NCBI RefSeq assembly: GCF_025857195.1
Contig: NZ_CP109787.1
Span: forward strand, 3,385,501 to 3,449,500
Length of the DNA stretch: 64,000 nt
Direction: 5' to 3'
Origin: Leisingera thetidis
GTDB lineage: Bacteria > Pseudomonadota > Alphaproteobacteria > Rhodobacterales > Rhodobacteraceae
Positions 1-64,000 of the stretch are shown here, piece after piece. The notes under the pieces are model-generated. The model searched no databases. It had not been told where the DNA came from and worked only from the letters and a program-made list of their open reading frames with translations. The translations under genes and the position numbers were made by a program. Numbering within the stretch: position 1 is the first letter of the stretch; each line of letters starts with the position of its first letter.

Positions 1-39
1 AAAAGCCGCAAATCCGGAGCATCGGATCTGCGGCTTTTT
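1..39 (-). terminator. Intrinsic terminator downstream of trcR
   Basis: The arms AAAAGCCGCA and TGCGGCTTTTT pair around a loop that itself holds ATCCGG/ATCGGAT-like sequence. On the minus strand the hairpin is followed by a T run. It lies about 40 bases past the trcR stop, as expected for its terminator. Confidence 0.7.
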
Positions 40-77
40 AATGAATTCAGGAACCGGCCTGTCCGGCCCCTAAGGGA

Positions 78-845
78 TCAGAGGCGGGAATCCTCGTCGT
101 CGTCGTCATCATCTCCGCCCGCGGGCAGGTTGAAGAAACTGTCGGCGTCAAGGATTTCCTCTTCCTTCTTCTCGCTGTCCGCAGCCGGGCCGCCGCCCAG
201 GGTAAAGGTTTCAAGACCTTCGATGGCGGTCGGGATTTTCGGCTCGGCGTCCATTTCCAGAGACTGTTCGGTGGACACCAGTTTGCGGCGCTCGTCATCG
301 CTCATCACGCCGCCTTCGGCGGCTTTCTTGGCGGCAGCCTTCTGCACCACGGCATCCAGTTCGGACTGCTTGCACAGGCCCAGCGCCACCGGGTCGATCG
401 GCTGCATGCTGGCGATGTTCCAGTGGGTGCGCTCGCGGATCGACTGGATCGTCGGCTTGGTGGTGCCGACCAGCTTGGCGATCTGGCCGTCGCTGAGCTC
501 GGGGTGGAACTTGACCAGCCACAGGATCGAGTTCGGACGGTCCTGGCGCTTGCTGAGCGGGGTGTAGCGCGGGCCGCGGCGCTTTTCCTCGCCGGCCGCG
601 GCCGGATTGAACTTGAGCTTCAGCTTGTGCAGCGGGTTGCTCTGCGCCTTGTCGATCTCGTCCTGGGTCAGCTGGTTGTTGGCCACCGGGTCAAAGCCCT
701 TGACGCCGACCGCCACTTCGCCATCGGCAATGCCCTGGATCTCCAGCTCGTGCATGCCCACGAAATCCCCAATCTGCTTGAAGCTGATCGTGGTATTGTC
801 CACCAGCCACACGGCGGTTGCCTTGGCCATCAACGGTTTTGCCAT
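78..845 (-). CDS. trcR: Cell-cycle transcriptional regulator TrcR (DUF1013)
   Basis: The 255-residue product matches the DUF1013/TrcR family of alphaproteobacteria, which act as essential cell-cycle transcription regulators. The N-terminal part (about 8-55) reads KATAVWLVDNTTISFKQIG, and a second helix-turn-helix-like stretch (about 105-145) carries SDGQIAKLVGTTKPTIQSIR. Both recur across the family. The tail is strongly acidic, with a run of six Asp near the end. The ATG at 845 has an AAGGAG ribosome site about 8 bases upstream. It is transcribed alone, away from the RNase T2 gene. Family assignment is from recognised sequence; regulatory targets cannot be read here. Confidence 0.85.
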   Translation of the reverse strand: MAKPLMAKATAVWLVDNTTISFKQIGDFVGMHELEIQGIADGEVAVGVKGFDPVANNQLTQDEIDKAQSNPLHKLKLKFNPAAAGEEKRRGPRYTPLSKRQDRPNSILWLVKFHPELSDGQIAKLVGTTKPTIQSIRERTHWNIASMQPIDPVALGLCKQSELDAVVQKAAAKKAAEGGVMSDDERRKLVSTEQSLEMDAEPKIPTAIEGLETFTLGGGPAADSEKKEEEILDADSFFNLPAGGDDDDDDEDSRL

Positions 846-989
846 GTGCTCATCTCCTTAAAACACTCCGGTCCCCGGATACATCTCTCCCGCCGCCTGA
901 AAGGGCGTCCCCGGCGGGCGGGGCAGGTTTCCGTTGTCGGGGAACTTCTGCCCTATATAGTCGGCTTGATTTCATAAGGAAAGAGGCCA

Positions 990-1634
990 ATGCGCAAGTT
1001 ATTGCTGGGTTTGGCGGCTGTTTTGACGGGTTTTGCCGCGCTTGCCGCAGCAGAGGGCGAGCCGGCCGGGGAGTTCGACTATTACGTGCTGGCGCTCAGC
1101 TGGTCGCCGAACTGGTGCGCGCAGGAGGGCGATGCCCGCGGCGCCGAGCAATGCGAGGCCCGCCATGATTTCGGCTGGACCCTGCACGGGCTCTGGCCGC
1201 AGTTCCACCGCGGCTGGCCCAGCTACTGCCGCACCGCCGAGGCACCGCCCAGCCGCGCGATGAGCCGCAGTATGGCGGACATTATGGGCAGCGCGGGCCT
1301 CGCCTGGCACCAGTGGAAGAAACACGGCACCTGCTCCGGCCTCAGCGCCCGCCGGTATTACACCCTGATGCGCGAGGCCTACACCCGCGTCACCCGCCCC
1401 GCCATCTTCCGCAAGCTGGACAAACCCGTCACCCTGCCTGCGTCGGTGGTGGAGGAGGCGTTTCTCAAGGAAAACCCGCAGCTCACGCGCGGCAGCCTGA
1501 CCATCACCTGCCGGGACGGCGCCATCCAGGAGGCCCGCATCTGCCTGTCCAAGGCGCTCGACCCGGTGCCCTGCGGGCGGGATGCGATCAAGGACTGCAC
1601 ATTGAAGGATGCCCGGTTTGCTCCTGTCCGCTGA
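990..1634 (+). CDS. Ribonuclease T2 family protein, exported
   Basis: A 214-residue protein with an N-terminal signal peptide (residues 1 to about 21, hydrophobic, ending in ALAAAEG). Both RNase T2 active-site blocks are visible. CAS I is FGWTLHGLWPQ at 61-71, with catalytic His66. CAS II is WHQWKKHGTC at 106-115, with Lys111-His112. The family usually has Glu after the first His of CAS II; here it is Gln108. The enzyme should cleave RNA through a 2',3'-cyclic phosphate in the periplasm or medium, for nutrient scavenging. The start at 990 has AAGGAAAGAGG just upstream. A short hairpin (1646-1660) follows the gene. Confidence 0.88.
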   Translation: MRKLLLGLAAVLTGFAALAAAEGEPAGEFDYYVLALSWSPNWCAQEGDARGAEQCEARHDFGWTLHGLWPQFHRGWPSYCRTAEAPPSRAMSRSMADIMGSAGLAWHQWKKHGTCSGLSARRYYTLMREAYTRVTRPAIFRKLDKPVTLPASVVEEAFLKENPQLTRGSLTITCRDGAIQEARICLSKALDPVPCGRDAIKDCTLKDARFAPVR

Positions 1635-1645
1635 ACAGCCCGGAC

Positions 1646-1660
1646 AGGGGCGCTGCCCCT
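1646..1660 (+). terminator. Short hairpin after RNase T2 gene
   Basis: AGGGGC-GCT-GCCCCT forms a perfect 6-bp stem with a 3-base loop 12 bases past the stop. A weak T-rich stretch (CTTGGCTTTG) follows. The remaining stretch to 1877 shows no gene; it carries the promoter and ribosome site of the next one. Confidence 0.4.
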
Positions 1661-1877
1661 CTTGGCTTTGCAGCCAGATGAATAAAGGATCCAGACCTTC
1701 TTCTGGCCAAAAATATCCCCGCCGGACGCCGGCGCCACCAGGCGCCCCCGCCTCGCGCAGCAATAAATGGCCCATGAACCACACTTTGCCCGGATTTGTG
1801 CTAGTATCATGGTACGTGCCGCACCCGGCCTTGCCTGATCGGCACTTCCGTTTTGCTCAGCGAGGAGGACGAAGCGC

Positions 1878-2735
1878 ATGGCAAAGACAATTGGCAACCC
1901 GCTCAGCTGGCTTCTGCAGGGTGCAGAAACCACCGGGCACCATATCAGCGAAACCGTTGGCGAAATGGGCAGCGATGGGGTCAAGGAACTGCCCAAGGCA
2001 CGCAAGCTGACGATGGACGACATCATCCATTCTCTGGCCGCAGGGCTGGAGGATTTTGCCGCCTGCCGCAGCGACGCGATGTTCCTGGTGCTGTTCTATC
2101 CGCTGATCGGCATCGCGCTGATCGTGATGAGCCTGTCGATGAACCTCTTGCCGCTGATCGTGCCGATGATCATGGGCTTTGCCATTCTCGGCCCGGTGGC
2201 CGCGGTTGGGCTTTACGAGATGTCCAAACGCCGCGAAGCCGGGTTCGAGCCGCGCTGGATGGATGCCTTTGGCGTCATCCGCTCGCCGTCCTTTGGCGCC
2301 ATCCTGGTGCTTGGCCTCTATCTGGCGGCGCTGTTCATCGTCTGGCTGGTGGCCGCCGACATGATCTACAGCCGCACCCTGGGGCCGGAACCGCCGGAAT
2401 CGATCGCAACCTTTGCCGCCGCTGTGGCAACCACCCGCGAGGGCTGGATCATGGCCATTGCCGGCGGTGCGGCGGGCGCGGTCTTTGCCTTTGCGGCATT
2501 GGCGATGAGCCTGGTCTCCTTCCCGCTGCTGCTGGACCGCCATACCGGACTGCCGGTGGCGGTGGCCACCTCGATCAAGGTGCTGCGCAAGAACCCGGTG
2601 ATCTGCATGACATGGGGCGTGATCGTCGGCGTATCGCTGATACTTGGGGCGATCCCCTTCCTCGCCGGGCTGATCATCGTGGTGCCGGTGCTGGGGCATG
2701 CCACCTGGCATCTCTACAGGCGCGCCGTGCAATAG
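1878..2735 (+). CDS. DUF2189 family integral membrane protein
   Basis: A 285-residue protein with a hydrophilic N-terminus (about 55 residues) and then about six hydrophobic segments, near residues 70-90, 93-115, 140-165, 190-215, 240-260 and 262-278. The pattern and the SKRREAGFEPRWMDAF / RSPSFGAIL region fit the DUF2189 family of alphaproteobacterial inner-membrane proteins of unknown function. The ATG at 1878 follows GAGGAGGA at a good distance. It stands alone and converges on the quinone oxidoreductase gene, sharing a bidirectional terminator with it. No function is assigned. Confidence 0.75.
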   Translation: MAKTIGNPLSWLLQGAETTGHHISETVGEMGSDGVKELPKARKLTMDDIIHSLAAGLEDFAACRSDAMFLVLFYPLIGIALIVMSLSMNLLPLIVPMIMGFAILGPVAAVGLYEMSKRREAGFEPRWMDAFGVIRSPSFGAILVLGLYLAALFIVWLVAADMIYSRTLGPEPPESIATFAAAVATTREGWIMAIAGGAAGAVFAFAALAMSLVSFPLLLDRHTGLPVAVATSIKVLRKNPVICMTWGVIVGVSLILGAIPFLAGLIIVVPVLGHATWHLYRRAVQ

Positions 2736-2747
2736 CCCCCGAACACA

Positions 2748-2777
2748 CAAAGGGCCGGCAGTTCCGCCGGCCCTTTG
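2748..2777. terminator. Bidirectional terminator between converging genes
   Basis: CAAAGGGCCGGC and GCCGGCCCTTTG form a perfect 12-bp stem with a 6-base loop between the DUF2189 gene (plus) and the oxidoreductase gene (minus). A/T residues flank both sides. Confidence 0.75.
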
Positions 2778-2797
2778 CGCATTAAACGCCTGAGGCG

Positions 2798-3781
2798 TCA
2801 GCCCACCTTCAGGACGATCTTGCCGATATGGCCGGAGCTTTCCATCCGGGCATGTGCCGCTGCCGCCTCCTCCAGCGCAAACTCGCTGTCCATCACCGGC
2901 GCCACCTTGCCCGCCGCGATCAGCGGCCACACCGCCTCGCGCAGATCTTGGGCGATCCGGGCCTTGGCCAGATCGCTTTGCGGCCGCAGCGTCGAGCCGG
3001 TGAGCGTCAGCCGCTTGACCATCATCAGGGCAAAGTTCAGCTCCACCTTCGGCCCCTGCAGGAAGGCGATCTGCACCAGGCGGCCATCCTCGGCCATCGC
3101 CTTGACGTTGCGCGGGATATAATCGCCGCCAACCATGTCGAGCACCAGGTCGGCGCCGCCCTCATCCCGCAGCACCTTGACGAAATCCTCGTCACGGTAG
3201 TTGATCGCGCGCTCGGCGCCGAGGTCCAGGCAGGCCTGGCATTTCTCGTCCGAGCCGGCGGTGGCAAACACCCGCGCGCCGAATTCCCGGGCCAGCTGGA
3301 TCGCCGTGGTGCCGATGCCGGAGGAGCCGCCATGCACCAGGAACCGCTCCCCGGCCTTCAGCCCGCCGCGGCTGAAGACATTGGACCAGACGGTAAAGAA
3401 GGTCTCCGGCAGGCAGGCCGCCTGTTTCAGGTCTAGCCCCGCAGGCACCGGCAGGCAGTGGGCGGCCGGGGTTGCCACATATTCCGCATAGCCGCCGCCG
3501 GGCAGCAGCGCGCAGACCTGATCGCCCGCGGCAACCCCGGTGACGCCTGCCCCCAACGCCACAACCTCGCCCGAGGCTTCCAGCCCCGGCAGGTCGCTGG
3601 CGCCCTTGGGCGGGTCATACGCACCCGCGCGCTGCAGCGCATCGGGGCGGTTGACGCCGGCATAGGCCACCTTGATCACCACTTCGCCATGGCCCGGCTG
3701 CGGCACCGGGCGCTTGGTCAGCTGCAGCACATCCGGGCCGCCGGGTTTGGTGATTTCCACCGCGCGCATTATCTCTGTCAT
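2798..3781 (-). CDS. NAD(P)H-quinone oxidoreductase, zinc-independent MDR family
   Basis: The product (327 residues from ATG 3781) is a medium-chain dehydrogenase/reductase of the quinone oxidoreductase (QOR/PIG3) type. It has an N-terminal GroES-like fold (MRAVEITKPGGPDVLQL), the motif AGVNRPDALQRAG, and a cofactor site HGGSSGIGTTAIQLAREFGA. The catalytic and structural zinc cysteines of alcohol dehydrogenases are absent. It should reduce quinones or other electrophiles with NADPH in the cytoplasm. The reading frame extends upstream to 3844, but ATG 3781 has AGGAGGA about 9 bases before it and gives the family N-terminus. It stands upstream of no obvious partner. Confidence 0.88.
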   Translation of the reverse strand: MTEIMRAVEITKPGGPDVLQLTKRPVPQPGHGEVVIKVAYAGVNRPDALQRAGAYDPPKGASDLPGLEASGEVVALGAGVTGVAAGDQVCALLPGGGYAEYVATPAAHCLPVPAGLDLKQAACLPETFFTVWSNVFSRGGLKAGERFLVHGGSSGIGTTAIQLAREFGARVFATAGSDEKCQACLDLGAERAINYRDEDFVKVLRDEGGADLVLDMVGGDYIPRNVKAMAEDGRLVQIAFLQGPKVELNFALMMVKRLTLTGSTLRPQSDLAKARIAQDLREAVWPLIAAGKVAPVMDSEFALEEAAAAHARMESSGHIGKIVLKVG

Positions 3782-3904
3782 CGGAAAAAGTCCTCCTGAT
3801 CCTTGCCCTTGCCTAGCATCCACCACGGCGGGGGCAAACAGCAAAGGCGCCGCACCCTGGCTGGTTTGCGGAACGCCCCGGCGCCCCGCCGGGCTGCGCG
3901 GCCT

Positions 3905-4606
3905 TCAGCGGCGCGGGTTCAGCGAGCCCGGCAGGTCATCGCGGCCTTTTGGCGGTTTGATCTGCTCGGCCAGCCAGTTCGGCCCGACGAGAAACGGCTT
4001 CAGCAGCGGGTTCTTCTGCAAACCCGCCTTCAGCTTCTCGAAATCCATCACATTGCCGATCCGCCGCTCCAGGAAATCCCAGGTCGCCTGATGGTCCAGG
4101 CTGTCATCGCCCAGCCAGTACAGCACGGTGGCGGAATAGACCCCGGCCAGCGACGCGCGCTTGGTGTACCAGTTCAGATCGTCGGAGCCGTCGCCCAGCG
4201 CCTCCCAGATCAGATCGCAGGTGCCCCAGATCGCCTTGACCCCGTCGCCGGCATATTGCGGCAGCGTCAGCAGCGTGGTGCCGCGGCGCACCGCTTCCTT
4301 GTCGCAGGCGGCCTCCAGCCGGAACCGCACCGCTGCCGCGACCTTGTCGCGGAACCGCAGGCCGCTCAGATCCTCGGCCGCCAGCCTTGCCAGCATCGCC
4401 GAATCGCCGCGCGCGTGATAGGCCAGCGCCAGGTCCACGCCGCCGCGCGGGCAGACCGCATGGGCCAGCACCTCGGGCACCCCGGCATCGTGGCAGGCGG
4501 CACGGAAGGTGGCCTCCGACCAGCCGTCGAAGGGCACATGCAGCAGCGCCGCATCCAGCAGTTTTTCCTTGAGATCTTCCTGCGCGTGATCCTGGTTTCC
4601 GGTCAT
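3905..4606 (-). CDS. COQ9 family protein, ubiquinone biosynthesis
   Basis: A 233-residue COQ9-family protein. The N-terminal part (10-60) has the TetR-like helix-turn-helix fold of the family (LLDAALLHVPFDGWSEATFRAA), without being a regulator. The C-terminal part has the COQ9 signature around WYTKRASLAGVYSATVLYWLGD and TWDFLERRI. COQ9 binds lipid and assists ubiquinone hydroxylation at the membrane. The start ATG 4606 overlaps a GGGAGGCTGAG ribosome site. It is divergent from rpsU, with about 120 bases between, a neighbourhood also known from other Rhodobacteraceae. Confidence 0.88.
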   Translation of the reverse strand: MTGNQDHAQEDLKEKLLDAALLHVPFDGWSEATFRAACHDAGVPEVLAHAVCPRGGVDLALAYHARGDSAMLARLAAEDLSGLRFRDKVAAAVRFRLEAACDKEAVRRGTTLLTLPQYAGDGVKAIWGTCDLIWEALGDGSDDLNWYTKRASLAGVYSATVLYWLGDDSLDHQATWDFLERRIGNVMDFEKLKAGLQKNPLLKPFLVGPNWLAEQIKPPKGRDDLPGSLNPRR

Positions 4607-4726
4607 CTCAGCCTCCCGCTTTCAGCGTCCTGATACCCTACTAGACAAAATAGCCGGGCTTTGCTATATGGCCATTTCCTGCAAACTTCCTTGCAACTCA
4701 AAACTTAGAAAGGTGGTGAATACCAC

Positions 4727-4933
4727 ATGCAGGTTAGTGTTCGCGACAACAACGTCGATCAGGCGCTTCGTGCCCTGAAGAAGAAGCTGCAGCGCGAAGG
4801 CGTTTTCCGTGAAATGAAGCTCAAGCAGCATTTCGAGAAACCGTCCGAGAAAAAAGCGCGCGAGAAAGCTGAAGCGATCCGCCGTGCCCGTAAACTGGCA
4901 CGCAAGAAAGCACAGCGCGAAGGTATGCTCTAA
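4727..4933 (+). CDS. rpsU: 30S ribosomal protein S21
   Basis: A 68-residue, highly basic protein starting [20 protein letters not shown], with the S21 signature [20 protein letters not shown] and an Arg/Lys-rich helical tail. S21 sits in the 30S platform and takes part in initiation-site base pairing. An AAGGTGGTG ribosome site lies about 7 bases before ATG 4727. It is monocistronic, with a terminator at 5006-5034. Confidence 0.97.
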
Positions 4934-5005
4934 GCACACCCTGCTCTCCAGCTTTGGACAGCACTAGAGGCCGGTCTCCGGACCGCCCGAACTTAAGTTC
5001 CGACG

Positions 5006-5034
5006 ACCCCCGCGGCCCCGCCCCGGGGGTTTGT
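5006..5034 (+). terminator. rpsU terminator
   Basis: ACCCCCG (5006-5012) pairs with CGGGGGT (5024-5030), followed by TTTGT. It lies 70 bases past the rpsU stop. Confidence 0.65.
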
Positions 5035-5641
5035 CATTTGGAGTAGCCCGAATGGATGGGCAAGCGGGCATGCGGACACACGCAAAGATCGAGAATTATC
5101 TCGAATTACACCTTTAGGCTGTATTTCCCGGTTTGCTTCTGCTATACATGGTTCACGGCAGGGCAATTTTGATGCGTTTCCCTAACCAATGCCCCCGCCG
5201 GCCGGGCTTGGAACACCCGGTTGATTGAAACCCGGAGCAGGCTGCGCTTCCCCCCAACTATACCGGCGCCGTCTTGGTCCCTGCAAACAAGGCTTTGCCT
5301 CTCCGGGTTGCTTTCAATTCCGGGCGCCGCCAGCTCCCCCCTGCCGGCGCCCGGCCTGCATGCTTCCGCTTCCTGCACTGACATGCTCCGCTGCCGGTAC
5401 CGGCACAGCCGCCGAATCCCCGGCCGCTGCGCGCCTGGCCCGGCAGCGGGATTGCGCCGGCCGCCCGCCTGGCTGCCTGGCGCCGCCATACGCGCAGGAA
5501 TCCGCGTATCCGCCCCCGCGCTTCGGGCAGAGCTTCGCCGCAAATCCGCCCCGGCACCCTCCTGCCCTTCCGGCGTCTTAATTTTCCGTTAACCGGATGG
5601 CGCACCGCCGCACAGCCGGCACACTCACGGAGCAGTTAACG
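5035..5641. other. Intergenic stretch without a recognised gene
   Basis: About 600 bases between rpsU and the CAP-RTX gene. I see a small hairpin TCGAGA-ATTA-TCTCGA at 5089-5104 and a GC-rich stretch from 5220 to 5580 whose open frames are Arg/Pro/Ala-rich and look like composition artefacts. No tRNA or known RNA was recognised. The last 50 bases should hold the promoter and the GGAG ribosome site of the following gene. Confidence 0.5.
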
Positions 5642-6739
5642 ATGTCACAGGCAAGCGAACTCGAGCGCCAGATGCTCGACCTGATCAACGCCGAGCGCAC
5701 TTCGCGCGGGCTCAACCCGGTGAAGCTGGAGCTGCGCCTCAACGATTCGGCAGAAGACCACAGCGACTGGATGCTGCAGCAGGATGTCTTCTCCCACACC
5801 GGCGCCGGCGGCTCCAGCGCAGGCGACCGGATGGCCGACGCAGGCTTCCAGTTCTCCGGCAGCTGGACCTGGGCCGAGAACATCGCCTGGCAGAGCGAGC
5901 GCGGCGCCCCCGGCCTCGCCGATGACGTCATCAACCTGCACAACTCGCTGATGAACAGCCCCGGCCACCGCGCCAACATCCTGAATGCCAACGTCGAAGT
6001 GATCGGCATTGGCATCGAGCAGGGCAATTTCAACGGCTGGGACGCGGTGATGGTCACCCAGAACTTTGCCCGCACCAGCGCGCCGCTGCAGCTCGACACC
6101 GGCGGATCCGGCGGCGGCAGTGGCGGCGGGTCAGGCAGCGGCGCCACCTCCGGCGACGACATTCTGACCCTCAGCAGCGCCGGCAGCCTCAGCGGCCTGG
6201 CCGGCGATGATTCCCTGACCGGCAGCAGCGGCAGCGATGAACTCCGCGGCAACGACGGCCGCGACAAGCTGAACGGCATGGGCGGCAGCGATGACCTCAA
6301 CGGCGGCGTCCAGATCGACACGCTGCGCGGCGGCGATGGCAATGACCTGCTCGACGGCGGCAGCGGCAGTGACCAGCTGCGCGGCAATTCCGGCAACGAC
6401 GAGCTGAACGGCGGCCGCGGCCATGACAAGCTGTGGGGCGGCACCGGCTCCGACACCCTGGACGGCGGCAATGGCAACGACAAGCTCGCCGGCAAGGGCG
6501 GCGGCGACCTCTTTGTGTTCAGCAGCGGCAGCGACACCGTCACCGATTTCAACCCGCAGGCCAGCGGCGAGCGCATCGACCTGGGCAGCGCCACCGGCAT
6601 CGGCAGCTTCAGCGACCTGATGAGCAATCACACCAGCCAGACCGCAAACGGGCTGCTGATCACCGATGCGGACGGCGACAGCATGCTGCTGGCCGGCATC
6701 ACCGGGCAGCAGCTGCAGTCAGGCGACTTCCTGTTCTGA
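5642..6739 (+). CDS. Secreted CAP (SCP/PR-1) domain protein with RTX calcium-binding repeats
   Basis: A 365-residue two-part protein. Residues about 5-140 form a CAP/SCP domain: it opens with EREMLDLINAERTSRGL-like sequence, then has HSDWMLQQDVFSHTGAGG and NSPGHRANILNANVEVIGIG. A Gly/Ser linker follows (about 146-165). Then about ten RTX nonapeptides of GGxGxDxL type run to about residue 290, ending in DLFVFSSGSDTVTDFNP, typical of a type I secretion C-terminus. There is no N-terminal signal peptide, so export by a T1SS is expected (not encoded in this window). ATG 5642 has GGAG about 10 bases upstream. The substrate of CAP proteins of this kind is generally unknown. Confidence 0.88.
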   Translation: MSQASELERQMLDLINAERTSRGLNPVKLELRLNDSAEDHSDWMLQQDVFSHTGAGGSSAGDRMADAGFQFSGSWTWAENIAWQSERGAPGLADDVINLHNSLMNSPGHRANILNANVEVIGIGIEQGNFNGWDAVMVTQNFARTSAPLQLDTGGSGGGSGGGSGSGATSGDDILTLSSAGSLSGLAGDDSLTGSSGSDELRGNDGRDKLNGMGGSDDLNGGVQIDTLRGGDGNDLLDGGSGSDQLRGNSGNDELNGGRGHDKLWGGTGSDTLDGGNGNDKLAGKGGGDLFVFSSGSDTVTDFNPQASGERIDLGSATGIGSFSDLMSNHTSQTANGLLITDADGDSMLLAGITGQQLQSGDFLF

Positions 6740-6758
6740 ATTCCCCACCGGGCAAACA

Positions 6759-6792
6759 GCAAAGGGGCGTGCTGCGGCGCGCCCCCTTGCGC
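6759..6792. terminator. Bidirectional terminator between CAP-RTX gene and ppk2
   Basis: GCAAAGGGGCGTGC and GCGCGCCCCCTTGC pair with minor mismatches between two converging genes. A-rich sequence to the left supplies the T run for the minus strand. Confidence 0.55.
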
Positions 6793-6806
6793 GTTGGCAT
6801 CGGGCC

Positions 6807-7724
6807 TCAATAGACCTTGGGCACATACAGTTCATCCGGCAGAACCTGGCGCTCGTAATCCGGATTGTACTTCCGGTCCGGCAGCACCACCTTCTCGCTC
6901 GGCACCTCTTCATAGGGGATTCTGGTCAGCAGGTGCTCGATGCAGTTCAGCCGCTCGCGCTTCTTGTCGTTGCCCTCGACGATGTACCAGGGCGCCTCGG
7001 GGATGTTGGTGCGCTTGAACATCGCCTCCTTGGCCTTGGTGTACTGTTCCCAGCGGATCCGGCTTTCCAGGTCCATCGGCGACAGTTTCCACTGTTTCAT
7101 CGGGTCGTGAATGCGCATCATGAACCGCAGCTGCTGCTCTTCGTCGGTGATCGAGAACCAGTATTTCAGCAGGATGATTCCCGACCGCACCAGCATCCGT
7201 TCGAATTCCGGAACGTCCTGAAAGAACTGCTCGACCTGGTCGTCGCTGGCAAAGCCCATCACCCGCTCGACGCCGGCCCGGTTGTACCACGAGCGGTCGA
7301 ACAGCACGATTTCGCCCCCGGCCGGCAGGTGCGGCACGTAGCGCTGGAAGTACCACTGGCTCTGCTCGCGGCGGTTCGGCGCCGGCAGCGCCACCACCCG
7401 CGCCACCCGCGGGTCCAGCCGCTGGGTGATCCGTTTGATCACCCCGCCCTTGCCGGCCGCGTCGCGGCCCTCGAACAGGATGCAGACCTTGGCGCCGGTG
7501 TGCTGCACCCAGTCCTGCACCTTGATCAGCTCCGCCTGCAGCCGCAGCAGGTTGCGGAAGTAGACCTGGCGGTCCAGCATCTCCGGATGCTGCTCGCGGT
7601 AGATCTTGCGGATTTCCTGGCTCAGCATCGGCTCGGAGAATTCGATCTCGATGTCTTCGTCCAGCGTGTCCTGCAGCTCCGCTTCCAGCCAGTCCAGGGA
7701 TGCGGTTTCAAATTCGCGGGTCAC
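6807..7724 (-). CDS. ppk2: Polyphosphate kinase 2
   Basis: The 305-residue product is a PPK2-family nucleotide/polyphosphate phosphotransferase. It has Walker A EGRDAAGKGG (85-94), then ITQRLDPRVARVVALPAP, the Walker B-like block FDRSWYNRAGVERVMGF (142-158), and the C-terminal PWYIVEGNDKKRERLN with the family lid and tail. It transfers phosphate between inorganic polyphosphate and nucleoside di- or monophosphates. GTG 7724 is chosen because AGGAAGG precedes it by about 7 bases and the sequence upstream is not family-like. It is a single-domain, class I-sized member. It faces the CAP-RTX gene. Confidence 0.92.
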   Translation of the reverse strand: MTREFETASLDWLEAELQDTLDEDIEIEFSEPMLSQEIRKIYREQHPEMLDRQVYFRNLLRLQAELIKVQDWVQHTGAKVCILFEGRDAAGKGGVIKRITQRLDPRVARVVALPAPNRREQSQWYFQRYVPHLPAGGEIVLFDRSWYNRAGVERVMGFASDDQVEQFFQDVPEFERMLVRSGIILLKYWFSITDEEQQLRFMMRIHDPMKQWKLSPMDLESRIRWEQYTKAKEAMFKRTNIPEAPWYIVEGNDKKRERLNCIEHLLTRIPYEEVPSEKVVLPDRKYNPDYERQVLPDELYVPKVY

Positions 7725-7994
7725 GGGCAGGTTCCTTCCTGGTGTGGTGGAGCAAATGCCGCCGTTTACCGGCAGCATGTGAATGTTTGATGTCGTTCCG
7801 CGCGCGCAGCCCTCGGGGACAGGGCCGTGCACGGCGGCAAACCGGTGCCCGGGCGGGGCATCCCGGCAGGATGCTGACCGCCTGCAGCTGTCTCCAAGGC
7901 AACCGGAAATTCCGTCAGGGTTCAAGCGTAAAAGCCGCCGCCGCAAGCGGCCGCCCGCCGCTGCGGGTGCCCGTCCCGGCGCCGGGCACCGGGG

Positions 7995-8453
7995 TCACAC
8001 CGGCAGCGCGGTGGTCTTGAACACGGTGCGCAGGGCAAAGCTCGACTGCATCTGCGCCACCCCAGGCAGCCGCGCCAGGTGCTGGCGGTGGATGCGGGCG
8101 AAATCCTCGGTGTTCTCCGCCACCACCTTGAGGATATAGTCCGCGGTGCCCGCCATCAGGTGGCATTCCAGCACATCCGGGATCCGCGACACCGCGCGCT
8201 CAAAGGCGTCCAGCACCTCATCCGCCTGGGCCTGCAGGGTGATCTCCACGAACACCGTGGTCGGCACGTTCATCTTGCGCGCATCCAGCAGCGCGACATA
8301 ATCGCGGATATAGCCCTCCGCCTCCAGCCGCTGCACCCGCCGGTGGCAGGCCGAGGCCGACAGGTTCACCTGTTCCGAGAGGTCGGCGTTCGATATACGC
8401 CCTTTCTTCTGCAGTACCGAAAGTATGCGACGATCTGTTTCGTCCAGCGCCAT
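7995..8453 (-). CDS. Lrp/AsnC family regulator, divergent from alanine dehydrogenase
   Basis: A 152-residue feast/famine regulator. It has an N-terminal winged helix-turn-helix (residues about 5-55: ILSVLQKKGRISNADLSEQVNLSASACHRRVQRLE) and a C-terminal RAM effector domain (about 70-145, ECHLMAGTADYILKVV). Its divergent position to ald fits the known AldR arrangement, in which the regulator controls alanine dehydrogenase in response to an amino acid. Two direct repeats in the shared 137-base promoter region are likely binding sites. The effector is inferred, not shown. Confidence 0.9.
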   Translation of the reverse strand: MALDETDRRILSVLQKKGRISNADLSEQVNLSASACHRRVQRLEAEGYIRDYVALLDARKMNVPTTVFVEITLQAQADEVLDAFERAVSRIPDVLECHLMAGTADYILKVVAENTEDFARIHRQHLARLPGVAQMQSSFALRTVFKTTALPV

Positions 8454-8545
8454 TCTTCGTAGATCCTTGCTTGTTTACCCGGTTATAGCCGAAGATTCTC
8501 CCGTTGCCATGTTTTTAAACCGCGCAAAAAAGCAGCACATTCCGC

Positions 8546-8577
8546 GCCATATGCGGCAAAATGTCCGCCATATACGG
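8546..8577 (+). promoter_or_regulatory. Direct repeats upstream of ald, candidate Lrp-type operator
   Basis: GCCATATGCGG (8546-8556) recurs as GCCATATACGG (8567-8577), with starts exactly 21 bases apart, two helical turns on one DNA face. The second copy abuts the ald ribosome site, so binding there could block or adjust transcription. Confidence 0.5.
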
Positions 8578-8590
8578 AGGAGATACTCAC

Positions 8591-9709
8591 ATGAAAATCG
8601 GTTGCCCCACCGAAATCAAACCGCAGGAATTCCGCGTCGGCATGACCCCGGACGCAGCCCGCGAGGCCGTCAGCCACGGCCATGAGGTCGTCATTCAGCG
8701 CGGCGCCGGCATGGGCGCTGGCTTCACCGACGAGGATTACGCCGCCTCCGGCGCGGTGATCCTCGACACCGCCGCGGAAATCTTTGCCACCGCCGACATG
8801 ATCGTCAAGGTGAAGGAGCCGCAGGCCGGCGAACGCAAGATGCTGCGCGAAGGCCAGCTGCTGTTCACCTATCTGCACCTGGCCCCCGATCCGGCCCAGA
8901 CCCACGACCTGCTGGAATCCGGCTGCACCGCGATTGCCTATGAAACCGTGACCGACGACCGCGGCGGCCTGCCGCTGCTGGCGCCGATGTCGGAAGTGGC
9001 CGGCCGCCTGGCCCCGCAGGTCGGCGCCTACACCTTGCAAAAGGCCAATGGCGGCCGCGGCGTGCTGATGGGCGGCGTGCCCGGCGTGGCCCCGGCCAAG
9101 GTCGTGGTGATCGGCGGCGGTGTCGTCGGCACCCACGCTGCCAAGATTGCAGCAGGCATGGGCGCGGATGTCACCATCCTCGACCGCTCGCTGCCCCGCC
9201 TGAAATACCTGGACGACGTCTTCGGGCGCGCGTTCAAGAACCAGTATTCCACCGCCGGCGCCACCGCCGAGCTGGTGCGCGAGGCCGACATGGTGATCGG
9301 CGCGGTGCTGATCCCCGGTGCCGCAGCGCCCAAGCTGATCTCGCGCGCGCAGCTGAGCGAAATGAAGCCCGGCGCGGTGCTGGTGGACGTTGCCATCGAC
9401 CAGGGCGGCTGCTTTGAGACCTCCAAGGCGACCACCCATGCCGACCCGATCTATGAGGTCGACGGCATCATGCACTACTGCGTGGCCAACATGCCGGGCG
9501 CGGTCGCCCGCACCTCGACCCAGGCCCTGGGCAATGCCACCCTGCCCTTCATGCTGAACCTGGCCAACAAGGGCTGGCGCCAGGCCTGCGAGGACGACCC
9601 GCACCTGCTGAACGGCCTGAACGTGCACGCCGGCCAGCTGACCTACTACGCGGTCGGCGAGGCCCTCGGCATCGACGTGCTGTCGCCGAAACTGGCACTG
9701 AAACAGTAA
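8591..9709 (+). CDS. ald: Alanine dehydrogenase
   Basis: A 372-residue L-alanine dehydrogenase, which interconverts L-alanine and pyruvate plus ammonia with NAD+. The active-site residues fall at the standard positions: Arg15 in EFRVGMTP, Lys75 in VKVKEP and His96 in LHLAPD. The Rossmann motif [17 protein letters not shown] lies near 170-186, and the C-terminus has the family [16 protein letters not shown] block. The start at 8591 follows GGAGGAG; an upstream in-frame ATG at 8561 is less likely. A strong terminator follows at 9732-9763. It is probably controlled by the divergent Lrp-type gene. Confidence 0.96.
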
Positions 9710-9731
9710 AGCCGCAGGAATTCCTGCCGCA

Positions 9732-9763
9732 GGCAGCAGCCCCGCCCGGGCTGCTGCCTTTTT
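9732..9763 (+). terminator. ald terminator
   Basis: GGCAGCAGCCC and GGGCTGCTGCC form a perfect 11-bp stem with a 5-base loop, followed directly by TTTTT. Confidence 0.9.
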
Positions 9764-9909
9764 GCATCTGACGGCAGCGAAACTGGCTCTGCTGCGGATT
9801 TTATCCCCTGCCCCGGACATTCCGGCAGCATTATTCCCGCATAAAGCGCGGCGCGCCGCACCCGGCCCGCCGCGGCACTGAAACCTTCGGGACGGGAGAG
9901 GGAACGGAC

Positions 9910-10341
9910 ATGCTGAACGAATTCAAAGCCTTCATCGCCAGGGGCAACGTGATGGACATGGCGGTGGGGATCATCATCGGCGCCGCCTTCACGGCAATCG
10001 TGAAATCCATGGTCGATGACCTGATCAACCCGGTCATCGGCCTGTTCACCGGCGGCGTGGACTTCACCAACAACTATGCGGTCCTGGGCGGCGATGGCAC
10101 CGCCTACAGCTCGCTGGAAGCGGCGCGCGAGGCCGGTGCCTCCGTGTTTGCCTACGGGTCATTCCTGATGGCCGTGATCAATTTTCTGATCATTGCCTGG
10201 GTGGTCTTTCTGCTGGTGAAATCCGTCAACCGCGCCCGCGATGCGATGGAGCGCAAAAAGGACACTCCGGCGGAACAGGCGCCCGCCGGGCCGACAGAGC
10301 TTGACGTGCTTCTGGAAATCCGCGACTCGCTGAAGAAATAA
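9910..10341 (+). CDS. mscL: Large-conductance mechanosensitive channel MscL
   Basis: A 143-residue protein beginning [39 protein letters not shown], the highly conserved MscL N-terminus and first membrane helix. A periplasmic loop follows (about 45-75), then the second helix (about 78-102, [19 protein letters not shown]) and a cytoplasmic charged helix ending in [10 protein letters not shown]. It forms a pentameric inner-membrane pore that releases solutes on hypo-osmotic shock. GGGAGAGGGAA precedes the ATG. The next gene is a small-conductance channel, so two pressure valves sit together. Confidence 0.97.
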
Positions 10342-10366
10342 CACCGCGGCCGCGGCAATGAAGAAG

Positions 10367-10401
10367 TGCAAAGGGGCGGGCTGCCGCTCCTTTTGCGCGT
10401 T
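10367..10401 (+). terminator. Hairpin between mscL and mscS-type gene
   Basis: GCAAAGGGGCGG and CCGCTCCTTTTGC pair with one or two mismatches, followed by a short T stretch. It may end or weaken read-through from mscL. Confidence 0.45.
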
Positions 10402-10418
10402 TGAAAGGGACGATTTTC

Positions 10419-11225
10419 ATGGAACAGCTCATTGAACAGGCGGGCGTCTACTGGCCGTTGATGGTCAGCGGCGCCAAGGCGCTGGTGGTGCTGATCCTCG
10501 GCTGGATCGCCACCGGCTGGATCAGCAGCGTGGTGCGCAACCGCATCAACCGGACCCCGCGGATCGATCCGACACTGGGCAATTTCGCCGCCAGCGTGGT
10601 CCGCTGGGCGCTGCTGGCGGTGGTGCTGGTGGCGGTTCTCAACATCTTCGGGATCGAAGCCACCAGCCTGGTGGCCATGCTGGGGGCTGCCACCCTGGCA
10701 ATCGGCCTGGCGCTGCAGGGCACGCTCAGCGATCTGGCCGCGGGGTTCATGCTGATCCTGTTCCGCCCCTACCGGATCGGTCAGTATGTCGACATCGGCG
10801 GCACCGCCGGCACGGTGAAGGACCTGAACCTGTTCGTGACCGAACTGGCCACCCCCGACAACGTCCAGATCATCGTGCCCAACGGCAAGGCCTGGGGCTC
10901 GATCATCACCAATTTCTCACATCACGGCACCCGCCGGGTCGATATGATGTTCGGTATCGACTACGGCGACAATGCCGAGACGGCCAAGGCAATCATCTTG
11001 GAGCAGGCCAAGGGGGACGAGCGGGTGCTGCAGGATCCGGCGCCCTGGGTCCGGGTCACCAACCTGGGCGACAGTTCGGTGGATCTGACGGCGCGGGTGT
11101 GGTGCAAGGCCGAGGACTACTGGGAACTGAAATTCGCTCTGACCCAGAGTGTGAAAGAGGCCTTTGACGCCAGAGGCATCTCTATTCCCTATCCGCATTC
11201 GGTGGAGATCAAGAAAGACGGCTGA
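10419..11225 (+). CDS. Small-conductance mechanosensitive channel (MscS family)
   Basis: A 268-residue MscS-type channel. Three membrane helices occupy about residues 18-38, 60-85 and 88-115. The last is the pore helix with the Ala/Gly pattern (MLGAATLAIGLALQGTLSDLAAGFMLILFRPYRIGQYV), and a beta domain and C-terminal cage follow (VPNGKAWGSIITNFS). It opens under membrane tension to protect against hypo-osmotic shock. The ATG at 10419 has AAAGGGA about 8 bases upstream; an in-frame TTG at 10401 is rejected. The length is close to that of the shorter, E. coli YggB-like class. Confidence 0.93.
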   Translation: MEQLIEQAGVYWPLMVSGAKALVVLILGWIATGWISSVVRNRINRTPRIDPTLGNFAASVVRWALLAVVLVAVLNIFGIEATSLVAMLGAATLAIGLALQGTLSDLAAGFMLILFRPYRIGQYVDIGGTAGTVKDLNLFVTELATPDNVQIIVPNGKAWGSIITNFSHHGTRRVDMMFGIDYGDNAETAKAIILEQAKGDERVLQDPAPWVRVTNLGDSSVDLTARVWCKAEDYWELKFALTQSVKEAFDARGISIPYPHSVEIKKDG

Positions 11226-11254
11226 GGCGTCCCGGCTGTGCGGAAAGCTGGTGT

Positions 11255-11839
11255 TCAGCGTGCCTTTGCTGACTGTCTGGCCCGCGCCGCCGCTTGCCGG
11301 GCCCGGGCTGCCCGGGCACGATCCTGCACTCTGTTTTCCGGCGCGGCCGGCGGCCAGCCGCACAGCACGGTGACCCCATCCTCATCGTGGAACGCCCACT
11401 GTGCGGCAATCAGCTGGTAGCTCTTGATCTCCCAGCCGGAGGCATCGGGCCGAAAGCTGAACCGCCAGGTGCCGCGCACCTGCACGGGCAGCCGCAGCTG
11501 GCGGATCTGGGTCATCGCATCATGACCGTTCATCGCCGCACGCACTCCCTGCGCCCGCAGTTTCTTCATCCGGGCGACCAGCCCCGCTGCCTCCCGGGTG
11601 CGGCGCCCGGCGAACAGCACCTCGATCTCCGCCTCCGGCCTGACGATGCCCTTCACCACCAGGTCGCCGCGGCTGTTGCGGCTGAACACCGGCACCAGCT
11701 CCACCGGCACATCCCGCACTTCGCGCTTAAAAAGCCCTGCGTCCTCGATCAGCGGTGTGGTTTGCACAGCGGGTCTGCGGCGGTTGTTCATGAGGCTTTC
11801 CAGACACTGCCGCCCCAGGGACCGCAGGTCTTTGTTCAT
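11255..11839 (-). CDS. Hypothetical protein with Arg/Ala-rich tail
   Basis: A 194-residue protein from ATG 11839; the frame stays open to 11941 but that segment is not convincing. Two-thirds of the sequence looks like a small folded domain (DVPVELVPVFSRNSRGDLVVKGIV, ARMKKLRAQGVRAAMNGHD). The last 25 residues are an Ala/Arg repeat of ARAARARQ type, probably a basic helix that binds nucleic acid or simply a low-complexity tail. I do not recognise a family. It converges on the MscS gene with 29 bases between and is followed upstream by a 200-base spacer without a gene. Confidence 0.6.
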   Translation of the reverse strand: MNKDLRSLGRQCLESLMNNRRRPAVQTTPLIEDAGLFKREVRDVPVELVPVFSRNSRGDLVVKGIVRPEAEIEVLFAGRRTREAAGLVARMKKLRAQGVRAAMNGHDAMTQIRQLRLPVQVRGTWRFSFRPDASGWEIKSYQLIAAQWAFHDEDGVTVLCGWPPAAPENRVQDRARAARARQAAARARQSAKAR

Positions 11840-12036
11840 AGTGTCGTGCGTCTCAATCCTTGTTAGTCCGGATGCGGTTAATGGAAGGTTTACCGAGGCC
11901 GCAAACAGTAAAATCCTCGCAAAATGGTCAGACCGGGGCAAACAACGGTTCCGGCAGGGACTTCCGGCCGCAGCCTTCCACGCACCGCGCCGCCCCCGCC
12001 CAACGCGGCATGGCGCGTCCCGCGGAAGCGGCTTCA

Positions 12037-12052
12037 GGGGGCAGGAGCCCCC
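12037..12052 (-). terminator. Hairpin after the GNAT gene
   Basis: GGGGGC-AGGA-GCCCCC forms a perfect 6-bp stem immediately past the GNAT stop at 12057, at the end of the three-gene overlapping operon. There is no clear T run. Confidence 0.4.
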
Positions 12053-12056
12053 CGGA

Positions 12057-12587
12057 TCAGCTCCGGGGAACGGGCCGTTTCATGACCAGAACCGGGGTCC
12101 CATTGTTCAAAGCCTCGCCCGCCGGCACATAGCCCAGCTTGCGTGCCACTTTCTGCGACACCGCATGGGACGGGTCGAAAATGCAGGCGGTTTCCGTCCA
12201 CTGCGTCGCCTCTTCCGCCCATTGATGGATCCGGCGCACCGCCTCGGTGGCAATGCCCTGGCCATGCACCTCCGTTGCCAGCACCCAGCCCGCTTCGGGC
12301 ACGCCGGCCAGCGGCGGCTGCATGGCACGCTGAAAGTCGGCAAAGCCCGTTTCGCCGATGAACCGGCCGCTGCCGCGCAGGGTCACCGCCCAATAGCCGT
12401 AGCCCAGCGCCTGCCAGTGGCCGATGTAGCGCAGCAGCCTCGCCCAGCTTTCCTCTGCCGTGGCTGGGGTGCCGGAAATGTAGCGCACCACCTCCGGATC
12501 CGCCCAAAGTGCTGCCACCGCGTCAAAATCCTGTGACTGATGCGGGCGCAGGATCAACCGGTCCGTTTCCAAAACCGGTGGCGTCAT
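12057..12587 (-). CDS. GNAT family N-acetyltransferase (RimJ/RimL type)
   Basis: A 176-residue acetyltransferase opening with ETDRLILRPHQSQDFDAVAALWADPEVVRYI, the usual start of the RimJ/RimL-like GNAT subgroup. The acetyl-CoA loop region is EAGWVLATEVHGQGIATEAVRRIHQWAEE (about 95-125). The C-terminal block SQKVARKLGYV completes the fold. Substrate is unknown. The start overlaps the ytoQ stop by ATGA, so it is translationally coupled as the last gene of a phosphoribosyltransferase-YtoQ-GNAT operon. Confidence 0.88.
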   Translation of the reverse strand: MTPPVLETDRLILRPHQSQDFDAVAALWADPEVVRYISGTPATAEESWARLLRYIGHWQALGYGYWAVTLRGSGRFIGETGFADFQRAMQPPLAGVPEAGWVLATEVHGQGIATEAVRRIHQWAEEATQWTETACIFDPSHAVSQKVARKLGYVPAGEALNNGTPVLVMKRPVPRS

Positions 12588-13033
12588 GCAGGCAGCTTGC
12601 CGGTCAGAACATAGGTCAGGATTTCCACCACCTGGCGCGGCTCCTCTGCCACCGCCAGCGCCGCCGCATGCACTTCCTTCAGTGCATGCTGGTGCTCCGG
12701 CGGGCTGAGCACGATGACCGATTTGCCAAGTGCGGCCGCATAGCCTGCGTCAAAGGCCGCGTTCCACTGCTTGTATTTGTCGCCGAAGCGCACGACGACG
12801 ACATCCGCGTCCGAGATCCCCTTGCGGGTGCGGATCGCATTGACCATCGCGCCCTTGTGGTCGTGCCAGTACTTGTTGTCTTCAGCCCCGAGAATGGCCA
12901 CGCCGCAATCGTCGCTGGCGCCGTGGTCGGTCACCGGCGCGCTGAAGCTGACTTCCAATCCCTTTGCGCCTTCGATGATCTGCTCCCGCCAATCGGTGTG
13001 AATTTCGCCCGAGAGGTAAACCTTCAATGCCAC
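12584..13033 (-). CDS. YtoQ family protein (nucleoside 2-deoxyribosyltransferase-like fold)
   Basis: A 149-residue protein with the YtoQ pattern: VYLSGEIHTDWREQI at the N-terminus, then FSAPVTDHGASDDCG and SDADVVVVRFGDKYKQWNAAFDAGYAAALGK. The latter parallels the catalytic Asp/Glu region of 2-deoxyribosyltransferase-like enzymes. Family function is not established. The start is GTG 13033 with AGGA lying inside the end of the phosphoribosyltransferase gene, overlapping it by 10 bases. Tight coupling to a phosphoribosyltransferase suggests a nucleotide or base salvage role, which is inference. Confidence 0.85.
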   Translation of the reverse strand: MALKVYLSGEIHTDWREQIIEGAKGLEVSFSAPVTDHGASDDCGVAILGAEDNKYWHDHKGAMVNAIRTRKGISDADVVVVRFGDKYKQWNAAFDAGYAAALGKSVIVLSPPEHQHALKEVHAAALAVAEEPRQVVEILTYVLTGKLPA

Positions 13034-13686
13034 GTTCTGTCCTTTCCTGCGCCAGCTTCAGGGGCCGCGGCCAAGGCGGCCATGACCTCGTCATCGCTGG
13101 TTTGCGTAAAATCCCTGTAGTGCGCGCCGACCGCCCAGAATTCCCTGGGGCTCAGCAGGCAGACCAGAGTATCTACCAAGGGGCGCAATTCGTCCACCGC
13201 TTCCGGCGGCGCCACCGGCACCGCCAGGATCACCTGCGCAGGCTTGCGTTCCCTGAGCCAGAAATGCGCTGCCATGAAGGTGGCCCCGGTGGCGATCCCG
13301 TCATCCACAACAATCGCCGTGCGCCCCGCCATTTCCAGCGGCGGGTGCCCGTGCAGATAGCGGGTGCGGCGGGCGGCGTTCTCCTCCCGCGCCTGGGCGA
13401 CCTGGGGGGCAAAGTCCTCCGGCGTCATGCCTGTGGCCTGCAGCAGCGCGCCATTGAAAATGGGATTGCTGCCCTCGGCCAGCGCGCCTGCGGCCAGCTC
13501 CGGGTTGGCGGGCATGCCGATCTTGCGCACCAGGAGCAGATCCATCGGCGCCTGCAGGGCCTGCGCAATGGGCAGCGCCACAGGCGCACCGCCCCGCGGC
13601 AGCGCCAGCACCACAGGGTCTGTCATCGGCAGTTCAGCCAGTTGCCCGGCCAGCTGAAGCCCGGCAGCGGTCCGGTCCTCGAACAT
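13024..13686 (-). CDS. Phosphoribosyltransferase domain protein
   Basis: A 220-residue type I phosphoribosyltransferase-fold protein. The PRPP loop appears as AIVVDDGIATGATFMAA (about residues 115-131, Asp-Asp-Gly then TGAT). It also has LALPRGGAPVALPIAQAL and LLVRKIGMPANPELAAGAL, typical of the stand-alone family related to predicted Pribosyltran proteins next to hydrolases. The substrate base is unknown. ATG 13686 has GGAG about 7 bases upstream; a GTG at 13698 is less likely. It is the first gene of the overlapping operon with YtoQ and GNAT. Confidence 0.87.
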   Translation of the reverse strand: MFEDRTAAGLQLAGQLAELPMTDPVVLALPRGGAPVALPIAQALQAPMDLLLVRKIGMPANPELAAGALAEGSNPIFNGALLQATGMTPEDFAPQVAQAREENAARRTRYLHGHPPLEMAGRTAIVVDDGIATGATFMAAHFWLRERKPAQVILAVPVAPPEAVDELRPLVDTLVCLLSPREFWAVGAHYRDFTQTSDDEVMAALAAAPEAGAGKDRTWH

Positions 13687-13734
13687 TATGGCCTCCACCC
13701 CGTTACCTAGCGCGGACGGAGCAAAGGCAATGAA

Positions 13735-14370
13735 TCAGAGCCGCCGCGCCACCAGATAACGGCCGGGCGTATCCGCCGGGTAGTTGCCGGTCTCGATGAT
13801 TTCGAATCCTGCCCGCTGCACCGCCGCCTCGAGGCTGCGGATCTCCATGAGATCCACATGGCCGGGCGCGTGGCCCGCAAGCCGCATCAGCGGAATCGCC
13901 ACCTGAAACATCCGGTACTTCCAGCTGCCCCGCGCCTCGCCCAGGCACGGCGTCTTGGAGATGAACAGCCCGCCGGGACGCAGCCGCGCAGCCACCCCTT
14001 CCAGCACATCCTCCAGATCCGGCAGCAAGTGCAGAAGGTTATGCGCCAGCACCGCGTCAAACGGGCCGTCCGGAGCATGCCCGGCGCTGCTGCATTGGAA
14101 GTCCACATTGCTGACGCCCGCGTTCCATGCCCGCTCCCGGCCTACTTCCAGCATCATCTCCGACAGATCGGTTGCAACTATCCTGGACACGCTGCTTGCC
14201 AGCTCGATCGCGGTGGAGCCGGTGCCGCAGCCCAGTTCCAGCACGGTATCATCCGCCTGCAGATAAGACCGTGTCCGCTCCAGCGCGCAGCGGTAGGCGT
14301 CTTCGTCGCGGATCGGCGATTTGGCATACTTCGGGGCGGCCTTGTTCCAAAAGCGGGCGTCGGCTGTCAT
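13735..14370 (-). CDS. Class I SAM-dependent methyltransferase
   Basis: A 211-residue Rossmann methyltransferase. Motif I is DDTVLELGCGTGSTAIELA (about 40-58), the acidic residue after beta-2 is in IVATDLSEMMLEVGRE, and the later motif LLHLLPDLEDVLEGVAARLRPGGLFISKTPC corresponds to motifs II and III. The substrate is not evident. The ATG at 14370 has AAGGAG about 8 bases upstream. The frame continues upstream over the divergent LysR gene but that part is a shadow. It is divergent from the LysR-type gene, which may control it. Confidence 0.9.
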   Translation of the reverse strand: MTADARFWNKAAPKYAKSPIRDEDAYRCALERTRSYLQADDTVLELGCGTGSTAIELASSVSRIVATDLSEMMLEVGRERAWNAGVSNVDFQCSSAGHAPDGPFDAVLAHNLLHLLPDLEDVLEGVAARLRPGGLFISKTPCLGEARGSWKYRMFQVAIPLMRLAGHAPGHVDLMEIRSLEAAVQRAGFEIIETGNYPADTPGRYLVARRL

Positions 14371-14457
14371 GGCGGATCTCCTTGGGTGCCCGAACCCTAT
14401 CCATGCAAGAACCGCAGATAAATTGCTGAAATCCGCAGGGGTGCTATACACATTTGC

Positions 14458-15336
14458 ATGAACAACCCCGATTGGAACCACATACGCGCCTTCCTCGCCA
14501 CCGCTGAAGCCGGCTCGCTTTCGGCGGCAGCGCGGCGGCTCGGCCTGACCCAGCCCACCTTGTCGCGCCAGGTCGCAGCACTGGAGGGCGAGCTGGGCGT
14601 GCTGCTGTTCGAACGCCTTGGCCGCTCCCTGGCTCTTACCGAGGCCGGGCAGGAGCTGCTCCACCACAGCCGCAGAATGGGAGAGGCCGCCGATGGGCTC
14701 AGCCTCGCGGCCACCGGCCAGGCGCAGTCGATCGATGGCACCGTGCGGATCACCGCCTCGGATGTGATGTCCGCCCATGTGCTGCCGCCGCTGCTGCAGC
14801 GGCTGCGCCAGCGCGCGCCCGGCCTCACCATCGGCGTGGTGGCAGCCAATGACATCCGCGACCTGATGCGGCGCGAGGCGGATATCGCCATCCGCCACGT
14901 CCGCCCCGAGCAGCCGGAGCTGATCGCCCGGCTGGTGCAGGAGGCCTCCGGGCATTTCTATGCTGCCAAAACCTATCTGAACCGGCGCGGCCGCCCGGCT
15001 TCATACGCTGAACTGGCGGCCCATGATTTCGTCAGCTTTGGCGACACGGACCGGATGATCGGCTTTCTGGGCCCGATGGGAATTCCCGTGACGGCAGATA
15101 ACTTCCGCATCGGCTCCAACAGCGGCCTGGTCGCCTGGGAACTGGTCCGGCAGGGATTTGGCATTACCCCGATGTCAGACGAGGTTGCTGCAGCCGCGCC
15201 GGAGGTGGAGTGCCTGCTGCCCGAAAGCGGCGCAATAACCTTTCCGGTCTGGCTCACCACTCACCGCGAAGTGCACACCAGCCGCCGCATCCGGCTGGTG
15301 TTCGACCTGCTGGCGGAATTCTTCTCCGGGAGATGA
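14458..15336 (+). CDS. LysR family transcriptional regulator
   Basis: A 292-residue LysR regulator: an N-terminal winged helix (4-65, FLATAEAGSLSAAARRLGLTQPTLSRQVAALE) and a C-terminal periplasmic-binding-like effector domain (about 90-290). It is divergent from the SAM-methyltransferase gene, with 87 bases between the starts, the usual arrangement for LysR control of a neighbour. The ligand is unknown. Confidence 0.93.
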   Translation: MNNPDWNHIRAFLATAEAGSLSAAARRLGLTQPTLSRQVAALEGELGVLLFERLGRSLALTEAGQELLHHSRRMGEAADGLSLAATGQAQSIDGTVRITASDVMSAHVLPPLLQRLRQRAPGLTIGVVAANDIRDLMRREADIAIRHVRPEQPELIARLVQEASGHFYAAKTYLNRRGRPASYAELAAHDFVSFGDTDRMIGFLGPMGIPVTADNFRIGSNSGLVAWELVRQGFGITPMSDEVAAAAPEVECLLPESGAITFPVWLTTHREVHTSRRIRLVFDLLAEFFSGR

Positions 15337-15348
15337 CAGAATGAACAA

Positions 15349-15422
15349 GGCAGCGCCCCCAACGGGTGCGCTGCCCAAAAGTTTTCAGAAAACTTTTGCC
15401 AAGACTTTTCAAAAAGTCTTGG
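15349..15422. terminator. Three consecutive perfect hairpins between lysR and pheT
   Basis: Hairpin 1 pairs GGCAGCGC with GCGCTGCC (15349-15375). Hairpin 2 pairs AAAAGTTTT with AAAACTTTT around a 3-base loop (15377-15397). Hairpin 3 pairs CCAAGACTTTT with AAAAGTCTTGG around a 2-base loop (15399-15422). They lie between two converging genes, so a bidirectional terminator array is the simplest reading. Confidence 0.75.
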
Positions 15423-15429
15423 TCCCGCT

Positions 15430-17826
15430 TTATCCGCGCAGAGTGCCGCCGGTGGCTTTGGCCACCTTGGCGATGATCTTTTCGCTCACCGCTTCGATGT
15501 CCTTTTCTTTCAGCGTCCTGTCCGTCGGCAACAGCCGCACGGTGATCGCCAGCGACTTCTTGCCCGCGCCCAGTGAGCCACCGATGAACTCGTCAAAGAC
15601 GCGCACATCTTCGATCAGCGCCTTGTCGGCGCCAGCAGCGGCATTGACCAGCGCCAGCGCCTCGACATCCGCGTCGACCACAAAGGCAAAGTCCCGCTCC
15701 ACCGCCTGCAGATCGCTGATCGCCAGCGCCGGGCGGGTGGCGCCGGATCTGCGCGGCAGCGGAATCTCATCCGGCCAGATGGTAAAGGCGACGGCGGCGC
15801 CCTTGATCCCTATCTCTTTCAGCACCCTGGGGTGCAGTTCTCCGAACACGCCGAGAGTCTTTTTCGGCCCCAGGCAGATCCGGCCATGACGGCCCGGATG
15901 CCACCAGGCATCACCTTCGCGCAGGATCTGCACCTTGGCAGGCGCGCCGATGGCCGCCAGCACCGCCTCGGCGTCTGCTTTAGCATCATAGAGATCCACC
16001 GCGCGCGAGGCACCATGCACGTCCTTGGGTCCGGTGCGGCCGACCAGCAGGCCCGAGATCTGATTGACCTGCTCGCCGGGCTCGCCGCCGGTGAAGGCAG
16101 GGCCGGCCTCGAACAGCGCCAGATCCATATAGCCGCGCGCCTGGTTGCGGGCCGCAGCCTGCAGCAGGCCCGGCAGCAGATCCGGCCGCATGTGCGACAT
16201 CTCCGACGAGATCGGGTTGGCCAGCATGGTGGCGTCATCGCCGCCGCCGAACAGCGCCGCCGAGGCCTTGTCGATGAAGCTGTAGCTGACGATCTCATTG
16301 TAGCCGAGGCCGGCGCAGGTGCGGCGCGCCATCTGCTCACGGCGCTGCTGCGGCGTCATCACCGGCTTCGGGATCCCGTCGGCCAGGCGCGGCAGCGGCT
16401 TGCCCTGCAGCTTGGTCAGCGAGGCAATCCGCGCCACTTCCTCGACCAGGTCAGCCTCCCCCTGCACATCAGGGCGCCAGCTGGGAACGTGTGCCAAGTT
16501 GCCCTCCAGCCGGAAGCCGAGCCGGGTCAGGGTCTGGCGCTGATCGCTTTCATGGATTTCCATGCCCACCAGCGACTGCACCCGGCCGGCGTCCAGCTTG
16601 TAGGCGCGCGAGTGGTCCGGCACATCGCCTGCGATCACGACCCCCGACGGCTCGCCTCCGCACAGGTCCAGGATCATCTGGGTCGCCTTGTGCAGGCCTT
16701 CGATGGTGTATTCCGGGTCCACTCCGCGCTCGAAGCGGTAGCGCGCATCCGAATTGATCTTCAGCGCCCGGCCCGCCATGGCGATCTGCACGTGGTCCCA
16801 GAACGCGCTTTCCAGGAACACGTCCACGGTCTCTTCGGTGCAGCCGGTTGCCTCGCCGCCCATGATGCCCGCGATGCTCTCCGGGCCGTTCTCGTCCGAG
16901 ATCACCATCTGGCCCGCCTGCAGGGTATACTCCTTCTCGTCCAGCGCCTTCAGGGTTTCGCCGCCTGCGGCGCGGTGCACCCGCAGGTCGCCCTGCACCT
17001 TGGCCGCGTCGAACACATGCAGCGGGCGGTTCTGGTCGAAAGTGAAGAAGTTGGTGATATCCACCAGCGCCGAAATGGGCCTGAGACCAATCGCCTTCAG
17101 CCGGTCCTGCAGCCACTGCGGGCTGGGGCCATTCTTCACACCCTTGATCAGCCGGCCGGCAAACAGCGGGCAGCCGTCCCGCGTGTCCGCGTCGATCGAG
17201 ACCTTGACCGGGCTGTCGAAATCGCCCGGAATCGCCTCAAACGCGCGGGTCTTCAGGGTGCCCAGACCCCGCGCCGCCAGATCGCGGGCGATGCCGTAAA
17301 CCCCCAGCGCGTCGGGGCGGTTCGGGGTGATGGCAATCTCGATCACCGGGTCGACCTTGGCCGGGTCGTTCTCCGTCAGCCAGTCGATGAACCGGTCGCC
17401 GACCGCGCCCGAAGGCAGCTCGATGATCCCGTCATGCTCCTCCGACAGCTCCAGCTCGCGTTCCGAGGCCATCATGCCGAAGCTTTCGATGCCGCGGATC
17501 TTGCCGACGCTGATGGTGATGTCGAGGCCGGGGATATACATGCCCGGCTTGCAGACCACCACGGTGATGCCCTCGCGCGCGTTGGGGGCACCGCAGATGA
17601 TCTGCAGCTCGCCCTCATCCGTGTTCACCTTGCAGACCCGCAGCTTGTCGGCGTCGGGGTGCTTTTCGGCATGGGTCACATAGCCGAGGGTAAAGTCCTT
17701 GAGCTTGTCGGCCGGGTTGATGACCTCCTCCACCTCAAGGCCCAGATCAGTCAGGGCATCGGTGATCTCCTCGACCGAAGCATCGGTGTCGAGGTGGTCT
17801 TTCAGCCAGGAAAGCGTGAATTTCAT
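15430..17826 (-). CDS. pheT: Phenylalanine-tRNA ligase beta subunit
   Basis: A 798-residue PheRS beta chain. It starts MKFTLSWLKDHLDT and has the tRNA-binding EMAP-like domain near 40-150 (KHPDADKLRVCKVNTDEG), the B3/B4 editing region at about 210-390, B5 at about 400-475 and the catalytic-like core. A ferredoxin-like anticodon-binding domain ends the chain (about 705-798, RSGATRPALAISDLQAVERDFAFVV). It joins with PheS as an alpha2-beta2 enzyme that charges tRNA-Phe. The frame runs upstream to 18114 but the family start is ATG 17826. pheS lies about 30 kb upstream on the same strand. Confidence 0.97.
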   Translation of the reverse strand: MKFTLSWLKDHLDTDASVEEITDALTDLGLEVEEVINPADKLKDFTLGYVTHAEKHPDADKLRVCKVNTDEGELQIICGAPNAREGITVVVCKPGMYIPGLDITISVGKIRGIESFGMMASERELELSEEHDGIIELPSGAVGDRFIDWLTENDPAKVDPVIEIAITPNRPDALGVYGIARDLAARGLGTLKTRAFEAIPGDFDSPVKVSIDADTRDGCPLFAGRLIKGVKNGPSPQWLQDRLKAIGLRPISALVDITNFFTFDQNRPLHVFDAAKVQGDLRVHRAAGGETLKALDEKEYTLQAGQMVISDENGPESIAGIMGGEATGCTEETVDVFLESAFWDHVQIAMAGRALKINSDARYRFERGVDPEYTIEGLHKATQMILDLCGGEPSGVVIAGDVPDHSRAYKLDAGRVQSLVGMEIHESDQRQTLTRLGFRLEGNLAHVPSWRPDVQGEADLVEEVARIASLTKLQGKPLPRLADGIPKPVMTPQQRREQMARRTCAGLGYNEIVSYSFIDKASAALFGGGDDATMLANPISSEMSHMRPDLLPGLLQAAARNQARGYMDLALFEAGPAFTGGEPGEQVNQISGLLVGRTGPKDVHGASRAVDLYDAKADAEAVLAAIGAPAKVQILREGDAWWHPGRHGRICLGPKKTLGVFGELHPRVLKEIGIKGAAVAFTIWPDEIPLPRRSGATRPALAISDLQAVERDFAFVVDADVEALALVNAAAGADKALIEDVRVFDEFIGGSLGAGKKSLAITVRLLPTDRTLKEKDIEAVSEKIIAKVAKATGGTLRG

Positions 17827-17891
17827 CGGTCGGGGACCCCTTGGCAGACATGCGTGATTGCCACAGGCAATGGCAAAGAATGGCGCAAGGT

Positions 17892-18218
17892 TCAAGGGTC
17901 CGGACGCCCTGCCCCCGAGGATAGCCGGCAGTTTGGCTGAAAAGCCCGGATCAAGCTGACCTGCTTCCAGGAAGCCAGGCCGCCGGAGATAAGCAGTTTC
18001 CGGCAATATGCCAGGCCGGCAACGCAGGACGGGCCGAAATGGCGCTTGCTGCAGGGATTGAGGATTTTTCCCCCGATGGCCCTGGGCATCCGAAGCCCGG
18101 GCTTCTGCGGGCAAGGCCAGGAGCTCAACAGCGCTGCGCCGCCCTTGGCGGCGCAGCGCTTCTGCCAGTCATGAAACGTTTCCCGGCTGATGCCGAAGCA
18201 TCTGCACGCCTTGGCCAT
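17892..18218 (-). pseudogene. Remnant of an IS481-type transposase (N-terminal HTH part)
   Basis: The frame reads AKACRCFGISRETFHDWQKR, then a stretch corresponding to the family's ...CPxxPxLRxPxxIxxKIL, then HFGPS and a degraded helix. This is the characteristic N-terminal helix-turn-helix region of IS481-family transposases. Reading upstream, KALGN precedes it in frame, which also fits. The catalytic DDE part is missing and the frame stops after about 109 codons. It sits in the 500-base gap between pheT and the ABC-importer gene cluster, marking an old insertion at the block edge. Confidence 0.7.
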
Positions 18219-18246
18219 GTTGCCGAGAGCTTTCCCGCCCGCCGGG

Positions 18247-18293
18247 TCCCTCCTTGGCTGCCAGGCGGTGCAAACCCGTCAGCCAAGGAGGGA
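18247..18293. repeat. 14-bp perfect inverted repeat beside the IS481 remnant
   Basis: TCCCTCCTTGGCTG (18247-18260) and CAGCCAAGGAGGGA (18280-18293) pair around a 19-base loop. It is about 45 bases past the solute-binding-protein stop, so it may act as its terminator, or it may be left from the insertion element. Confidence 0.6.
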
Positions 18294-18339
18294 ATTTCAT
18301 ATATTTAGCGGCGGGCCCCGGGGCGTATCGCGGGGCGGA

Positions 18340-19398
18340 TCAGAAGCCGGCCTTGATGCGTTCGAACTCCTTGAGCATCCGGCCCTCGAGCTCCGGGGTC
18401 ACCGCGTCGAAGAACAGGCTGTCCTCGAAGAAGCTGTTCACATCGCCAAAGCCGTAGGTCTGGATCAGCTCGGGGTCGGCAGAGGCGAAGGCGTCGGCAT
18501 TGGCGTGGGCATAGCCCCAGTTCTCGATGATGTATTTGCCGCTTCCTTCCGCGCTCAGCGCGTTCAGCATGTCATAGACCTGCTCGTCGCTCCGGGTCGA
18601 GGACTGCAGATGCACATAGCCGCAGACCCAGGTGGCGATGCCCTTGCCGACGTCGCGCATCATCCGGGCCGGGGTTTCGTTCCAGATCAGGTTCAGCTCC
18701 GACTGGTTCCAGCCCCAGCCCATGGTGACCTCGCCCGAGGCCAGCGCCTGGTCCAGCTGGCCCGCATCGGACCAGTAGAAGCGCACGTTGGGGTGGATCT
18801 GGCGCAGGAAATCGGACGCCTTCTGGAATTCCGCGTCCGACATGTCCGTATAGCTGGAGGCGCCGGTGGCCAAAGCCGCCATCGCATAGGCCGAAGACGC
18901 GGCATCCGGAATGGCGATCTTGCCCTGATGGGCGGGATCCGCCAGCAATTGCAGCGAGACGTCACCCTCGGCGATCTGGTCGGTGCGGTAGATCAGCCCG
19001 GTGTTGCCCCATTCAAACGGCACCATGTAGGTCTGGCCATCGATGGTGACGCCGTCGACCTCCTTGATCTGCGGCAAGAGCTTGTCCCAGTTGGCGATCT
19101 TCGAGGTGTCGATCGGCTTGATCAGATCCGCGGCCACCCATTTGCGCAGCGCATCGGTGCAGGGGTGGGCCAGATCGGCGGCAAAGCCCGATTGCAGCTT
19201 GGTGAAGGCCTCCTCGACGCTGCCGAAGTAGGTGTAGCTGGGGGCGCCGCCGTATTTTGCGACGTAATCGCCGTAGAACCCCTGGTCCTCGTAGCCGGAC
19301 CAGTCAAAGACCGACAGGCTGGCCGCATCGGCGGCGGCGAGGCCTGCCGAGGCGGCCAGGGCTGCGGCAGCCGCCAGTGCCGTGTTGAAATGCGTCAT
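18340..19398 (-). CDS. Periplasmic solute-binding protein, spermidine/putrescine type (PotD-like)
   Basis: A 352-residue binding protein with a signal peptide (MTHFNTALAAAAALAASAGLAAADA, cleavage near 25), then LSVFDWSGYED, typical of the PotD/PotF family (SBP type I polyamine group). Other family blocks are VEEAFTKLQSGFAADLAHPC, MVPFEWGNTGLIYRTD and GWGWNQSELN. The ATG at 19398 follows GGGAGGAAA. It ends an operon with ATPase and two permeases, so it delivers a substrate to that importer. The ligand could be a polyamine or, given the methylated-amine genes next door, a betaine-type compound. Confidence 0.9.
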   Translation of the reverse strand: MTHFNTALAAAAALAASAGLAAADAASLSVFDWSGYEDQGFYGDYVAKYGGAPSYTYFGSVEEAFTKLQSGFAADLAHPCTDALRKWVAADLIKPIDTSKIANWDKLLPQIKEVDGVTIDGQTYMVPFEWGNTGLIYRTDQIAEGDVSLQLLADPAHQGKIAIPDAASSAYAMAALATGASSYTDMSDAEFQKASDFLRQIHPNVRFYWSDAGQLDQALASGEVTMGWGWNQSELNLIWNETPARMMRDVGKGIATWVCGYVHLQSSTRSDEQVYDMLNALSAEGSGKYIIENWGYAHANADAFASADPELIQTYGFGDVNSFFEDSLFFDAVTPELEGRMLKEFERIKAGF

Positions 19399-19418
19399 GT
19401 GATTTCCTCCCTTTATTC

Positions 19419-20519
19419 TCATGTCTCGCGGGCGCCGAGGTCGATGACGGAGGCGTTCTGCACCCCGAGCCAGACCGGATCGCCCTGCTTGTGATCAACC
19501 GTGTGGAAGTAGTTCGGCACCGACACCGCGATGGGCTGCTGCAGCCCCTCGGCAGTGACGTGGTAGTGCACGTTCTCGCCGTAGAAGGCGGCGTTGGCGA
19601 CGGTGCCCTGCAGGTAGCCGTCATAGCCGTCGGGCTTTTGCGCCGAGATCTCCAGCTGCTCGGGACGGATGCCCGCCAGCAGCTGCGGCCCGCGCCGCGC
19701 CACATTGGGGTTCACGTCGATGGCGAGCGGGCCGAACCCCTGCACCTCGGCCTGCAGCTTGCCGTTCACCTCGCCGGTCACGGCGGCGTCGAGGAAGTTC
19801 ATGCCGCCGATGAAGGCGGCCACCTCCCGGCTGCAGGGGCGGGCATAGAGCACCTCGGGCTTGTCGACCTGCTTGAGCCGGCCCTGGAACATCACGCCGA
19901 TGCGGTCGGACATGGTCATCGCCTCGTACTGGTCGTGGGTGACCATCACGAAGGTGATCCCGAGCTTCTGCTGCAGGCGGCGCATCTCGAACTGCATCGC
20001 CTCGCGCAGGTTCTTGTCGAGCGCCGACAGGGGCTCATCCAGCAGCAGCACCTTGGGCCGCATCACCAGGGCGCGGGCCAGCGCCACCCGCTGGCGCTGG
20101 CCGCCCGACAGCTCATCCGCCTTGCGCGCCTGCAGCCCGCCCAGCTCGACCATCTCCAGCGCTTCGGCGACGCGGTCCCTCACCTCCGCCTTGCCAAGGT
20201 TCAGCTTGCGCAGGCCGAAGGCCACGTTGTCGCCGACGTTCAGATGCGGAAAGATCGCATAGGACTGGAACACCATGTTGGTGGGGCGCTTGTTGGCCGG
20301 GATATGCGCCATCTCCTGGCCCGCGATGCGGATGGTGCCGGCATCATGGTCCTGGAACCCCGCAATCATCCTGAGCGCGGTGGTCTTGCCGCAGCCCGAA
20401 GGCCCGAGCAGCGAGAAGAACTCGCCCTCCTTCAGCGCCAGGTTCAGGTCCTTGACCGCGGTGAAGGTGCCAAAGCGCTTTTCCACCCCGGAGATTTCGA
20501 TGATGTTCTGGCTGGTCAT
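19419..20519 (-). CDS. ABC transporter ATP-binding protein, PotA-like
   Basis: A 366-residue ABC ATPase of the polyamine/iron group. It has Walker A GPSGCGKTTAL (about 37-47), Q-loop FQSYAIFPHLNV, signature LSGGQRQRVALARAL, Walker B VLLLDEPLSALD and a switch His in VMVTHDQ. A C-terminal TOBE regulatory region starts near 270 (LLAGIRPEQLEI). It powers the two permeases encoded just upstream. Start 20519 has AAGGA about 8 bases upstream; an ATG at 20534 overlapping the permease stop as TGATG is the alternative. Confidence 0.93.
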   Translation of the reverse strand: MTSQNIIEISGVEKRFGTFTAVKDLNLALKEGEFFSLLGPSGCGKTTALRMIAGFQDHDAGTIRIAGQEMAHIPANKRPTNMVFQSYAIFPHLNVGDNVAFGLRKLNLGKAEVRDRVAEALEMVELGGLQARKADELSGGQRQRVALARALVMRPKVLLLDEPLSALDKNLREAMQFEMRRLQQKLGITFVMVTHDQYEAMTMSDRIGVMFQGRLKQVDKPEVLYARPCSREVAAFIGGMNFLDAAVTGEVNGKLQAEVQGFGPLAIDVNPNVARRGPQLLAGIRPEQLEISAQKPDGYDGYLQGTVANAAFYGENVHYHVTAEGLQQPIAVSVPNYFHTVDHKQGDPVWLGVQNASVIDLGARET

Positions 20520-20533
20520 CTGGGTATCCTTCA

Positions 20534-21337
20534 TCAGGCGGATGTGGCGGCGGATTTGGTGGAGCGGCGGCGGAAGTATTCGGCCGTCAGCAGCAAGAGC
20601 ACCGAGGCCAGCAGCAGCAAGGAGCCAAGCGCCAGCGTGTTCGGCAGCTTCGCCGGGAAGCGGATCTGGCTCCAGATATAGACCGGCAGGGTGGGCTGGT
20701 TGCCGGACAGGAAGAAGGCCAGCACGAACTCGTCGAACGACACGGTGAAGGTGACCAGCAGGCTGGCGACGATCCCCGGCGCCACGATCGGCAGGGTCAC
20801 CCGGCGGAAGGTGCCGATGACGCTCTCGCCCAGGTCGAAGGCGGCTTCCTCCAGCGACTGGTCGAAGTCGTCGAAGGCCGATTTCATGATCGAGACCGCA
20901 AACGGCAGCGCCACGAACACATGGCCCAGGATCACCGTGGTCAGCGACGGCTTCAGCCCCAGCGAGATGAACAGCACCAGCATCGACGACGCCACGATGA
21001 TGCCGGGGATGACCAAGGGCAGCATCACCAGCCCCTCCGACAGCTCGCGCCCCTTGAAGCGGTAGCGCACATAGGCGCGGGCCGCGAACAGCCCCAGCGA
21101 CGTGGCCACCAGCGCGGTCACCGCGCCGACGATCAGCGAGTTCGCCATCGCCTGCAAAAGCGTGTCCTGCGCGCCCAGCTGGGCGTACCATTTCAGGGTG
21201 AAGCCCTTCATCGGGAAGGCGACGATGGTGCCGTCGTTGAAGGAGAACAGCGGCAGCAGCAGCACCGGCAGGTAGAGGAAGGCCAGATAGGCCACCGCAT
21301 AGGCCAGCAGCCAGGGGAAACGGACGGGTTTGCTCAA
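20534..21337 (-). CDS. ABC transporter permease, PotC-like
   Basis: A 267-residue inner-membrane permease with about six helices and the EAA loop EEAAFDLGESVIGTFRRVTLPIVAPGI (about 155-181), which contacts the ATPase. The N-terminal segment LAYAVAYLAFLYLPVLLLPLFSFNDG is typical of PotC. It overlaps the preceding permease gene by 4 bases and the following ATPase start by one, indicating an operon. Confidence 0.92.
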   Translation of the reverse strand: MSKPVRFPWLLAYAVAYLAFLYLPVLLLPLFSFNDGTIVAFPMKGFTLKWYAQLGAQDTLLQAMANSLIVGAVTALVATSLGLFAARAYVRYRFKGRELSEGLVMLPLVIPGIIVASSMLVLFISLGLKPSLTTVILGHVFVALPFAVSIMKSAFDDFDQSLEEAAFDLGESVIGTFRRVTLPIVAPGIVASLLVTFTVSFDEFVLAFFLSGNQPTLPVYIWSQIRFPAKLPNTLALGSLLLLASVLLLLTAEYFRRRSTKSAATSA

Positions 21338-22191
21338 CGGATCCTCCTCCCCAGGGCGGTGGCCAGGATGACGAACAGGAGGGCGACACAGCCGACCGCG
21401 GCCATCGCCGCCAGCGACAGTGTTGCGCCCAGCGGCCAGTTGTTGGCGGGGCCGAACTGCACCTGGATGAGGTTCGCCACCATCTTGCCCTGCGAGCCGC
21501 CGACCAGCGACGGCGTCACGTAGTCGCCGACGGTCGGAATGAAGATGATCAGGCTGCCCGCGATGATGCCGGGCACCGACAGCGGCAGGGTGACCCGGCA
21601 GAAACGTTCGAGTTTCGAGCAGCCCAGATCGGTGGCCGCCTCCAGAAGCGCGCGGTCGATCTTCTGCAGCGACACATAGATCGGCAGGATCGCAAACGGC
21701 GCCCAGGCATGCGCCAGGGTCAGCACCACCGCGAATTCATTGTACAGCAGGAAGGTCAGCGGCTCGTCGATCAGCCCCAGCGAGAGCAGCGCCGAGTTCA
21801 TCACCCCGTTGAAGCCCAGGATCAGTTTCCAGCTGAACACCCGCAACAGGTAGCTCGACCAGAACGGGATGGTGATCAGCAAGAGCCACAGGGTTTTCTT
21901 CCGGGTGCGGAAGGCGATGAAATAGGCAATCGGGTAGGCCAGCGCCACGGTGGCGGCGGTCACCGCGCCGGCAATGGCGATCGAGCGCAGCATCAGGTGG
22001 CGCACCAGCGGATCGGTGGCGGCCTCCAGGTAATTCGCCCAGGTCAGCGTCCTGTCCACCTCGACATAGGTCTGGGTCCAGAAGCTGTAGGCCACCAGGA
22101 TGCCCAGCGGCGCCGCCACCAGCAGCCCCACATAAAGCGACGCCGGGGCGCTCAGCGCCAGGCCCTTGCCTGCTTCGGTTCGTAAGTGCAA
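21334..22191 (-). CDS. ABC transporter permease, PotB-like
   Basis: A 285-residue permease with about six helices and the EAA motif LLEAATDLGCSKLERFCRVTLPLSVPGI (about 180-207). The sequence WSSYLLRVFSWKLILGFNG is characteristic of PotB. The start is TTG 22191, supported by AGGAG about 6 bases upstream. It is the first gene of the four-gene importer operon (permease, permease, ATPase, binding protein) and is divergent from the dehydrogenase gene. Confidence 0.9.
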   Translation of the reverse strand: MHLRTEAGKGLALSAPASLYVGLLVAAPLGILVAYSFWTQTYVEVDRTLTWANYLEAATDPLVRHLMLRSIAIAGAVTAATVALAYPIAYFIAFRTRKKTLWLLLITIPFWSSYLLRVFSWKLILGFNGVMNSALLSLGLIDEPLTFLLYNEFAVVLTLAHAWAPFAILPIYVSLQKIDRALLEAATDLGCSKLERFCRVTLPLSVPGIIAGSLIIFIPTVGDYVTPSLVGGSQGKMVANLIQVQFGPANNWPLGATLSLAAMAAVGCVALLFVILATALGRRIR

Positions 22192-22659
22192 CCGTCGCTC
22201 CTCTCTGGCATCAATGCCAATTCCGGTTCGGGGCGTTTACCCAAGTAGTTTCATACGCTCGCTGCCCTGAATATTCTTCGAGCACCGCCGAATGGCTAAT
22301 GCTTTCGGGAATTGGCACCAACCAGTACCTGCCCACCGAAAGAAAACCATTCCTTCTCTTGCAATCGGATTGCTTTCGATTAACGATCCGGCAGCATTGG
22401 ATTAATCTCAAACAAAAAAAATTTGATCGTCACCAAGAAAATTATTCGCGGGTGTCCAGCTGCCGTTTTCCAGCTTCCCTGACAGCATTGGCGCCGCCGG
22501 GACGCTGTCGATCCGGATTGCTTTCCATCCCGCTTGGCAGGCTTCGCAGCGGTGCGGCGGAAACAAATTTGGGGACCGCGCAATTTTATTCGTTTGAGTT
22601 CAGAAGTGCCCTGCTCGACAGTTTTCCATTGAAACCTCAACGGCAGCAGGGCGAGCGCG
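22192..22659. promoter_or_regulatory. Divergent control region, importer operon versus methylamine dehydrogenase
   Basis: 468 bases without a gene, more AT-rich than its surroundings around 22380-22450. A 12-base direct repeat CGGATTGCTTTC occurs at 22366-22377 and 22514-22525, a possible regulator site. No riboswitch fold was recognised. Both flanking genes must be read from here. Confidence 0.55.
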
Positions 22660-25080
22660 ATGGAAACAACAGCAAAAGTGGTCATTATCGGCGGCGGGGT
22701 CGTCGGCTGCAGCATTCTTTATCACCTGGCCAAACGGGGATGGAAGGATGTGGTGCTGCTGGAGCGGCAGGAGCTGACCGCGGGTTCCTCCTGGCATGCG
22801 GCCGGCAACCTGTTCACCCTGACCGCGCCGGGCAACGCCGCGGTGCTGCAGAAATACACCATCGACCTCTATCCCGAGCTGGAACGCGAAAGCGGGCAGG
22901 ACTGCGGGCTGCACTACAATGGCGAACTGCTGGTCGCCAAGGACGCCGAAGAGATCAAGACACTGGCCATCGCCCATGCCTTCGGCAAGCGCTACGGCAT
23001 CGAATCCGAATTCATTTCCCCGGACCGCGCCAAGGAGCTGGCGCCCACCCTCAACACCGAGGATCTGACCGCAATCCTGCACGAAAAAACCGCAGGCTAT
23101 TGCGATCCGGCCAGCGTCACCCATGCCTTTGCCAAGGCCGCGCGCAACTACGGCGCCTCGATCTACCGCCACACCCCGGTGCTGGAAACCAACCAGCGCC
23201 ACGACGGCAAATGGGACGTGGTGACGGAAACCGGCACCATCACTGCCGACTATGTGGTCAACGCCGCCGGTCTCTGGGGCCGTGAAGTGGCGGCGCTGGC
23301 GGGCATCACACTGCCGCTGATGCCGGTGGAGCACCACTATCTGGTCACCGAGGAAATCCCCGGCATGGCGGAAATGGAGCACGGCCACGCGCTCTTGTCC
23401 TATGCCGATGCCAACCTCTACATGCGCCCCGAGGGCAACGGCCTGCTGATCGGCGCCTATGAGAGCAAATGCATCCACTGGGCCGAAAACGGTACCCCGC
23501 TGGACTTCGGCCACGAACTGCTGCCCGACGATCTGAGCCGCATGGAGGAGGAATTCCTGCAGGCGGTCGAGCTGATCCCCAGCCTGGCCGATGCCGGCAT
23601 CAAAAGCGTGATCAACGGCCCGATGATCTTCTCCCCCGACCTTGGCCCGCTGATCGGCCCCTACCCCGGAAAACCCGGCTACTTCTGCGCCAACGGCGTG
23701 ATGACCGGCTTCAACCAGGGCGGCGGCATCGGCAAGGTGCTGGCGGAATGGATCATCGACGGCGAGCCCTCGCTGGACGTCAGCTTCTGGGACGTGGCCC
23801 GCTACGGCGATTATGCCGGCAGCCGCTATGCCAAGGAGATGACCAAATACTGGTACGAAAACCGCTCTAGCCGGATCTACCCCTACCAGACCTTCCCGGC
23901 GGCCCGTCCGATGAAGACCTCGCTGATCTACGACCGGCTGAAAGACGCAGGCGCGGTGTTCGGCGAGACCTGCGGCTGGGAAGATGCCTACTGGTATGCA
24001 ACCAACGAGGCCGAGCGGCAGGAGAGCTATTCCTACGAGCGCCCCGCCTGGTTCGCCGCCGTCGCCCGCGAATCCCGCGCGGTGCGCGAGACCGCCGGCC
24101 TGTTCGAGCTGACGAGCTACGGCAAGTACCGCTTCAGCGGCGCCGGCGCTGTGGCCTATCTGGACCGCATCATGGCCAACAGCATCCCCGCCCCGGGCAA
24201 GACCGCGCTCTGCCCGATGCTGAGCCATCAGGGCAAGGTGATTGGCGATTTCACCGTCACCCGCCTGAGCGAGGACAGCTGCCTGGTGCTAGGGTCCGGT
24301 TCGATGGAAAAGATTCACGAGCGCTGGTTCCTGGACACAATGCCCGAAACCGGCGTGACGTATGAAAACCTAACCAACCGCTATGCAGGGCTGCATGTGG
24401 CCGGCCCCAACGCCAAGGCGATCATGGCAGCTGTGGCCCCCGGCATCAGCTTCGACAGCGCGGACTTCCCATTCCTGTCGGGCCGCGAGATGGAGCTGGG
24501 CCCCTGCCCCGGTGCCTTTGTGGTCCGGGTCTCCTACACCGGCGAATGCGGGTTTGAGATCTACATGCCGATGGAATACCAGCGCACGCTGTTCGAGGAG
24601 ATCATGGCGGCGGGCGAGCCGCATGGCCTGACGCTGGCTGGCGGCCACGCGCTGATGGCGCTGCGGCTGGAAAAGGGCTTTGCCGGCTGGAACATGGAGC
24701 TCACCTCGGACTACTACCCCCATGAAACCGCGCTGGCGCGCTTTGTGCGCTACGGCAAGGGGGACTTCATCGGCCGCGAGGCCGCCTTGGCCGCCAGGGA
24801 AGCCGGGCCGCGGGAGTGCTTCGTGCAATTCGCCGTCGACGCGGATGAGGCCGACGCCTTTGGCGGCGAGCCAGTGTTCCTCAATGGCAAGCTGGCGGGC
24901 TACACAAGCTCCGGCGGCTACGGCTACTGCGCGGATACCAGCCTGGCGCTGGGGTATCTCTATCCGGATGCCATCGACGCAAACGCCGAATACGAGATCG
25001 ACATCGTGGGCAAGCGCTGCAAGGCGCGGCTGCTGACCGCCCCGCCGGTCGATCCCGACGGCCTGCGCATGCGCGGCTGA
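22660..25080 (+). CDS. Dimethylglycine/sarcosine dehydrogenase-type FAD oxidoreductase with GcvT domain
   Basis: An 806-residue fusion. Residues 1 to about 370 are a DAO-type FAD enzyme, starting ETTAKVVIIGGGVVGCSILYHLAKRGW with the covalent-flavin context SSWHAAGN. A linker domain (FAO_M) follows at about 375-430. Residues 430 to about 800 are a folate-binding GcvT-like aminomethyltransferase (DFTVTRLSEDSCLVLGSG, RVSYTGECGFEIYMPMEY, ALMALRLEKGFAGWN). Such enzymes oxidise an N-methyl group and pass the C1 unit to tetrahydrofolate. The exact methylamine (dimethylglycine, sarcosine or another) is not decided by sequence alone. It is divergent from the importer operon. Confidence 0.92.
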   Translation: METTAKVVIIGGGVVGCSILYHLAKRGWKDVVLLERQELTAGSSWHAAGNLFTLTAPGNAAVLQKYTIDLYPELERESGQDCGLHYNGELLVAKDAEEIKTLAIAHAFGKRYGIESEFISPDRAKELAPTLNTEDLTAILHEKTAGYCDPASVTHAFAKAARNYGASIYRHTPVLETNQRHDGKWDVVTETGTITADYVVNAAGLWGREVAALAGITLPLMPVEHHYLVTEEIPGMAEMEHGHALLSYADANLYMRPEGNGLLIGAYESKCIHWAENGTPLDFGHELLPDDLSRMEEEFLQAVELIPSLADAGIKSVINGPMIFSPDLGPLIGPYPGKPGYFCANGVMTGFNQGGGIGKVLAEWIIDGEPSLDVSFWDVARYGDYAGSRYAKEMTKYWYENRSSRIYPYQTFPAARPMKTSLIYDRLKDAGAVFGETCGWEDAYWYATNEAERQESYSYERPAWFAAVARESRAVRETAGLFELTSYGKYRFSGAGAVAYLDRIMANSIPAPGKTALCPMLSHQGKVIGDFTVTRLSEDSCLVLGSGSMEKIHERWFLDTMPETGVTYENLTNRYAGLHVAGPNAKAIMAAVAPGISFDSADFPFLSGREMELGPCPGAFVVRVSYTGECGFEIYMPMEYQRTLFEEIMAAGEPHGLTLAGGHALMALRLEKGFAGWNMELTSDYYPHETALARFVRYGKGDFIGREAALAAREAGPRECFVQFAVDADEADAFGGEPVFLNGKLAGYTSSGGYGYCADTSLALGYLYPDAIDANAEYEIDIVGKRCKARLLTAPPVDPDGLRMRG

Positions 25081-25135
25081 CACTCCGCCATCACCGGAAC
25101 GGGCTGGGGCATTATCCTCACCGCATCCAGCCCCG

Positions 25136-25172
25136 AACCGGAGCAGCGCCAGACAGGCCTGCTCCGGTTTTT
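25136..25172 (+). terminator. Terminator after the dehydrogenase-GcvT gene
   Basis: AACCGGAGCAG pairs with CTGCTCCGGTT and is followed by TTTTTT, about 60 bases past the stop. Confidence 0.85.
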
Positions 25173-25329
25173 TGCGCGGCGTCCTGCCCCGGCAAGAAAG
25201 CCTCCAGTCTTGGCGGGCCGTTGGTTTGCACCTGAGCACAGCGCGCTGACCCCGGCGAAGCTACGGGAACGGGGGACAACCGCGCGGACACTGGCCCGAT
25301 ACAGGGCCTCGCTGGCCCGCAACGCAAAA

Positions 25330-25360
25330 AAAAGCTGCCCGGCCATGGGAAGCCGGGCAG
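25330..25360 (-). terminator. Terminator after the MttB-like gene
   Basis: On the minus strand CTGCCCGGCTTCCCATGGCCGGGCAG folds as a stem, followed by eight T residues. It serves the gene ending at 25414. The rest of the 25173-25413 stretch has no recognised gene. Confidence 0.85.
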
Positions 25361-25413
25361 AAAGACCTTATGCAGCTCCGCTGCCGCATAAGGCTGGGAG
25401 AGGTTTTCTCGGG

Positions 25414-26958
25414 TCAGGCCGCGCCGCCGTGGATCTCCTGCTTGCGGCGGGCCATGTAATCCTTCAGCTGATCTTCGATGGCCGCGTCGATCGGCGGCTG
25501 CTCGTATTGGGCCAACAGCTGCTTCCAGACATCATTGGCCCGCTGTGCTGTGTCCTTGCTGCCGCGGTCGGTCCAGTTCTCGTAGTTGTCCCAGTCCGAC
25601 ACCAGCGGCGAGTAAAAGGCGTTCTCGTAACGATCCAGCGTGTGCTGGGTGCCAAAGAAATGGCCGCACGGCCCCACCTCCCGGATCGCGTCCAGCCCGA
25701 TGGCCGCATCCGACACCTCAAACGGCTGCTGCGCCGCCGCCATCATCTGCAGCATCTCGGCATCGATGATCAGCTTCTCGAAAGAGGCCACCAGTCCGCC
25801 GCCCAGCCAGCCGGCCCCTTGGTTCAGCAGATGCACATGGCCGCTCATGGCGCCCCACAGCGACATCTGGCTCTCATAGGCCGCCTGCGCATCCACCGCG
25901 TTGGAGGCGGTCACATTGCTGGAGCGGAACGGAATGCCATAGCGGCGCGCCAGCTGCCCGGTGGCCTGCGCCGCCAGTGTGTATTCCGGGGTGCCAAAGG
26001 CCGGCGAGCCGGTTTTCATGTCCACATTGGAGGTAAAGCCGCCATAGATCACCGGGGTGCCGGGCCGCACGCATTGCGCCAGCACGATGCCGGACAGCGC
26101 CTCGGCGTTCTGCTGGGTCAGCGCGCCGGCAATGGTCACCGGCGACATCGCCCCCGCCAGCGTGAAGGGCGTGATGATCACCGGCTGGCCGTGCTTGGCC
26201 ATCTCGATCAGCCCCTCGCCCATCGGCCCGTCGATCTGCAATGGCGAGTTGGTGTTGATCACCGTGGTGAACACCGGCTTGCCGATCAGATCCTCGCGGG
26301 TGCATCCCAAGGAGATCGCCGCCATTTCCAGCCCGTCGCGGGCGCGGTCGGCGCCCAGCCCCCAAGGCTGCCAGTTCTTGTCGGTGAGGGTGATCTGCGC
26401 AAAATGCAGGTCCAGATGGCGGCTTTCCTGCGGTAGGTCCAGCGCCTCGAACGGGCCGCCGCCCTCCTGATGCAGGATGTTCAGGCTCTGCACCAGCCTG
26501 ATGAAATCGCACATCTCCGCATAGGTGCCCTGGCGCCGCCCCTTGTCGAGGTCGGAGACAAACGCCGGGCCGCCGACCGAGGCAAAGATCGCGCAGTCAT
26601 CGCCCAGCCGCACATTGCGCGCCGGGTTGCGGGCATGCAGCATGAACGAGGACGGCGGCAGCTTCAGCTTCTCCTCCACCAGCCCGCGGTCAAGCCAGAC
26701 CATCTCGGCGCCGTGGTCCACCTTGGCGCCGGCCTCCTGCAGATAGCGCCGCGCCTCCGGCTCCAGCACCTTGACGCCGATTTCCTCCAGAATGGTCAGC
26801 GAAGCCTCATGGATCGCCTCCACCTGATCGGCGCTCAGAATGTTTGCGGGAGCGCTGCGGTAGCGGACCTGGGTCCAGGGCGCCTGGGTTACGCCGCCGC
26901 TGCTGCGGTCCGGCCGGGCGCCGCCACGGGCGCGTCTGCGTGCGGAGGTTCGGGTCAT
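25414..26958 (-). CDS. Trimethylamine methyltransferase (MttB/COG5598) family protein, no pyrrolysine
   Basis: A 514-residue member of the MttB superfamily, with SADQVEAIHEASLTILEEIGVKVL near the N-terminus, then SVGGPAFVSDLDKGRRQGTY and a C-terminal CGHFFGTQHTLDRYENAFYSPLVSDW. The frame is continuous: no in-frame amber codon occurs where methanogen MttB has pyrrolysine. That places it with non-Pyl homologues such as glycine-betaine methyltransferase. These normally transfer a methyl group to a corrinoid protein, but no such protein is in the window. ATG 26958 has AGGAAGG upstream. Neighbours are methylamine oxidation genes, so the substrate may be a betaine. Confidence 0.85.
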   Translation of the reverse strand: MTRTSARRRARGGARPDRSSGGVTQAPWTQVRYRSAPANILSADQVEAIHEASLTILEEIGVKVLEPEARRYLQEAGAKVDHGAEMVWLDRGLVEEKLKLPPSSFMLHARNPARNVRLGDDCAIFASVGGPAFVSDLDKGRRQGTYAEMCDFIRLVQSLNILHQEGGGPFEALDLPQESRHLDLHFAQITLTDKNWQPWGLGADRARDGLEMAAISLGCTREDLIGKPVFTTVINTNSPLQIDGPMGEGLIEMAKHGQPVIITPFTLAGAMSPVTIAGALTQQNAEALSGIVLAQCVRPGTPVIYGGFTSNVDMKTGSPAFGTPEYTLAAQATGQLARRYGIPFRSSNVTASNAVDAQAAYESQMSLWGAMSGHVHLLNQGAGWLGGGLVASFEKLIIDAEMLQMMAAAQQPFEVSDAAIGLDAIREVGPCGHFFGTQHTLDRYENAFYSPLVSDWDNYENWTDRGSKDTAQRANDVWKQLLAQYEQPPIDAAIEDQLKDYMARRKQEIHGGAA

Positions 26959-27078
26959 GGCTGCCTTCCTGCGGAGAGTTACCTATTGATCACTTGAACA
27001 ATAACAAAGCACGAAAACTCCTCCCGCGCAATCATTATTGTTCATTTGTACAATAGTGCCACCCGCACCCGGCCCTGA

Positions 27079-27993
27079 TCAGCAGAGCTTGGCCCAAGCC
27101 TGTTCCGACTCCCGGCTCGCCGCAATCATCCAGTTGCGAAAGCGCGGCGCGTAAGGCAGGCCGCCGCCCCGCGGTGTGGTGACCAGCGCCAGGCAGTAGC
27201 CGGTGGAGATCACCCCCGGCAGCGGCGCCACCAGATGGCCGGCGGCCAGATCCTGATCCAGATAGGGCCTGCGCCCCATGGCGATCCCCAGCCCTTCCTT
27301 GGCCGCCTTCAGGCAGGTGGAGCACATGTCCAGTTCCAGATAGCGCGCCTGCCGGTGGCCGCTGAGTCCCTGCGCCTCAAACCAGAACTTCCATTCCTCG
27401 TCTTCCGATAGGCTGGCAATCAGGGTGTGCTCCAGCAGATCCTCAGGACTGTTTACCGGGCCGTGTGCGGCCAGATATTCCGGCGCCGCCACCGGCACGA
27501 TGTCATCGGAAAACAGCACCGGCGCGCCCTCTGGCACCTCATCCCTGGGCATATAGACCAGGGCAAAATCCGCCTCCCGGTTCAGGCTGTCGCCAGCCAG
27601 CTCGGAGGTGCTCAGCCGCACCGCTATGTCGGAGTGCTTCTGGTGGAAATCCCCCAGCCGCGGAATCAGCCACACATCCGCCAGTGACGGGAACAGGTTC
27701 AGCGTCAGCTGCGACCGCCCGGTGGCGCGCGCCAGCGCATCCGTTGCTGTTTCGATTTCGTCGAGCGCAACACTTAAGCGCTGGTAATAGGCCTTCCCCT
27801 CCTCGCGCAGGATCAGCCGGTTGTTGCGGCGGATGAACAGCGGCAGGGCGATGAAATCCTCCAGCGCCTTGACCTGATGACTGACGGCCGAGGCCGAAAT
27901 GCCCAGCTCCTCCGCCGCCAGCTGGAAATTGCAATGGCGCGCAGCCGCCTCAAAGGCCTTGACTGCGGCAAAGGGGGGAAGCCGTCTTTTCAT
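27079..27993 (-). CDS. LysR family regulator, GcvA-like
   Basis: A 304-residue LysR protein beginning RRLPPFAAVKAFEAAARHCNFQLAAEELGISASAVSHQVKALEDFIALPLF, the distinctive N-terminus of the GcvA subgroup, with an effector domain at about 95-300. It is divergent from soxBDAG and about 120 bases upstream of the MttB-like gene. Control of one or both is likely. GcvA itself governs glycine cleavage, which fits glycine/C1 chemistry here; that transfer of role is inference. Confidence 0.93.
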   Translation of the reverse strand: MKRRLPPFAAVKAFEAAARHCNFQLAAEELGISASAVSHQVKALEDFIALPLFIRRNNRLILREEGKAYYQRLSVALDEIETATDALARATGRSQLTLNLFPSLADVWLIPRLGDFHQKHSDIAVRLSTSELAGDSLNREADFALVYMPRDEVPEGAPVLFSDDIVPVAAPEYLAAHGPVNSPEDLLEHTLIASLSEDEEWKFWFEAQGLSGHRQARYLELDMCSTCLKAAKEGLGIAMGRRPYLDQDLAAGHLVAPLPGVISTGYCLALVTTPRGGGLPYAPRFRNWMIAASRESEQAWAKLC

Positions 27994-28033
27994 GGTCCTG
28001 TCCGCCAGTTTTCAGGGTCCATCCAATCTGCCG

Positions 28034-28049
28034 GGAAGCGGCCGCTTCC
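28034..28049. promoter_or_regulatory. 16-bp palindrome in the lysR/soxB promoter region
   Basis: GGAAGCGGCCGCTTCC is a perfect palindrome 41 bases from the LysR start, within the 182-base divergent promoter region. It is a plausible operator, unproven. Confidence 0.45.
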
Positions 28050-28175
28050 ACAATTGCAGAATTTATTGAGCCACCGCTGAAATTTTTTGCCCTGTCGGCA
28101 GGACCGCCCGCCGCGCCATCATCAGGCCGGCAATACACCCCCGCAGCACGAGACCAGGAACAGGCGCCGGAGACG

Positions 28176-29429
28176 ATGCAGTATTCGATCACATCCTTGG
28201 CAAAACAGGCCCTGCGCGGCCACCAGGGCTGGCCCGAGGCCTTCCGCCATCCGGAGCCCCAAAAGCAGTATGACGTGGTGATCATCGGAGGCGGCGGCCA
28301 CGGTTTGGCAACCGCTTACTATTTGGCCAAGAACCACGGCATCACCAATGTCGCGGTACTGGAAAAGGGCTGGATCGGCAGCGGCAACACGGGCCGCAAC
28401 ACCACCATCGTGCGCTCCAACTACCTGTTGAACAGCGAAATCCCCCTGCTGGAGTGGTCGCTGAAACTGTGGGAGGGCCTCAGTGCGGAACTGAACTACA
28501 ACGTGATGTTCTCGCAGCGCGGCGTGCTCGATATCTTCCACACCGACGGTCAGCGCGACGAGGCGGTGCGCCGCGGCAATGCGATGATCATGAATGGCGT
28601 CGACGCGGTGATGCTGAACCGCCAGCAGGTTCTGGAGATGATGCCGCTGGTGGATGAAAACAACGGCCGCTTCCCGGTGCTCGGCGGCCTCTTGCAGCCG
28701 CGCGCCGGCAACGCCCGTCACGACGCTGTGGTGTGGGGCTACGCCCGCGCCGCCGACCGGCTGGGCGTCGACATCATCCAGAACTGCGAGGTCACCGGCT
28801 TTGAGCGTGACGCCGATGGCCGCATGACCGGGGTGGAGACCAGCCGCGGCCGCATCGGCGCGGGCAAGGTCGCGGTCGCGGTGGCAGGCCACACCAGCCA
28901 GGTGATGCAGATGGCCGGGATCAGGCTGCCGGTCGAAAGCCACAAGCTGCAGGCATTCGTCTCCGAGGCGGTGAAACCCTGCGTCGACACCGTCGCCACT
29001 TTTGGCGTCGGCCATCTTTATATCAGCCAGTCCGACAAGGGCGGGCTGGTCTTTGGCGGCATGCTGGACGGCTACAACAGCTTTGCGCAGCGCGGCAACC
29101 TGCCGATTGTCGAGGACGTGGCCGAGGCGATGATGATGTTCCTGCCCTCGTTGGGCCGGGTGCGGCTGCTGCGCCACTGGGCCGGCGTGGTGGACATGAC
29201 CATGGATGGCTCCCCCTATATCTGCAAGACGCCGGTCGAGGGTCTCTACCTGAACGGCGGCTGGAACTATACCGGGTTCAAGGCCATCCCTGGCGCCGCC
29301 TGGTGCTTTGCCCATACCGTCGCGAACGACGCGCCGCACAAGTTCAACGCGCCGTTCCACCTTGACCGTTTTGCCGAAGGCCGCCCGGTGGATGCCACCG
29401 GCGGCGGCCCCTTCCCCAACCATCACTGA
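28176..29429 (+). CDS. soxB: Sarcosine oxidase subunit beta
   Basis: A 417-residue flavoprotein of the heterotetrameric sarcosine oxidase: EPQKQYDVVIIGGGGHGLATAYYLAKNHGITNVAVLEKGWIGSGNTGRNTT at about 29-80, then SKN-like NYLLN. It carries the covalent FMN/FAD site region of SoxB and the C-terminal GWNYTGFKAIPGAAWCFA. It oxidises the N-methyl group of sarcosine to glycine, formaldehyde or methylene-THF and H2O2 together with SoxA, D and G. GGAG precedes the ATG. First gene of soxBDAG. Confidence 0.95.
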   Translation: MQYSITSLAKQALRGHQGWPEAFRHPEPQKQYDVVIIGGGGHGLATAYYLAKNHGITNVAVLEKGWIGSGNTGRNTTIVRSNYLLNSEIPLLEWSLKLWEGLSAELNYNVMFSQRGVLDIFHTDGQRDEAVRRGNAMIMNGVDAVMLNRQQVLEMMPLVDENNGRFPVLGGLLQPRAGNARHDAVVWGYARAADRLGVDIIQNCEVTGFERDADGRMTGVETSRGRIGAGKVAVAVAGHTSQVMQMAGIRLPVESHKLQAFVSEAVKPCVDTVATFGVGHLYISQSDKGGLVFGGMLDGYNSFAQRGNLPIVEDVAEAMMMFLPSLGRVRLLRHWAGVVDMTMDGSPYICKTPVEGLYLNGGWNYTGFKAIPGAAWCFAHTVANDAPHKFNAPFHLDRFAEGRPVDATGGGPFPNHH

Positions 29430-29445
29430 GGAGGGCTGATACCCG

Positions 29446-29715
29446 ATGCGCATCCCCTGCCCGCTGTGCGGCGACCGCCCGCTGGAAGAATTCACCTACC
29501 GCGGCGACGCCACCGTCACCCGCCCCGCCGCAGCCGCCCCGATGGAGGCCTGGGTCGATTACGTCTACCTGCGCGACAACCCCAAGGGACCCCACCGCGA
29601 GCACTGGCGCCACGCCCAAGGCTGCGGCAGCTGGCTGGTTGTGGACCGCAACACCGTCACCCATGAGATCACCCAGGCCGCCCAGGCCCGCCCCGCCGGA
29701 GAGGTGCAGCGATGA
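29446..29715 (+). CDS. soxD: Sarcosine oxidase subunit delta
   Basis: An 89-residue protein starting MRIPCPLCGDRPLEEFTYRGDA, with further conserved HREHWRHAQGCGSWLVVDRNTVTHEI. The two cysteines of CPLC, with the later Cys/His, form the zinc site of SoxD. It stabilises the alpha-beta complex. GAGGAGG precedes the start, and it overlaps soxA by 4 bases. Confidence 0.95.
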   Translation: MRIPCPLCGDRPLEEFTYRGDATVTRPAAAAPMEAWVDYVYLRDNPKGPHREHWRHAQGCGSWLVVDRNTVTHEITQAAQARPAGEVQR

Positions 29716-32618
29716 CCAGCCAGACCCACCGGCTGCCCGGCGGCGCAGGCCGCCGCCTCGACCGCAGCAAGCCCATCAGCTTCACCTTCGACGGCAAGCC
29801 CTGCAGCGGCTTTGAAGGCGACACGCTCGCCTCTGCCCTCTTGGCCAATGGCGTCCGCCTGGTCGCGCGCAGCTTCAAGTACCACCGCCCGCGCGGCATC
29901 TTCACCTGCGACCCGCATGAACCCAGCGCCCTGGTGCAGCTGCGCAGCGGCGCCCGGCAGGAACCCAACATCCCTGCCACCATGGTCGAGCTTTACGACG
30001 GGCTGGAGGCGACCAGCCAGAACCGCTGGCCCTCGCTGCAATATGACCTCTTGTCGGTGAACCAGCTGCTCGCGCCGTTCTTTGCCGCCGGGTTCTACTA
30101 CAAGACCTTCAAATGGCCCGCCAAATTCTGGACGCGTCTCTATGAGCCGGTGATCCGCCGCGCCGCAGGCATGGGGCGCCTGTCCGGTGAAATCGACCCC
30201 GACACCTACGAGAAGCAGCACCACCACTGCGATATCCTGGTGATCGGCGGCGGTGCCGCAGGCCTCAGCGCCGCAAGTGCCGCAGCCCAAAGCGGCGCCC
30301 GGGTGACCCTGGTGGAGGAACACGCCCGCCTTGGCGGCTTTGACAGCACCGGCCTGGAACAGGACATCGCCGCGCTGGAAGCGCTGGAGAACGTTCGCAT
30401 CCTGCCGCGCACCATGGTGTTTGGCTGGTATGACGGCAACACCTTCGGCGCGGTCGAGCAGGTCTCCGACCACCTGGCTGTGCCCGCCGCCCACCAGCCG
30501 CGCCAGCGGCTGTGGAAGATCGCGGCGGCTCAGGTGATCCTCGCCACCGGCGCCCATGAACGTTCGCTGGTCTTTGGCAACAACGACCGCCCCGGCGTGA
30601 TGCTGGCCTCCGCCGCCGAGCGCTACTTGCGCGATTACGGCGTGCGCCCCGGCGATCGCGCGGTGATCTTCACGACCAATGACAGCACCGCAGGACTCGC
30701 CACGGCGCTGGAAGCCGCCGGGGTCACGATCGCCGCGGTGGCCGATGCCCGCGACGGCGATGAGATCGAAACCGTGCATGGCCGCACCTCGGTCAAGGGT
30801 GTCACCCTGCGCCAGAAGGACGGCAGCACCCGCAAGCTGACCTGCGATGTCGTCTGCGTCTCCGGCGGCTGGAACCCGGCGGTGCAGCTGCTGGCGCAGC
30901 GCGGCCAGAAACCGCGCTGGAGCGACAGCCTGCAGGCCTTCCTGCCGCAACAGATGGCCGGCGCGGACTTCCTCTGCACCGGCAGCCTGGCCGGGCTGGA
31001 GGACCGCGAGGCCTGCCAGATCCATGGCCGCATCGCAGGCGACGCCGCCGCCCGGCGGTTCACCGCCCCGGACAGCGCCGATCTCACCGATTACCACGCC
31101 TTATTGGAAGCCAACGAACACAGCGCCGCCAACTGCGCCTATTTCGAGGCCAGCGCCGGCACCTCAAAGAAATTCATCGACCTGCAGCACGATGTGACCG
31201 CCGCCGACATCGCGCTGGCCACTCGCGAGGGCTATCGCTCGGTCGAGCACGTCAAGCGCTATACCACGCTGGGCATGGCCACCGATCAGGGCAAGACCTC
31301 CAACATCCCCGGCATCGCCGCGATGTCAAAGGCACTGGGCTCGCCGATGGGCCAGGTCGGCACCACCGGCTTCCGCCCGCCCTACCGCCCGGTCAGCCTG
31401 GGCGCGCTGGCGGGCCGCTCCCGCGGCAGGCACTGGCGCCCGATCCTGCGCACCCCGCTGCACGGCTGGGTCGCGGACCAGGGCGGCGTGTTCATCGAAT
31501 CCGGCCTCTGGCACCGCAGCCAGTATTTTCCCAAACCGGGCGAGACCATGGGCCAGGCCGTCAACCGCGAGGTTCAGGCGGTGCGCAGCGCAGTGGGCTT
31601 CTGCGATGTCTCCACCCTGGGCAAGATCGACCTGCAGGGCCCCGATGCCGCGGTCTTCCTCGACCGGGTCTACAGCAACGGCTTTGCCAAGCTGCCAGTG
31701 GGCAAGTCCCGCTACGGGCTGATGCTGCGCGAAGACGGCATCGTGATGGACGACGGCACCGTCTCGCGGCTGGCTGAGGACCATTACTTCGTCACCACCT
31801 CCTCCGCCGAGGCGGAAGCCGTGCTCAGCCACCTGGAGTACTGCCACCAGGTGCTGTGGCCGGAGCTGGACGTGGTCTTCGCCGATGCTGGCGAAGACTG
31901 GGCGGGCATTTCCCTGGCCGGCCCCCGCGCCCGCGAGGTGCTGGCCCGGATCGCCACCGGCACCGACACCAGCAACGAAGCCCTGCCCTTTCTGGCGGCG
32001 CGCGAGACCGCCATTCTGGACGGCGTCCCAGCGCGGCTTTTCCGGATCTCCTTCTCTGGCGAGCTGGCCTATGAGATCTACGTCCCCGCCCCCTATGGCC
32101 GCCCCCTGGCCGAAGCGCTGGAACGCGAAGGCGCGGACTTCGGCATCACCCCCTACGGGGTCGAGGCGCTGGATGTGCTGCGCATCGAAAAGGGCCATGT
32201 CAGCTCGGAGCTGAACAAGTTCACCACCGCGGGGGACCTGGGGCTCGGCATGATGATGTCGGGGAAAAAGGACTTCATCGGCCGCGCCCTCAGCACCCGC
32301 CCCGGCCTGACAGATCCGGACCGTGAGGTGGTGGTGGGGCTGAAACCCCTGGACCCCGCGCGCAGCTTCCGCCAGGGCGCCCATATCACTGCCAAGGGCG
32401 CCCCCCTCGCCCCGGAAAATGACGACGGCTACATCACCTCGGCCGCCTGGAGCCCGACGCTGGAAAGCCATATCGCCATCGCTTTGGTCCGGCGCGGGCG
32501 GGAACGGCTGGGCGAGGTGGTCGAGATCATCGACCCCCTGCACGGCGAAGACCCCGTCCCGGCCACCATCGTGTCCCACCATTTCTATGATCCGGAGAAT
32601 GCCCGTGTCCGCAGCTGA
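29712..32618 (+). CDS. soxA: Sarcosine oxidase subunit alpha
   Basis: A 968-residue SoxA. An N-terminal 2Fe-2S-like fold without the cluster covers about 15-110 (ITFTFDGKPCSGFEGDTLASALLANGVRLV). An NAD/FAD domain follows (HCDILVIGGGAAGLSAASAAAQSGARVTLVEE, near 175-205, and VILATGAHERSLVFGNNDRPGVML). The C-terminal third is a GcvT-like folate domain (about 600-955). It couples the flavin oxidation in SoxB to folate, forming 5,10-methylene-THF. Its start overlaps the soxD stop, and soxG begins inside its end. Confidence 0.96.
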   Translation: MTSQTHRLPGGAGRRLDRSKPISFTFDGKPCSGFEGDTLASALLANGVRLVARSFKYHRPRGIFTCDPHEPSALVQLRSGARQEPNIPATMVELYDGLEATSQNRWPSLQYDLLSVNQLLAPFFAAGFYYKTFKWPAKFWTRLYEPVIRRAAGMGRLSGEIDPDTYEKQHHHCDILVIGGGAAGLSAASAAAQSGARVTLVEEHARLGGFDSTGLEQDIAALEALENVRILPRTMVFGWYDGNTFGAVEQVSDHLAVPAAHQPRQRLWKIAAAQVILATGAHERSLVFGNNDRPGVMLASAAERYLRDYGVRPGDRAVIFTTNDSTAGLATALEAAGVTIAAVADARDGDEIETVHGRTSVKGVTLRQKDGSTRKLTCDVVCVSGGWNPAVQLLAQRGQKPRWSDSLQAFLPQQMAGADFLCTGSLAGLEDREACQIHGRIAGDAAARRFTAPDSADLTDYHALLEANEHSAANCAYFEASAGTSKKFIDLQHDVTAADIALATREGYRSVEHVKRYTTLGMATDQGKTSNIPGIAAMSKALGSPMGQVGTTGFRPPYRPVSLGALAGRSRGRHWRPILRTPLHGWVADQGGVFIESGLWHRSQYFPKPGETMGQAVNREVQAVRSAVGFCDVSTLGKIDLQGPDAAVFLDRVYSNGFAKLPVGKSRYGLMLREDGIVMDDGTVSRLAEDHYFVTTSSAEAEAVLSHLEYCHQVLWPELDVVFADAGEDWAGISLAGPRAREVLARIATGTDTSNEALPFLAARETAILDGVPARLFRISFSGELAYEIYVPAPYGRPLAEALEREGADFGITPYGVEALDVLRIEKGHVSSELNKFTTAGDLGLGMMMSGKKDFIGRALSTRPGLTDPDREVVVGLKPLDPARSFRQGAHITAKGAPLAPENDDGYITSAAWSPTLESHIAIALVRRGRERLGEVVEIIDPLHGEDPVPATIVSHHFYDPENARVRS

Positions 32619-33243
32619 AGCCCTCCCTCTGTTCTGCCTCGAAGGCCTGGACCTGACCGGTGTCCCCTCCGTCCAGCCTGCCGGTGTGGAGGTGCGGATC
32701 GTGACCGGCACCACCGTGCTGCGGATCATGCCCTTTCGGGACCAGGCAGCGGCCGCCGGTGCCGCGCTGGCGCCTTTCGGCTTTACCGTCCTGCCCGCTC
32801 CCGGCCGCTTTGCCGAGGCCGAGGAGAACTGCCTGGCCTGGGCGGCGGGCAATTGCTGGCATCTGATCAGTCCCCGCCCGGCCTTGGAACAGGAACTGAA
32901 ACAGGCGCTTGCCGGCCTCGCCGCGGTCAGCAGCGCCGGCGGCGGCTTCCTGCGCCTGCAGATCAGCGGCACCGCCGCCTGCGCGCTGATGGGCAAGGGC
33001 TGCGTTCTGGATCTGGACCGGTTTGAGCCGGGCCACTGCGCGGTGACCCTGATGGCCCACACAAAGCTCCACCTGCACCGCTGCTCGGACACGGAATTCG
33101 ATCTGCTGATCCCCGCCAGCCATGCCGCCAGTTTCTGGGAGTGGCTCACCCTGTCCGCCGCCGAATTCGGACTGGCGGTCCAGGCAACGGCGGCTGCCGC
33201 ACAGGACGACGGCAGCCCGGTACCGGCGGCCCTGTCCGCGTAA
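32605..33243 (+). CDS. soxG: Sarcosine oxidase subunit gamma
   Basis: A product of about 212 residues, the smaller and least conserved SoxG. It contains FLRLQISGTAACALMGKGCVLDLDRFEPGHCAVTLMAHTKLHLHRCSDTEFDLLIPASHAASFWEWL, which is typical. GTG 32605 is chosen because GGAG lies 7 bases upstream inside soxA; an ATG at 32599 is the alternative but sits one base from that GGAG. It is the last gene of soxBDAG. A hairpin follows at 33281-33305. Confidence 0.88.
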   Translation: MSAAEALPLFCLEGLDLTGVPSVQPAGVEVRIVTGTTVLRIMPFRDQAAAAGAALAPFGFTVLPAPGRFAEAEENCLAWAAGNCWHLISPRPALEQELKQALAGLAAVSSAGGGFLRLQISGTAACALMGKGCVLDLDRFEPGHCAVTLMAHTKLHLHRCSDTEFDLLIPASHAASFWEWLTLSAAEFGLAVQATAAAAQDDGSPVPAALSA

Positions 33244-33280
33244 CCCCGCACCCGCAGTGCGCTGCGCAATCGCAAGAAAA

Positions 33281-33305
33281 GGCCGCCGGAGTTCCCCCGG
33301 CGGCC
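33281..33305. terminator. Bidirectional terminator between soxG and the M24 gene
   Basis: GGCCGCCGG and CCGGCGGCC form a 9-bp stem with a 7-base loop. AAGAAAA on the left and GTTT on the right give T runs for both converging genes. Confidence 0.7.
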
Positions 33306-33330
33306 GTTTGGCGTCCACATTCTCAGCGGG

Positions 33331-34608
33331 CTAGGCCTCGAACTCCTCCCACGGGTAGTGGGACAGCAGCTCCCAGCCGGTTTCGGTCACGTGGATCATC
33401 TGCTCCAGCTTCACCCCTTCCATCGCGCCCTCCTCGCCGATGTAGGATTCAACCGCCAGCACCATGCCGGGCTCCACCACACCGTCATAGCCGTATTCCT
33501 CCAGGTCCTCGCGGTAGGGGATCGACGGGTATTCGTCACACAGCCCCACCCCGTGCGCGAGGCAGCCATAACGGTTCTTCTTGAACCGGTCCGGGATCGG
33601 CCAGGACTTCTCCGCGATCTCCCGATAGGACATGCCCGGCCTGATCACCTCCATGTTGAACTCCACCTGCTCGCGCGCCAGCTGATAAAGATCCGCCTGC
33701 TCGCGCGACCAGACATCCCCGCACACCCAGGCGCGTGAAATATCGGCGCAATAGCCGTAAGGCCCCACCAGATCGGTGTCGAAAGACACCATGTCGTCCG
33801 CCTCGATCACCCGCATCGAGCTTTCGTGGAACCAGGGGTTGGTGCGCGGGCCGGAGGCCAGCAAGCGGGTTTCGATCCACTCGCCGCCTTCGGCGATATT
33901 GACCTCATGCAGCTTGGCCCACAGGGCGTTTTCGGTGATGCCCGGCCGCAGCGCATCGCGCATCGCATGCATCCCCTTGTCGGCCACCGCAATCGCCGCC
34001 TTCATCAGCTCCAGTTCTCTGGCTGACTTGACCGAACGGGCCACCTCGGCCACCCCCTGGCCATCAACGATTTCGAACCCCAAATCCTGAATGGCGCTGC
34101 CGCCCAGATGCGACAGCCGGTCGATCGCCAGCCGTGACTCGCCCGGGCAATAACGGGCCATCAGCCCGCCGATCTGGCTGCCAAAGGCTCCCGCCCATTC
34201 CGCCATCCGGTTGCCCGCGGCAAAGAAGTAATGCGCCTTCATCACCCCGTAATTGTCCACCGTCGGCAGCCCCTCGGCCAGGAACGGCATATCGGCGTAA
34301 TCCAGCAGGGTCACCGGCCCTTCGGCGGGCACAAAGACGCAGCGGGTCTCGAAATGCATGCACCAGATCTGCATGTTGGTGCAGTCGGTGGCATAGCGGG
34401 TGTTGATCGGGTCCAGCAGCAGCAGCGCCGGCACATCCTGCCGCAGCATTTCCGATTGCAGCCGCGCCAGCCGGTAGCGGCGCACAGCATCCAGACCGAC
34501 GGGTGCCTCGGAATGGTCCATCGCGCCGTGCTGCACCGGCCCCTTGCCGCGGTCCATCCGGACCGGCCAGCTGCGGTCGTGGTTGCTGATCACTCTGTTC
34601 CTGGCCAT
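33331..34608 (-). CDS. M24-fold metalloenzyme, DddP (DMSP lyase)-type homologue
   Basis: A 425-residue protein from ATG 34608 (GGAGG upstream). The C-terminal half is a pita-bread M24 domain. Metal ligands are Asp277 and Asp279 (SFDTD), Asp289 (CADIS), His352 (AHGVG), Glu387 (VLAVES) and Glu402 (VKLEQ). Their spacing equals that of the DMSP lyase DddP as I recall it. The block GGEWIETRLLASGPRTNPWF is also DddP-like. The N-terminal part is divergent, so it may be a paralogue acting on another compound or a peptidase. It is encoded beside a betaine dioxygenase and soxBDAG. DMSP cleavage is possible, not proven. Confidence 0.75.
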   Translation of the reverse strand: MARNRVISNHDRSWPVRMDRGKGPVQHGAMDHSEAPVGLDAVRRYRLARLQSEMLRQDVPALLLLDPINTRYATDCTNMQIWCMHFETRCVFVPAEGPVTLLDYADMPFLAEGLPTVDNYGVMKAHYFFAAGNRMAEWAGAFGSQIGGLMARYCPGESRLAIDRLSHLGGSAIQDLGFEIVDGQGVAEVARSVKSARELELMKAAIAVADKGMHAMRDALRPGITENALWAKLHEVNIAEGGEWIETRLLASGPRTNPWFHESSMRVIEADDMVSFDTDLVGPYGYCADISRAWVCGDVWSREQADLYQLAREQVEFNMEVIRPGMSYREIAEKSWPIPDRFKKNRYGCLAHGVGLCDEYPSIPYREDLEEYGYDGVVEPGMVLAVESYIGEEGAMEGVKLEQMIHVTETGWELLSHYPWEEFEA

Positions 34609-34779
34609 CTGACCTCCCTGATGCTCTGTATTTAGGGCCTGCTTGGACCGCGCTGAGGGCGGCACTGCCGCTCTCCCCTGCTCTTCCCGCCGGCCCCGTT
34701 CCACAACGCCGCCAGCCGGCCCGATTTTCCGGCCGGCTGGCGCGCTTCGCGGTCTTTGCGGGCCATCCCCGGCAGCGGG

Positions 34780-35898
34780 TCAGCCCCGGTTGCGCAGCAG
34801 CCGCAGCTTGGAGAGCACATCCTCCTTGTTGTGATAAGCCCCGCACAGGCGGCGGTGGCCTTCATAGGCCTCCCGGGCGTGCAGAACCCGCCAGTTGTCG
34901 AACAGCACCACCGTGCCCGGACGCAGGCCAAAACGCAGCTGGTAGGCGGGGTCGTTGATCAGCCTGTTGAACAGACCCAGGCTCCGGTAGAAGGCCGCCT
35001 GCCGGCTGTCCTCCAGCCGGAACGGCGCACGGTCATAGTTGTTGTAGGTGATCTTGCGCAGGCCCCCGTCGCGGTCCAGGCCGATGACCGGGTTCTCCGC
35101 CATAAGATGCACCCCGTCGCCCTTGTACTGCGCCGGAACCGGCACGCTGGCCAGCACTTCAAAGGCCTCGGGGTCCTGTTCCCGGATCACTTCTGCCACC
35201 TTGAAGGCGTCGACAAAGATGCTTTCGCCGCCGGTGCCGTCGAATTCCAGGCAATGGAACGCCTGGTAGCCGGGCGAGTCGATGGCATAGGTGCCATCGG
35301 TATGCGGGCCGATTTCCACCGTCGAATAGGCGGTATCGGCAAAAGCCTTGTTGGCGGTGAAATCCCAGAACCCGCCAAAGATGGTCTGGCGGATATAACC
35401 GACGCGTTTCAGCATCTCCTCAGTGGCCTCCGGCGTGGCCGGCACGCCGGTCACCAGAGCAAAGCCGTGGCGGTCGACCTGCTCCAGCCACTCCGCCAGG
35501 CCGTCGCCGTCCTCCTTCATCACTGCCGCGTGAGGCACTTCTGGAAGGGTTTCCTCGATATCCGCCGCCATCCACAGGCTCTTGGGCCGATCTTCGGTCC
35601 ACAGACCCGGTTCCGCCATATCCTGCAGAAAAGAAACCGGATACACGCTTTCCTCCGCTTCATCCGGCCAGGTGACAAATACAGTTTCAGCATCCATGCG
35701 CACCGCTGCCGGCGCCAGCGTTTCGGGGATCGAAAAAGTGTCTACCGATCGCTGATGCGAGCTCCGGTTCATGCTGCGGGCGGCATGGCAATGGTCCCGA
35801 AGCCAGACCGCCGGATAGCGGGATAACTGGCCGTTTCCGGTCCAGGACACCTCCAGATGCGCCCCGGCAACCTGCACAGTTTCAATTTTGTCAGACAT
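34780..35898 (-). CDS. Gamma-butyrobetaine dioxygenase-like Fe(II)/2-oxoglutarate oxygenase
   Basis: A 372-residue protein. The N-terminal part (about 10-80, RYPAVWLRDHCHAA) is the DUF971-like region that binds zinc in gamma-butyrobetaine and trimethyllysine hydroxylases. A TauD-type oxygenase domain follows. The iron triad is His199, Asp201 (GPHTDGTY) and His340 (RVLHARE). It should hydroxylate a quaternary amine with O2 and 2-oxoglutarate, as in carnitine synthesis or breakdown. GGGAG precedes ATG 35898. It is divergent from a TetR gene with palindromic sites between. Confidence 0.88.
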   Translation of the reverse strand: MSDKIETVQVAGAHLEVSWTGNGQLSRYPAVWLRDHCHAARSMNRSSHQRSVDTFSIPETLAPAAVRMDAETVFVTWPDEAEESVYPVSFLQDMAEPGLWTEDRPKSLWMAADIEETLPEVPHAAVMKEDGDGLAEWLEQVDRHGFALVTGVPATPEATEEMLKRVGYIRQTIFGGFWDFTANKAFADTAYSTVEIGPHTDGTYAIDSPGYQAFHCLEFDGTGGESIFVDAFKVAEVIREQDPEAFEVLASVPVPAQYKGDGVHLMAENPVIGLDRDGGLRKITYNNYDRAPFRLEDSRQAAFYRSLGLFNRLINDPAYQLRFGLRPGTVVLFDNWRVLHAREAYEGHRRLCGAYHNKEDVLSKLRLLRNRG

Positions 35899-35941
35899 CG
35901 TTCGCTCCCTGATCGCTCATGACCCTGTTCAGGAGTCTTAT

Positions 35942-35955
35942 TGTACAATTGTACA
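35942..35955. promoter_or_regulatory. Perfect 14-bp palindrome, candidate TetR operator 1
   Basis: TGTACAATTGTACA lies 44 bases upstream of the dioxygenase start in the 190-base region shared with the TetR gene. It is a perfect palindrome. Confidence 0.6.
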
Positions 35956-35973
35956 GCTTCTGTCAAGAAGCAA

Positions 35974-35989
35974 TTATACACTCGTATAA
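35974..35989. promoter_or_regulatory. Second palindromic site, candidate TetR operator 2
   Basis: TTATAC-ACTC-GTATAA is a 6-bp dyad with a 4-base centre, 18 bases past the first palindrome. A third short palindrome TTGTACAA lies at 36040-36047, before the TetR start. Confidence 0.5.
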
Positions 35990-36087
35990 GTACAGGCTTG
36001 TCATTTGCGGGAATGCTGGTTTGCACATTCAGCCAACTGTTGTACAAGTTTTCAATTACTTGAATAACAGCCAGGAATCATTCGGCC

Positions 36088-36711
36088 GTGGCAAATGGAA
36101 AGAGACAGCGCCTCGACCCCGAGGAGCGGCGCCAGCTGATGCTGCAATCTGCTCGGGACTCTCTGGCGAAGTATGGCGCCCAGGGAACTGGCGTGCGGGA
36201 GATCTGCAAGGATCTGGGCGTATCCCCCGGCCTGCTCACCCATTATTTCGATGGCAAGGACAGCCTGTTCATCGAAGCTTACGAGCATATGGCGCAGCAG
36301 TATCTGGCTGAAGTCCGAGCCATAGCCGACGCCACGGAACTTTCCGCCGAAGATCGGCTGAAACAGCTGTTCAGACTGTACTTTTCAAACGAGTGGTCAA
36401 AGGACGGCGTGATCGGCACCTATACCGGTTTCTGGAGCCTTTCGCAGACGATCCCAGCGCTCAAAACCGCCTTTGAGAAAACGTTCCAGGCCCAGCGCGC
36501 TGCCTTCGAGATGCTGGTCCTAGGTCTCATCGAAGAACGAAGTATATCTGTGGATTCCAGGACTTTCGCCACATTCCTCCTGGTATTCCTGGAAGGTGTC
36601 TGGTTCGAAAGCTGCCTGAATCCCAAGGCCGTTGACAAGGAAAAGATCCAGGCGTTCTGCTGGGACTGGCTGGAATGCTACTTGGCAGCCAAAAGCGCAT
36701 CCAAACCCTAG
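36088..36711 (+). CDS. TetR family transcriptional regulator
   Basis: A 207-residue TetR protein. The DNA-binding domain is at about 10-55 (RRQLMLQSARDSLAKYGAQGTGVREICKDLGVSPGLLTHYFDGKDSLF), close to BetI/AcrR-type regulators, and a ligand domain follows. It starts at GTG 36088. It is divergent from the gamma-butyrobetaine dioxygenase-like gene with three palindromes between, so it probably represses that gene and itself. Confidence 0.92.
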   Translation: MANGKRQRLDPEERRQLMLQSARDSLAKYGAQGTGVREICKDLGVSPGLLTHYFDGKDSLFIEAYEHMAQQYLAEVRAIADATELSAEDRLKQLFRLYFSNEWSKDGVIGTYTGFWSLSQTIPALKTAFEKTFQAQRAAFEMLVLGLIEERSISVDSRTFATFLLVFLEGVWFESCLNPKAVDKEKIQAFCWDWLECYLAAKSASKP

Positions 36712-36754
36712 CAGCTGTATTGTTCTGACGGTCTGAGCGGCTCATTTCTGGCGA

Positions 36755-36769
36755 GGTTTGCAGAGTGCA
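36755..36769. repeat. 15-bp direct repeat, left copy
   Basis: GGTTTGCAGAGTGCA occurs here and again at 47063-47077. The two copies flank the 37-46.7 kb catabolic module and lie in gene-free spacers. Confidence 0.5.
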
Positions 36770-36967
36770 TTGACGGATAACGGTCAGGCGAACGGCGGTT
36801 GCTGCTTGCCTGGCCGGGCCAGCCATGCACCGGAAACCAACCTACGGCGGCACAGACCCCAATGCGCTGAAGGCTGCCCCCCCGAAAAGAATGGCTGCTT
36901 TGCGAACATCGAGGCTGTCCTGCAACGGAACCGCAAGCTTGAATTCAGAACACGCGACGTCACTTTC

Positions 36968-38032
36968 CTAGGCCCGCGCCACGTAGCGTTTGAGCATTCC
37001 AAACAGGTCGCGTGGATCGTCCGGGTCGGCGATGAGATCAAGTGGACTTGAGATATCGTGGTCACCGACCCGGTCGCGCAGCCAGCGCAGCGCCGAGAAA
37101 TCCTCGACCGCGAAGCCCACACCATCAAAGATCGTAACCTGCCGGTCGCTGGTCCGTCCGGAAGAGGCGCTGGTGAGCACCTGCCACAACTCGGTTACAG
37201 GATGATCCTCATCCAGTTGCTGGATATCGCCCTCGATGCGTGTCTGCGGGGTGTATTCGGTGAAGATGTCCGAGCGCAGCAGGATGTCGCGATGCAGTTC
37301 GGTCTTGCCGGGGCAGTCGCCGCCGATTGCGTTCACATGAACGCCTGCGCCGACCAGGTTGTCGGTCAGAATGGTCTGGTACCGCTTGTCCGCCGTGCAG
37401 GTGGTGATGACCTGTGCGCCTTCCACGGCATCTTCACCGCTGGAACACGCCGTCAGGGCCACCCCCTTGCCCTCCAGGTTGACCATGCAGCGGGCGGTTG
37501 CAGCGGGATCAACATCATAAAGGCGGAAGTTCTTGATCCCGCACACCGAGGCCAGCGCCAGGATCTGGAATTCCGACTGGGCGCCATTGCCGATGATCGC
37601 CGCCGTGTCCGCCCCCTTGGCTGCCAGTGTCCGCGTGGCCAGCGCCGAGGTCGCAGCGGTGCGCAAGGCAGTAAGCAGGGTCATTTCCGAAAAGAGCTCC
37701 GGGTATCCCGTCTCCACCGAAGCCAGCACGCCGAAGGCGGTCACGGTTTGCAGCCCGCGCTTGGTGTTGGACGGGTGGCCGTTGACGAATTTGAACGCAT
37801 AGTCGGTGCCGTCGGAAGCCGGCATCAATTCGATTACACCGATTGGAGAATGCGAAGCCACACGCGGGGTCTTGTCGAACAACTCCCAGCGGCGGAAATC
37901 AGCTTCGATATAGTCGGTGAGTTCGTGCAGGCAGCGCTCAATCCCGTACTGATGAACCAGGGCCAACATACTCTCGACGCTTACAAACGGGACCAGCGCC
38001 TTGCCAGAAGGCGCAAAGGAGGCAGGCATCAT
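36968..38032 (-). CDS. Ornithine cyclodeaminase family protein
   Basis: A 354-residue OCD/mu-crystallin family enzyme: MTLLTALRTAATSALATRTLAAKGADTAAIIGNGAQSEFQ gives the Rossmann motif (about 125-150). Conserved blocks GVHVNAIGGDCPGKTELHRDILLRSD and LVFDSVG-like sequence lie in the C-terminal half. OCD turns L-ornithine into L-proline and ammonia using NAD+; homologues handle other amino or imino acids. The start overlaps the stop of the glutamine-synthetase-like gene as TGATG, giving an operon with it and the RpiR regulator. Confidence 0.88.
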   Translation of the reverse strand: MMPASFAPSGKALVPFVSVESMLALVHQYGIERCLHELTDYIEADFRRWELFDKTPRVASHSPIGVIELMPASDGTDYAFKFVNGHPSNTKRGLQTVTAFGVLASVETGYPELFSEMTLLTALRTAATSALATRTLAAKGADTAAIIGNGAQSEFQILALASVCGIKNFRLYDVDPAATARCMVNLEGKGVALTACSSGEDAVEGAQVITTCTADKRYQTILTDNLVGAGVHVNAIGGDCPGKTELHRDILLRSDIFTEYTPQTRIEGDIQQLDEDHPVTELWQVLTSASSGRTSDRQVTIFDGVGFAVEDFSALRWLRDRVGDHDISSPLDLIADPDDPRDLFGMLKRYVARA

Positions 38033-39342
38033 CAATAGGTATCCTCGTAAGCCGCGCAGCGGGCTTCGGTGTCAAGTTCGGCAATTGAGGCCAATTCAGC
38101 CTGCTTGTGAGCGCGGTAAACCGCCGGGAACGGGTCTGCGAACCATCCTTTGGCCACGTCACAGGATTGGAACCGGTCCAATGCCTCTTCCAGTGAGGAC
38201 GGCAAGCGGACAAACCCTCGTGCGGCAAGCTCTTCAGGCGGCAACAGCGAGAGGTCTTCCTCTGTGGGAGCCGGAGCCGTCAAACCCTCCTCAATCCCCT
38301 GACAGCCCGCATGCACGACTGCCGCCAGTGCCAGATGCGGACAGGCGGCTGCGTCGGCGGCACGGTATTCGATGTTGAACTGCCGTGCGATCGAGGCAGG
38401 GTCCTTCGCCGTGACCGGGCAAACGCGCAGCGATGCTTCACGATCCCGGAAACCGAGATTGTTGTAGGCCGCCGACCAGCGGTGCGGGGTGAGCCGCTCG
38501 TAGGAAATGGCAGAAGGCGCTGTCAACGCCACGATGTTTTCCAGGTATTTCAGCACACCGGCCGAAAATGCGCTGGTCAGGGCCGACATCCCGCAGGCGC
38601 CATTTTCGTCGTAGGTTGCCGGGCTGCCGTCATCGTTCAGGAAGCTCATATGGATATGCACCCCGTTGCCAACACTTGCCACGTCACGGATCGGGGTAAA
38701 CGTCGCCTCTTCGCCCTGGGCGCGGGCGGCAGAGCGGGTCAGCTCACGCAGGAGCACGGCAGCATCAGCCGCACGCACCCCTTTATCGGGGCCGACCACG
38801 ACTTCATACTGATTGGGGCCGAATTCCTTCATGATGCTGTCAGGTTCCATACCGGCCTCCTGCAGCGCGGCCATGAGCGTTTCGCTCAGCCTGCGCTGCA
38901 GTTCGAACGCCTCGCGGCCGAAACCCTGATTGCGGATTCCGGGCGCGCCCTTGAGCTGGAACTCGTGCTCGAACGCCCCCAGAAGATGCACGCCGGCAAC
39001 GCGCTTAAGACGATCCAGCGCCCCGCGCAAAATCGACCTCGTGCAAAGCGCCCAAGGCTCGCCATCCAGCGAAGTGATATCGCCCAGCATGTAGTGTTCC
39101 GTCACACCCGCGCCGAAATCGGCCCTCACCTCCGTGGCCGGATCGGGAACCAGCAAAAGATCCCCAAGCGCGCCAAACGGGCTGTCCCCGATCCCGTCAA
39201 AACAGTTGATCATGACATTTGTCGGTGTCCAGCCGACGCCGCGTTTCAGCCGTTTTTCCAACTGGCCGGCAGGAAATGCCTTGCCGCGCACTTTTCCGGC
39301 AAGGTCGCACGTTGCGGCGAATATCAGGGGCATTGGTGTCAT
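38032..39342 (-). CDS. Glutamine synthetase family ligase
   Basis: A 436-residue GS-fold protein. ATP and metal blocks include LGAFEHEFQL (about 141-150), MKEFGPNQYEVVVGP (about 190-204) and GNGVHIHMSFL. The Arg/metal region near ERLTPHRWSAAYNNLGFRDREASLR completes the active site. It is about 30 residues shorter than GlnA and lacks its adenylylation loop, resembling PuuA/GMAS-type ligases that attach amines or other amino acids to glutamate. It overlaps the RpiR gene by 4 bases. The substrate is not deduced. Confidence 0.88.
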   Translation of the reverse strand: MTPMPLIFAATCDLAGKVRGKAFPAGQLEKRLKRGVGWTPTNVMINCFDGIGDSPFGALGDLLLVPDPATEVRADFGAGVTEHYMLGDITSLDGEPWALCTRSILRGALDRLKRVAGVHLLGAFEHEFQLKGAPGIRNQGFGREAFELQRRLSETLMAALQEAGMEPDSIMKEFGPNQYEVVVGPDKGVRAADAAVLLRELTRSAARAQGEEATFTPIRDVASVGNGVHIHMSFLNDDGSPATYDENGACGMSALTSAFSAGVLKYLENIVALTAPSAISYERLTPHRWSAAYNNLGFRDREASLRVCPVTAKDPASIARQFNIEYRAADAAACPHLALAAVVHAGCQGIEEGLTAPAPTEEDLSLLPPEELAARGFVRLPSSLEEALDRFQSCDVAKGWFADPFPAVYRAHKQAELASIAELDTEARCAAYEDTY

Positions 39343-40184
39343 GTGGAACGGTCCTCATCGGTAAGCCGCACCGCATCCCAGGCTTTGATCCGGGCGCGGG
39401 TCTGGTCGAAGTTGTCTTCTGCGATCTTCGTGGCAATGGCCTCGATGACCGCCAGCGCCGGTGTGTATGTGTCCCAGAGCGTGCCGCTCTCGATCGGCAC
39501 GGGCAGTACTTCGGCGGCGTGCCGGGCAATGGGCGAAAGCCATTTGTCCGTCATCAGAACAACACGCGCCTTCTGCGCCTGGGCGGCTTCGCAAAGCCGC
39601 AGCAGGCTGGACTGATAACGGCGGAAATCAACGGCAAACAGCACGTCGTCCTGCTTCATCCGCAGGATGTATTCCGGCCATGTCTCGATATTCGCGGGCA
39701 GGTGATAAACACCTTTGCGCATCTGGCGCAGATGGAAGGACAGGTGAAATGCGATTGAATCGCTGACCCGTCCGCCCAAAATGTGAATCTCGCGCTTGGG
39801 ATCCATCAACAGGGCACATATGCGCCCGAACTGGGCCTCGGTAATGGCGGCCGAAGACACCGCCATCTGGGCTGAGGCCCGTGCAATGAAGTCGCCAAGA
39901 TACCCGCCTTCGACATGACGGTTTCCGGTGTGAATCTCGGCGGGCGACCGCTGCCCCTCTTTCAGTTCGGCAATCAGAGCGCGCTGAAATTCCTGATACC
40001 CGGCCAACCCGATCTTGTTGACGAAACGCGAGATGGAGGGGGCGGAAACCTCGGCATGAGCCGCTAAATCCTGTATCGAAACCAGCCCCGCATAGGGGTA
40101 GTCCGACAGCACGGCGGCGGCCAGCTTGCGCTCGCTTGCAGTGAGGTTTTCCGCCTCGGCAGTGATGCGATCTTTTACCAGCAT
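39339..40184 (-). CDS. MurR/RpiR family transcriptional regulator
   Basis: A 281-residue regulator. An RpiR helix-turn-helix domain at about 1-75 (AENLTASERKLAAAVLSDYPYAGLVSIQDLAAHAEVSAPSISRFVNKIGLAGYQEF) is followed by a SIS sugar-isomerase-like domain (about 115-270). It is divergent from the Liv-type importer gene by 120 bases and overlaps the GS-like gene on the other side, so it is well placed to control both halves of the module. The ligand may be an amino acid rather than a sugar phosphate. Confidence 0.93.
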   Translation of the reverse strand: MLVKDRITAEAENLTASERKLAAAVLSDYPYAGLVSIQDLAAHAEVSAPSISRFVNKIGLAGYQEFQRALIAELKEGQRSPAEIHTGNRHVEGGYLGDFIARASAQMAVSSAAITEAQFGRICALLMDPKREIHILGGRVSDSIAFHLSFHLRQMRKGVYHLPANIETWPEYILRMKQDDVLFAVDFRRYQSSLLRLCEAAQAQKARVVLMTDKWLSPIARHAAEVLPVPIESGTLWDTYTPALAVIEAIATKIAEDNFDQTRARIKAWDAVRLTDEDRST

Positions 40185-40303
40185 GATGAGATTGGATTCC
40201 TTTCTTTGTGCTGACTGTGTTTGAAAATAATTTTTCAGTCAAGGCTAACTGGATTGACTTTGAAAATTTTTCATCGATATCCTGCTGCCACGAGGAGAAT
40301 CCG

Positions 40304-42091
40304 ATGATCACAACTGCCCCACGCTCGCAAATGCTTCCGGCGCTCCTGGCGCTGCTATTGGTTGTCGGGATGGCAGCGGCCGTCGGTGCCGCCGCCGGCT
40401 CAGCCATTGAACGGACGTTGATCGTCTTCCTGATTTCCTTGACGGCGATTGCCGGAATGGGGGTCTATTCAGGAAATTCCGGAATTCTGAGCTTCGGGCA
40501 TTTGTCTTTCATGGGCATAGGAGCCTATGCCTCCGCCTTGCTGACAGTGCCTGCAAACATCAAGGAAGCGACGCTCCCCGCGCTTCCCGAATGGCTGACC
40601 GCAATCCAGTTGGATCTGTGGCCAGCCACGGTTTTTGCTGTCGGCCTGACGATGCTGCTTGCCGTTTTGGTCGGGCTTGCGATCTGGAGGCTCGAAGGCT
40701 CCGCGGCAACTATCTCCACCCTTGCGCTTCTGATCATCACTCACGGAATTCTGATCGGCTGGCGCGACGTGACCCGTGGCGCGCAGACCTTCTTCGGAGT
40801 GCCGCGCGAAACAACGATCTGGGTGGCAGCTGCCGCATGCCTGATTGCTCTTGTTACCGCGCGCCTGTATCGCGACTCCGTCTCGGGGCTTCGTCTGAGA
40901 GCCGGCCGCGAGAACGCCATCGCCTCCGCCGCTGTCGGCATCAACGTCCCTATGGAACGGTTTGTCGCCTTTGTGCTGAGCGCCGGGCTAATGGCCCTCT
41001 CCGGTGCCCTGATCGCGCATTTCCTCGGTGCCTTCAGCCCCAAGAAGTTCTACTTCACTGACACTTTCTTTCTTCTGGCAATGCTCATCGTCGGTGGAAT
41101 GACAACCGTGACCGGCGCCATGGCCGGTGCCGTGGTCGTGACCCTCGTCACAGAAGTTCTCCGCCGTCTTGAAGGCGGGCTGGACCTGGGTTTCGTCGAG
41201 ATTCCGCAGGTCTTCGGCACCACCCAGATCGGCATCGGCATCCTGATCCTGCTGGCCCTGGTGCGCCGTCCCGATGGGCTGGCAGGATTGAAAGAGTGGG
41301 AAGAATGGCTGCTGCCTGCGCGGCGCGCTAAAGTCGGGCCGAAGCCCCTGGAACCTGCGGAATCCGACGCACTGGAAGCCCGCAATATCATCAAACGCTT
41401 CGGAGGGCTGGTCGCCACGAATGATGTCGGCATTACCGTCCGCCCGGGAGAGATTCTGGGGCTGATCGGGCCGAACGGGTCGGGCAAGACCACGCTGATG
41501 AACCAGCTGTCCGGCATTTTGCGCCCGGACTCCGGCGAAATTACCCGAGCGGGCCGTGACCTGATCAAACTGCCTGCCCATCGCTTTACGGATGCCGGGA
41601 TTTCGCGCACCTTCCAGAATATCCGCCTGTTCCCCACACTAAGTGTCTACCAGAATGTTCAGGCTGCAGCTCTCTCAACCAAAGGCGGCAAAGATGCACC
41701 TGCCCGGATTGCCGCCGCGCTGGAGCGGCTTGGCCTGACCGGTATTTCCGAAGCAACTGCCGGCACCCTGTCCTATGGCGATCAGCGCCGGGTCGAGATT
41801 GCGCGGGCACTGGTCTGTCAGCCCTCACTGATTTTCCTGGATGAGCCTGCCGCAGGAATGAACCGCGAAGAAACCGATGCGCTGATGCTGATCCTGCGCA
41901 AACTGAACACCGAGTTGGGCATCGGCATTCTGCTGGTCGATCACGACCTGGCGCTGATCAACGCGGTTTGCCAGCGCATCGTCGTTCTGAATGAAGGCCG
42001 CAAGATCGCCGAAGGAACCCCGGAAGAAGTCCGCCGCGATCCCGCTGTCATCGAGGCCTATCTGGGCACAACCAACCACGAAGCCGCGTAG
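40304..42091 (+). CDS. Fused ABC permease and ATPase, LivM-LivG type
   Basis: A 595-residue fusion of the two subunits that are usually separate. The N-terminal permease (about 1-345) has several helices and SGNSGILSFGHLSFMGIGAYA, the LivM signature. The C-terminal ABC ATPase (about 355-595) has Walker A GPNGSGKTT near 389, FQNIRLFPTLSV, LSYGDQRRVEIARAL near 488 and LIFLDEPAAGMN. ATG 40304 has GAGGAG upstream. It forms a hydrophobic amino acid-type importer with the binding protein, LivF and LivH encoded next. Confidence 0.92.
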   Translation: MITTAPRSQMLPALLALLLVVGMAAAVGAAAGSAIERTLIVFLISLTAIAGMGVYSGNSGILSFGHLSFMGIGAYASALLTVPANIKEATLPALPEWLTAIQLDLWPATVFAVGLTMLLAVLVGLAIWRLEGSAATISTLALLIITHGILIGWRDVTRGAQTFFGVPRETTIWVAAAACLIALVTARLYRDSVSGLRLRAGRENAIASAAVGINVPMERFVAFVLSAGLMALSGALIAHFLGAFSPKKFYFTDTFFLLAMLIVGGMTTVTGAMAGAVVVTLVTEVLRRLEGGLDLGFVEIPQVFGTTQIGIGILILLALVRRPDGLAGLKEWEEWLLPARRAKVGPKPLEPAESDALEARNIIKRFGGLVATNDVGITVRPGEILGLIGPNGSGKTTLMNQLSGILRPDSGEITRAGRDLIKLPAHRFTDAGISRTFQNIRLFPTLSVYQNVQAAALSTKGGKDAPARIAAALERLGLTGISEATAGTLSYGDQRRVEIARALVCQPSLIFLDEPAAGMNREETDALMLILRKLNTELGIGILLVDHDLALINAVCQRIVVLNEGRKIAEGTPEEVRRDPAVIEAYLGTTNHEAA

Positions 42092-42111
42092 GCTGAAACA
42101 GGGAGAACACA

Positions 42112-43263
42112 ATGAAACGACTGCTTTTTACCACCACCGCTCTAAGCTTGGCCGCGATGACCGCGCAGGCGGACGAACTGAAACTCGGACTGGCCACGGC
42201 CCAAACGGGCGGACTTGCCTCCTATGACGCCCCGGTCGTCGAAGGCATCCGCATCGCCGTTGACGAGATCAATGCCGCTGGCGGGATCGGCGGCAACGTC
42301 ATGATCGAGCTGATCGAAAAAGACGTGCGTTCCGACACAGCCCAGACGGTCATTGCCGCTCAGGAGCTGGTGGATGGCGGTGCCGAGGCAATCGTGCTGC
42401 CCTGCGACGCCGATCCGTCCATTGCCGCTGCAAGCATCGTCGGCGCTGCCGAAGTCCCCGCGATTTCCACCTGCGCGTCCTCGCCAACGCTGCCGCTGAT
42501 CGGCGGCGACTACGTCTTTGCCAATTTCCCCGGCGATAACGTGCAGGCCACGGTTTCGGCCTCTTGGGCGTTTGACCAGGGTATGAAGTCGGCCTTTATC
42601 CTCTATTCTCCCGACAGCCAGTACACCACAATGCCGCTTTACTTTGCCGACGTGATGAAGGCGCTTGGCGGCGGCGTTCTGGGCGAAGCGACCTACAATA
42701 TCGGCCAGCCTGACTTCTCGGCGGTTGCGACCCGGATTGCGGCTCTCAGCCCGGCACCTGATGTTGTCATGACATCGGCATACGAACCGGATTTCCCGAC
42801 CTTCATCAAGGCGCTCCGCGCTGCCGGGTACAAGGGGCAGGTCATTGGGTCCGACGGCATCGACAGCCTCACCACCTTTGGTCTTGGCGATGTTGCCGAA
42901 GGGGTGGTGTTCACCACCGCCGGCCATGCCACTGCCGGCAGCCCGCTGGAAGCCTTCAACACGCTTTTTGAGGAAAAGACCGGTGCGGCGTCCGAGACCG
43001 TGTTCAACGCGGTGGGCTACGACCTCGTGAAGGTGCTCGAAGCCGCGGTTCTGGCTGCAGGATCGACTGACGCAAAAGCCATCCGTGACGCATTGGCCGA
43101 GCTGGAAAACGTCCAGGGGGCCACCAGCACGATCACCTACAAGGGCACTACCGGCATGCCTGTGCGCCAGGTCTCGCTGATCCGCGTGGCAGGCGGCGAA
43201 CGTGAACTGGTCGGCCAGCCGTCTCCCAAGGCTGACCTGATCCCCGCCCCGCGGATGCAGTAA
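42112..43263 (+). CDS. Liv-type periplasmic substrate-binding protein
   Basis: A 383-residue type I binding protein with a short signal peptide (MKRLLFTTTALSLAAMTAQA, cleavage near 20), then the family opening LKLGLATAQTGGLASYDAPVVEGIRIAVDEINAAGGIGG. GGGAG precedes the ATG. It supplies the importer. Liv-family binding proteins accept amino acids, amides or urea, and this sequence does not say which. Confidence 0.92.
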   Translation: MKRLLFTTTALSLAAMTAQADELKLGLATAQTGGLASYDAPVVEGIRIAVDEINAAGGIGGNVMIELIEKDVRSDTAQTVIAAQELVDGGAEAIVLPCDADPSIAAASIVGAAEVPAISTCASSPTLPLIGGDYVFANFPGDNVQATVSASWAFDQGMKSAFILYSPDSQYTTMPLYFADVMKALGGGVLGEATYNIGQPDFSAVATRIAALSPAPDVVMTSAYEPDFPTFIKALRAAGYKGQVIGSDGIDSLTTFGLGDVAEGVVFTTAGHATAGSPLEAFNTLFEEKTGAASETVFNAVGYDLVKVLEAAVLAAGSTDAKAIRDALAELENVQGATSTITYKGTTGMPVRQVSLIRVAGGERELVGQPSPKADLIPAPRMQ

Positions 43264-43275
43264 GGTTCAGCGCGC

Positions 43276-43992
43276 ATGTCTTCATTCCTGAAACTTGAGA
43301 ACTGCAAGGTGCGCTATGGCGCCGTCGAAGCCGTGCGCGGTCTCAATCTTGAGATCCGGAAGGGCGAGATCGTCGCCCTTCTGGGCGCTAACGGGGCGGG
43401 AAAATCCTCAACCATGAACGCTGTCGCCGGCTTGGAGCCCGTGGCAGAAGGCAAGGTTTGGTTCGAGGGGCGCGATATCACAGGTTTACCGCCTGAAGAA
43501 ATTCCAATCGCGGGGCTGACGCTGTCCCCCGAAGGGCGCCGTGTCTTCGGCACCCTGACCGTCGATGACAATCTGAAAATGGGGGCCTACGCGGTCAAGG
43601 ACGCCGGCGCAATCGAACGCGCCCGTTCACATGTGTTCGAACTGTTCCCGATCTTGGCCGAGCGGCGCGCGCAATACGCCGGCACCTTGTCGGGCGGGCA
43701 GCAACAGATGCTGGCGATTGGGCGCGCGCTGATGTGCAATCCGCGCCTTCTCCTGCTTGATGAACCTTCGCTTGGCCTTGCGCCGCTTATCGTCGAGCAG
43801 GTGTTCGAACTGATCGAAACACTGCGCGATGATGGAATGACCATTTTCCTCGTCGAGCAGAACGTCGCCGGTGCCCTGGAGATCGCGGACCGTGCCTACA
43901 TGATGGCTTCGGGCGAGATCGTGAAACAGGGCAGCGCCGACGAGATGCGGCAATCCGGCGATATGGCCGAAAGCTATCTTGGAGGACACTGA
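43276..43992 (+). CDS. ABC transporter ATP-binding protein, LivF type
   Basis: A 238-residue ATPase: Walker A GANGAGKSS (about 36-44), signature LSGGQQQMLAIGRAL (near 137), Walker B LLLDEPSLGL and a LivF-like RVFGTLTVDDNL block. It partners the fused permease-ATPase. It ends 2 bases before livH, and its last codons carry that gene's ribosome site GGAGGA. Confidence 0.94.
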   Translation: MSSFLKLENCKVRYGAVEAVRGLNLEIRKGEIVALLGANGAGKSSTMNAVAGLEPVAEGKVWFEGRDITGLPPEEIPIAGLTLSPEGRRVFGTLTVDDNLKMGAYAVKDAGAIERARSHVFELFPILAERRAQYAGTLSGGQQQMLAIGRALMCNPRLLLLDEPSLGLAPLIVEQVFELIETLRDDGMTIFLVEQNVAGALEIADRAYMMASGEIVKQGSADEMRQSGDMAESYLGGH

Positions 43993-43994
43993 CC

Positions 43995-44888
43995 ATGGAT
44001 CTTTTGCTGCAACAGACCGTGAACGCTGTCGCATTGGGCGGAATCTATGCGCTCCTTGCCCTGGGCCTGGCTGTGGTGTTTTCGATCATGGGGCTGATCA
44101 ACTTCGCCCATGGCGAGTTGATGACGATCGCGGGCTACGTGCTGATGTTTTGCGGGATCGCGGGGGTGCCCTTCCTGATCGGCGCTCCGCTGGCGGTGAT
44201 CGCAGCAATGCTGGTCGCGGTGCTGATGGAACGTATCGCCTTTCGGCCAGTGCGCAATGCTTCGGGCGCAACCATGCTTGTCACCAGTTTTGCGGTTGCC
44301 ATGATCCTTCAAGTTTTGTTTCAGAACTTAATCTCGGCCCGCTCGCAGCCGGTGCTGATCCCCGGCCTGCTGAACCAGAGCATCGTCATTGGCGGCCTCG
44401 TTGTCGGAGTCAGCAAGCTGTTTGCGATCATCGCTACCATCGTGATGCTGATCGCTCTGGAGTACTTCATGACCCGGCAGAAACACGGCATCGCCATGCG
44501 GGCCGCAGCCGAGGACTTCGCCATTGCCCGACTGATGGGCATCCGAGCGAATACAGTCATCTCAGCCGCGTTCGCACTGTCGGGACTGCTGGCAGGTGTT
44601 GCTGCCGTGCTTTGGGTGTCGCAACGGGCGTCGGTTGATCCGCTCATGGGGTTCACACCGGTGCTCAAGGCGTTCATCGCCGCAATTCTTGGCGGGCTCG
44701 GCTCGCTCAAGGGGGCAGTCGCCGGAGGCTTTCTCCTGGGCTTTATCGAGGTGTTCCTGTCGGCCTTCCTGCCTGCCGAATGGCAGGAGTTCCGCGAGCC
44801 GATAGCTCTGGCCCTCGTCGTTGTGATGCTGATCTTCCGGCCAAACGGGATAATCCCGGCCGCCACTCTCCAAGCACAAAAAGTCTAA
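43995..44888 (+). CDS. ABC transporter permease, LivH type
   Basis: A 297-residue permease beginning MDLLLQQTVNAVALGGIYALLALGLAVVFSIMGLINFAHGELM, the LivH signature, with about eight helices. The conserved cytoplasmic loop AEDFAIARLMGIRANTVI contacts the ATPase. Its stop shares one base with the next start (TAATG). Confidence 0.94.
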   Translation: MDLLLQQTVNAVALGGIYALLALGLAVVFSIMGLINFAHGELMTIAGYVLMFCGIAGVPFLIGAPLAVIAAMLVAVLMERIAFRPVRNASGATMLVTSFAVAMILQVLFQNLISARSQPVLIPGLLNQSIVIGGLVVGVSKLFAIIATIVMLIALEYFMTRQKHGIAMRAAAEDFAIARLMGIRANTVISAAFALSGLLAGVAAVLWVSQRASVDPLMGFTPVLKAFIAAILGGLGSLKGAVAGGFLLGFIEVFLSAFLPAEWQEFREPIALALVVVMLIFRPNGIIPAATLQAQKV

Positions 44889-45661
44889 TGAACGTGACCA
44901 GCGCATATCCCCTTTTGTCCGAAAATGACCCGGCTCCCGTTGAATGGGTTAACCAGTCAAGCGAGACTCCCGTTTTGCTCCTATGCGAACATGCAGGACA
45001 GAGCATCCCTGAATCCCTTGGCGATCTGGGGCTCGCACCTGGAGTAATTGACACGCATATCGGGCTGGATATTGGCGCAGAAGCCCTGGCCCGCGCTGTC
45101 GCAGAGCGATTGAACTGTCCGCTTGTCCTGCAGCGTTACAGTCGGCTGGTTATTGATTGCAACCGCCCGCCCGGGACGCCCGGATCAATCCCGAGTGTCA
45201 GTGATGGTGTCGGCATTCCCGGCAATATCGGCCTTTCCCAAGCTGATGCAGAACGACGCGTCACAGAAATCTTTGCGCCGTTGAACGCGGCGATCCGGTC
45301 AGGGTTTGAACGCGCCCCGCGACGGGCCGGGTTTTCCATTCACTCTTATGTGCCTGCGCTTTTGAACGGCCGTCAACGCCCCTGGCATGCGGGGTTCCTG
45401 ACACGCTGCGATCTCACCACCGCCAGCCTGATGCTGGATACCATCGCGGCCAGAGATCCTAATCTGGTGCTGGCTGTAAACGAACCCTACAAAATCTGCG
45501 ACGACAGCGACTGGTTTATCCCGCAGTTTCCGGAGGAATACGAAATTGAGCACGCACTTATCGAAGTGCGGCATGATCTGTTGAAAGATCGGGATGGTGT
45601 CGAGATTTGGGCGGATCATCTCTCTCATGCAATTCTCAAAATACTTGAGTGCGAGCCATGA
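44888..45661 (+). CDS. N-formylglutamate amidohydrolase family protein
   Basis: A 257-residue zinc-hydrolase-fold protein of PF05013. It has VLLLCEHAGQSIPESLGDLGL (about 27-47, with the metal-site Glu-His), ETHIG-like DTHIGLDIGAEALAR, YSRLVIDCNRPPGTPGSIPSVSDG, and a C-terminal IEVRHDLLKDRDGVE. The family removes formyl from N-formylglutamate in histidine breakdown; relatives act on other N-acyl amino acids. It is translationally coupled to livH, so the imported compound may be its substrate. Confidence 0.88.
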   Translation: MNVTSAYPLLSENDPAPVEWVNQSSETPVLLLCEHAGQSIPESLGDLGLAPGVIDTHIGLDIGAEALARAVAERLNCPLVLQRYSRLVIDCNRPPGTPGSIPSVSDGVGIPGNIGLSQADAERRVTEIFAPLNAAIRSGFERAPRRAGFSIHSYVPALLNGRQRPWHAGFLTRCDLTTASLMLDTIAARDPNLVLAVNEPYKICDDSDWFIPQFPEEYEIEHALIEVRHDLLKDRDGVEIWADHLSHAILKILECEP

Positions 45662-45742
45662 GACAGGAACCCAGTTCCCGCCGTTCACGGGAATGCCGGA
45701 CGGCGTCCGCGTTCCAGCGGTTGCGCTTTTTTTCCACTGGCG

Positions 45743-46061
45743 GTGACCAAAGGGCACGGAGCGCGCCTGTGCACGGATGTGCGCGGCCGCGGGCTGGCCA
45801 TCGGAGCGGAACTGGCCGCAGATCCACAAACGCACGATCCGCCCCCGCAGCCCGCCGCGCAAATGATTTGCCGCACCTTCGAACCGGGGGCGGTTCTGTA
45901 TTACGCTGGAATGAACTCCAACGTGCTGGAACTGACCCCGCCCCGTACCTTGACCAGGGACGAGGCGAAAAGAAGGCCCCGATAATTTGGAACAAGCCCT
46001 CAAGGACGTCTTGGCGGGCCGTTTCGACACAAACAAACTTACGCATTTTGGAGGATGGTAG
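45743..46061 (+). pseudogene. Decayed class III aminotransferase (C-terminal fragment, frameshifted)
   Basis: The frame at 45743-45985 reads VRGRGLAIGAELAAD..., then CRTFEPGAVLYYAGMNSNVLELTPPRTLTRDEA, which is the C-terminal part of PLP class III (4-aminobutyrate-type) aminotransferases. Shifting frame by one base in the AAAA run at 45968-45971 lets it continue as EGPDNLEQALKDVLAGRFD to a stop at 46061, as expected for the true end. The N-terminal two-thirds including the PLP lysine are gone. Its end overlaps the ribosome site of the next gene, so it was probably an operon member. Confidence 0.8.
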
Positions 46062-46065
46062 CGCC

Positions 46066-46737
46066 ATGGCCACCAATTCGAAAACCTTCCCGACGACCCG
46101 GCAGATCCCGCTTGAGCCGCGGCAATCCGCGTTGTTGTTCATTGATGTTCAGAATTTTTCGGCCCATCGCAAGGGGGCCGAATTCGATGGGCTGTCCGAC
46201 GCGGAATTCAACGAGAAATACGGATGGTTCTTCTCCGAACTCGAAACGCGCGTCATTCCCAACATGCAGGCCATCCAGCAGGCATGCCGCACAGCCGCTG
46301 TCGAGGTGATGTACACCACCATCGAAAGCCTCACCCTTGATGGGCGTGACCGGTCTCTTGACTACAAGATTACCGGGTTCCACGTGCCCAAAGGCTCTTG
46401 GGATGGCAAGGTCATCGATCAGATTGCCCCGGAAGGCGACGAGATCGTTCTACCCAAATCGTCGTCCTCGGTCTTTGTTTCGACCCATATCGATTACATC
46501 CTGCGCAATCTGGGGGTGAAGCAGTTCGTGCTGTCCGGGCTGCTTACGGATCAATGCGTCGAAGGCGCCATCCGCGATGCCTGCGATCTTGGCTACCTGG
46601 TCACTCAGGTCACGGATGCCTGCCTTACCTATAGCCAGGAACGCCATGACCACAGCCTGCGCACGATCCAGGGTTATTGCAGGCAGGTGACGACACAGGA
46701 ACTGGTCGACGAATTGGCGGGGCTTTCAAATGGGTAA
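46066..46737 (+). CDS. Isochorismatase-fold cysteine hydrolase
   Basis: A 223-residue hydrolase with the triad Asp27 (FIDVQN), Lys131 (LPKSSS) and Cys164 (TDQCVEG). It has the conserved cis-peptide region before the Cys. Relatives cleave amides, carbamoyl groups or isochorismate. GGAGG lies 11 bases upstream, in the end of the aminotransferase remnant. It is the last gene of the RpiR module and is followed by a hairpin at 46791-46820. Confidence 0.9.
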   Translation: MATNSKTFPTTRQIPLEPRQSALLFIDVQNFSAHRKGAEFDGLSDAEFNEKYGWFFSELETRVIPNMQAIQQACRTAAVEVMYTTIESLTLDGRDRSLDYKITGFHVPKGSWDGKVIDQIAPEGDEIVLPKSSSSVFVSTHIDYILRNLGVKQFVLSGLLTDQCVEGAIRDACDLGYLVTQVTDACLTYSQERHDHSLRTIQGYCRQVTTQELVDELAGLSNG

Positions 46738-46790
46738 GCCGCTGCAAGGCGGTCTGGACGTCATCAATGCCAATCGGGATCACGTCGCGG

Positions 46791-46820
46791 CGCTTACTTG
46801 AGCAGCAGCCCAAGTAAGCG
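46791..46820 (+). terminator. Hairpin after the isochorismatase-fold gene
   Basis: CGCTTACTTG and CAAGTAAGCG form a perfect 10-bp stem with a 10-base loop, 53 bases past the stop. There is no T run. Confidence 0.55.
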
Positions 46821-47062
46821 AGGCTGAATGGCTCTGGGACAGTTCCAAATGCAGTTTAGCCTGCTCTTTGCTCACGCTTCGGATGAATGTCCTTTTTCCT
46901 CAGCCGTTACGGCGACGGCTGCACCATGGATACGTCTGAACATGCGCTGAACGCCTGAGACAGCAGGAATATCGTTCTCCGGTCCTGACATCGTTGCAAC
47001 TTCCGGCCCTTTTGCCGTCTCCCGCGATCCCGGCTTCCGGCCAAGGCGCACTGCCCGGACCG

Positions 47063-47077
47063 GGTTTGCAGAGTGCA
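47063..47077. repeat. 15-bp direct repeat, right copy
   Basis: GGTTTGCAGAGTGCA, identical to 36755-36769 and in the same orientation. Confidence 0.5.
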
Positions 47078-47307
47078 GCCGGTCATTGGCTGGGGCGGGC
47101 TGCGGTCAGCCAGTGCCCTGGCTGTGCCCGGCCGGCCGGATCGAAGGCTGACGAGCGGTTGCCGCCCCGGAAACCCGGCGGTGACGAATGCTCACGCATC
47201 GGGAAACCCGTGGGGGGGGATCCGGCCAAAAAGCATGCCCCCCGCTGGCGAAGATTGACGGCCCTCAAAGCCGCTTCCCGCGTCGTCCAGGAGAAGACAG
47301 TTCGGGC

Positions 47308-47958
47308 TCATGCTGAAATTGGAACAAGTTCAGCCGCAAGCTCCAGCACGAGGCTGCTGACCGCCTCCCGGGCTTGTTCCTGCATTTTCTTTCCGCGCAA
47401 TTTGCGGGCAAGGGCAGACCCGCGGGCGGAAGCTTCCTGCACCAGCAGCAGAAATGCAATTTCGCGCAGCTGATGCATGGCCAGGTCGGCCTCGTCCTGC
47501 GTCAGCAGCTTTCCAATCCCGTCTGGCACGGCAGAGTCTGCAAGCAGGCGTTTCAAGGCCGGCCCGTGTTTGGACTCCTCAGCCCGGGCAATGCAGACGT
47601 CAGTCATGTCTGGCATCTCCGATTGAAATACTTCAACCGGAATACAAGCCGTCTGCCTGGAGTAGCCGGCTTGCCGCTCGATATGGAGCGCCCGCTGCGC
47701 AGGGTCATAGGACAGCGCAAGGCCATCAGCCGACACATCCGACGCAACCAGATGTCCGAAGCGTTTGCGCAGGCCGAGAGCTTCCGAGAAGAGCACCAGC
47801 TGCAGCAGGCCGGCCTGCGACAAATCGCAGGAGATCCGCTGGATGCCGCTGCGGCCGGCGTGCTTGTAGTTGAGCGCGAGCCTGGCACCGCCGTCATCCC
47901 GCGCCTCCATCGAAAAAATCTTTGCAGGCATACAGTGAGTTACATGGAAAGCCGCCAC
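47308..47958 (-). CDS. Hypothetical protein
   Basis: A 216-residue protein if it starts at GTG 47958, or 207 from ATG 47931; neither start has a strong ribosome site. The sequence is balanced and coding-like (MEARDDGGARLALNYKHAGRSGIQRIS, VPDGIGKLLTQDEADLAMHQLREIAFLLLVQEA). The C-terminal half appears helical and amphipathic. No signal peptide, membrane helix or known family is recognised. It stands alone between the spacer and pheS, on the pheS strand. Confidence 0.6.
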   Translation of the reverse strand: MAAFHVTHCMPAKIFSMEARDDGGARLALNYKHAGRSGIQRISCDLSQAGLLQLVLFSEALGLRKRFGHLVASDVSADGLALSYDPAQRALHIERQAGYSRQTACIPVEVFQSEMPDMTDVCIARAEESKHGPALKRLLADSAVPDGIGKLLTQDEADLAMHQLREIAFLLLVQEASARGSALARKLRGKKMQEQAREAVSSLVLELAAELVPISA

Positions 47959-48117
47959 GCCTTCAAGCTGCGGTGTGCAGGGCCGGCGATGCTAAGCGGG
48001 CCTGTGCCTAACCTCAGGCGGTCATCCCTTAGACCGAAGCCATTTGCTCAAGATCCCAGCTTCAATCAGTTTACGGTATCGCAGGCAGCATAGCGCCCGC
48101 TTGCGCAAACCGGCAAT

Positions 48118-48143
48118 CGCGGCCCGGCGGTGCCGCCGGGCCG
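48118..48143. terminator. Strong GC hairpin after pheS
   Basis: GCGGCCCGGCGG and CCGCCGGGCCGC pair around a 2-base loop, 14 bases past the pheS stop at 48157. No T run is seen. Confidence 0.5.
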
Positions 48144-48156
48144 CACATTGGATCTG

Positions 48157-49230
48157 TTAGCGGCTCAAACCGCCATGCAGCGCCGGCACGTCCAGGCTTT
48201 GGAAGCCGTAGTGGCGCAGCCAGCGCAGGTCGCTGTCGAAGAAGGCGCGCAGGTCGGGGATGCCGTATTTCAGCATCGCCAGACGGTCGATGCCGATGCC
48301 GAAGGCAAAGCCCTGGTAGATCTCCGGATCGATCCCGCCGGCCGCGATCACCTTGGGGTGCACCATGCCCGAGCCGAGGATCTCCATCCAGTCGTCGCCT
48401 TCGCCGATCTTCAGCGCACCGCCCTCCCAGGAGCAGCGGATGTCGACCTCGGCGGACGGCTCGGTGAAGGGGAAGTGCGAGGCGCGGAAGCGCAGCTCGA
48501 CGTCATCCACCTCAAAGAAACTCTTCACGAACTCCTCCAGCACCCACTTCAGGTTCGCCATCGAGATGTCCTTGTCCAGCGCCAGGCCTTCGACCTGATG
48601 GAACATCGGCGTGTGGGTCTGGTCATAGTCGGCGCGGTAGACGCCGCCCGGGCAGATGATGCGCAGAGGCGCGCCCATCTTCTCCATCGAACGGATCTGG
48701 ACGGGGCTGGTATGGGTGCGCAGCACATGCGGCGGGCGGTCGTCGCCTTCCGCACGGTGCATGTAGAACGTGTCCATCTCGGCCCGCGCCGGGTGGTGGC
48801 CAGGGATGTTCAGCGCGTCGAAGTTGTACCAGTCGGTGTCGATCCGCGGGCCTTCGGCCACCGAGAAGCCGAGTTCGGCAAAGATTGCGGTGATCTCTTC
48901 CTGCACCTGGCTGATCGGATGCAGGCTGCCCTGGCGCGAAGGGCGCGACGGCAGGGTCACATCCAGCCATTCGGTACGCAGGCGCGCGTCCAGGGCGGCA
49001 TCTTCCAGACCCGCCTTCTTGGCCGCCAGGGCCGAGTTGATCTCATCCTTCAGCGCGTTCAATGCCGGGCCTGCAGCCTGGCGCTCTTCCGGGGTCATCT
49101 TGCCCAGCTCGCGCATCTTCAGCGCCACTTCGCCCTTCTTGCCGACGGCGGCAAGGCGGATCGCTTCCAGTGCGGCTTCATCCGCGGCGTCTGCAATCTG
49201 ACCCAGGTATTTGGCTTTAAGATCGTCCAT
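48157..49230 (-). CDS. pheS: Phenylalanine-tRNA ligase alpha subunit
   Basis: A 357-residue PheRS alpha chain. It has an N-terminal coiled-coil (about 1-90) and class II motifs: motif 2 region [43 protein letters not shown] (near 180-220), and motif 3 [32 protein letters not shown] near the end. ATG 49230 is preferred to the adjacent in-frame GTG at 49233. The beta subunit gene lies about 30 kb away at 15430-17826 on the same strand, not adjacent. Confidence 0.97.
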
Positions 49231-49342
49231 CACGGCCCCTCGAGTTCTGCTTGTGCCCTGCTACCACAAGGGCGGCTGAAAGCAAGAGGGCCAAGGCCAA
49301 AGCCCCGGGCGTGTGTCACCGCGCTGCGGCGGGCCGGGTGCC

Positions 49343-50269
49343 TCACCCCCGCGCCGGCGCAAACCGCTTGCGGTATTCACTGGGCGACAGGCCGACAACC
49401 CGCTGGAACAGCTTGCGAAAGGCAGAAACGTCCAGATAGCCCATCTCCATCGCGATCGCCTCGATGCTGGCGGTGGACAGCTCCAGCCGTTCCCGGGCCT
49501 TGGAGACGCGCAGCTGCTGCAGATACTCCGAGGGCTTAAACCCCGCTGCCGCCTGGAACCGGCGCAGGAAAGTCCGCTCTTCCAGCCCGGCGGCGGCGGC
49601 CATCTGCGGCACCGTCACCGGATCGTGAAAACGCGTCTGAAGCCAGTGCTGCGCCTTCAGCACCGCGGCGTCGCCATGGGTCAGATCCGGGGCAAACAGA
49701 TTGTAATAGCTCTGCTCGCGCCCGCCCGGATCGATCAGGAAGTAACGGGCGGTTTGCAGCATCACCGCCAGCCCCATGAACCGCGCCACCAGCCGCAGCC
49801 CCAGATCTGTCCAGGCCATCAGCCCGCCCGCGGTGATCACATCGCCATCGTCGATCAGCAGCCTCTCCGCCTGCAGCCGCACCTGCGGAAAGGCATGGGC
49901 AAACTCCTGCGCCAGCGCCCAATGGGTGGTGGCGGTCCGCCCATCCAACACACCGGACGCCGCCAGAGGGAAGGCGCCCGCGCAGACCGAGCAGACCAGC
50001 GCGCCGGCGCCATGCTGCCGCTGCACCCAGGCCGAGAGTTCCGCCAGCACCGCCCCTTCCAGGCGCGGGCCCAGACTGGGCGGCAGGATCACCGCGTCAT
50101 ACAGCTTCTCCGCCGAAAAATCCTCCGCAACATCAACTTTGAACCGGCGCCCCTGCCCCGTCAGGCTCCATCCGGCCGCCTCCAGCAGGTCCCGCAACCC
50201 CAGCACCGCCGCCTGCTGGGCTCCGGGATAGGCCGCCAGCCCAACGCGAATCTCATCACCCGTTGCCAT
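49343..50269 (-). CDS. GlxA family transcriptional regulator (DJ-1/PfpI plus AraC)
   Basis: A 308-residue two-domain regulator. The N-terminal DJ-1/PfpI-like domain (about 5-190) includes VCSVCAGAFPLAASGVLDGRTATTHWAL, with its nucleophile-elbow cysteine. The AraC helix-turn-helix pair is at about 205-300 (AAAAGLEERTFLRRFQAAAGFKPSEYLQQLR, IAMEMGYLDVSAFRKLFQRVVGLSPSEYRKRF). It is divergent from a cysteine hydrolase gene, with 94 bases between, and probably regulates it. Confidence 0.93.
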   Translation of the reverse strand: MATGDEIRVGLAAYPGAQQAAVLGLRDLLEAAGWSLTGQGRRFKVDVAEDFSAEKLYDAVILPPSLGPRLEGAVLAELSAWVQRQHGAGALVCSVCAGAFPLAASGVLDGRTATTHWALAQEFAHAFPQVRLQAERLLIDDGDVITAGGLMAWTDLGLRLVARFMGLAVMLQTARYFLIDPGGREQSYYNLFAPDLTHGDAAVLKAQHWLQTRFHDPVTVPQMAAAAGLEERTFLRRFQAAAGFKPSEYLQQLRVSKARERLELSTASIEAIAMEMGYLDVSAFRKLFQRVVGLSPSEYRKRFAPARG

Positions 50270-50363
50270 TTGTCGAATCTAACCCGGCTTATGTCATTTC
50301 CGCCAGTCACCATACGGCACGGCCGGGGGCTATACCAAAACGGCAACCGCGAAGGAGCCGCAA

Positions 50364-50912
50364 ATGACCAAATCCGCATTGATCCTGATCGACATCCAGA
50401 ACGACTATTTCCCGGGCGGCAAATACGAGCTGCATGGCATTGAGGCCTCTGCCGCCAATGCCCGCCGGCTGCTGGACCACGCCCGCTCTCTGGGCGACCT
50501 GATCGTGCATGTGCGCCATGAGAATGAAAGCAGCGACGCCCCTTTCTTTGCCGCCGGAACCCCTGGAGCCGAATTCCATGCCACCCTGCAGCCTGCCACG
50601 GATGAGCCGGTTGTGCTCAAGCACCGGATCAACGCCTTTCTCGGCACCGGCCTGAAACAGCTGCTGGATGAGAACGGCATCACCGAAATAACCATTGCCG
50701 GCGACATGAGCCACATGTGCATCGACGCCGCTACCCGCGCCGCCGCTGATTACGGCTACACTGTCACCGTGGCCGAAGACGCCTGCTCTGCCCGCGACCT
50801 GGAGTTCAATGGCGACGTGATCCCGGCCGTTCAGGTCCACAAGGCCTTTATGGCAGCGCTCGCCTTTGGTTATGCAGCGGTGGTCGGCACCGACGCCTGC
50901 TTGCTCAGCTGA
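50364..50912 (+). CDS. Isochorismatase family cysteine hydrolase
   Basis: A 182-residue hydrolase with triad Asp10 (LIDIQNDY), Lys86 (LKHRINAF) and Cys119 (SHMCIDAA). The length and the FPGGKYEL motif fit the nicotinamidase-like subgroup, but the metal ligands of true nicotinamidases are not obvious. GAAGGAG precedes the ATG. It is paired with the divergent GlxA-type regulator, a common arrangement. The substrate is unknown. Confidence 0.92.
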   Translation: MTKSALILIDIQNDYFPGGKYELHGIEASAANARRLLDHARSLGDLIVHVRHENESSDAPFFAAGTPGAEFHATLQPATDEPVVLKHRINAFLGTGLKQLLDENGITEITIAGDMSHMCIDAATRAAADYGYTVTVAEDACSARDLEFNGDVIPAVQVHKAFMAALAFGYAAVVGTDACLLS

Positions 50913-51040
50913 TACCCAGGTGACCGGGGCGGACCCGGTCAGGCCGGGGCCGCTGCTGGCGGCGGCCCGGGCGCTGAATTCACGCCCGTTTTATGGTACA
51001 CTCCGCCTGCATCTTTTCAGCAGCACCGGAGGGCACAGTC

Positions 51041-51676
51041 ATGGCACATGTGGATTGGTACATCGAGGGCCGCAGCTTCGGAAACTGCAACTGCAACTAC
51101 GGCTGCCCCTGCCAGTTCGAAGACCTGCCGACCCACGGCAATTGCACCGGGTTCGAGGTGCTCCACATCGACAAGGGCCATTTCGGCAATACCGACCTCA
51201 CCGGCACCCGGTCCGCCCTGCTCTACGCCTGGCCGGGCCCGATTTTCGAAGGCAAGGGCGCGCTGCAGGCAATCATCGACGACCGCGCGACGGACGACCA
51301 GCGCGCGGCGCTGGAAACCGTGCTTCTGGGCGGCGAAACGGATGAGGAGGCCACCCACTGGTGGGTGTTCCGCGCCATGTGCGACACGGTGCACGAGACG
51401 CTGACCAAGCGGATCGACTATGAGGTGGACATCGAAAACCGCACCGCCAAGGTGGACATAGAAGGGCTGCTGCAGGCCACGGGCCGCCCGATCCAGGCCC
51501 CGCACGGTGGCGGCGAGCACCGGGTGCAAATCGGCATTCCTGGCGGCATCGAATTCACGCTGGCGGAAATCGGCAGCGGCTCAAGCAGATCCACCGCCGC
51601 AATCGCGCTGGACCTGGAGGATACGTACGGCCAGTGGGCCGTCATCCGCCACGGCCCGCATGGAATCGCCGCCTAG
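51041..51676 (+). CDS. DUF1326 domain protein
   Basis: A 211-residue protein with VDWYIEGRSFGNCNCNYGCPC at the start: Cys16, Cys18, Cys22 and Cys24 in the CxCxxxCPC pattern that defines DUF1326. The rest is beta-rich with GNCTGFEVLHIDKGHFG and a C-terminal QWAVIRHGPHG. Function is unknown; a metal or redox site is plausible from the cysteines. ATG 51041 has GGAGGG upstream. It overlaps the tail of the sterol-desaturase gene on the other strand by 4 bases. Confidence 0.88.
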   Translation: MAHVDWYIEGRSFGNCNCNYGCPCQFEDLPTHGNCTGFEVLHIDKGHFGNTDLTGTRSALLYAWPGPIFEGKGALQAIIDDRATDDQRAALETVLLGGETDEEATHWWVFRAMCDTVHETLTKRIDYEVDIENRTAKVDIEGLLQATGRPIQAPHGGGEHRVQIGIPGGIEFTLAEIGSGSSRSTAAIALDLEDTYGQWAVIRHGPHGIAA

Positions 51677-52839
51677 GCCTCGGGACCTTTGCCGGGCTGC
51701 TTCTTCCAGCGCTTCTGGTTGAACGGGTACAGAAACTGCCGCCAGTAGCCGTTTGGCACCGTGTCGCCCGCCACCCCGTATTTGGCGGGCCAGGCCGCCT
51801 CCGGCAGATGATGGGTGCCGAACAGCCAGTCATAGAGCGGAAAATGCGAGGCATAGTTGATGTCGATCGCTGCCCGCTCGCTGCCGTGGTGCCAATGGTG
51901 ATAGCGCGGCGTGACCAGAAAGCGCTCCAGGAAGCCCAGCTTCCAGCCGATATTGGCGTGAATGAAGCTGGAGTAGAAATAGACAATCAGCAGATAGCCT
52001 TGAATCGCCTCCGGCATGAAGCCCAGGGTGAACATCGGCACCGCCGTCAGCCCGCGCAGCACTGCAATCTCGATGAAATGCATCCGCGCGCCCGCCAGCC
52101 AGTCCATCTTCTTGGCGGAGTGGTGAATGGCATGGAAATGCCACAGCGCCGGGACGCTGTGAAAGGCGCGGTGCACCCAGTACTGCACAAAATCCGTCGC
52201 CGCCATGATGATCAGCACCTGCACGCCAAAGGGCAGATTGGTGATATGGGCGCGGATGCCCTCCAGATCGGCAGTTGCATTCACATAATTCGCAGGCGCC
52301 AGCGTCAGAAAGGTCAGCACCTGCACCAGCATCGAGCTGACCAGATAATAAAACATGTCCTCGCGCCATTCGGTGCGGAACACGGTCTGCTCGCTCCGGG
52401 CCGGAAAAACCCGCTCCAGCGGCACAAACAGGAAGCCCACCAGCAAGACGTTCACGATGAAGTAGTCGAGCCCGAAATAGAGGCTCTGCGGCGCATCGCC
52501 CGCATGCTGCGGCTGTGCTCCGGCCATCAGCGAGGCCGCTACCGACAGCCCCAAGGCCGCCCAGCCCAGCGCTTTTTGGCGGCTCAGGATCAGGCTGAGC
52601 AGCGACAGCGCATAGCCCGCCAGCAGCACGAAGCGCAGGAAGGCTGTGACATAGCCGCTGGAATGGACAATGGCGAGTTGCGGGTAGGAGAAGGTCTCTG
52701 GGTACCAGCGCAGCAGCACCAGCAGCAGGCCGGTGACGGCAGCCAGCAGCGCCATCGCCCCCGACAGCCAGCCGCTGCCAAAAGGCCGCGCCGCGCGCGG
52801 GGTTTCCAATTGCGCCATCACATCACGGACGAACTTCAT
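51673..52839 (-). CDS. Sterol desaturase / fatty acid hydroxylase family membrane protein
   Basis: A 388-residue membrane protein with about seven hydrophobic segments. The di-iron histidine clusters are HRAFHS (near 227), HFHAIHH (near 240) and YHHWHH (near 317) with a further THHLP. This matches the membrane hydroxylase superfamily. The N-terminal 150 residues are extra membrane helices. It should oxidise a lipid or sterol-like substrate at the inner membrane. ATG 52839 is preferred; the frame also opens at 52878. Confidence 0.9.
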   Translation of the reverse strand: MKFVRDVMAQLETPRAARPFGSGWLSGAMALLAAVTGLLLVLLRWYPETFSYPQLAIVHSSGYVTAFLRFVLLAGYALSLLSLILSRQKALGWAALGLSVAASLMAGAQPQHAGDAPQSLYFGLDYFIVNVLLVGFLFVPLERVFPARSEQTVFRTEWREDMFYYLVSSMLVQVLTFLTLAPANYVNATADLEGIRAHITNLPFGVQVLIIMAATDFVQYWVHRAFHSVPALWHFHAIHHSAKKMDWLAGARMHFIEIAVLRGLTAVPMFTLGFMPEAIQGYLLIVYFYSSFIHANIGWKLGFLERFLVTPRYHHWHHGSERAAIDINYASHFPLYDWLFGTHHLPEAAWPAKYGVAGDTVPNGYWRQFLYPFNQKRWKKQPGKGPEA

Positions 52840-52932
52840 GCCAGCCTCATACCCGGGTTTTTCCGGGCAACCTGCCACAACGCCAGCCGCCGTGCGATTA
52901 CGGAATTCAATACGGTGCGACCGGCGGCACTG

Positions 52933-53700
52933 TCAGCCCAGCCGCCGCATCATCGCCTGCAAGGACTGGCGGCTGGCATAGCCCAGCTCCTGCGCCACCC
53001 GCTCCATGCCCGCGCCCCTGGCCTCGGCGCGCAGCGCGATCTGGCAGCGCAGCCGGTCCCGCCACTGGCCAAAGCTGAGGCCGGTCTGCTGCGGAAAACG
53101 GCGGGTGAAGGAGCGCCGGCTCATCCCTGCCAGCTCCGCCCAATGGTCAAGGGTCTGCGCCGCACCGGGTGCTGCCATCAGCGCATCGCACACACGCCGC
53201 AGCCGCGCATCCGGCGGGTAAGGCAGCGCCAGCGGCGATTCCGGCGCCGCGCCCAGCTCGATCAGGAGCAGCTGGCCCAGGTGATAGGCCCGCGGCGGCA
53301 GCGGCCAGGGGTTGCCCATCGCACATAGTGCCGCAATCAGCCCCGCCAGCAGCGGCAGAACCGTCACCGCACGGCAGGCCGACAGCGCCTCGGCACCCGC
53401 CTCAGCCGGGGCGATATACAGCGACTGCAGCTCCACCCGGCCGATCATCCGGATTTCATGCAGCGTTCCGGCCGGAACGATCAGGCCGGAACCTGCAGGC
53501 ACCGCCCAGCTGGTGCCATCGGCCTCCGCCATCATCAGCCCTGCCACCGCATAGACCAGCTGGTGGCGCGGGTGGTCGTGCCAGGTCGAGACATAGCCGT
53601 CCTGATAGGTCCGGGCATAGCTCGCCACCCCGTGCGGCAGCATCTGCACCGCATCGGACGAGGACCACCCCCGCCGCCGGATATCCGCATTCTGGCCCAT
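52933..53700 (-). CDS. AraC family transcriptional regulator with cupin sensor
   Basis: A product of about 255 residues. An N-terminal cupin-like sensor (about 20-110, STWHDHPRHQLVYAVAGLMMAE) precedes an AraC DNA-binding domain (about 160-255, LDHWAELAGMSRRSFTRRFPQQTGLSFGQWRDRLR and VAQELGYASRQSLQAMMRRLG). The start is placed at ATG 53700. It is divergent from the PPOX-fold gene by 67 bases and could control it. Confidence 0.88.
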   Translation of the reverse strand: MGQNADIRRRGWSSSDAVQMLPHGVASYARTYQDGYVSTWHDHPRHQLVYAVAGLMMAEADGTSWAVPAGSGLIVPAGTLHEIRMIGRVELQSLYIAPAEAGAEALSACRAVTVLPLLAGLIAALCAMGNPWPLPPRAYHLGQLLLIELGAAPESPLALPYPPDARLRRVCDALMAAPGAAQTLDHWAELAGMSRRSFTRRFPQQTGLSFGQWRDRLRCQIALRAEARGAGMERVAQELGYASRQSLQAMMRRLG

Positions 53701-53767
53701 TTGCGCCGAAACTGGCCCCAACGGCACGAAAGGGCAAGATACCCTGCAGCCAAAAGGAGGACGGCGC

Positions 53768-54370
53768 ATGCAGAAAATCACCGATACTGAGACACTTGAA
53801 CAAATTTTCGGGGCTGCAGCACCACGGTCCCTGGCCAAAGTTGCCACCCGCCTCACGCCGCTTTACCAGCGCTGGATCGGGGCCTCCCGGTTCCTGGTGC
53901 TGTCCACCACCGGCCCGGAAGGCACCGATGCCAGCCCCCGCGGCGATGATGGCCCGGTGGTGCATACCGCCGGCCCCCGTACTCTGTGGCTGCCGGACTG
54001 GCGCGGCAACAACCGGCTCGATTCCCTGCGCAACATTGTGCGCGACCCGCGCGTCAGCCTGATGTTCCTGGTGCCGGGCGAAAGCAATGCGGTGCGGGTG
54101 AACGGCACCGCTTACCTGACCGCAGACGAGACCGCGCGCAAAACCTTTGCCCGCAGGACTCTGCTGCCCGCGACGGTGGCGGTGATCACCATCGAAGAGC
54201 TCTATTTCCAATGCGCCAAGGCAATCCTGCGCGCGCGGCTTTGGGATGCGGAGGCCGATCGCCCCGCCCTCCCCACCGCAGGCCAGTTCCTGAAGGAACA
54301 GGATGAGGGGTTCGAAGCCGAAGCCTATGACGAGGGCTACGCGGAATACGCCAGGACGCGGATGTGGTGA
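53768..54370 (+). CDS. Pyridoxamine 5'-phosphate oxidase-fold flavoprotein (MSMEG_1061-like)
   Basis: A 200-residue FMN-binding split-barrel protein: RWIGASRFLVLSTTGPEGTDASPRGDDGPVV, then LWLPDWRGNNRLDSLRNIVRDPRVSLMFLVPGESNAVRVNGTAYLT. The C-terminal AKAILRARLWD is typical of the MSMEG_1061 group of the PPOX class. The substrate is unknown; members reduce or bind flavin substrates. GGAGG precedes the ATG. Confidence 0.9.
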   Translation: MQKITDTETLEQIFGAAAPRSLAKVATRLTPLYQRWIGASRFLVLSTTGPEGTDASPRGDDGPVVHTAGPRTLWLPDWRGNNRLDSLRNIVRDPRVSLMFLVPGESNAVRVNGTAYLTADETARKTFARRTLLPATVAVITIEELYFQCAKAILRARLWDAEADRPALPTAGQFLKEQDEGFEAEAYDEGYAEYARTRMW

Positions 54371-54609
54371 ATGGCGGCACTGAGCCCGGACAGTCCAATG
54401 CCGTCCGGCGTGCGGCTGGCGGCAATTCTCAACACAGCATGAATTCGCTGCGCGTGCTCCACCGGCAGGTTCAAGCGGTTCGCAACTGCGGCGGAATCTT
54501 CATCAGGCGGCAAGCTTGCTTGCTCTTCAAGTGCAAGAACGCAGGGAAACTTTTCGGTGAGCGAACGTCCTAGGACGACCTACTAGACCGCCAACTGGCG
54601 CGCGTAACA
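54371..54609. other. Spacer beside the IS66 remnant
   Basis: 239 bases between the PPOX-fold gene and the truncated tnpB. No gene or repeat recognised. Confidence 0.4.
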
Positions 54610-54810
54610 TCAGGCGCTCAGGCAGCGAGGATCGCCGACCAGAATCTTCAACCGGTCGGCGCGCCGGGAGCGGAACAGGTAAATCGCCCCTGAATAGGGA
54701 TCGAGCTTGAAACTGTTAGCCACACAGGCGGCAAGCCCGTCCATACCCTTGCGGAAGTCGGCCGGCTCTGAGGCAAGGTAAATCCGGAAGTTGCTGGCAG
54801 GAGACATCAT
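54610..54810 (-). pseudogene. Truncated IS66 family TnpB
   Basis: The product MMSPASNFRIYLASEPADFRKGMDGLAACVANSFKLDPYSGAIYLFRSRRADRLKILVGD is the N-terminal half of IS66 TnpB (about 115 residues when complete). It then stops abruptly after CLSA, so the C-terminal half is lost. It overlaps the tnpA stop by ATGA, as in intact IS66 elements. Confidence 0.85.
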
Positions 54811-55175
54811 TGTGCCGTCCTCACTGCCCGCAACACTTCCACCATGTGATCGGCAGGATAGCCAGAGGGTATCTTGATGGCTGCCGCTCCGATACTGATC
54901 CGGCAGGAAGTGCTGCTTGCAGCCTCGGGTCCATTCTCGTGAGGAGGCGCTGCTGACCGCTGGGCCGCCGGAGCAACGACCTCGACAAAAGCTGGGTTCT
55001 TCCTGGAGGTGCCGGCCTTCTTGACCCAAAGAGCGACCAGCAATTTATTGGCTCCGTTCTCCTCAGCCGTCTCGTGGATTCCGGCATCAGCCAGGATCTT
55101 TTGAACGGCCGCAGCATGGAGCGCGTCCGGCCATTTTCGGCGCCCGGATGAGGAAACGGGGACCATGCACCCCAC
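54807..55175 (-). mobile_element. IS66 family TnpA, remnant element
   Basis: A 122-residue protein with an SSSGRRKWPDALHAAAVQ start, a helix-turn-helix (AEENGANKLLVALWVKKAG) and the end GYPADHMVEVLRAVRTAQ, the pattern of IS66 TnpA accessory proteins. No tnpC transposase and no clear terminal repeats were seen, so the element is inactive. It separates the PPOX region from the LysR/agmatinase operon. Confidence 0.8.
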
Positions 55176-55291
55176 AGCTTTGTCCAGACCCGCTTTTATG
55201 GGCCAATCCGAATGAGAGTGTCGGGCGCTGGCGGGCGCATGTCTAGTGCCTGGACCTGCACGAGAACCGTTCCGGCGTCCTGCCCTGCGAT

Positions 55292-55507
55292 GTGACCGAG
55301 ACCAACCGTGCCGAACACATGCGAATGCTGGACCGGCAAATCCTCGGGCTGCTGGTTTCCCGTGCCGCGGCGTCGGAGGTCAAACCACATGAGTTCGGGG
55401 AATTTTTGGACGGACATATTGAAGCGATCAGACGGATGTTTGACGAACACCCAACGCCGCTGACCGGACGGATTGCAAAGGCGGCGAGGCGGTATCGCTT
55501 CAAGTAA
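55292..55507 (+). CDS. Small orphan frame, possibly a gene end
   Basis: A 71-residue frame, MTETNRAEHMRMLDRQILGLLVSRAAASEVKPHEFGEFLDGHIEAIRRMFDEHP..., with natural-looking composition and likely helices. Coding-like sequence appears to extend upstream of the ATG to a stop near 55243, so it may be the C-terminal end of a truncated gene. It lies in the 400-base gap between the IS66 remnant and the LysR gene. No family recognised. Confidence 0.35.
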   Translation: MTETNRAEHMRMLDRQILGLLVSRAAASEVKPHEFGEFLDGHIEAIRRMFDEHPTPLTGRIAKAARRYRFK

Positions 55508-55582
55508 TAGCCGTCCCTCTCTAGCAACTGTATCCATTTTCCTTGAAGGCGGAGAAACCGGACCTTACGGGAGGCGGCACCA

Positions 55583-56512
55583 CTATTCATGATCCTTTTG
55601 GCAGGAAAGAATTGCTTTCGCCAAAAGGCCAGCCGCGCGCGAAGGTCGTTTACGCGGATATACGATTTGAAACGTGTCATTGAACGTGATCCGGTCCTTG
55701 GCCAGGGGGCGCAAACGGCCGCGCTGCACTTCGGGATCCGCGTAATGATCGGGCAGAAACCCGATAAAGGCCCCGGACAGAATGAGAAGAAGCGTGCTTT
55801 CCATATGCGCGGCAACGGCGTGCCAATTAAAGTCGATGCCGCAGATCGGTCCTTGCGGCATATATGTGCGTCCAGCAAAATCCTGCCGGGCAAGAACCGC
55901 ATCCGTCAGCGTGTCTTCCTCTACGGAAAACAAGGGGTGACGGCAGCCGCAATACAGGTTTTGGCGTTCTTCAAAGACATCGACAGCCTGCATCTGGCCC
56001 AGCTGACGCTGAGACGGCATCAGCACGGCCTGATAGCGGCCGTTCAAGATGCCTTGAGACAGGACTTGCGGCGCTGCAATGTCAATCGACAGCCGCACCT
56101 GTGGTGCGAGTTTTGAAAATTGCTCGATGGCACGATCCAGTTTCAGGCTTCGGTTGGTGTACATGGCATCCACCGTCCCGAAACTCAGATCTCCGGACAA
56201 TTCCCCCTGCGCTTCGCTGACCGCATTTTGAAACCGGTCGATGGATCCGAAAAGATCAAGCATCGCCGAATAGATCTGCCGGCCTTCCTCGGTCAGGTAG
56301 AAGCCGCCGCGGCCACGCTCGCACAACCGCATGCCGAGCCGCTCCTCAAGATGCCGCATGTGCGCTGAAATCGTAGCCTGCGTCATGCCGAGGTTTACCT
56401 GAGCGGCCGAAAACCCGTTGGCATTCACAATTTCGGCAAAGACCCGCAGCAGGCGCAAATCAACATCAGCAAGGCCGTGTGGCTGGGGCGTTTGAAGAGC
56501 AATCTTTTCCAT
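55583..56512 (-). CDS. LysR family transcriptional regulator
   Basis: A 309-residue LysR protein. Its HTH domain is at about 15-75 (VDLRLLRVFAEIVNANGFSAAQVNLGMTQATISAHMRHLEERLGMRLCERGRGGFYLTEEG) and the effector domain at about 100-300. It is divergent from the agmatinase gene with 99 bases between, including a CTAAGCTTAG palindrome at 56531-56540, and should control the following operon. Confidence 0.93.
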   Translation of the reverse strand: MEKIALQTPQPHGLADVDLRLLRVFAEIVNANGFSAAQVNLGMTQATISAHMRHLEERLGMRLCERGRGGFYLTEEGRQIYSAMLDLFGSIDRFQNAVSEAQGELSGDLSFGTVDAMYTNRSLKLDRAIEQFSKLAPQVRLSIDIAAPQVLSQGILNGRYQAVLMPSQRQLGQMQAVDVFEERQNLYCGCRHPLFSVEEDTLTDAVLARQDFAGRTYMPQGPICGIDFNWHAVAAHMESTLLLILSGAFIGFLPDHYADPEVQRGRLRPLAKDRITFNDTFQIVYPRKRPSRAAGLLAKAILSCQKDHE

Positions 56513-56530
56513 ACATAGAGATTATCACAA

Positions 56531-56540
56531 CTAAGCTTAG
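56531..56540. promoter_or_regulatory. Palindrome in the lysR/agmatinase promoter region
   Basis: CTAAGCTTAG, 10-bp perfect, flanked by similar AT-rich sequences (CATAGAGATTATC and ATACATATAGATTT). It is a candidate LysR binding site. Confidence 0.4.
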
Positions 56541-56611
56541 ATACATATAGATTTAACTGAGCGATTTTCGGTGCTTTCCTGATCCCGTCCAAATTTGGAG
56601 GGGAGAAAAGC

Positions 56612-57583
56612 ATGTCCGGCAATGCCTATGACCAAGGCCGCCTCAACTTGCCATTTGTTGGCATCAGCACCTTTGGGAAACACCCGTATGTAGCGGACTG
56701 GGACCGCATAGACGCCGATGTCGCGATTCTCGGTGCTCCGTTCGACTTTGGTACCCAGTGGCGCGCCGGCGCGCGGTTCGGGCCGCGGTCAATCCGTGAA
56801 GCTTCCACATTGTTCTCGTTTGGCCATGGCGGCGCGTATGACCATGAGGACGATGTTACTTATCTGCCGGCGGAGAAGGTCCGGATAGTCGATCTTGGCG
56901 ATGCCGATATCATCCATACTGATACTGAAAAGAGCCACGCGAACATCGAACTTGGCGTCCGCAAAATTCTGGCCGCTGGCGCACTGCCAGTGGTCCTGGG
57001 CGGGGATCACTCGGTCAACATCCCCTGCATCAATGCCTTTGATGAGGATTGTGCCCGGAAAGGCCCCATCCACGTCATTCAGATCGACGCGCATCTCGAC
57101 TTCGTCGATGAACGCCACGGTGTGCGTTGCGGGCATGGCAACCCGATGCGCCGCGCCGCCGAGAAGGACTATGTCTGCGGCCTGTCGCAACTTGGTATCC
57201 GAAATGTCTCCTCGACAGCGCGCGACGGCTATGAGGCAGCGCGTGCCATGGGCTCCGATATCCTCTCGGTACGCCAGATCCGTTCGCTTGGAGTGGAGGC
57301 TGTGCTGGCGCGGATCCCAAAGGGCGAACGCTATTACGTGACAATCGACATCGACGGGTTCGACCCCTCGATTGCTCCAGGCACGGGCACGCCCTCGCAT
57401 GGCGGGTTCATTTACTACGAGGTGCTGGAAATTCTCGCCGGCCTTGCCGGACGCGGCACGATTGTCGGCATCGATCTCGTCGAGGTTGCGCCGGACTACG
57501 ACCACACCGGCGGCACGGCAATTCTGGCGGCACAGGTTCTGATGAACCTTATCGGCCGCATCATGCACGCGCGGGAGGTCTGA
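56612..57583 (+). CDS. speB: Agmatinase / ureohydrolase family protein
   Basis: A 323-residue ureohydrolase. Manganese ligands are His133 (GGDHS), Asp159, His161 and Asp163 (IDAHLDF), and Asp246 and Asp248 (IDIDGFDP). The last is followed by the conserved GTGTP. The family cleaves a guanidino group to urea and an amine, with agmatine, guanidinobutyrate, guanidinopropionate or similar as substrate; the sequence does not settle which. GGAGGGGAG precedes the ATG. First gene of a LysR-controlled operon lacking other polyamine genes, so the symbol is tentative. Confidence 0.88.
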   Translation: MSGNAYDQGRLNLPFVGISTFGKHPYVADWDRIDADVAILGAPFDFGTQWRAGARFGPRSIREASTLFSFGHGGAYDHEDDVTYLPAEKVRIVDLGDADIIHTDTEKSHANIELGVRKILAAGALPVVLGGDHSVNIPCINAFDEDCARKGPIHVIQIDAHLDFVDERHGVRCGHGNPMRRAAEKDYVCGLSQLGIRNVSSTARDGYEAARAMGSDILSVRQIRSLGVEAVLARIPKGERYYVTIDIDGFDPSIAPGTGTPSHGGFIYYEVLEILAGLAGRGTIVGIDLVEVAPDYDHTGGTAILAAQVLMNLIGRIMHAREV

Positions 57584-57585
57584 AA

Positions 57586-58368
57586 ATGGGCAAACTCCGC
57601 TATGATTTCACCGGGGAACAGGTGCTGGTCACAGGCGCAAGCCGTGGTATCGGCTTTGCTGCCGCCAGAGCCTTTGCCATGGCTGGTGCCGAGGTGACGG
57701 TCTTGTCTTCAGGCGCCGGCATCCATGCCGCCGCTGATGCGATTGCCACAGAAAGCGGGCGTCCTTGCCGGGCGCTCGAAGCCGACATCACCGATAGCGC
57801 ATCCGTAAAGGCAGCGCTTGCGCCGCTCGACCGGATCGACGTGCTGGTCAACAATGCCGGGCTGGAGCGCATCACCCCGCTGCTCGACCCTGACGCGGCC
57901 GTAGAGGAAACATTCCGGCGTATCACTGACATCAATGTGAACGGTACCTTCTACGTCACCCGCCACGCCGTGCCGAAAATGCGCAATGGCGGAAGTATTA
58001 TCGTGACCGCTTCGATCTGGAGCCGTACCGCGGTGCCGGAGTTTGCGGCCTATGTCGGCTCGAAGCATGCCAACTTGGGTTTCACCCGCGTGATGGCCAA
58101 GGAACTCGGGCCGCGCAGTATCCGGGTGAATGCGGTTTGTCCGGGATGGGTCAAGACCGATGCAGCGATGTTGTCGCTGACCGAGATGTCGCAGCGCACC
58201 GGGCGCAGCGAAGAAGATCTGTTGTCCGAGATCACTGCCGCGCAAATCCTGCCGGGACTGCTGGAACCTGACGATATTTCTGCGGCCTACCTTTATCTCG
58301 CCTCTGACGGCGCGCGGGATATCACCGGTCAAGCGGTCATGGTTGACCGCGGCGAGGTGATGGCATGA
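57586..58368 (+). CDS. SDR family oxidoreductase (first)
   Basis: A 260-residue short-chain dehydrogenase. Cofactor motif TGASRGIGFAAARAFAMAG (about 16-34); NNAGLERI near 91; catalytic Ser in TASIW and the YxxxK motif as YVGSKHANLG (about 150-158). The Gly-rich motif suggests an NAD(P) dehydrogenase or reductase of a hydroxy or oxo group. It begins 2 bases after the agmatinase stop and overlaps the next gene by 4. Confidence 0.93.
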   Translation: MGKLRYDFTGEQVLVTGASRGIGFAAARAFAMAGAEVTVLSSGAGIHAAADAIATESGRPCRALEADITDSASVKAALAPLDRIDVLVNNAGLERITPLLDPDAAVEETFRRITDINVNGTFYVTRHAVPKMRNGGSIIVTASIWSRTAVPEFAAYVGSKHANLGFTRVMAKELGPRSIRVNAVCPGWVKTDAAMLSLTEMSQRTGRSEEDLLSEITAAQILPGLLEPDDISAAYLYLASDGARDITGQAVMVDRGEVMA

Positions 58369-59102
58369 CGGCGCGTGTTCTCATTACCGGCGCTCAGCGC
58401 GGCATCGGAGCCGCCACTGCCCTGGCCTTTGCAAGACAGGGCGCGCGTTTGGCGCTTGCCGATCTCAGTGCGCCGGACACATCCGCCGGAGCGGCAGGCT
58501 CACAAGGAGCGGCAGAGTCTCACGCGTACGCCTGCGATGTCTCCGATGCGGCCGCGGTGGCCGCGCTGGCTGAGACCGTGCAATCTGCCTGGGGCGGGCT
58601 TGATGTGCTGGTCCACTGTGCCGGAATCATCCACGAAGCTCCGCTTCTGGACACCCCGGCGGCAGACTTCGACCGCGTGATTGCCGTCAATCTTCGTGGC
58701 AGTTTTTTGGTTGGCCAGGCCGCCATCGGCCTGATGACACCCGATGCGGCCAACCCGCCCCGCGCGATCCTGATCGCTTCCGACATGGCCTATTACGGGC
58801 GCGAGACATTTTCACCTTATGTCGCCTCCAAACACGGTGTGCTTGGGCTCGTGCGCAGCTGGGCCAAGGAGTTCGCCCCCGGCATTCTTGTCAACGCCAT
58901 CTGCCCCGGACCGATCGATACCGAAATGCTCGGCGCCGAACACATGAGCGCTGAATGGCGGGCAAAAGAGCTTGCCATTCCGCTCGGCCGCTTCGGCACG
59001 CCAGAGGAGGTTGCCACGGTGGCGGCCTTCCTCGCCGGCCCCGGCGGCCGGTATTTCACCGGCCAAGGGATTGGCCCCAACGGCGGGAGCGTCATGCCAT
59101 GA
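58365..59102 (+). CDS. SDR family oxidoreductase (second)
   Basis: A 245-residue short-chain dehydrogenase: TGAQRGIGAATALAFARQG (about 7-25), VHCAGIIHEAPL (NAG-type motif as HCAG), catalytic Ser (IASDMAYYG) and YVASKHGVLG. It is a different paralogue from the preceding SDR and is coupled to both neighbours by ATGA overlaps, suggesting stoichiometric expression. Confidence 0.92.
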   Translation: MTARVLITGAQRGIGAATALAFARQGARLALADLSAPDTSAGAAGSQGAAESHAYACDVSDAAAVAALAETVQSAWGGLDVLVHCAGIIHEAPLLDTPAADFDRVIAVNLRGSFLVGQAAIGLMTPDAANPPRAILIASDMAYYGRETFSPYVASKHGVLGLVRSWAKEFAPGILVNAICPGPIDTEMLGAEHMSAEWRAKELAIPLGRFGTPEEVATVAAFLAGPGGRYFTGQGIGPNGGSVMP

Positions 59103-59995
59103 TCAGCAACCCTATCCCCTGGCCGGGCGGAGCAAAATGCGCGGCCTGCATCACCTTCGACATGGACGCCGACAGCCTGATCCATCTGGCGCATCCGAAC
59201 GACGGCCACAGCCGCACCGCGGCAATTTCCATGCTCCGCTACGGGCCGGAAATTGCCATCCCGCGTATCGTCGAAAGCTACCGGCAGCTTGGCATCCGCC
59301 AGACCTTTTTCATTCCGGCCTGGTGCATCGAGCAATACCCAAGGGCGGTCGAGGCGATCCTGGAGGGCGGGCATGAGATCGCCCATCACGGCTTCCTGCA
59401 TGAGCATCCGCGTGAACTTTCAGCGGACGAAGAGGCCCATTGGCTTGACCGGGGCATTGAAGTCATCGTCGAGGCGACCGGCAAACGCCCGCGCGGCTGG
59501 CGTGCGCCGCTCTACAACTTCTCGCACCGCTCGGCGGATCTTCTGGCGGAGCGGGGCTTTGTCTATGATGCCTCGCTGATGGGCGACGACCAGCCGTATT
59601 TGCTTCAATCCGCGGCTGGGCAGCTGGTGGAACTGCCGTCGCATTGGGGCATGGACGACTGGCCGCAATATGTTCAGTCGATGGATCTCGACTACATGAT
59701 GCCCATCCGCGCGCCGCAAGAGGGATTCAAGATCTTCTCGCAGGAATATGAGGCGGCATGGCGCCACGGCGGATTGTGGATTCCCGTTGTGCATCCCTTT
59801 GCCACCGGCCGGCTGGCGCGGTGGGAGATCATGCACCGGTTTATTGAAGAGGCTCTGGAACGCGGCGGTGTCTGGTTTGCACCGATGGAGGAGATCGCGG
59901 CCCATGTCCAGGATGTGGTGCAAAGCGGGGCATGGAGCCCGCGCGTAGACAAGCTGCCGCATTACCCGGAACCCGTCCAGGTCCGGAGAACCTAA
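59099..59995 (+). CDS. Polysaccharide deacetylase-fold hydrolase
   Basis: A 298-residue NodB-fold metal hydrolase. The metal site starts CAACITFDMDADS (Asp pair near 21-25), followed by HEIAHHGFLHEHP (His-His near 95-96) and RGWRAPLYNFS (Arg near 136). The LIHLAHPND insertion and overall length resemble PuuE-type allantoinase/polysaccharide deacetylases rather than chitin deacetylases. It probably hydrolyses a small amide or N-acyl group. It overlaps the upstream SDR by 4 bases. Confidence 0.88.
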   Translation: MISNPIPWPGGAKCAACITFDMDADSLIHLAHPNDGHSRTAAISMLRYGPEIAIPRIVESYRQLGIRQTFFIPAWCIEQYPRAVEAILEGGHEIAHHGFLHEHPRELSADEEAHWLDRGIEVIVEATGKRPRGWRAPLYNFSHRSADLLAERGFVYDASLMGDDQPYLLQSAAGQLVELPSHWGMDDWPQYVQSMDLDYMMPIRAPQEGFKIFSQEYEAAWRHGGLWIPVVHPFATGRLARWEIMHRFIEEALERGGVWFAPMEEIAAHVQDVVQSGAWSPRVDKLPHYPEPVQVRRT

Positions 59996-60053
59996 TGGAT
60001 ACCTAAGGAGAGTTACTGCGGGCTGAATTGGCCTGCCATCAAGGGAGGGAACG

Positions 60054-60218
60054 ATGAACGAACATACTGAGGAATGGCTCGCTGAGATTGATCGGCGCGC
60101 CGCGGTCTATGACCAGACCGGCGAAGACGGCCAAGGCCGCATGACCGCAGTCGACTATCTCGGGATAGCCGCGCTGACTTTGGCGGTTGCCGCCGTTTTC
60201 TGGGTGTGGGGGACCTGA
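60054..60218 (+). CDS. Small single-helix membrane protein
   Basis: A 54-residue frame: MNEHTEEWLAEIDRRAAVYD, then a charged linker, then one hydrophobic helix (about 32-50, VDYLGIAALTLAVAAVFWVW) ending in GT. AGGGAGGG lies about 7 bases before the ATG, and the stop is one base before the permease start, so it is translated with it. No known family. A helper or regulatory subunit of the NCS1 permease is plausible. Confidence 0.7.
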   Translation: MNEHTEEWLAEIDRRAAVYDQTGEDGQGRMTAVDYLGIAALTLAVAAVFWVWGT

Positions 60219-60219
60219 G

Positions 60220-61686
60220 ATGACAATGGAAACAACATCTGAGAGCTTTGGGGCGGAACCCGCAGGCGATGTATCCAATGGCTATGCTGCGGCAGCCGAA
60301 CGGGGCGATGCGCCGCTGCTGCCATCCGAACGGCTATGGGGGTTCAAGGAATTCACCTTTGCCAATTCGGCGCTGGCAATTGCCACTTGGGCCTTCCTGA
60401 TCGGAGGCGCGGTTGGATTGTTTGTCGGTCCCAAGGAAGGGATCGCGGCAATCGTGATCGGCAATATTTTCGGTGTGGTTCTGACTGCACTGGCCACCAC
60501 GGTCATGACAGGGCGCTACGGTGTGGAACAGTTCACCGCCCTGCGCAGCCAGTTCGGTTACAACGGCAGCCGCCTTGTCTATCTGCTGGCTGTCATCGTT
60601 CTGACCATGGGCTGGCTGGCTGTGCTGGCAATGATGTTCGGCCGTTCGATTGACGGGCTGACCGCGCTGGCAAGCGGCGGCACGGCTTCTCCTGTCGGCA
60701 TCAAGACGGCCATTGCGGCGGTCGGGGCGATCCTGCTGACCTGGTATATCGTCGCCCGCGGGCCGACGTCGATCAAGGTCTTCAACATGATCGTTTCGCC
60801 CGCGCTGGTGCTCCTGATGGCAGGCATGCTGTGGCTGATCTTCCGTCAGCATTCCTTTGCAGAACTGATGGCCATGGAAGCACTCGACCCGCCGTTCGAG
60901 GACAGCCATCTGAACTTTATCATCGCGATCGAGGTCAACATGGCGGCGGGCTTCTCCTGGTGGCCCTATATCGGCAACCTGGCGCGGCTGACACGCAATG
61001 AGCGGACCGCCTTCTGGCCCAACCTTGTCGGCATTTTCGGGGCCGCAGTGCTCGGCGAGATCGTGGGATTGCTGGCGGCGGTATCTCTGGGCGACAGCGA
61101 CCCGACAATCTGGATGACGATGATTGCCGGCGTTGGTTTCGGTGTGCTGGCGCTCGCTTTCATCGCCTTCGCCAACATCACTTCAATGGCCAATATCCTA
61201 TATTCTGCAAATGTCGGGCTGCGTCAGGTCGGCACGGCTGGCGTGCGCCGGATCGGCTGGGGCACGCTGCTGTTCGGGTTTTGCATTGTGCCGCTGCTGC
61301 TGGCCGTGGTCTTTCCGCAGATATATGACGGGTTCTTCATTTTCCTGGTCTGGACTTCGGCGCTCAACTCGGCGCTGGCGGGGATCGGCATCGCCGACTA
61401 CTTCTTCCTGCGCCGCCAGCGGCTTGACCTGCGCGCGCTGCACGGCAGGCAGGAAAACGGCGCTTACCAGTTCCTGGGCGGGTTCAACCCGATTGGTCTC
61501 TTCGCGCTGCTGGCGGGCTTTGTCACCTATGTGTGGCTGTTCAACCCGCAAACGCTCGATAACGTGGAAGCCTTCCGCTACCTCACGGCGTCGCTGCCAT
61601 CCTGCGCAATGGCCGGGCTGGTCCACTACGTATTGACCCGCTTGCTGGCCAACCGTCTCGGCTGGGGGAATTACCCCAAGAACTAA
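60220..61686 (+). CDS. NCS1 family permease (cytosine/purine/allantoin type)
   Basis: A 488-residue transporter with about twelve membrane helices. ERLWGFKEFTFANSALAIATWAFLIGGAVGLFVG resembles the NCS1 first helices, and helix 6 carries AIEVNMAAGFSWWPYIGNLARLTRNE. NCS1 proteins import nucleobases, hydantoin, allantoin and some vitamins with Na+ or H+. ATG 60220 follows the preceding stop by one base. Downstream a hairpin (61694-61723) precedes the GMC gene. Confidence 0.88.
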   Translation: MTMETTSESFGAEPAGDVSNGYAAAAERGDAPLLPSERLWGFKEFTFANSALAIATWAFLIGGAVGLFVGPKEGIAAIVIGNIFGVVLTALATTVMTGRYGVEQFTALRSQFGYNGSRLVYLLAVIVLTMGWLAVLAMMFGRSIDGLTALASGGTASPVGIKTAIAAVGAILLTWYIVARGPTSIKVFNMIVSPALVLLMAGMLWLIFRQHSFAELMAMEALDPPFEDSHLNFIIAIEVNMAAGFSWWPYIGNLARLTRNERTAFWPNLVGIFGAAVLGEIVGLLAAVSLGDSDPTIWMTMIAGVGFGVLALAFIAFANITSMANILYSANVGLRQVGTAGVRRIGWGTLLFGFCIVPLLLAVVFPQIYDGFFIFLVWTSALNSALAGIGIADYFFLRRQRLDLRALHGRQENGAYQFLGGFNPIGLFALLAGFVTYVWLFNPQTLDNVEAFRYLTASLPSCAMAGLVHYVLTRLLANRLGWGNYPKN

Positions 61687-61693
61687 CGAAAAT

Positions 61694-61723
61694 CCGGCAG
61701 GTGAAGCTTCGTTTGCCTGCCGG
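61694..61723 (+). terminator. Intercistronic hairpin between permease and GMC genes
   Basis: CCGGCAGG and CCTGCCGG pair around a 14-base loop. It may stabilise the upstream message or partly terminate it. Confidence 0.45.
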
Positions 61724-61767
61724 CCGCCGCAAGGCTGCAATCCACTTGAAATAACGGAAGGTGTCCC

Positions 61768-63447
61768 ATGACCCAGTCCTACGACTATATCATCATTGGT
61801 GCGGGCTCAGCTGGATGCGTGCTGGCGAACCGGCTGAGCGAAGACCCCAAAACCCGCGTTCTGGTGCTGGAATTCGGCGGGTCGGACAAGTCCATCTTCA
61901 TCCAGATGCCAACGGCGCTGTCCATTCCGATGAACGGCACCAAGCATAACTGGCGCTACTACACGCTGCCCGAACCAGGTCTGGACGGGCGCCGGGTGCA
62001 TTGCCCGCGCGGCAAGGTGCTGGGCGGGTCATCTTCGATCAACGGCATGGTCTACATGCGCGGCCATGCACGCGACTTTGATGAATGGGAGGAGCTTGGC
62101 GCCAAAGGCTGGGGCTACGCCAACTGCCTTCCTTATTTCCAGCGCGCCGAAAGCTGGAAGGGCGGAGGCGATGAATGGCGCGGGGACACCGGCCCGCTTG
62201 CCACGAATGCCGGCAATGAAATGGAAAACCCCCTTTATCGCGCCTTCGTCGCGGCAGGGCGGGAGGCAGGCTATGTCACCACAGACGACCCGAACGGCCA
62301 CCTGCAGGAGGGGTTCGGCCCGATGCACATGACCGTGAAGGACGGGCGCCGCTGGTCGACTGCCAACGCCTATCTGAAACCCGCGATGTCCCGGCCGAAC
62401 CTGACCGTCCTGACCCACGCCATGACGCGGCGGGTGATCCTGGAGGGAAAGCGCGCGGTGGGCGTCGAGTATGAACGCGGCGGTCAGCGCCACATTGCTC
62501 ATGCCACCTGCGAGGTGTTGATCTCTTCTGGCCCGATCGGCGCACCGCACCTGCTGCAGCGGTCGGGGATCGGCCCGGCAGAGGTTCTGCGCAAAGCCGG
62601 TGTCGGCGTGCAGCACGATTTGCCCGGCGTGGGGGAAAACCTGCAGGATCACTCCGAGGTCTACATCCAGTACGCCTGCAAGGAACCGATTACGCTGAAT
62701 GGCAAGATGGGGCTTTGGAGCAAGTTCCTGATCGGCGCGGAGTGGATACTGTTCAAGCGCGGCCTGTCGGCCACCAACCACTTCGAAAGCGGCGGTTTCA
62801 TCCGTTCGGATGCCTCCTTGGAATGGCCCGATATTCAGTTCCATTTCCTGCCTGCCGCGATGCGGTATGACGGCAAAGAGCCGCTAAAGGAGCATGGCTT
62901 CATGGTGCTGACGGGGCCCAATAAACCCAAAAGCCGGGGCCATGTGCGGCTGCGGTCCACCGACCCGTTTGAGCAGCCCGATATCCTGTTCAATTACCTT
63001 GAGCGGGAAGAAGACCGGGAAGGGTTCCGCAAGTGCTTGCGGCTGACGCGGGAGATTGTCGCCCAGCCTGCGTTTGACAGGTACCGAGGTGAGGAAATGG
63101 CCCCCGGCAAGGACGTCCGGACGGATGACGAGATCGACGCCTGGGTGCGTGAAACGATGGAAAGCACCTATCATCCCTGCGGCACCTGCCGCATGGGCGA
63201 GGATGGAATGGCCGTTGTGGACAGCGAGCTGAAGGTACACGGTATCGGCGGGCTGCGCGTGATTGACAGCTCAGTTTTCCCGAGTGAGCCCAACGCCAAT
63301 CTGAACGCCCCAACGATCATGCTGGCGGAACGCGCGGCGGACATGGTGCGCGGGCGCACGCTGCTGCCGCCATCGAATGCCGCGGTTGGCACCGCCCCGG
63401 GGACGGGCCAGACCCAGCGCAGCAGCGAGCCAGTCCGCAAAATCTGA
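61768..63447 (+). CDS. GMC family oxidoreductase (choline dehydrogenase-like)
   Basis: A 559-residue GMC flavoenzyme. FAD motif [20 protein letters not shown] (about 6-25), GMC signature 1 [18 protein letters not shown] (about 84-101), signature 2 [17 protein letters not shown] (about 252-268), catalytic His in [11 protein letters not shown] (near 473) and the C-terminal [14 protein letters not shown] with the second catalytic residue. It should oxidise a primary alcohol to an aldehyde. Similarity to BetA is general, and the neighbouring genes do not look like a choline system. GGAAGG precedes the ATG. Confidence 0.92.
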
Positions 63448-63896
63448 CAGGAAGATTGGCCCTGCAGAGTCCTAATGCCAACCGCCGATGCATGCAGTTT
63501 GGAGATAAAAACATATTGGTTCGGCAGAGGCGGCATCGGCCCAGAGCGACGATCAGAACACTATGAGGCAGCTTGACGGCTTGGAGCCCATTCCGAAAGC
63601 GCTAAGCCCCTGCTGCGCGCGCAGAATTTTCCACGAAGCGCCATGGCTGTGTCCACCGCTGCTTCACTATGAAAAAGCAGCCATTCATGCAAGCCGCAGC
63701 ACGGTTCGGATCAGCAGCAACGGAACTGCGCAAACAGGTGAACCTTCTTGCATGGCAGCCAACGGCCGCTTCCAGAAGCCCTTGTTTGCCCGAAGGAGCC
63801 GCCTGTACTACTCGACCCAAATTTGTACCCGGTTACCTGGCTTGATAGCCCGGGCAGAAACTGCCCGGGCCACTGTCTTGGACTATTGCACTCGCT
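63448..63896. other. Gene-free end region
   Basis: 449 bases without a recognised gene. Open frames here lack a ribosome site and family features. The only structure is the hairpin at 63848-63870. Confidence 0.45.
63848..63870 (-). terminator. Perfect hairpin after the last gene
   Basis: GCCCGGGCAG-AAA-CTGCCCGGGC, 10-bp stem with a 3-base loop, 26 bases past the stop of the partial minus-strand gene. It is a good terminator candidate despite a poor T run. Confidence 0.6.
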
Positions 63897-64000
63897 TCAG
63901 CGAGCGTCGTGGATAATCTCGCCGTCGAAGACTGTAAGCGGGAACTTGGTCTCCGCGATGTCCCAGATCGTCTCCAAATTCTGCGACGGCGCTTCGATGT
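63897..64000 (-). CDS. C-terminal end of a gene entering from the right edge
   Basis: On the minus strand an open frame runs from the window edge to TGA at 63897, ending QNLETIWDIAETKFPLTVFDGEIIHDAR. The sequence is coding-like and followed by a hairpin. The family was not recognised from 33 residues. Strand and frame are well supported, identity is not. Confidence 0.5.
   Translation of the reverse strand, partial: IEAPSQNLETIWDIAETKFPLTVFDGEIIHDAR

Follow-up and report, generated by a model that had tools for sequence, protein, structure and literature searches.

The metformin catabolic cluster, metR2TR1ABCaCb, includes an NCS1-like importer, and MetCaCb is inactive on guanidinobutyrate and guanidinopropionate, according to the available portions of its description (PMC11271267). 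GbuA, GpuA and human AGMAT/GDAH, which have the same ureohydrolase fold as the enzyme considered here, release urea from linear guanidino acids; PMC9772407 states that AGMAT is inactive on guanidinoacetate and that guanidinoethanol is a poor substrate of one AGMAT variant. In vitamin B6 degradation, which employs pyridoxine 4-oxidase, pyridoxal 4-dehydrogenase and 4-pyridoxolactonase, pyridoxal is converted to 4-pyridoxic acid either via the dehydrogenase and the lactonase or directly via an oxidase, as outlined in the available part of PMC6253932.

The window (the whole 64,000-nucleotide stretch of DNA analyzed here) contains, as the original prediction described, seven co-directional genes with overlaps or short gaps that face a divergent LysR gene. 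The gene coordinates bear out this arrangement, and Pfam agrees with every protein family named at that time. A LysR-type regulator (55583-56512, minus strand; HTH_1 and LysR_substrate) is separated by an intergenic control region (56513-56611) from the plus-strand genes, which begin with a ureohydrolase of the arginase fold (UH; 56612-57583; PF00491, 273 bits). After a 2-nt gap follows SDR1 (57586-58368; adh_short_C2), overlapped by 4 nt by SDR2 (58365-59102; adh_short_C2), which is in turn overlapped by 4 nt by a NodB-fold hydrolase (NodB; 59099-59995; Polysacc_deac_1). A 54-aa single-span membrane peptide (60054-60218) lies 58 nt further downstream, followed after 1 nt by an NCS1 family permease (60220-61686; Transp_cyt_pur, PF02133), for which an alternative longer TTG start at 60187 would overlap the peptide gene, and after 81 nt by GMC, a choline-dehydrogenase-like flavoenzyme (61768-63447; GMC_oxred_N/C).

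The comparison covered 22 chosen loci: 20 with the window-type NCS1 group, an ABC form (L040) and a Thioclava plasmid (L135). L143 duplicates L042, and the overlapping L035 and L036 were counted once. The full eight-gene set is present at 13 retrieved loci in Rhodobacterales and Rhizobiales, which confirms the expectation that the genes are conserved together; gene order and strand are kept at 12 other retrieved loci, and chance does not explain this. In all 20 retrieved NCS1 operons, a LysR orthologue occupies the same place and a relative of the peptide precedes NCS1. Four Ensifer adhaerens plasmid records (CP084488, CP030264, CP015882 and CP121310), kept outside the locus counts, have UH, NodB and NCS1 positions that fit the SDR form described below. 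The operon is nevertheless rare, because an NCS1 match at E 1e-120 was obtained in only 1 of 385 sampled genomes of the class, namely the window's own genome. No publication assigning the gene set to a characterized substrate was found in an open-access library that lacks the majority of subscription papers, in agreement with the view that the set had no assigned substrate. The operon is tentatively interpreted, at somewhat below an even chance, as a route for the catabolism of a short guanidino alcohol, H2N-C(=NH)-NH-(CH2)n-CH2OH, most likely 2-guanidinoethanol.

UH passes the NCBIfam equivalog model for agmatinase (TIGR01230) with 178.2 bits against a cut-off of 174.3, and fails the stricter PRK02190 model (205 vs 302). 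Its metal-site loops are near-invariant across 109 retrieved copies (105 distinct sequences), and its closest solved relatives are agmatinase, guanidinobutyrase and guanidinopropionase. At the position that we take to be the specificity-setting loop of ureohydrolases, it reads DERHGVRCGHG, unlike the guanidinobutyrase and guanidinopropionase loops of GbuA and GpuA (DHMFGEKIAHG and DRYFGDNPYTHG), and it is not of their type. These features bear on a quite improbable four-carbon route near agmatine catabolism, in which NCS1 would import agmatine or 4-guanidinobutanol, and 4-guanidinobutyraldehyde would be converted to 4-guanidinobutyrate and then to GABA. The narrow pass on TIGR01230 and the solved relatives of UH are in line with such a route, as are the S. 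meliloti enzymes that act on 4-guanidinobutyraldehyde and 4-guanidinobutanoate (available text of PMC7268258) and the Thioclava plasmid, where LysR, a small ORF, NCS1 (40%), a ureohydrolase and an aldehyde dehydrogenase (ALDH) occur without GMC. However, the substrate loop differs from those of both guanidino-acid enzymes, the window operon contains no aminotransferase or GABA gene, and the enzyme that GMC most resembles, choline dehydrogenase, acts on a two-carbon alcohol.

For the preferred guanidino-alcohol reading, in which UH would act on a guanidino acid, transporter genes offer a further indication, since an acid substrate would lead one to expect TRAP genes beside UH. DctM is found near 5 of 108 UH copies (a count that excludes L143 but includes a few loci fetched twice), and at L111 both DctP and DctM beside UH were confirmed by profile. 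On the other hand, the fact that UH clears the agmatinase cut-off by 4 bits counts against the guanidino-alcohol reading. Use of the urea that would be released, by urease or urea amidolyase, was rejected, a further point against this reading: the genome yielded no match to urease alpha (detected by a control search in 4 of 14 genomes), and its matches to urea carboxylase were partial and below a cut-off that 1 of the 14 control genomes exceeded.

The GMC enzyme passes the betA equivalog TIGR01810 (778.2 bits, cut-off 732.1), and its best solved relative is 9lq0, an oxygen-dependent choline dehydrogenase. Despite this likeness, it shares only 55% identity with its paralogue, the BetA that the genome also encodes, and it lies outside the separate bet operon (BetI-like, BetB, BetC and BetA, with gene names taken from translations) at G000:C1 around 2433634. 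A role as the housekeeping choline dehydrogenase was rejected on this ground, in line with the earlier judgement that the locus is not the textbook choline route. GMC is proposed to be a guanidino-alcohol dehydrogenase. The passing scores of GMC and UH on the betA and agmatinase models would also suit ordinary choline/betaine and agmatine genes that are neighbors by accident. Such an explanation is very improbable and already disfavored by conservation, given that eight genes keep one order at 13 loci in two orders of bacteria and that the genome has its separate bet operon.

The NCS1 permease scores 90.9 bits on PF02133 (cut-off 23.5) and fails TIGR00800 (88.4 vs 353.1); it has no match among solved structures at E up to 1. 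Its best NCBIfam match is CytX, a putative HMP transporter, at 102.9 against a cut-off of 309.85. Among described systems, its closest relative is MetT, an NCS1-like importer encoded in metformin gene clusters (41% identical). The 41% figure refers to the NCS1 carried by Pseudomonas sp. KHPS1 and P. mendocina MET-2 plasmids, where agmatinase-family, HypA and HypB genes stand alongside. The metformin cluster and the window operon thus both combine an NCS1-like importer with an arginase-family hydrolase, the compound being a guanidinium in the metformin case (as far as PMC11271267 is available). However, the eight genes of the window operon include neither HypA/HypB nor a second ureohydrolase, whereas KHPS1 and MET-2 have HypA/HypB and paired ureohydrolases, and the GMC, SDR and NodB enzymes set the window operon apart. 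NCS1 is proposed to import a guanidinium substrate. The distant CytX match, together with the presence of pyridoxine 4-oxidase as a GMC homologue in the list of structure matches, could alternatively fit catabolism of the thiamine pyrimidine HMP, with GMC oxidizing the hydroxymethyl group, NodB opening the ring and UH hydrolyzing the amidine. This can hardly be considered probable in view of the 41% identity to MetT, the closeness of UH to guanidino-substrate enzymes, and sister operons with ALDH that keep UH without a ring-opening enzyme in the operon.

The 54-aa peptide has a hydrophobic C-terminal segment with W, matches no Pfam or NCBIfam model, and retrieved two matches in a protein-database search. 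It is proposed to be a partner of NCS1; we know of no small membrane partner in this transporter class.

Both SDRs carry TGxxxGIG (at 16 in SDR1 and at 8 in SDR2), with N117, S143 and Y156-K160 in SDR1 and N109, S139 and Y152-K156 in SDR2, positions that presumably have their assigned SDR roles. The two enzymes are proposed to be hemiaminal or alcohol dehydrogenases. A vitamin B6 route was rejected, as both fall far below the cut-off for SDR-type pyridoxal 4-dehydrogenase (NF047923; 145.6 and 146.8 vs 325). By fold, NodB belongs to the PuuE/NodB1.2 group, which comprises PuuE allantoinase and its allies, and not with polysaccharide deacetylases. With 83.6 bits it stays far below the PuuE allantoinase cut-off (TIGR03212, 424.6); the allantoin route was rejected accordingly, as the original prediction had anticipated. 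In addition, the window NodB retains the NodB His pair, whereas PuuE is described as non-metal-dependent in the available part of PMC10967932. NodB is proposed to be a cyclic acylguanidine (lactam) hydrolase.

The slot between UH and peptide-NCS1 is filled in all 20 retrieved NCS1 operons either by SDR1-SDR2-NodB (13 operons) or by a single ALDH in its place (7 operons). The ALDH form and the peptide-NCS1 pairing do not appear in the original prediction. Across the two forms in Rhizobiales (3 SDR vs 4 ALDH, taken from eight chosen operons), identity is 90.2-94.1% for NCS1, 91.3-94.4% for UH and 92.0-93.2% for GMC. In the UH tree (support 82/87) and the NCS1 tree (80/81) the ALDH operons cluster together, while the GMC tree requires two changes (19, 18 and 20 rows, respectively; L158 and L024 left out). 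The exchange may thus represent a single event as judged from these phylogenies, a point against the guanidino-alcohol reading. Because transporter, UH, GMC, regulator and operator motif are nearly unchanged across the exchange, one imported substrate is argued for.

This argument weighs against an alternative in which the substrate is a guanidine that is hydroxylated or cyclic (a creatinine-like or 2-aminoimidazole-like ring). The SDRs and GMC would oxidize hydroxyls of the ring or side chain, NodB would open the ring and UH would remove urea, the ALDH operons acting on a different, linear relative; this alternative is rather unlikely. It would nevertheless account for the two SDRs, which match two hydroxyls, and for the SDR1-SDR2-NodB unit found with TauT-like, BMP, APC or polar-amino-acid transporters, often without GMC. 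In its favor, too, NodB and BMP-ABC genes lie near 4 of the 7 ALDH loci (L024, L038, L039 and L035), so that at these loci ALDH may not act as a replacement, which counts against the guanidino-alcohol reading; at L024, where the locus ends within the NCS1 gene and GMC is not seen, and at L038, the nearby NodB stands in a UH-SDR-SDR-NodB arrangement. For the guanidino-alcohol reading, L044, L055 and L056 contain BMP-ABC, NodB and UH operons that have no SDR, GMC or ALDH, as would be expected if NodB takes a ready-made ring and then feeds UH. Against it, L041, described from a gene caller that chose many false frames (the other contexts rest on a second caller and on direct tblastn), has LysR, UH, ABC and GMC with an empty slot, and SDR and NodB relatives (53-60%) on the opposite strand.

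The LysR gene and an operator-like motif are common to the SDR and ALDH forms. Of 21 operons, 20 have CATAGA in the 120 nt ahead of UH, where letter shuffles would give 0.71; among 82 further distinct UH copies serving as a control, 2 have it. Near -60, the element is present in 17/21 operons vs 0/82 of these copies. The window has a variant of the CATAGAT-type motif at the equivalent site (56543-56554; CATATAGAT), and strict matches near the lysR start are found in the window, L112 and L042. No guanidine riboswitch was matched at the Rfam gathering score in 54000-64000. The hairpin previously noted ahead of the last gene is real: an 11-bp stem-loop at 61695-61722 (plus strand), in a 96-nt stretch with an MFE of -30.8 kcal/mol (z -2.1, a value equalled by 5 of 200 shuffles). 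It was rejected as a terminator, since no T-run follows it, and it is absent from the terminator scan list (10 found, 7.5 expected in shuffles).

Under the guanidino-alcohol reading, we infer the substrate, its chain length and every reaction as follows. The peptide, in its putative role, and NCS1 would import the guanidino alcohol as a cation, and GMC would oxidize it to an aldehyde that would cyclize spontaneously into a hemiaminal. This ring would then be oxidized by an SDR to a cyclic acylguanidine, which for a C2 substrate would be glycocyamidine, a compound akin to hydantoin and creatinine. NodB, which shares its fold group with PuuE allantoinase, would open the ring to a guanidino acid, and UH would split this into urea plus an amino acid, which for C2 would be glycine. 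The ALDH of sister operons would convert the open-chain aldehyde directly into the acid, SDR and NodB representing an alternative lactam route. The C2 substrate was chosen because GMC resembles choline dehydrogenase, because of hydantoin-type ring logic, and because the operon has no amino-acid breakdown genes. However, the lactam route requires one SDR and the operon has two, which counts against this explanation. The proposed routes resemble vitamin B6 degradation, where an alcohol is oxidized and the aldehyde is then either processed by a dehydrogenase and a ring-opening hydrolase or oxidized directly (available part of PMC6253932), with a lactone ring there and a proposed lactam here. The earlier suggestion of import of a hydroxyl-bearing guanidino compound, followed by oxidation and hydrolysis, gains support from the MetT relative, the ALDH slot and the bet operon located elsewhere, its reactions remaining predicted ones. 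That the lactam route is new, with an SDR acting on a guanidino-aldehyde hemiaminal, NodB as a "glycocyamidinase" and a small NCS1 membrane subunit, is regarded as possible but rather doubtful.

If this interpretation is true, guanidino alcohols would be an added substrate class in guanidine biology, and bacteria would gain a way of using them via a lactam route. It would provide a function for the "polysaccharide deacetylases" that accompany "agmatinases" in Alphaproteobacteria, and genes at such loci annotated as agmatinase or choline dehydrogenase would be neither. It would also suggest that NCS1 permeases can act with a one-span partner.

The eight genes were found as described in the original prediction, with starts refined here. 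A divergent LysR gene (55583-56512, minus strand) faces seven plus-strand genes encoding a ureohydrolase (UH; 56612-57583), two SDRs (SDR1, 57586-58368; SDR2, 58365-59102), a NodB-fold hydrolase (NodB; 59099-59995), a 54-aa peptide (60054-60218), an NCS1 permease (60220-61686) and a choline-dehydrogenase-like flavoenzyme (GMC; 61768-63447). The hairpin claimed before the last gene is present (11 bp, between NCS1 and GMC), with no T-run after it. Sequence motifs for cofactor binding and catalysis are intact in both SDRs. Just upstream of lysR, translations judged by eye show remnants of IS66-type insertion-sequence genes (54610-55540, with a TnpB-like reading on the minus strand), which are consistent with recent acquisition. 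At 52933-54370 lie a gene for an MSMEG_1061-type PPOX flavoprotein and a divergent AraC-family regulator.

The conservation survey was anchored on the NCS1 gene, for which 13 plasmid-collection records share 60-80% identity before the next matches drop to about 40%. Using tblastn, 20 operons were mapped among plasmid records, genome-collection loci and two genomes. The genes are conserved together at 13 of them, which carry LysR divergent from UH-SDR1-SDR2-NodB-peptide-NCS1-GMC, in Leisingera, Gemmobacter, Defluviimonas, Tabrizicola, a Rhodobacterales MAG, Ensifer and Sinorhizobium. The operon is real and conserved, and would be catabolic. It is also rare, occurring in 1 of 385 sampled genomes of the class (the window's own). 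Within the genus, UH at least 90% identical to the window's copy is present in 2 of 21 genomes; the best match in the other 19 is 76-79% identical in 18 and 40% in one (G011). Neighbouring operon genes stand next to UH in 2 of 20 short loci examined (L001 and L002). In the open-access literature no published assignment of the operon was found, and it stands, as far as searched, as a candidate for an undescribed pathway.

The other seven mapped operons (Ensifer canadensis, NGR234, Shinella, Aminobacter and strain XES5) have a single ALDH gene in place of SDR1-SDR2-NodB, giving LysR divergent from UH-ALDH-peptide-NCS1; GMC is also present except at L024, where the locus ends. None of the 20 operons has both fillings of this slot, and none has neither. 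Between three Ensifer/Sinorhizobium SDR-form operons and four Rhizobiales ALDH-form operons, NCS1 is 90.2-94.1%, UH 91.3-94.4% and GMC 92.0-93.2% identical, and the LysR gene is common to both forms. Of 21 operons, 20 have the motif CATAGA in the 120 nt upstream of UH, compared with 0.71 expected in letter shuffles; among 82 other distinct copies of UH, 2 have it. An element containing it near -60 occurs in 17 of 21 operons versus 0 of 82, with a variant in the window. ALDH rows form one group among Rhizobiales rows in the UH and NCS1 trees, and the GMC tree requires two changes; the exchange may be one event and gives no statistical proof. Such a swap of the middle enzymes, with NCS1, UH, GMC and LysR almost unchanged around it, is the pattern that two routes for one conversion would give. 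Acting between an alcohol dehydrogenase and a guanidino hydrolase, ALDH would convert aldehyde to acid. Against this, NodB and BMP-type ABC genes lie near four of the seven ALDH loci (UH-SDR-SDR-NodB at L024 and L038, UH-NodB at L036, which overlaps L035, and NodB alone at L039); at these loci, therefore, SDR-NodB may act on a different compound.

At Mesorhizobium atlanticum L040 and L141, SDR-SDR-NodB and GMC accompany a TauT-like ABC transporter replacing peptide and NCS1. At L041 (UH, ABC, GMC) nothing fills the slot, and the SDR and NodB relatives lie on the opposite strand. One run at L147 (864-10576) is a further variant of the cassette, comprising a second ureohydrolase (UH2), an APH-type kinase, a class III aminotransferase, UH, TauT-like ABC, two SDRs and NodB. 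At L023, L048 and L058 (Roseovarius and other Alphaproteobacteria), UH2 and an ABC transporter are divergent from a regulator, annotated TetR at L023, with UH-SDR-SDR-NodB. A second NodB (68%) in the window's genome ends a BMP-type ABC operon (L139, G000:C1:3743000-3761000). Its neighbour is a further ABC operon, with a binding protein 27% like the nickel-type protein of L030. A set of genes for a PfkB kinase, a ureidoglycolate-lyase-like protein and BtpA adjoins the UH operon at three separate sites in Rhizobiales (L024 11159-16742, L034 and L035, the last overlapping L036); at L024 the set is itself next to genes for GntR and an ABC transporter of amino acids. EutA-like and ectoine-hydrolase-like M24 peptidase genes cluster near the UH group at L076 (10961-14114), L043, L064, L083 and L088, together with a diaminopropionate ammonia-lyase gene at least at L076, L043 and L064; these clusters possibly point to a diaminopropionate-related guanidino compound.

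Plasmids from Pseudomonas sp. KHPS1 and P. mendocina MET-2 carry the nearest NCS1 relatives from a described system (41% identical), adjoining agmatinase-family, HypA and HypB genes. This layout agrees with that of the metformin cluster metR2TR1ABCaCb, by which the permease is equated with MetT, termed an NCS1-like importer in PMC11271267. GMC scores 778 bits against TIGR01810, and the genome's own BetA, in a bet operon, is 55% identical to it; by sequence GMC is a choline dehydrogenase paralogue. The metal-site and substrate loops of UH are near-invariant across 109 retrieved copies, and its substrate loop is unlike that of guanidinobutyrase or guanidinopropionase. A TRAP DctM gene stands beside UH in 5 of 108 tallied contexts, which would fit an acid substrate; 58 of the 108 lack all eleven marker genes sought.

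Conversion of a guanidino alcohol to an amino acid and urea is the best-supported reading, held tentatively at somewhat under even odds. Curated models count against it, labelling UH agmatinase and GMC choline dehydrogenase, as do SDR-SDR-NodB sets, 42-54% identical, that occur with TauT-like transporters and without GMC (L144, L147 and L151). Urease alpha had no match in the window's genome and urea carboxylase none over the cut-off. More doubtful is the specific lactam route, in which an SDR would oxidise the cyclic hemiaminal of a guanidino aldehyde and NodB would open the resulting cyclic acylguanidine; the second SDR is superfluous in this scheme. The guanidino alcohol would most likely be the two-carbon one, 2-guanidinoethanol, giving glycine and urea; longer chains may apply. 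Three things point to two carbons: GMC resembles choline dehydrogenase, the ring logic is of the hydantoin type, and the operon holds no genes that would break the amino acid down further. The nearest biochemistry found in the open-access literature is work on 4-guanidinobutyraldehyde in S. meliloti (PMC7268258) and on the human guanidino-acid hydrolase (PMC9772407).

All 20 operons carry, ahead of NCS1, a peptide of about 54-58 aa with a single span, and profile searches returned no family match for the window's copy; the simplest reading is a putative transporter partner. Small ORFs also stand immediately before NCS1 genes that show only 30-40% likeness to the window's, at L135 (7828-7989), L138 (355-585) and L136 (6795-7004), from Thioclava, Burkholderia multivorans and Arthrobacter. 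On both metformin plasmid loci (L134 and L159) an unannotated peptide-like frame just ahead of NCS1 (MetT) contains an in-frame stop codon. With small ORFs preceding more distant NCS1 genes too, part of the NCS1 family may generally have a small membrane partner.
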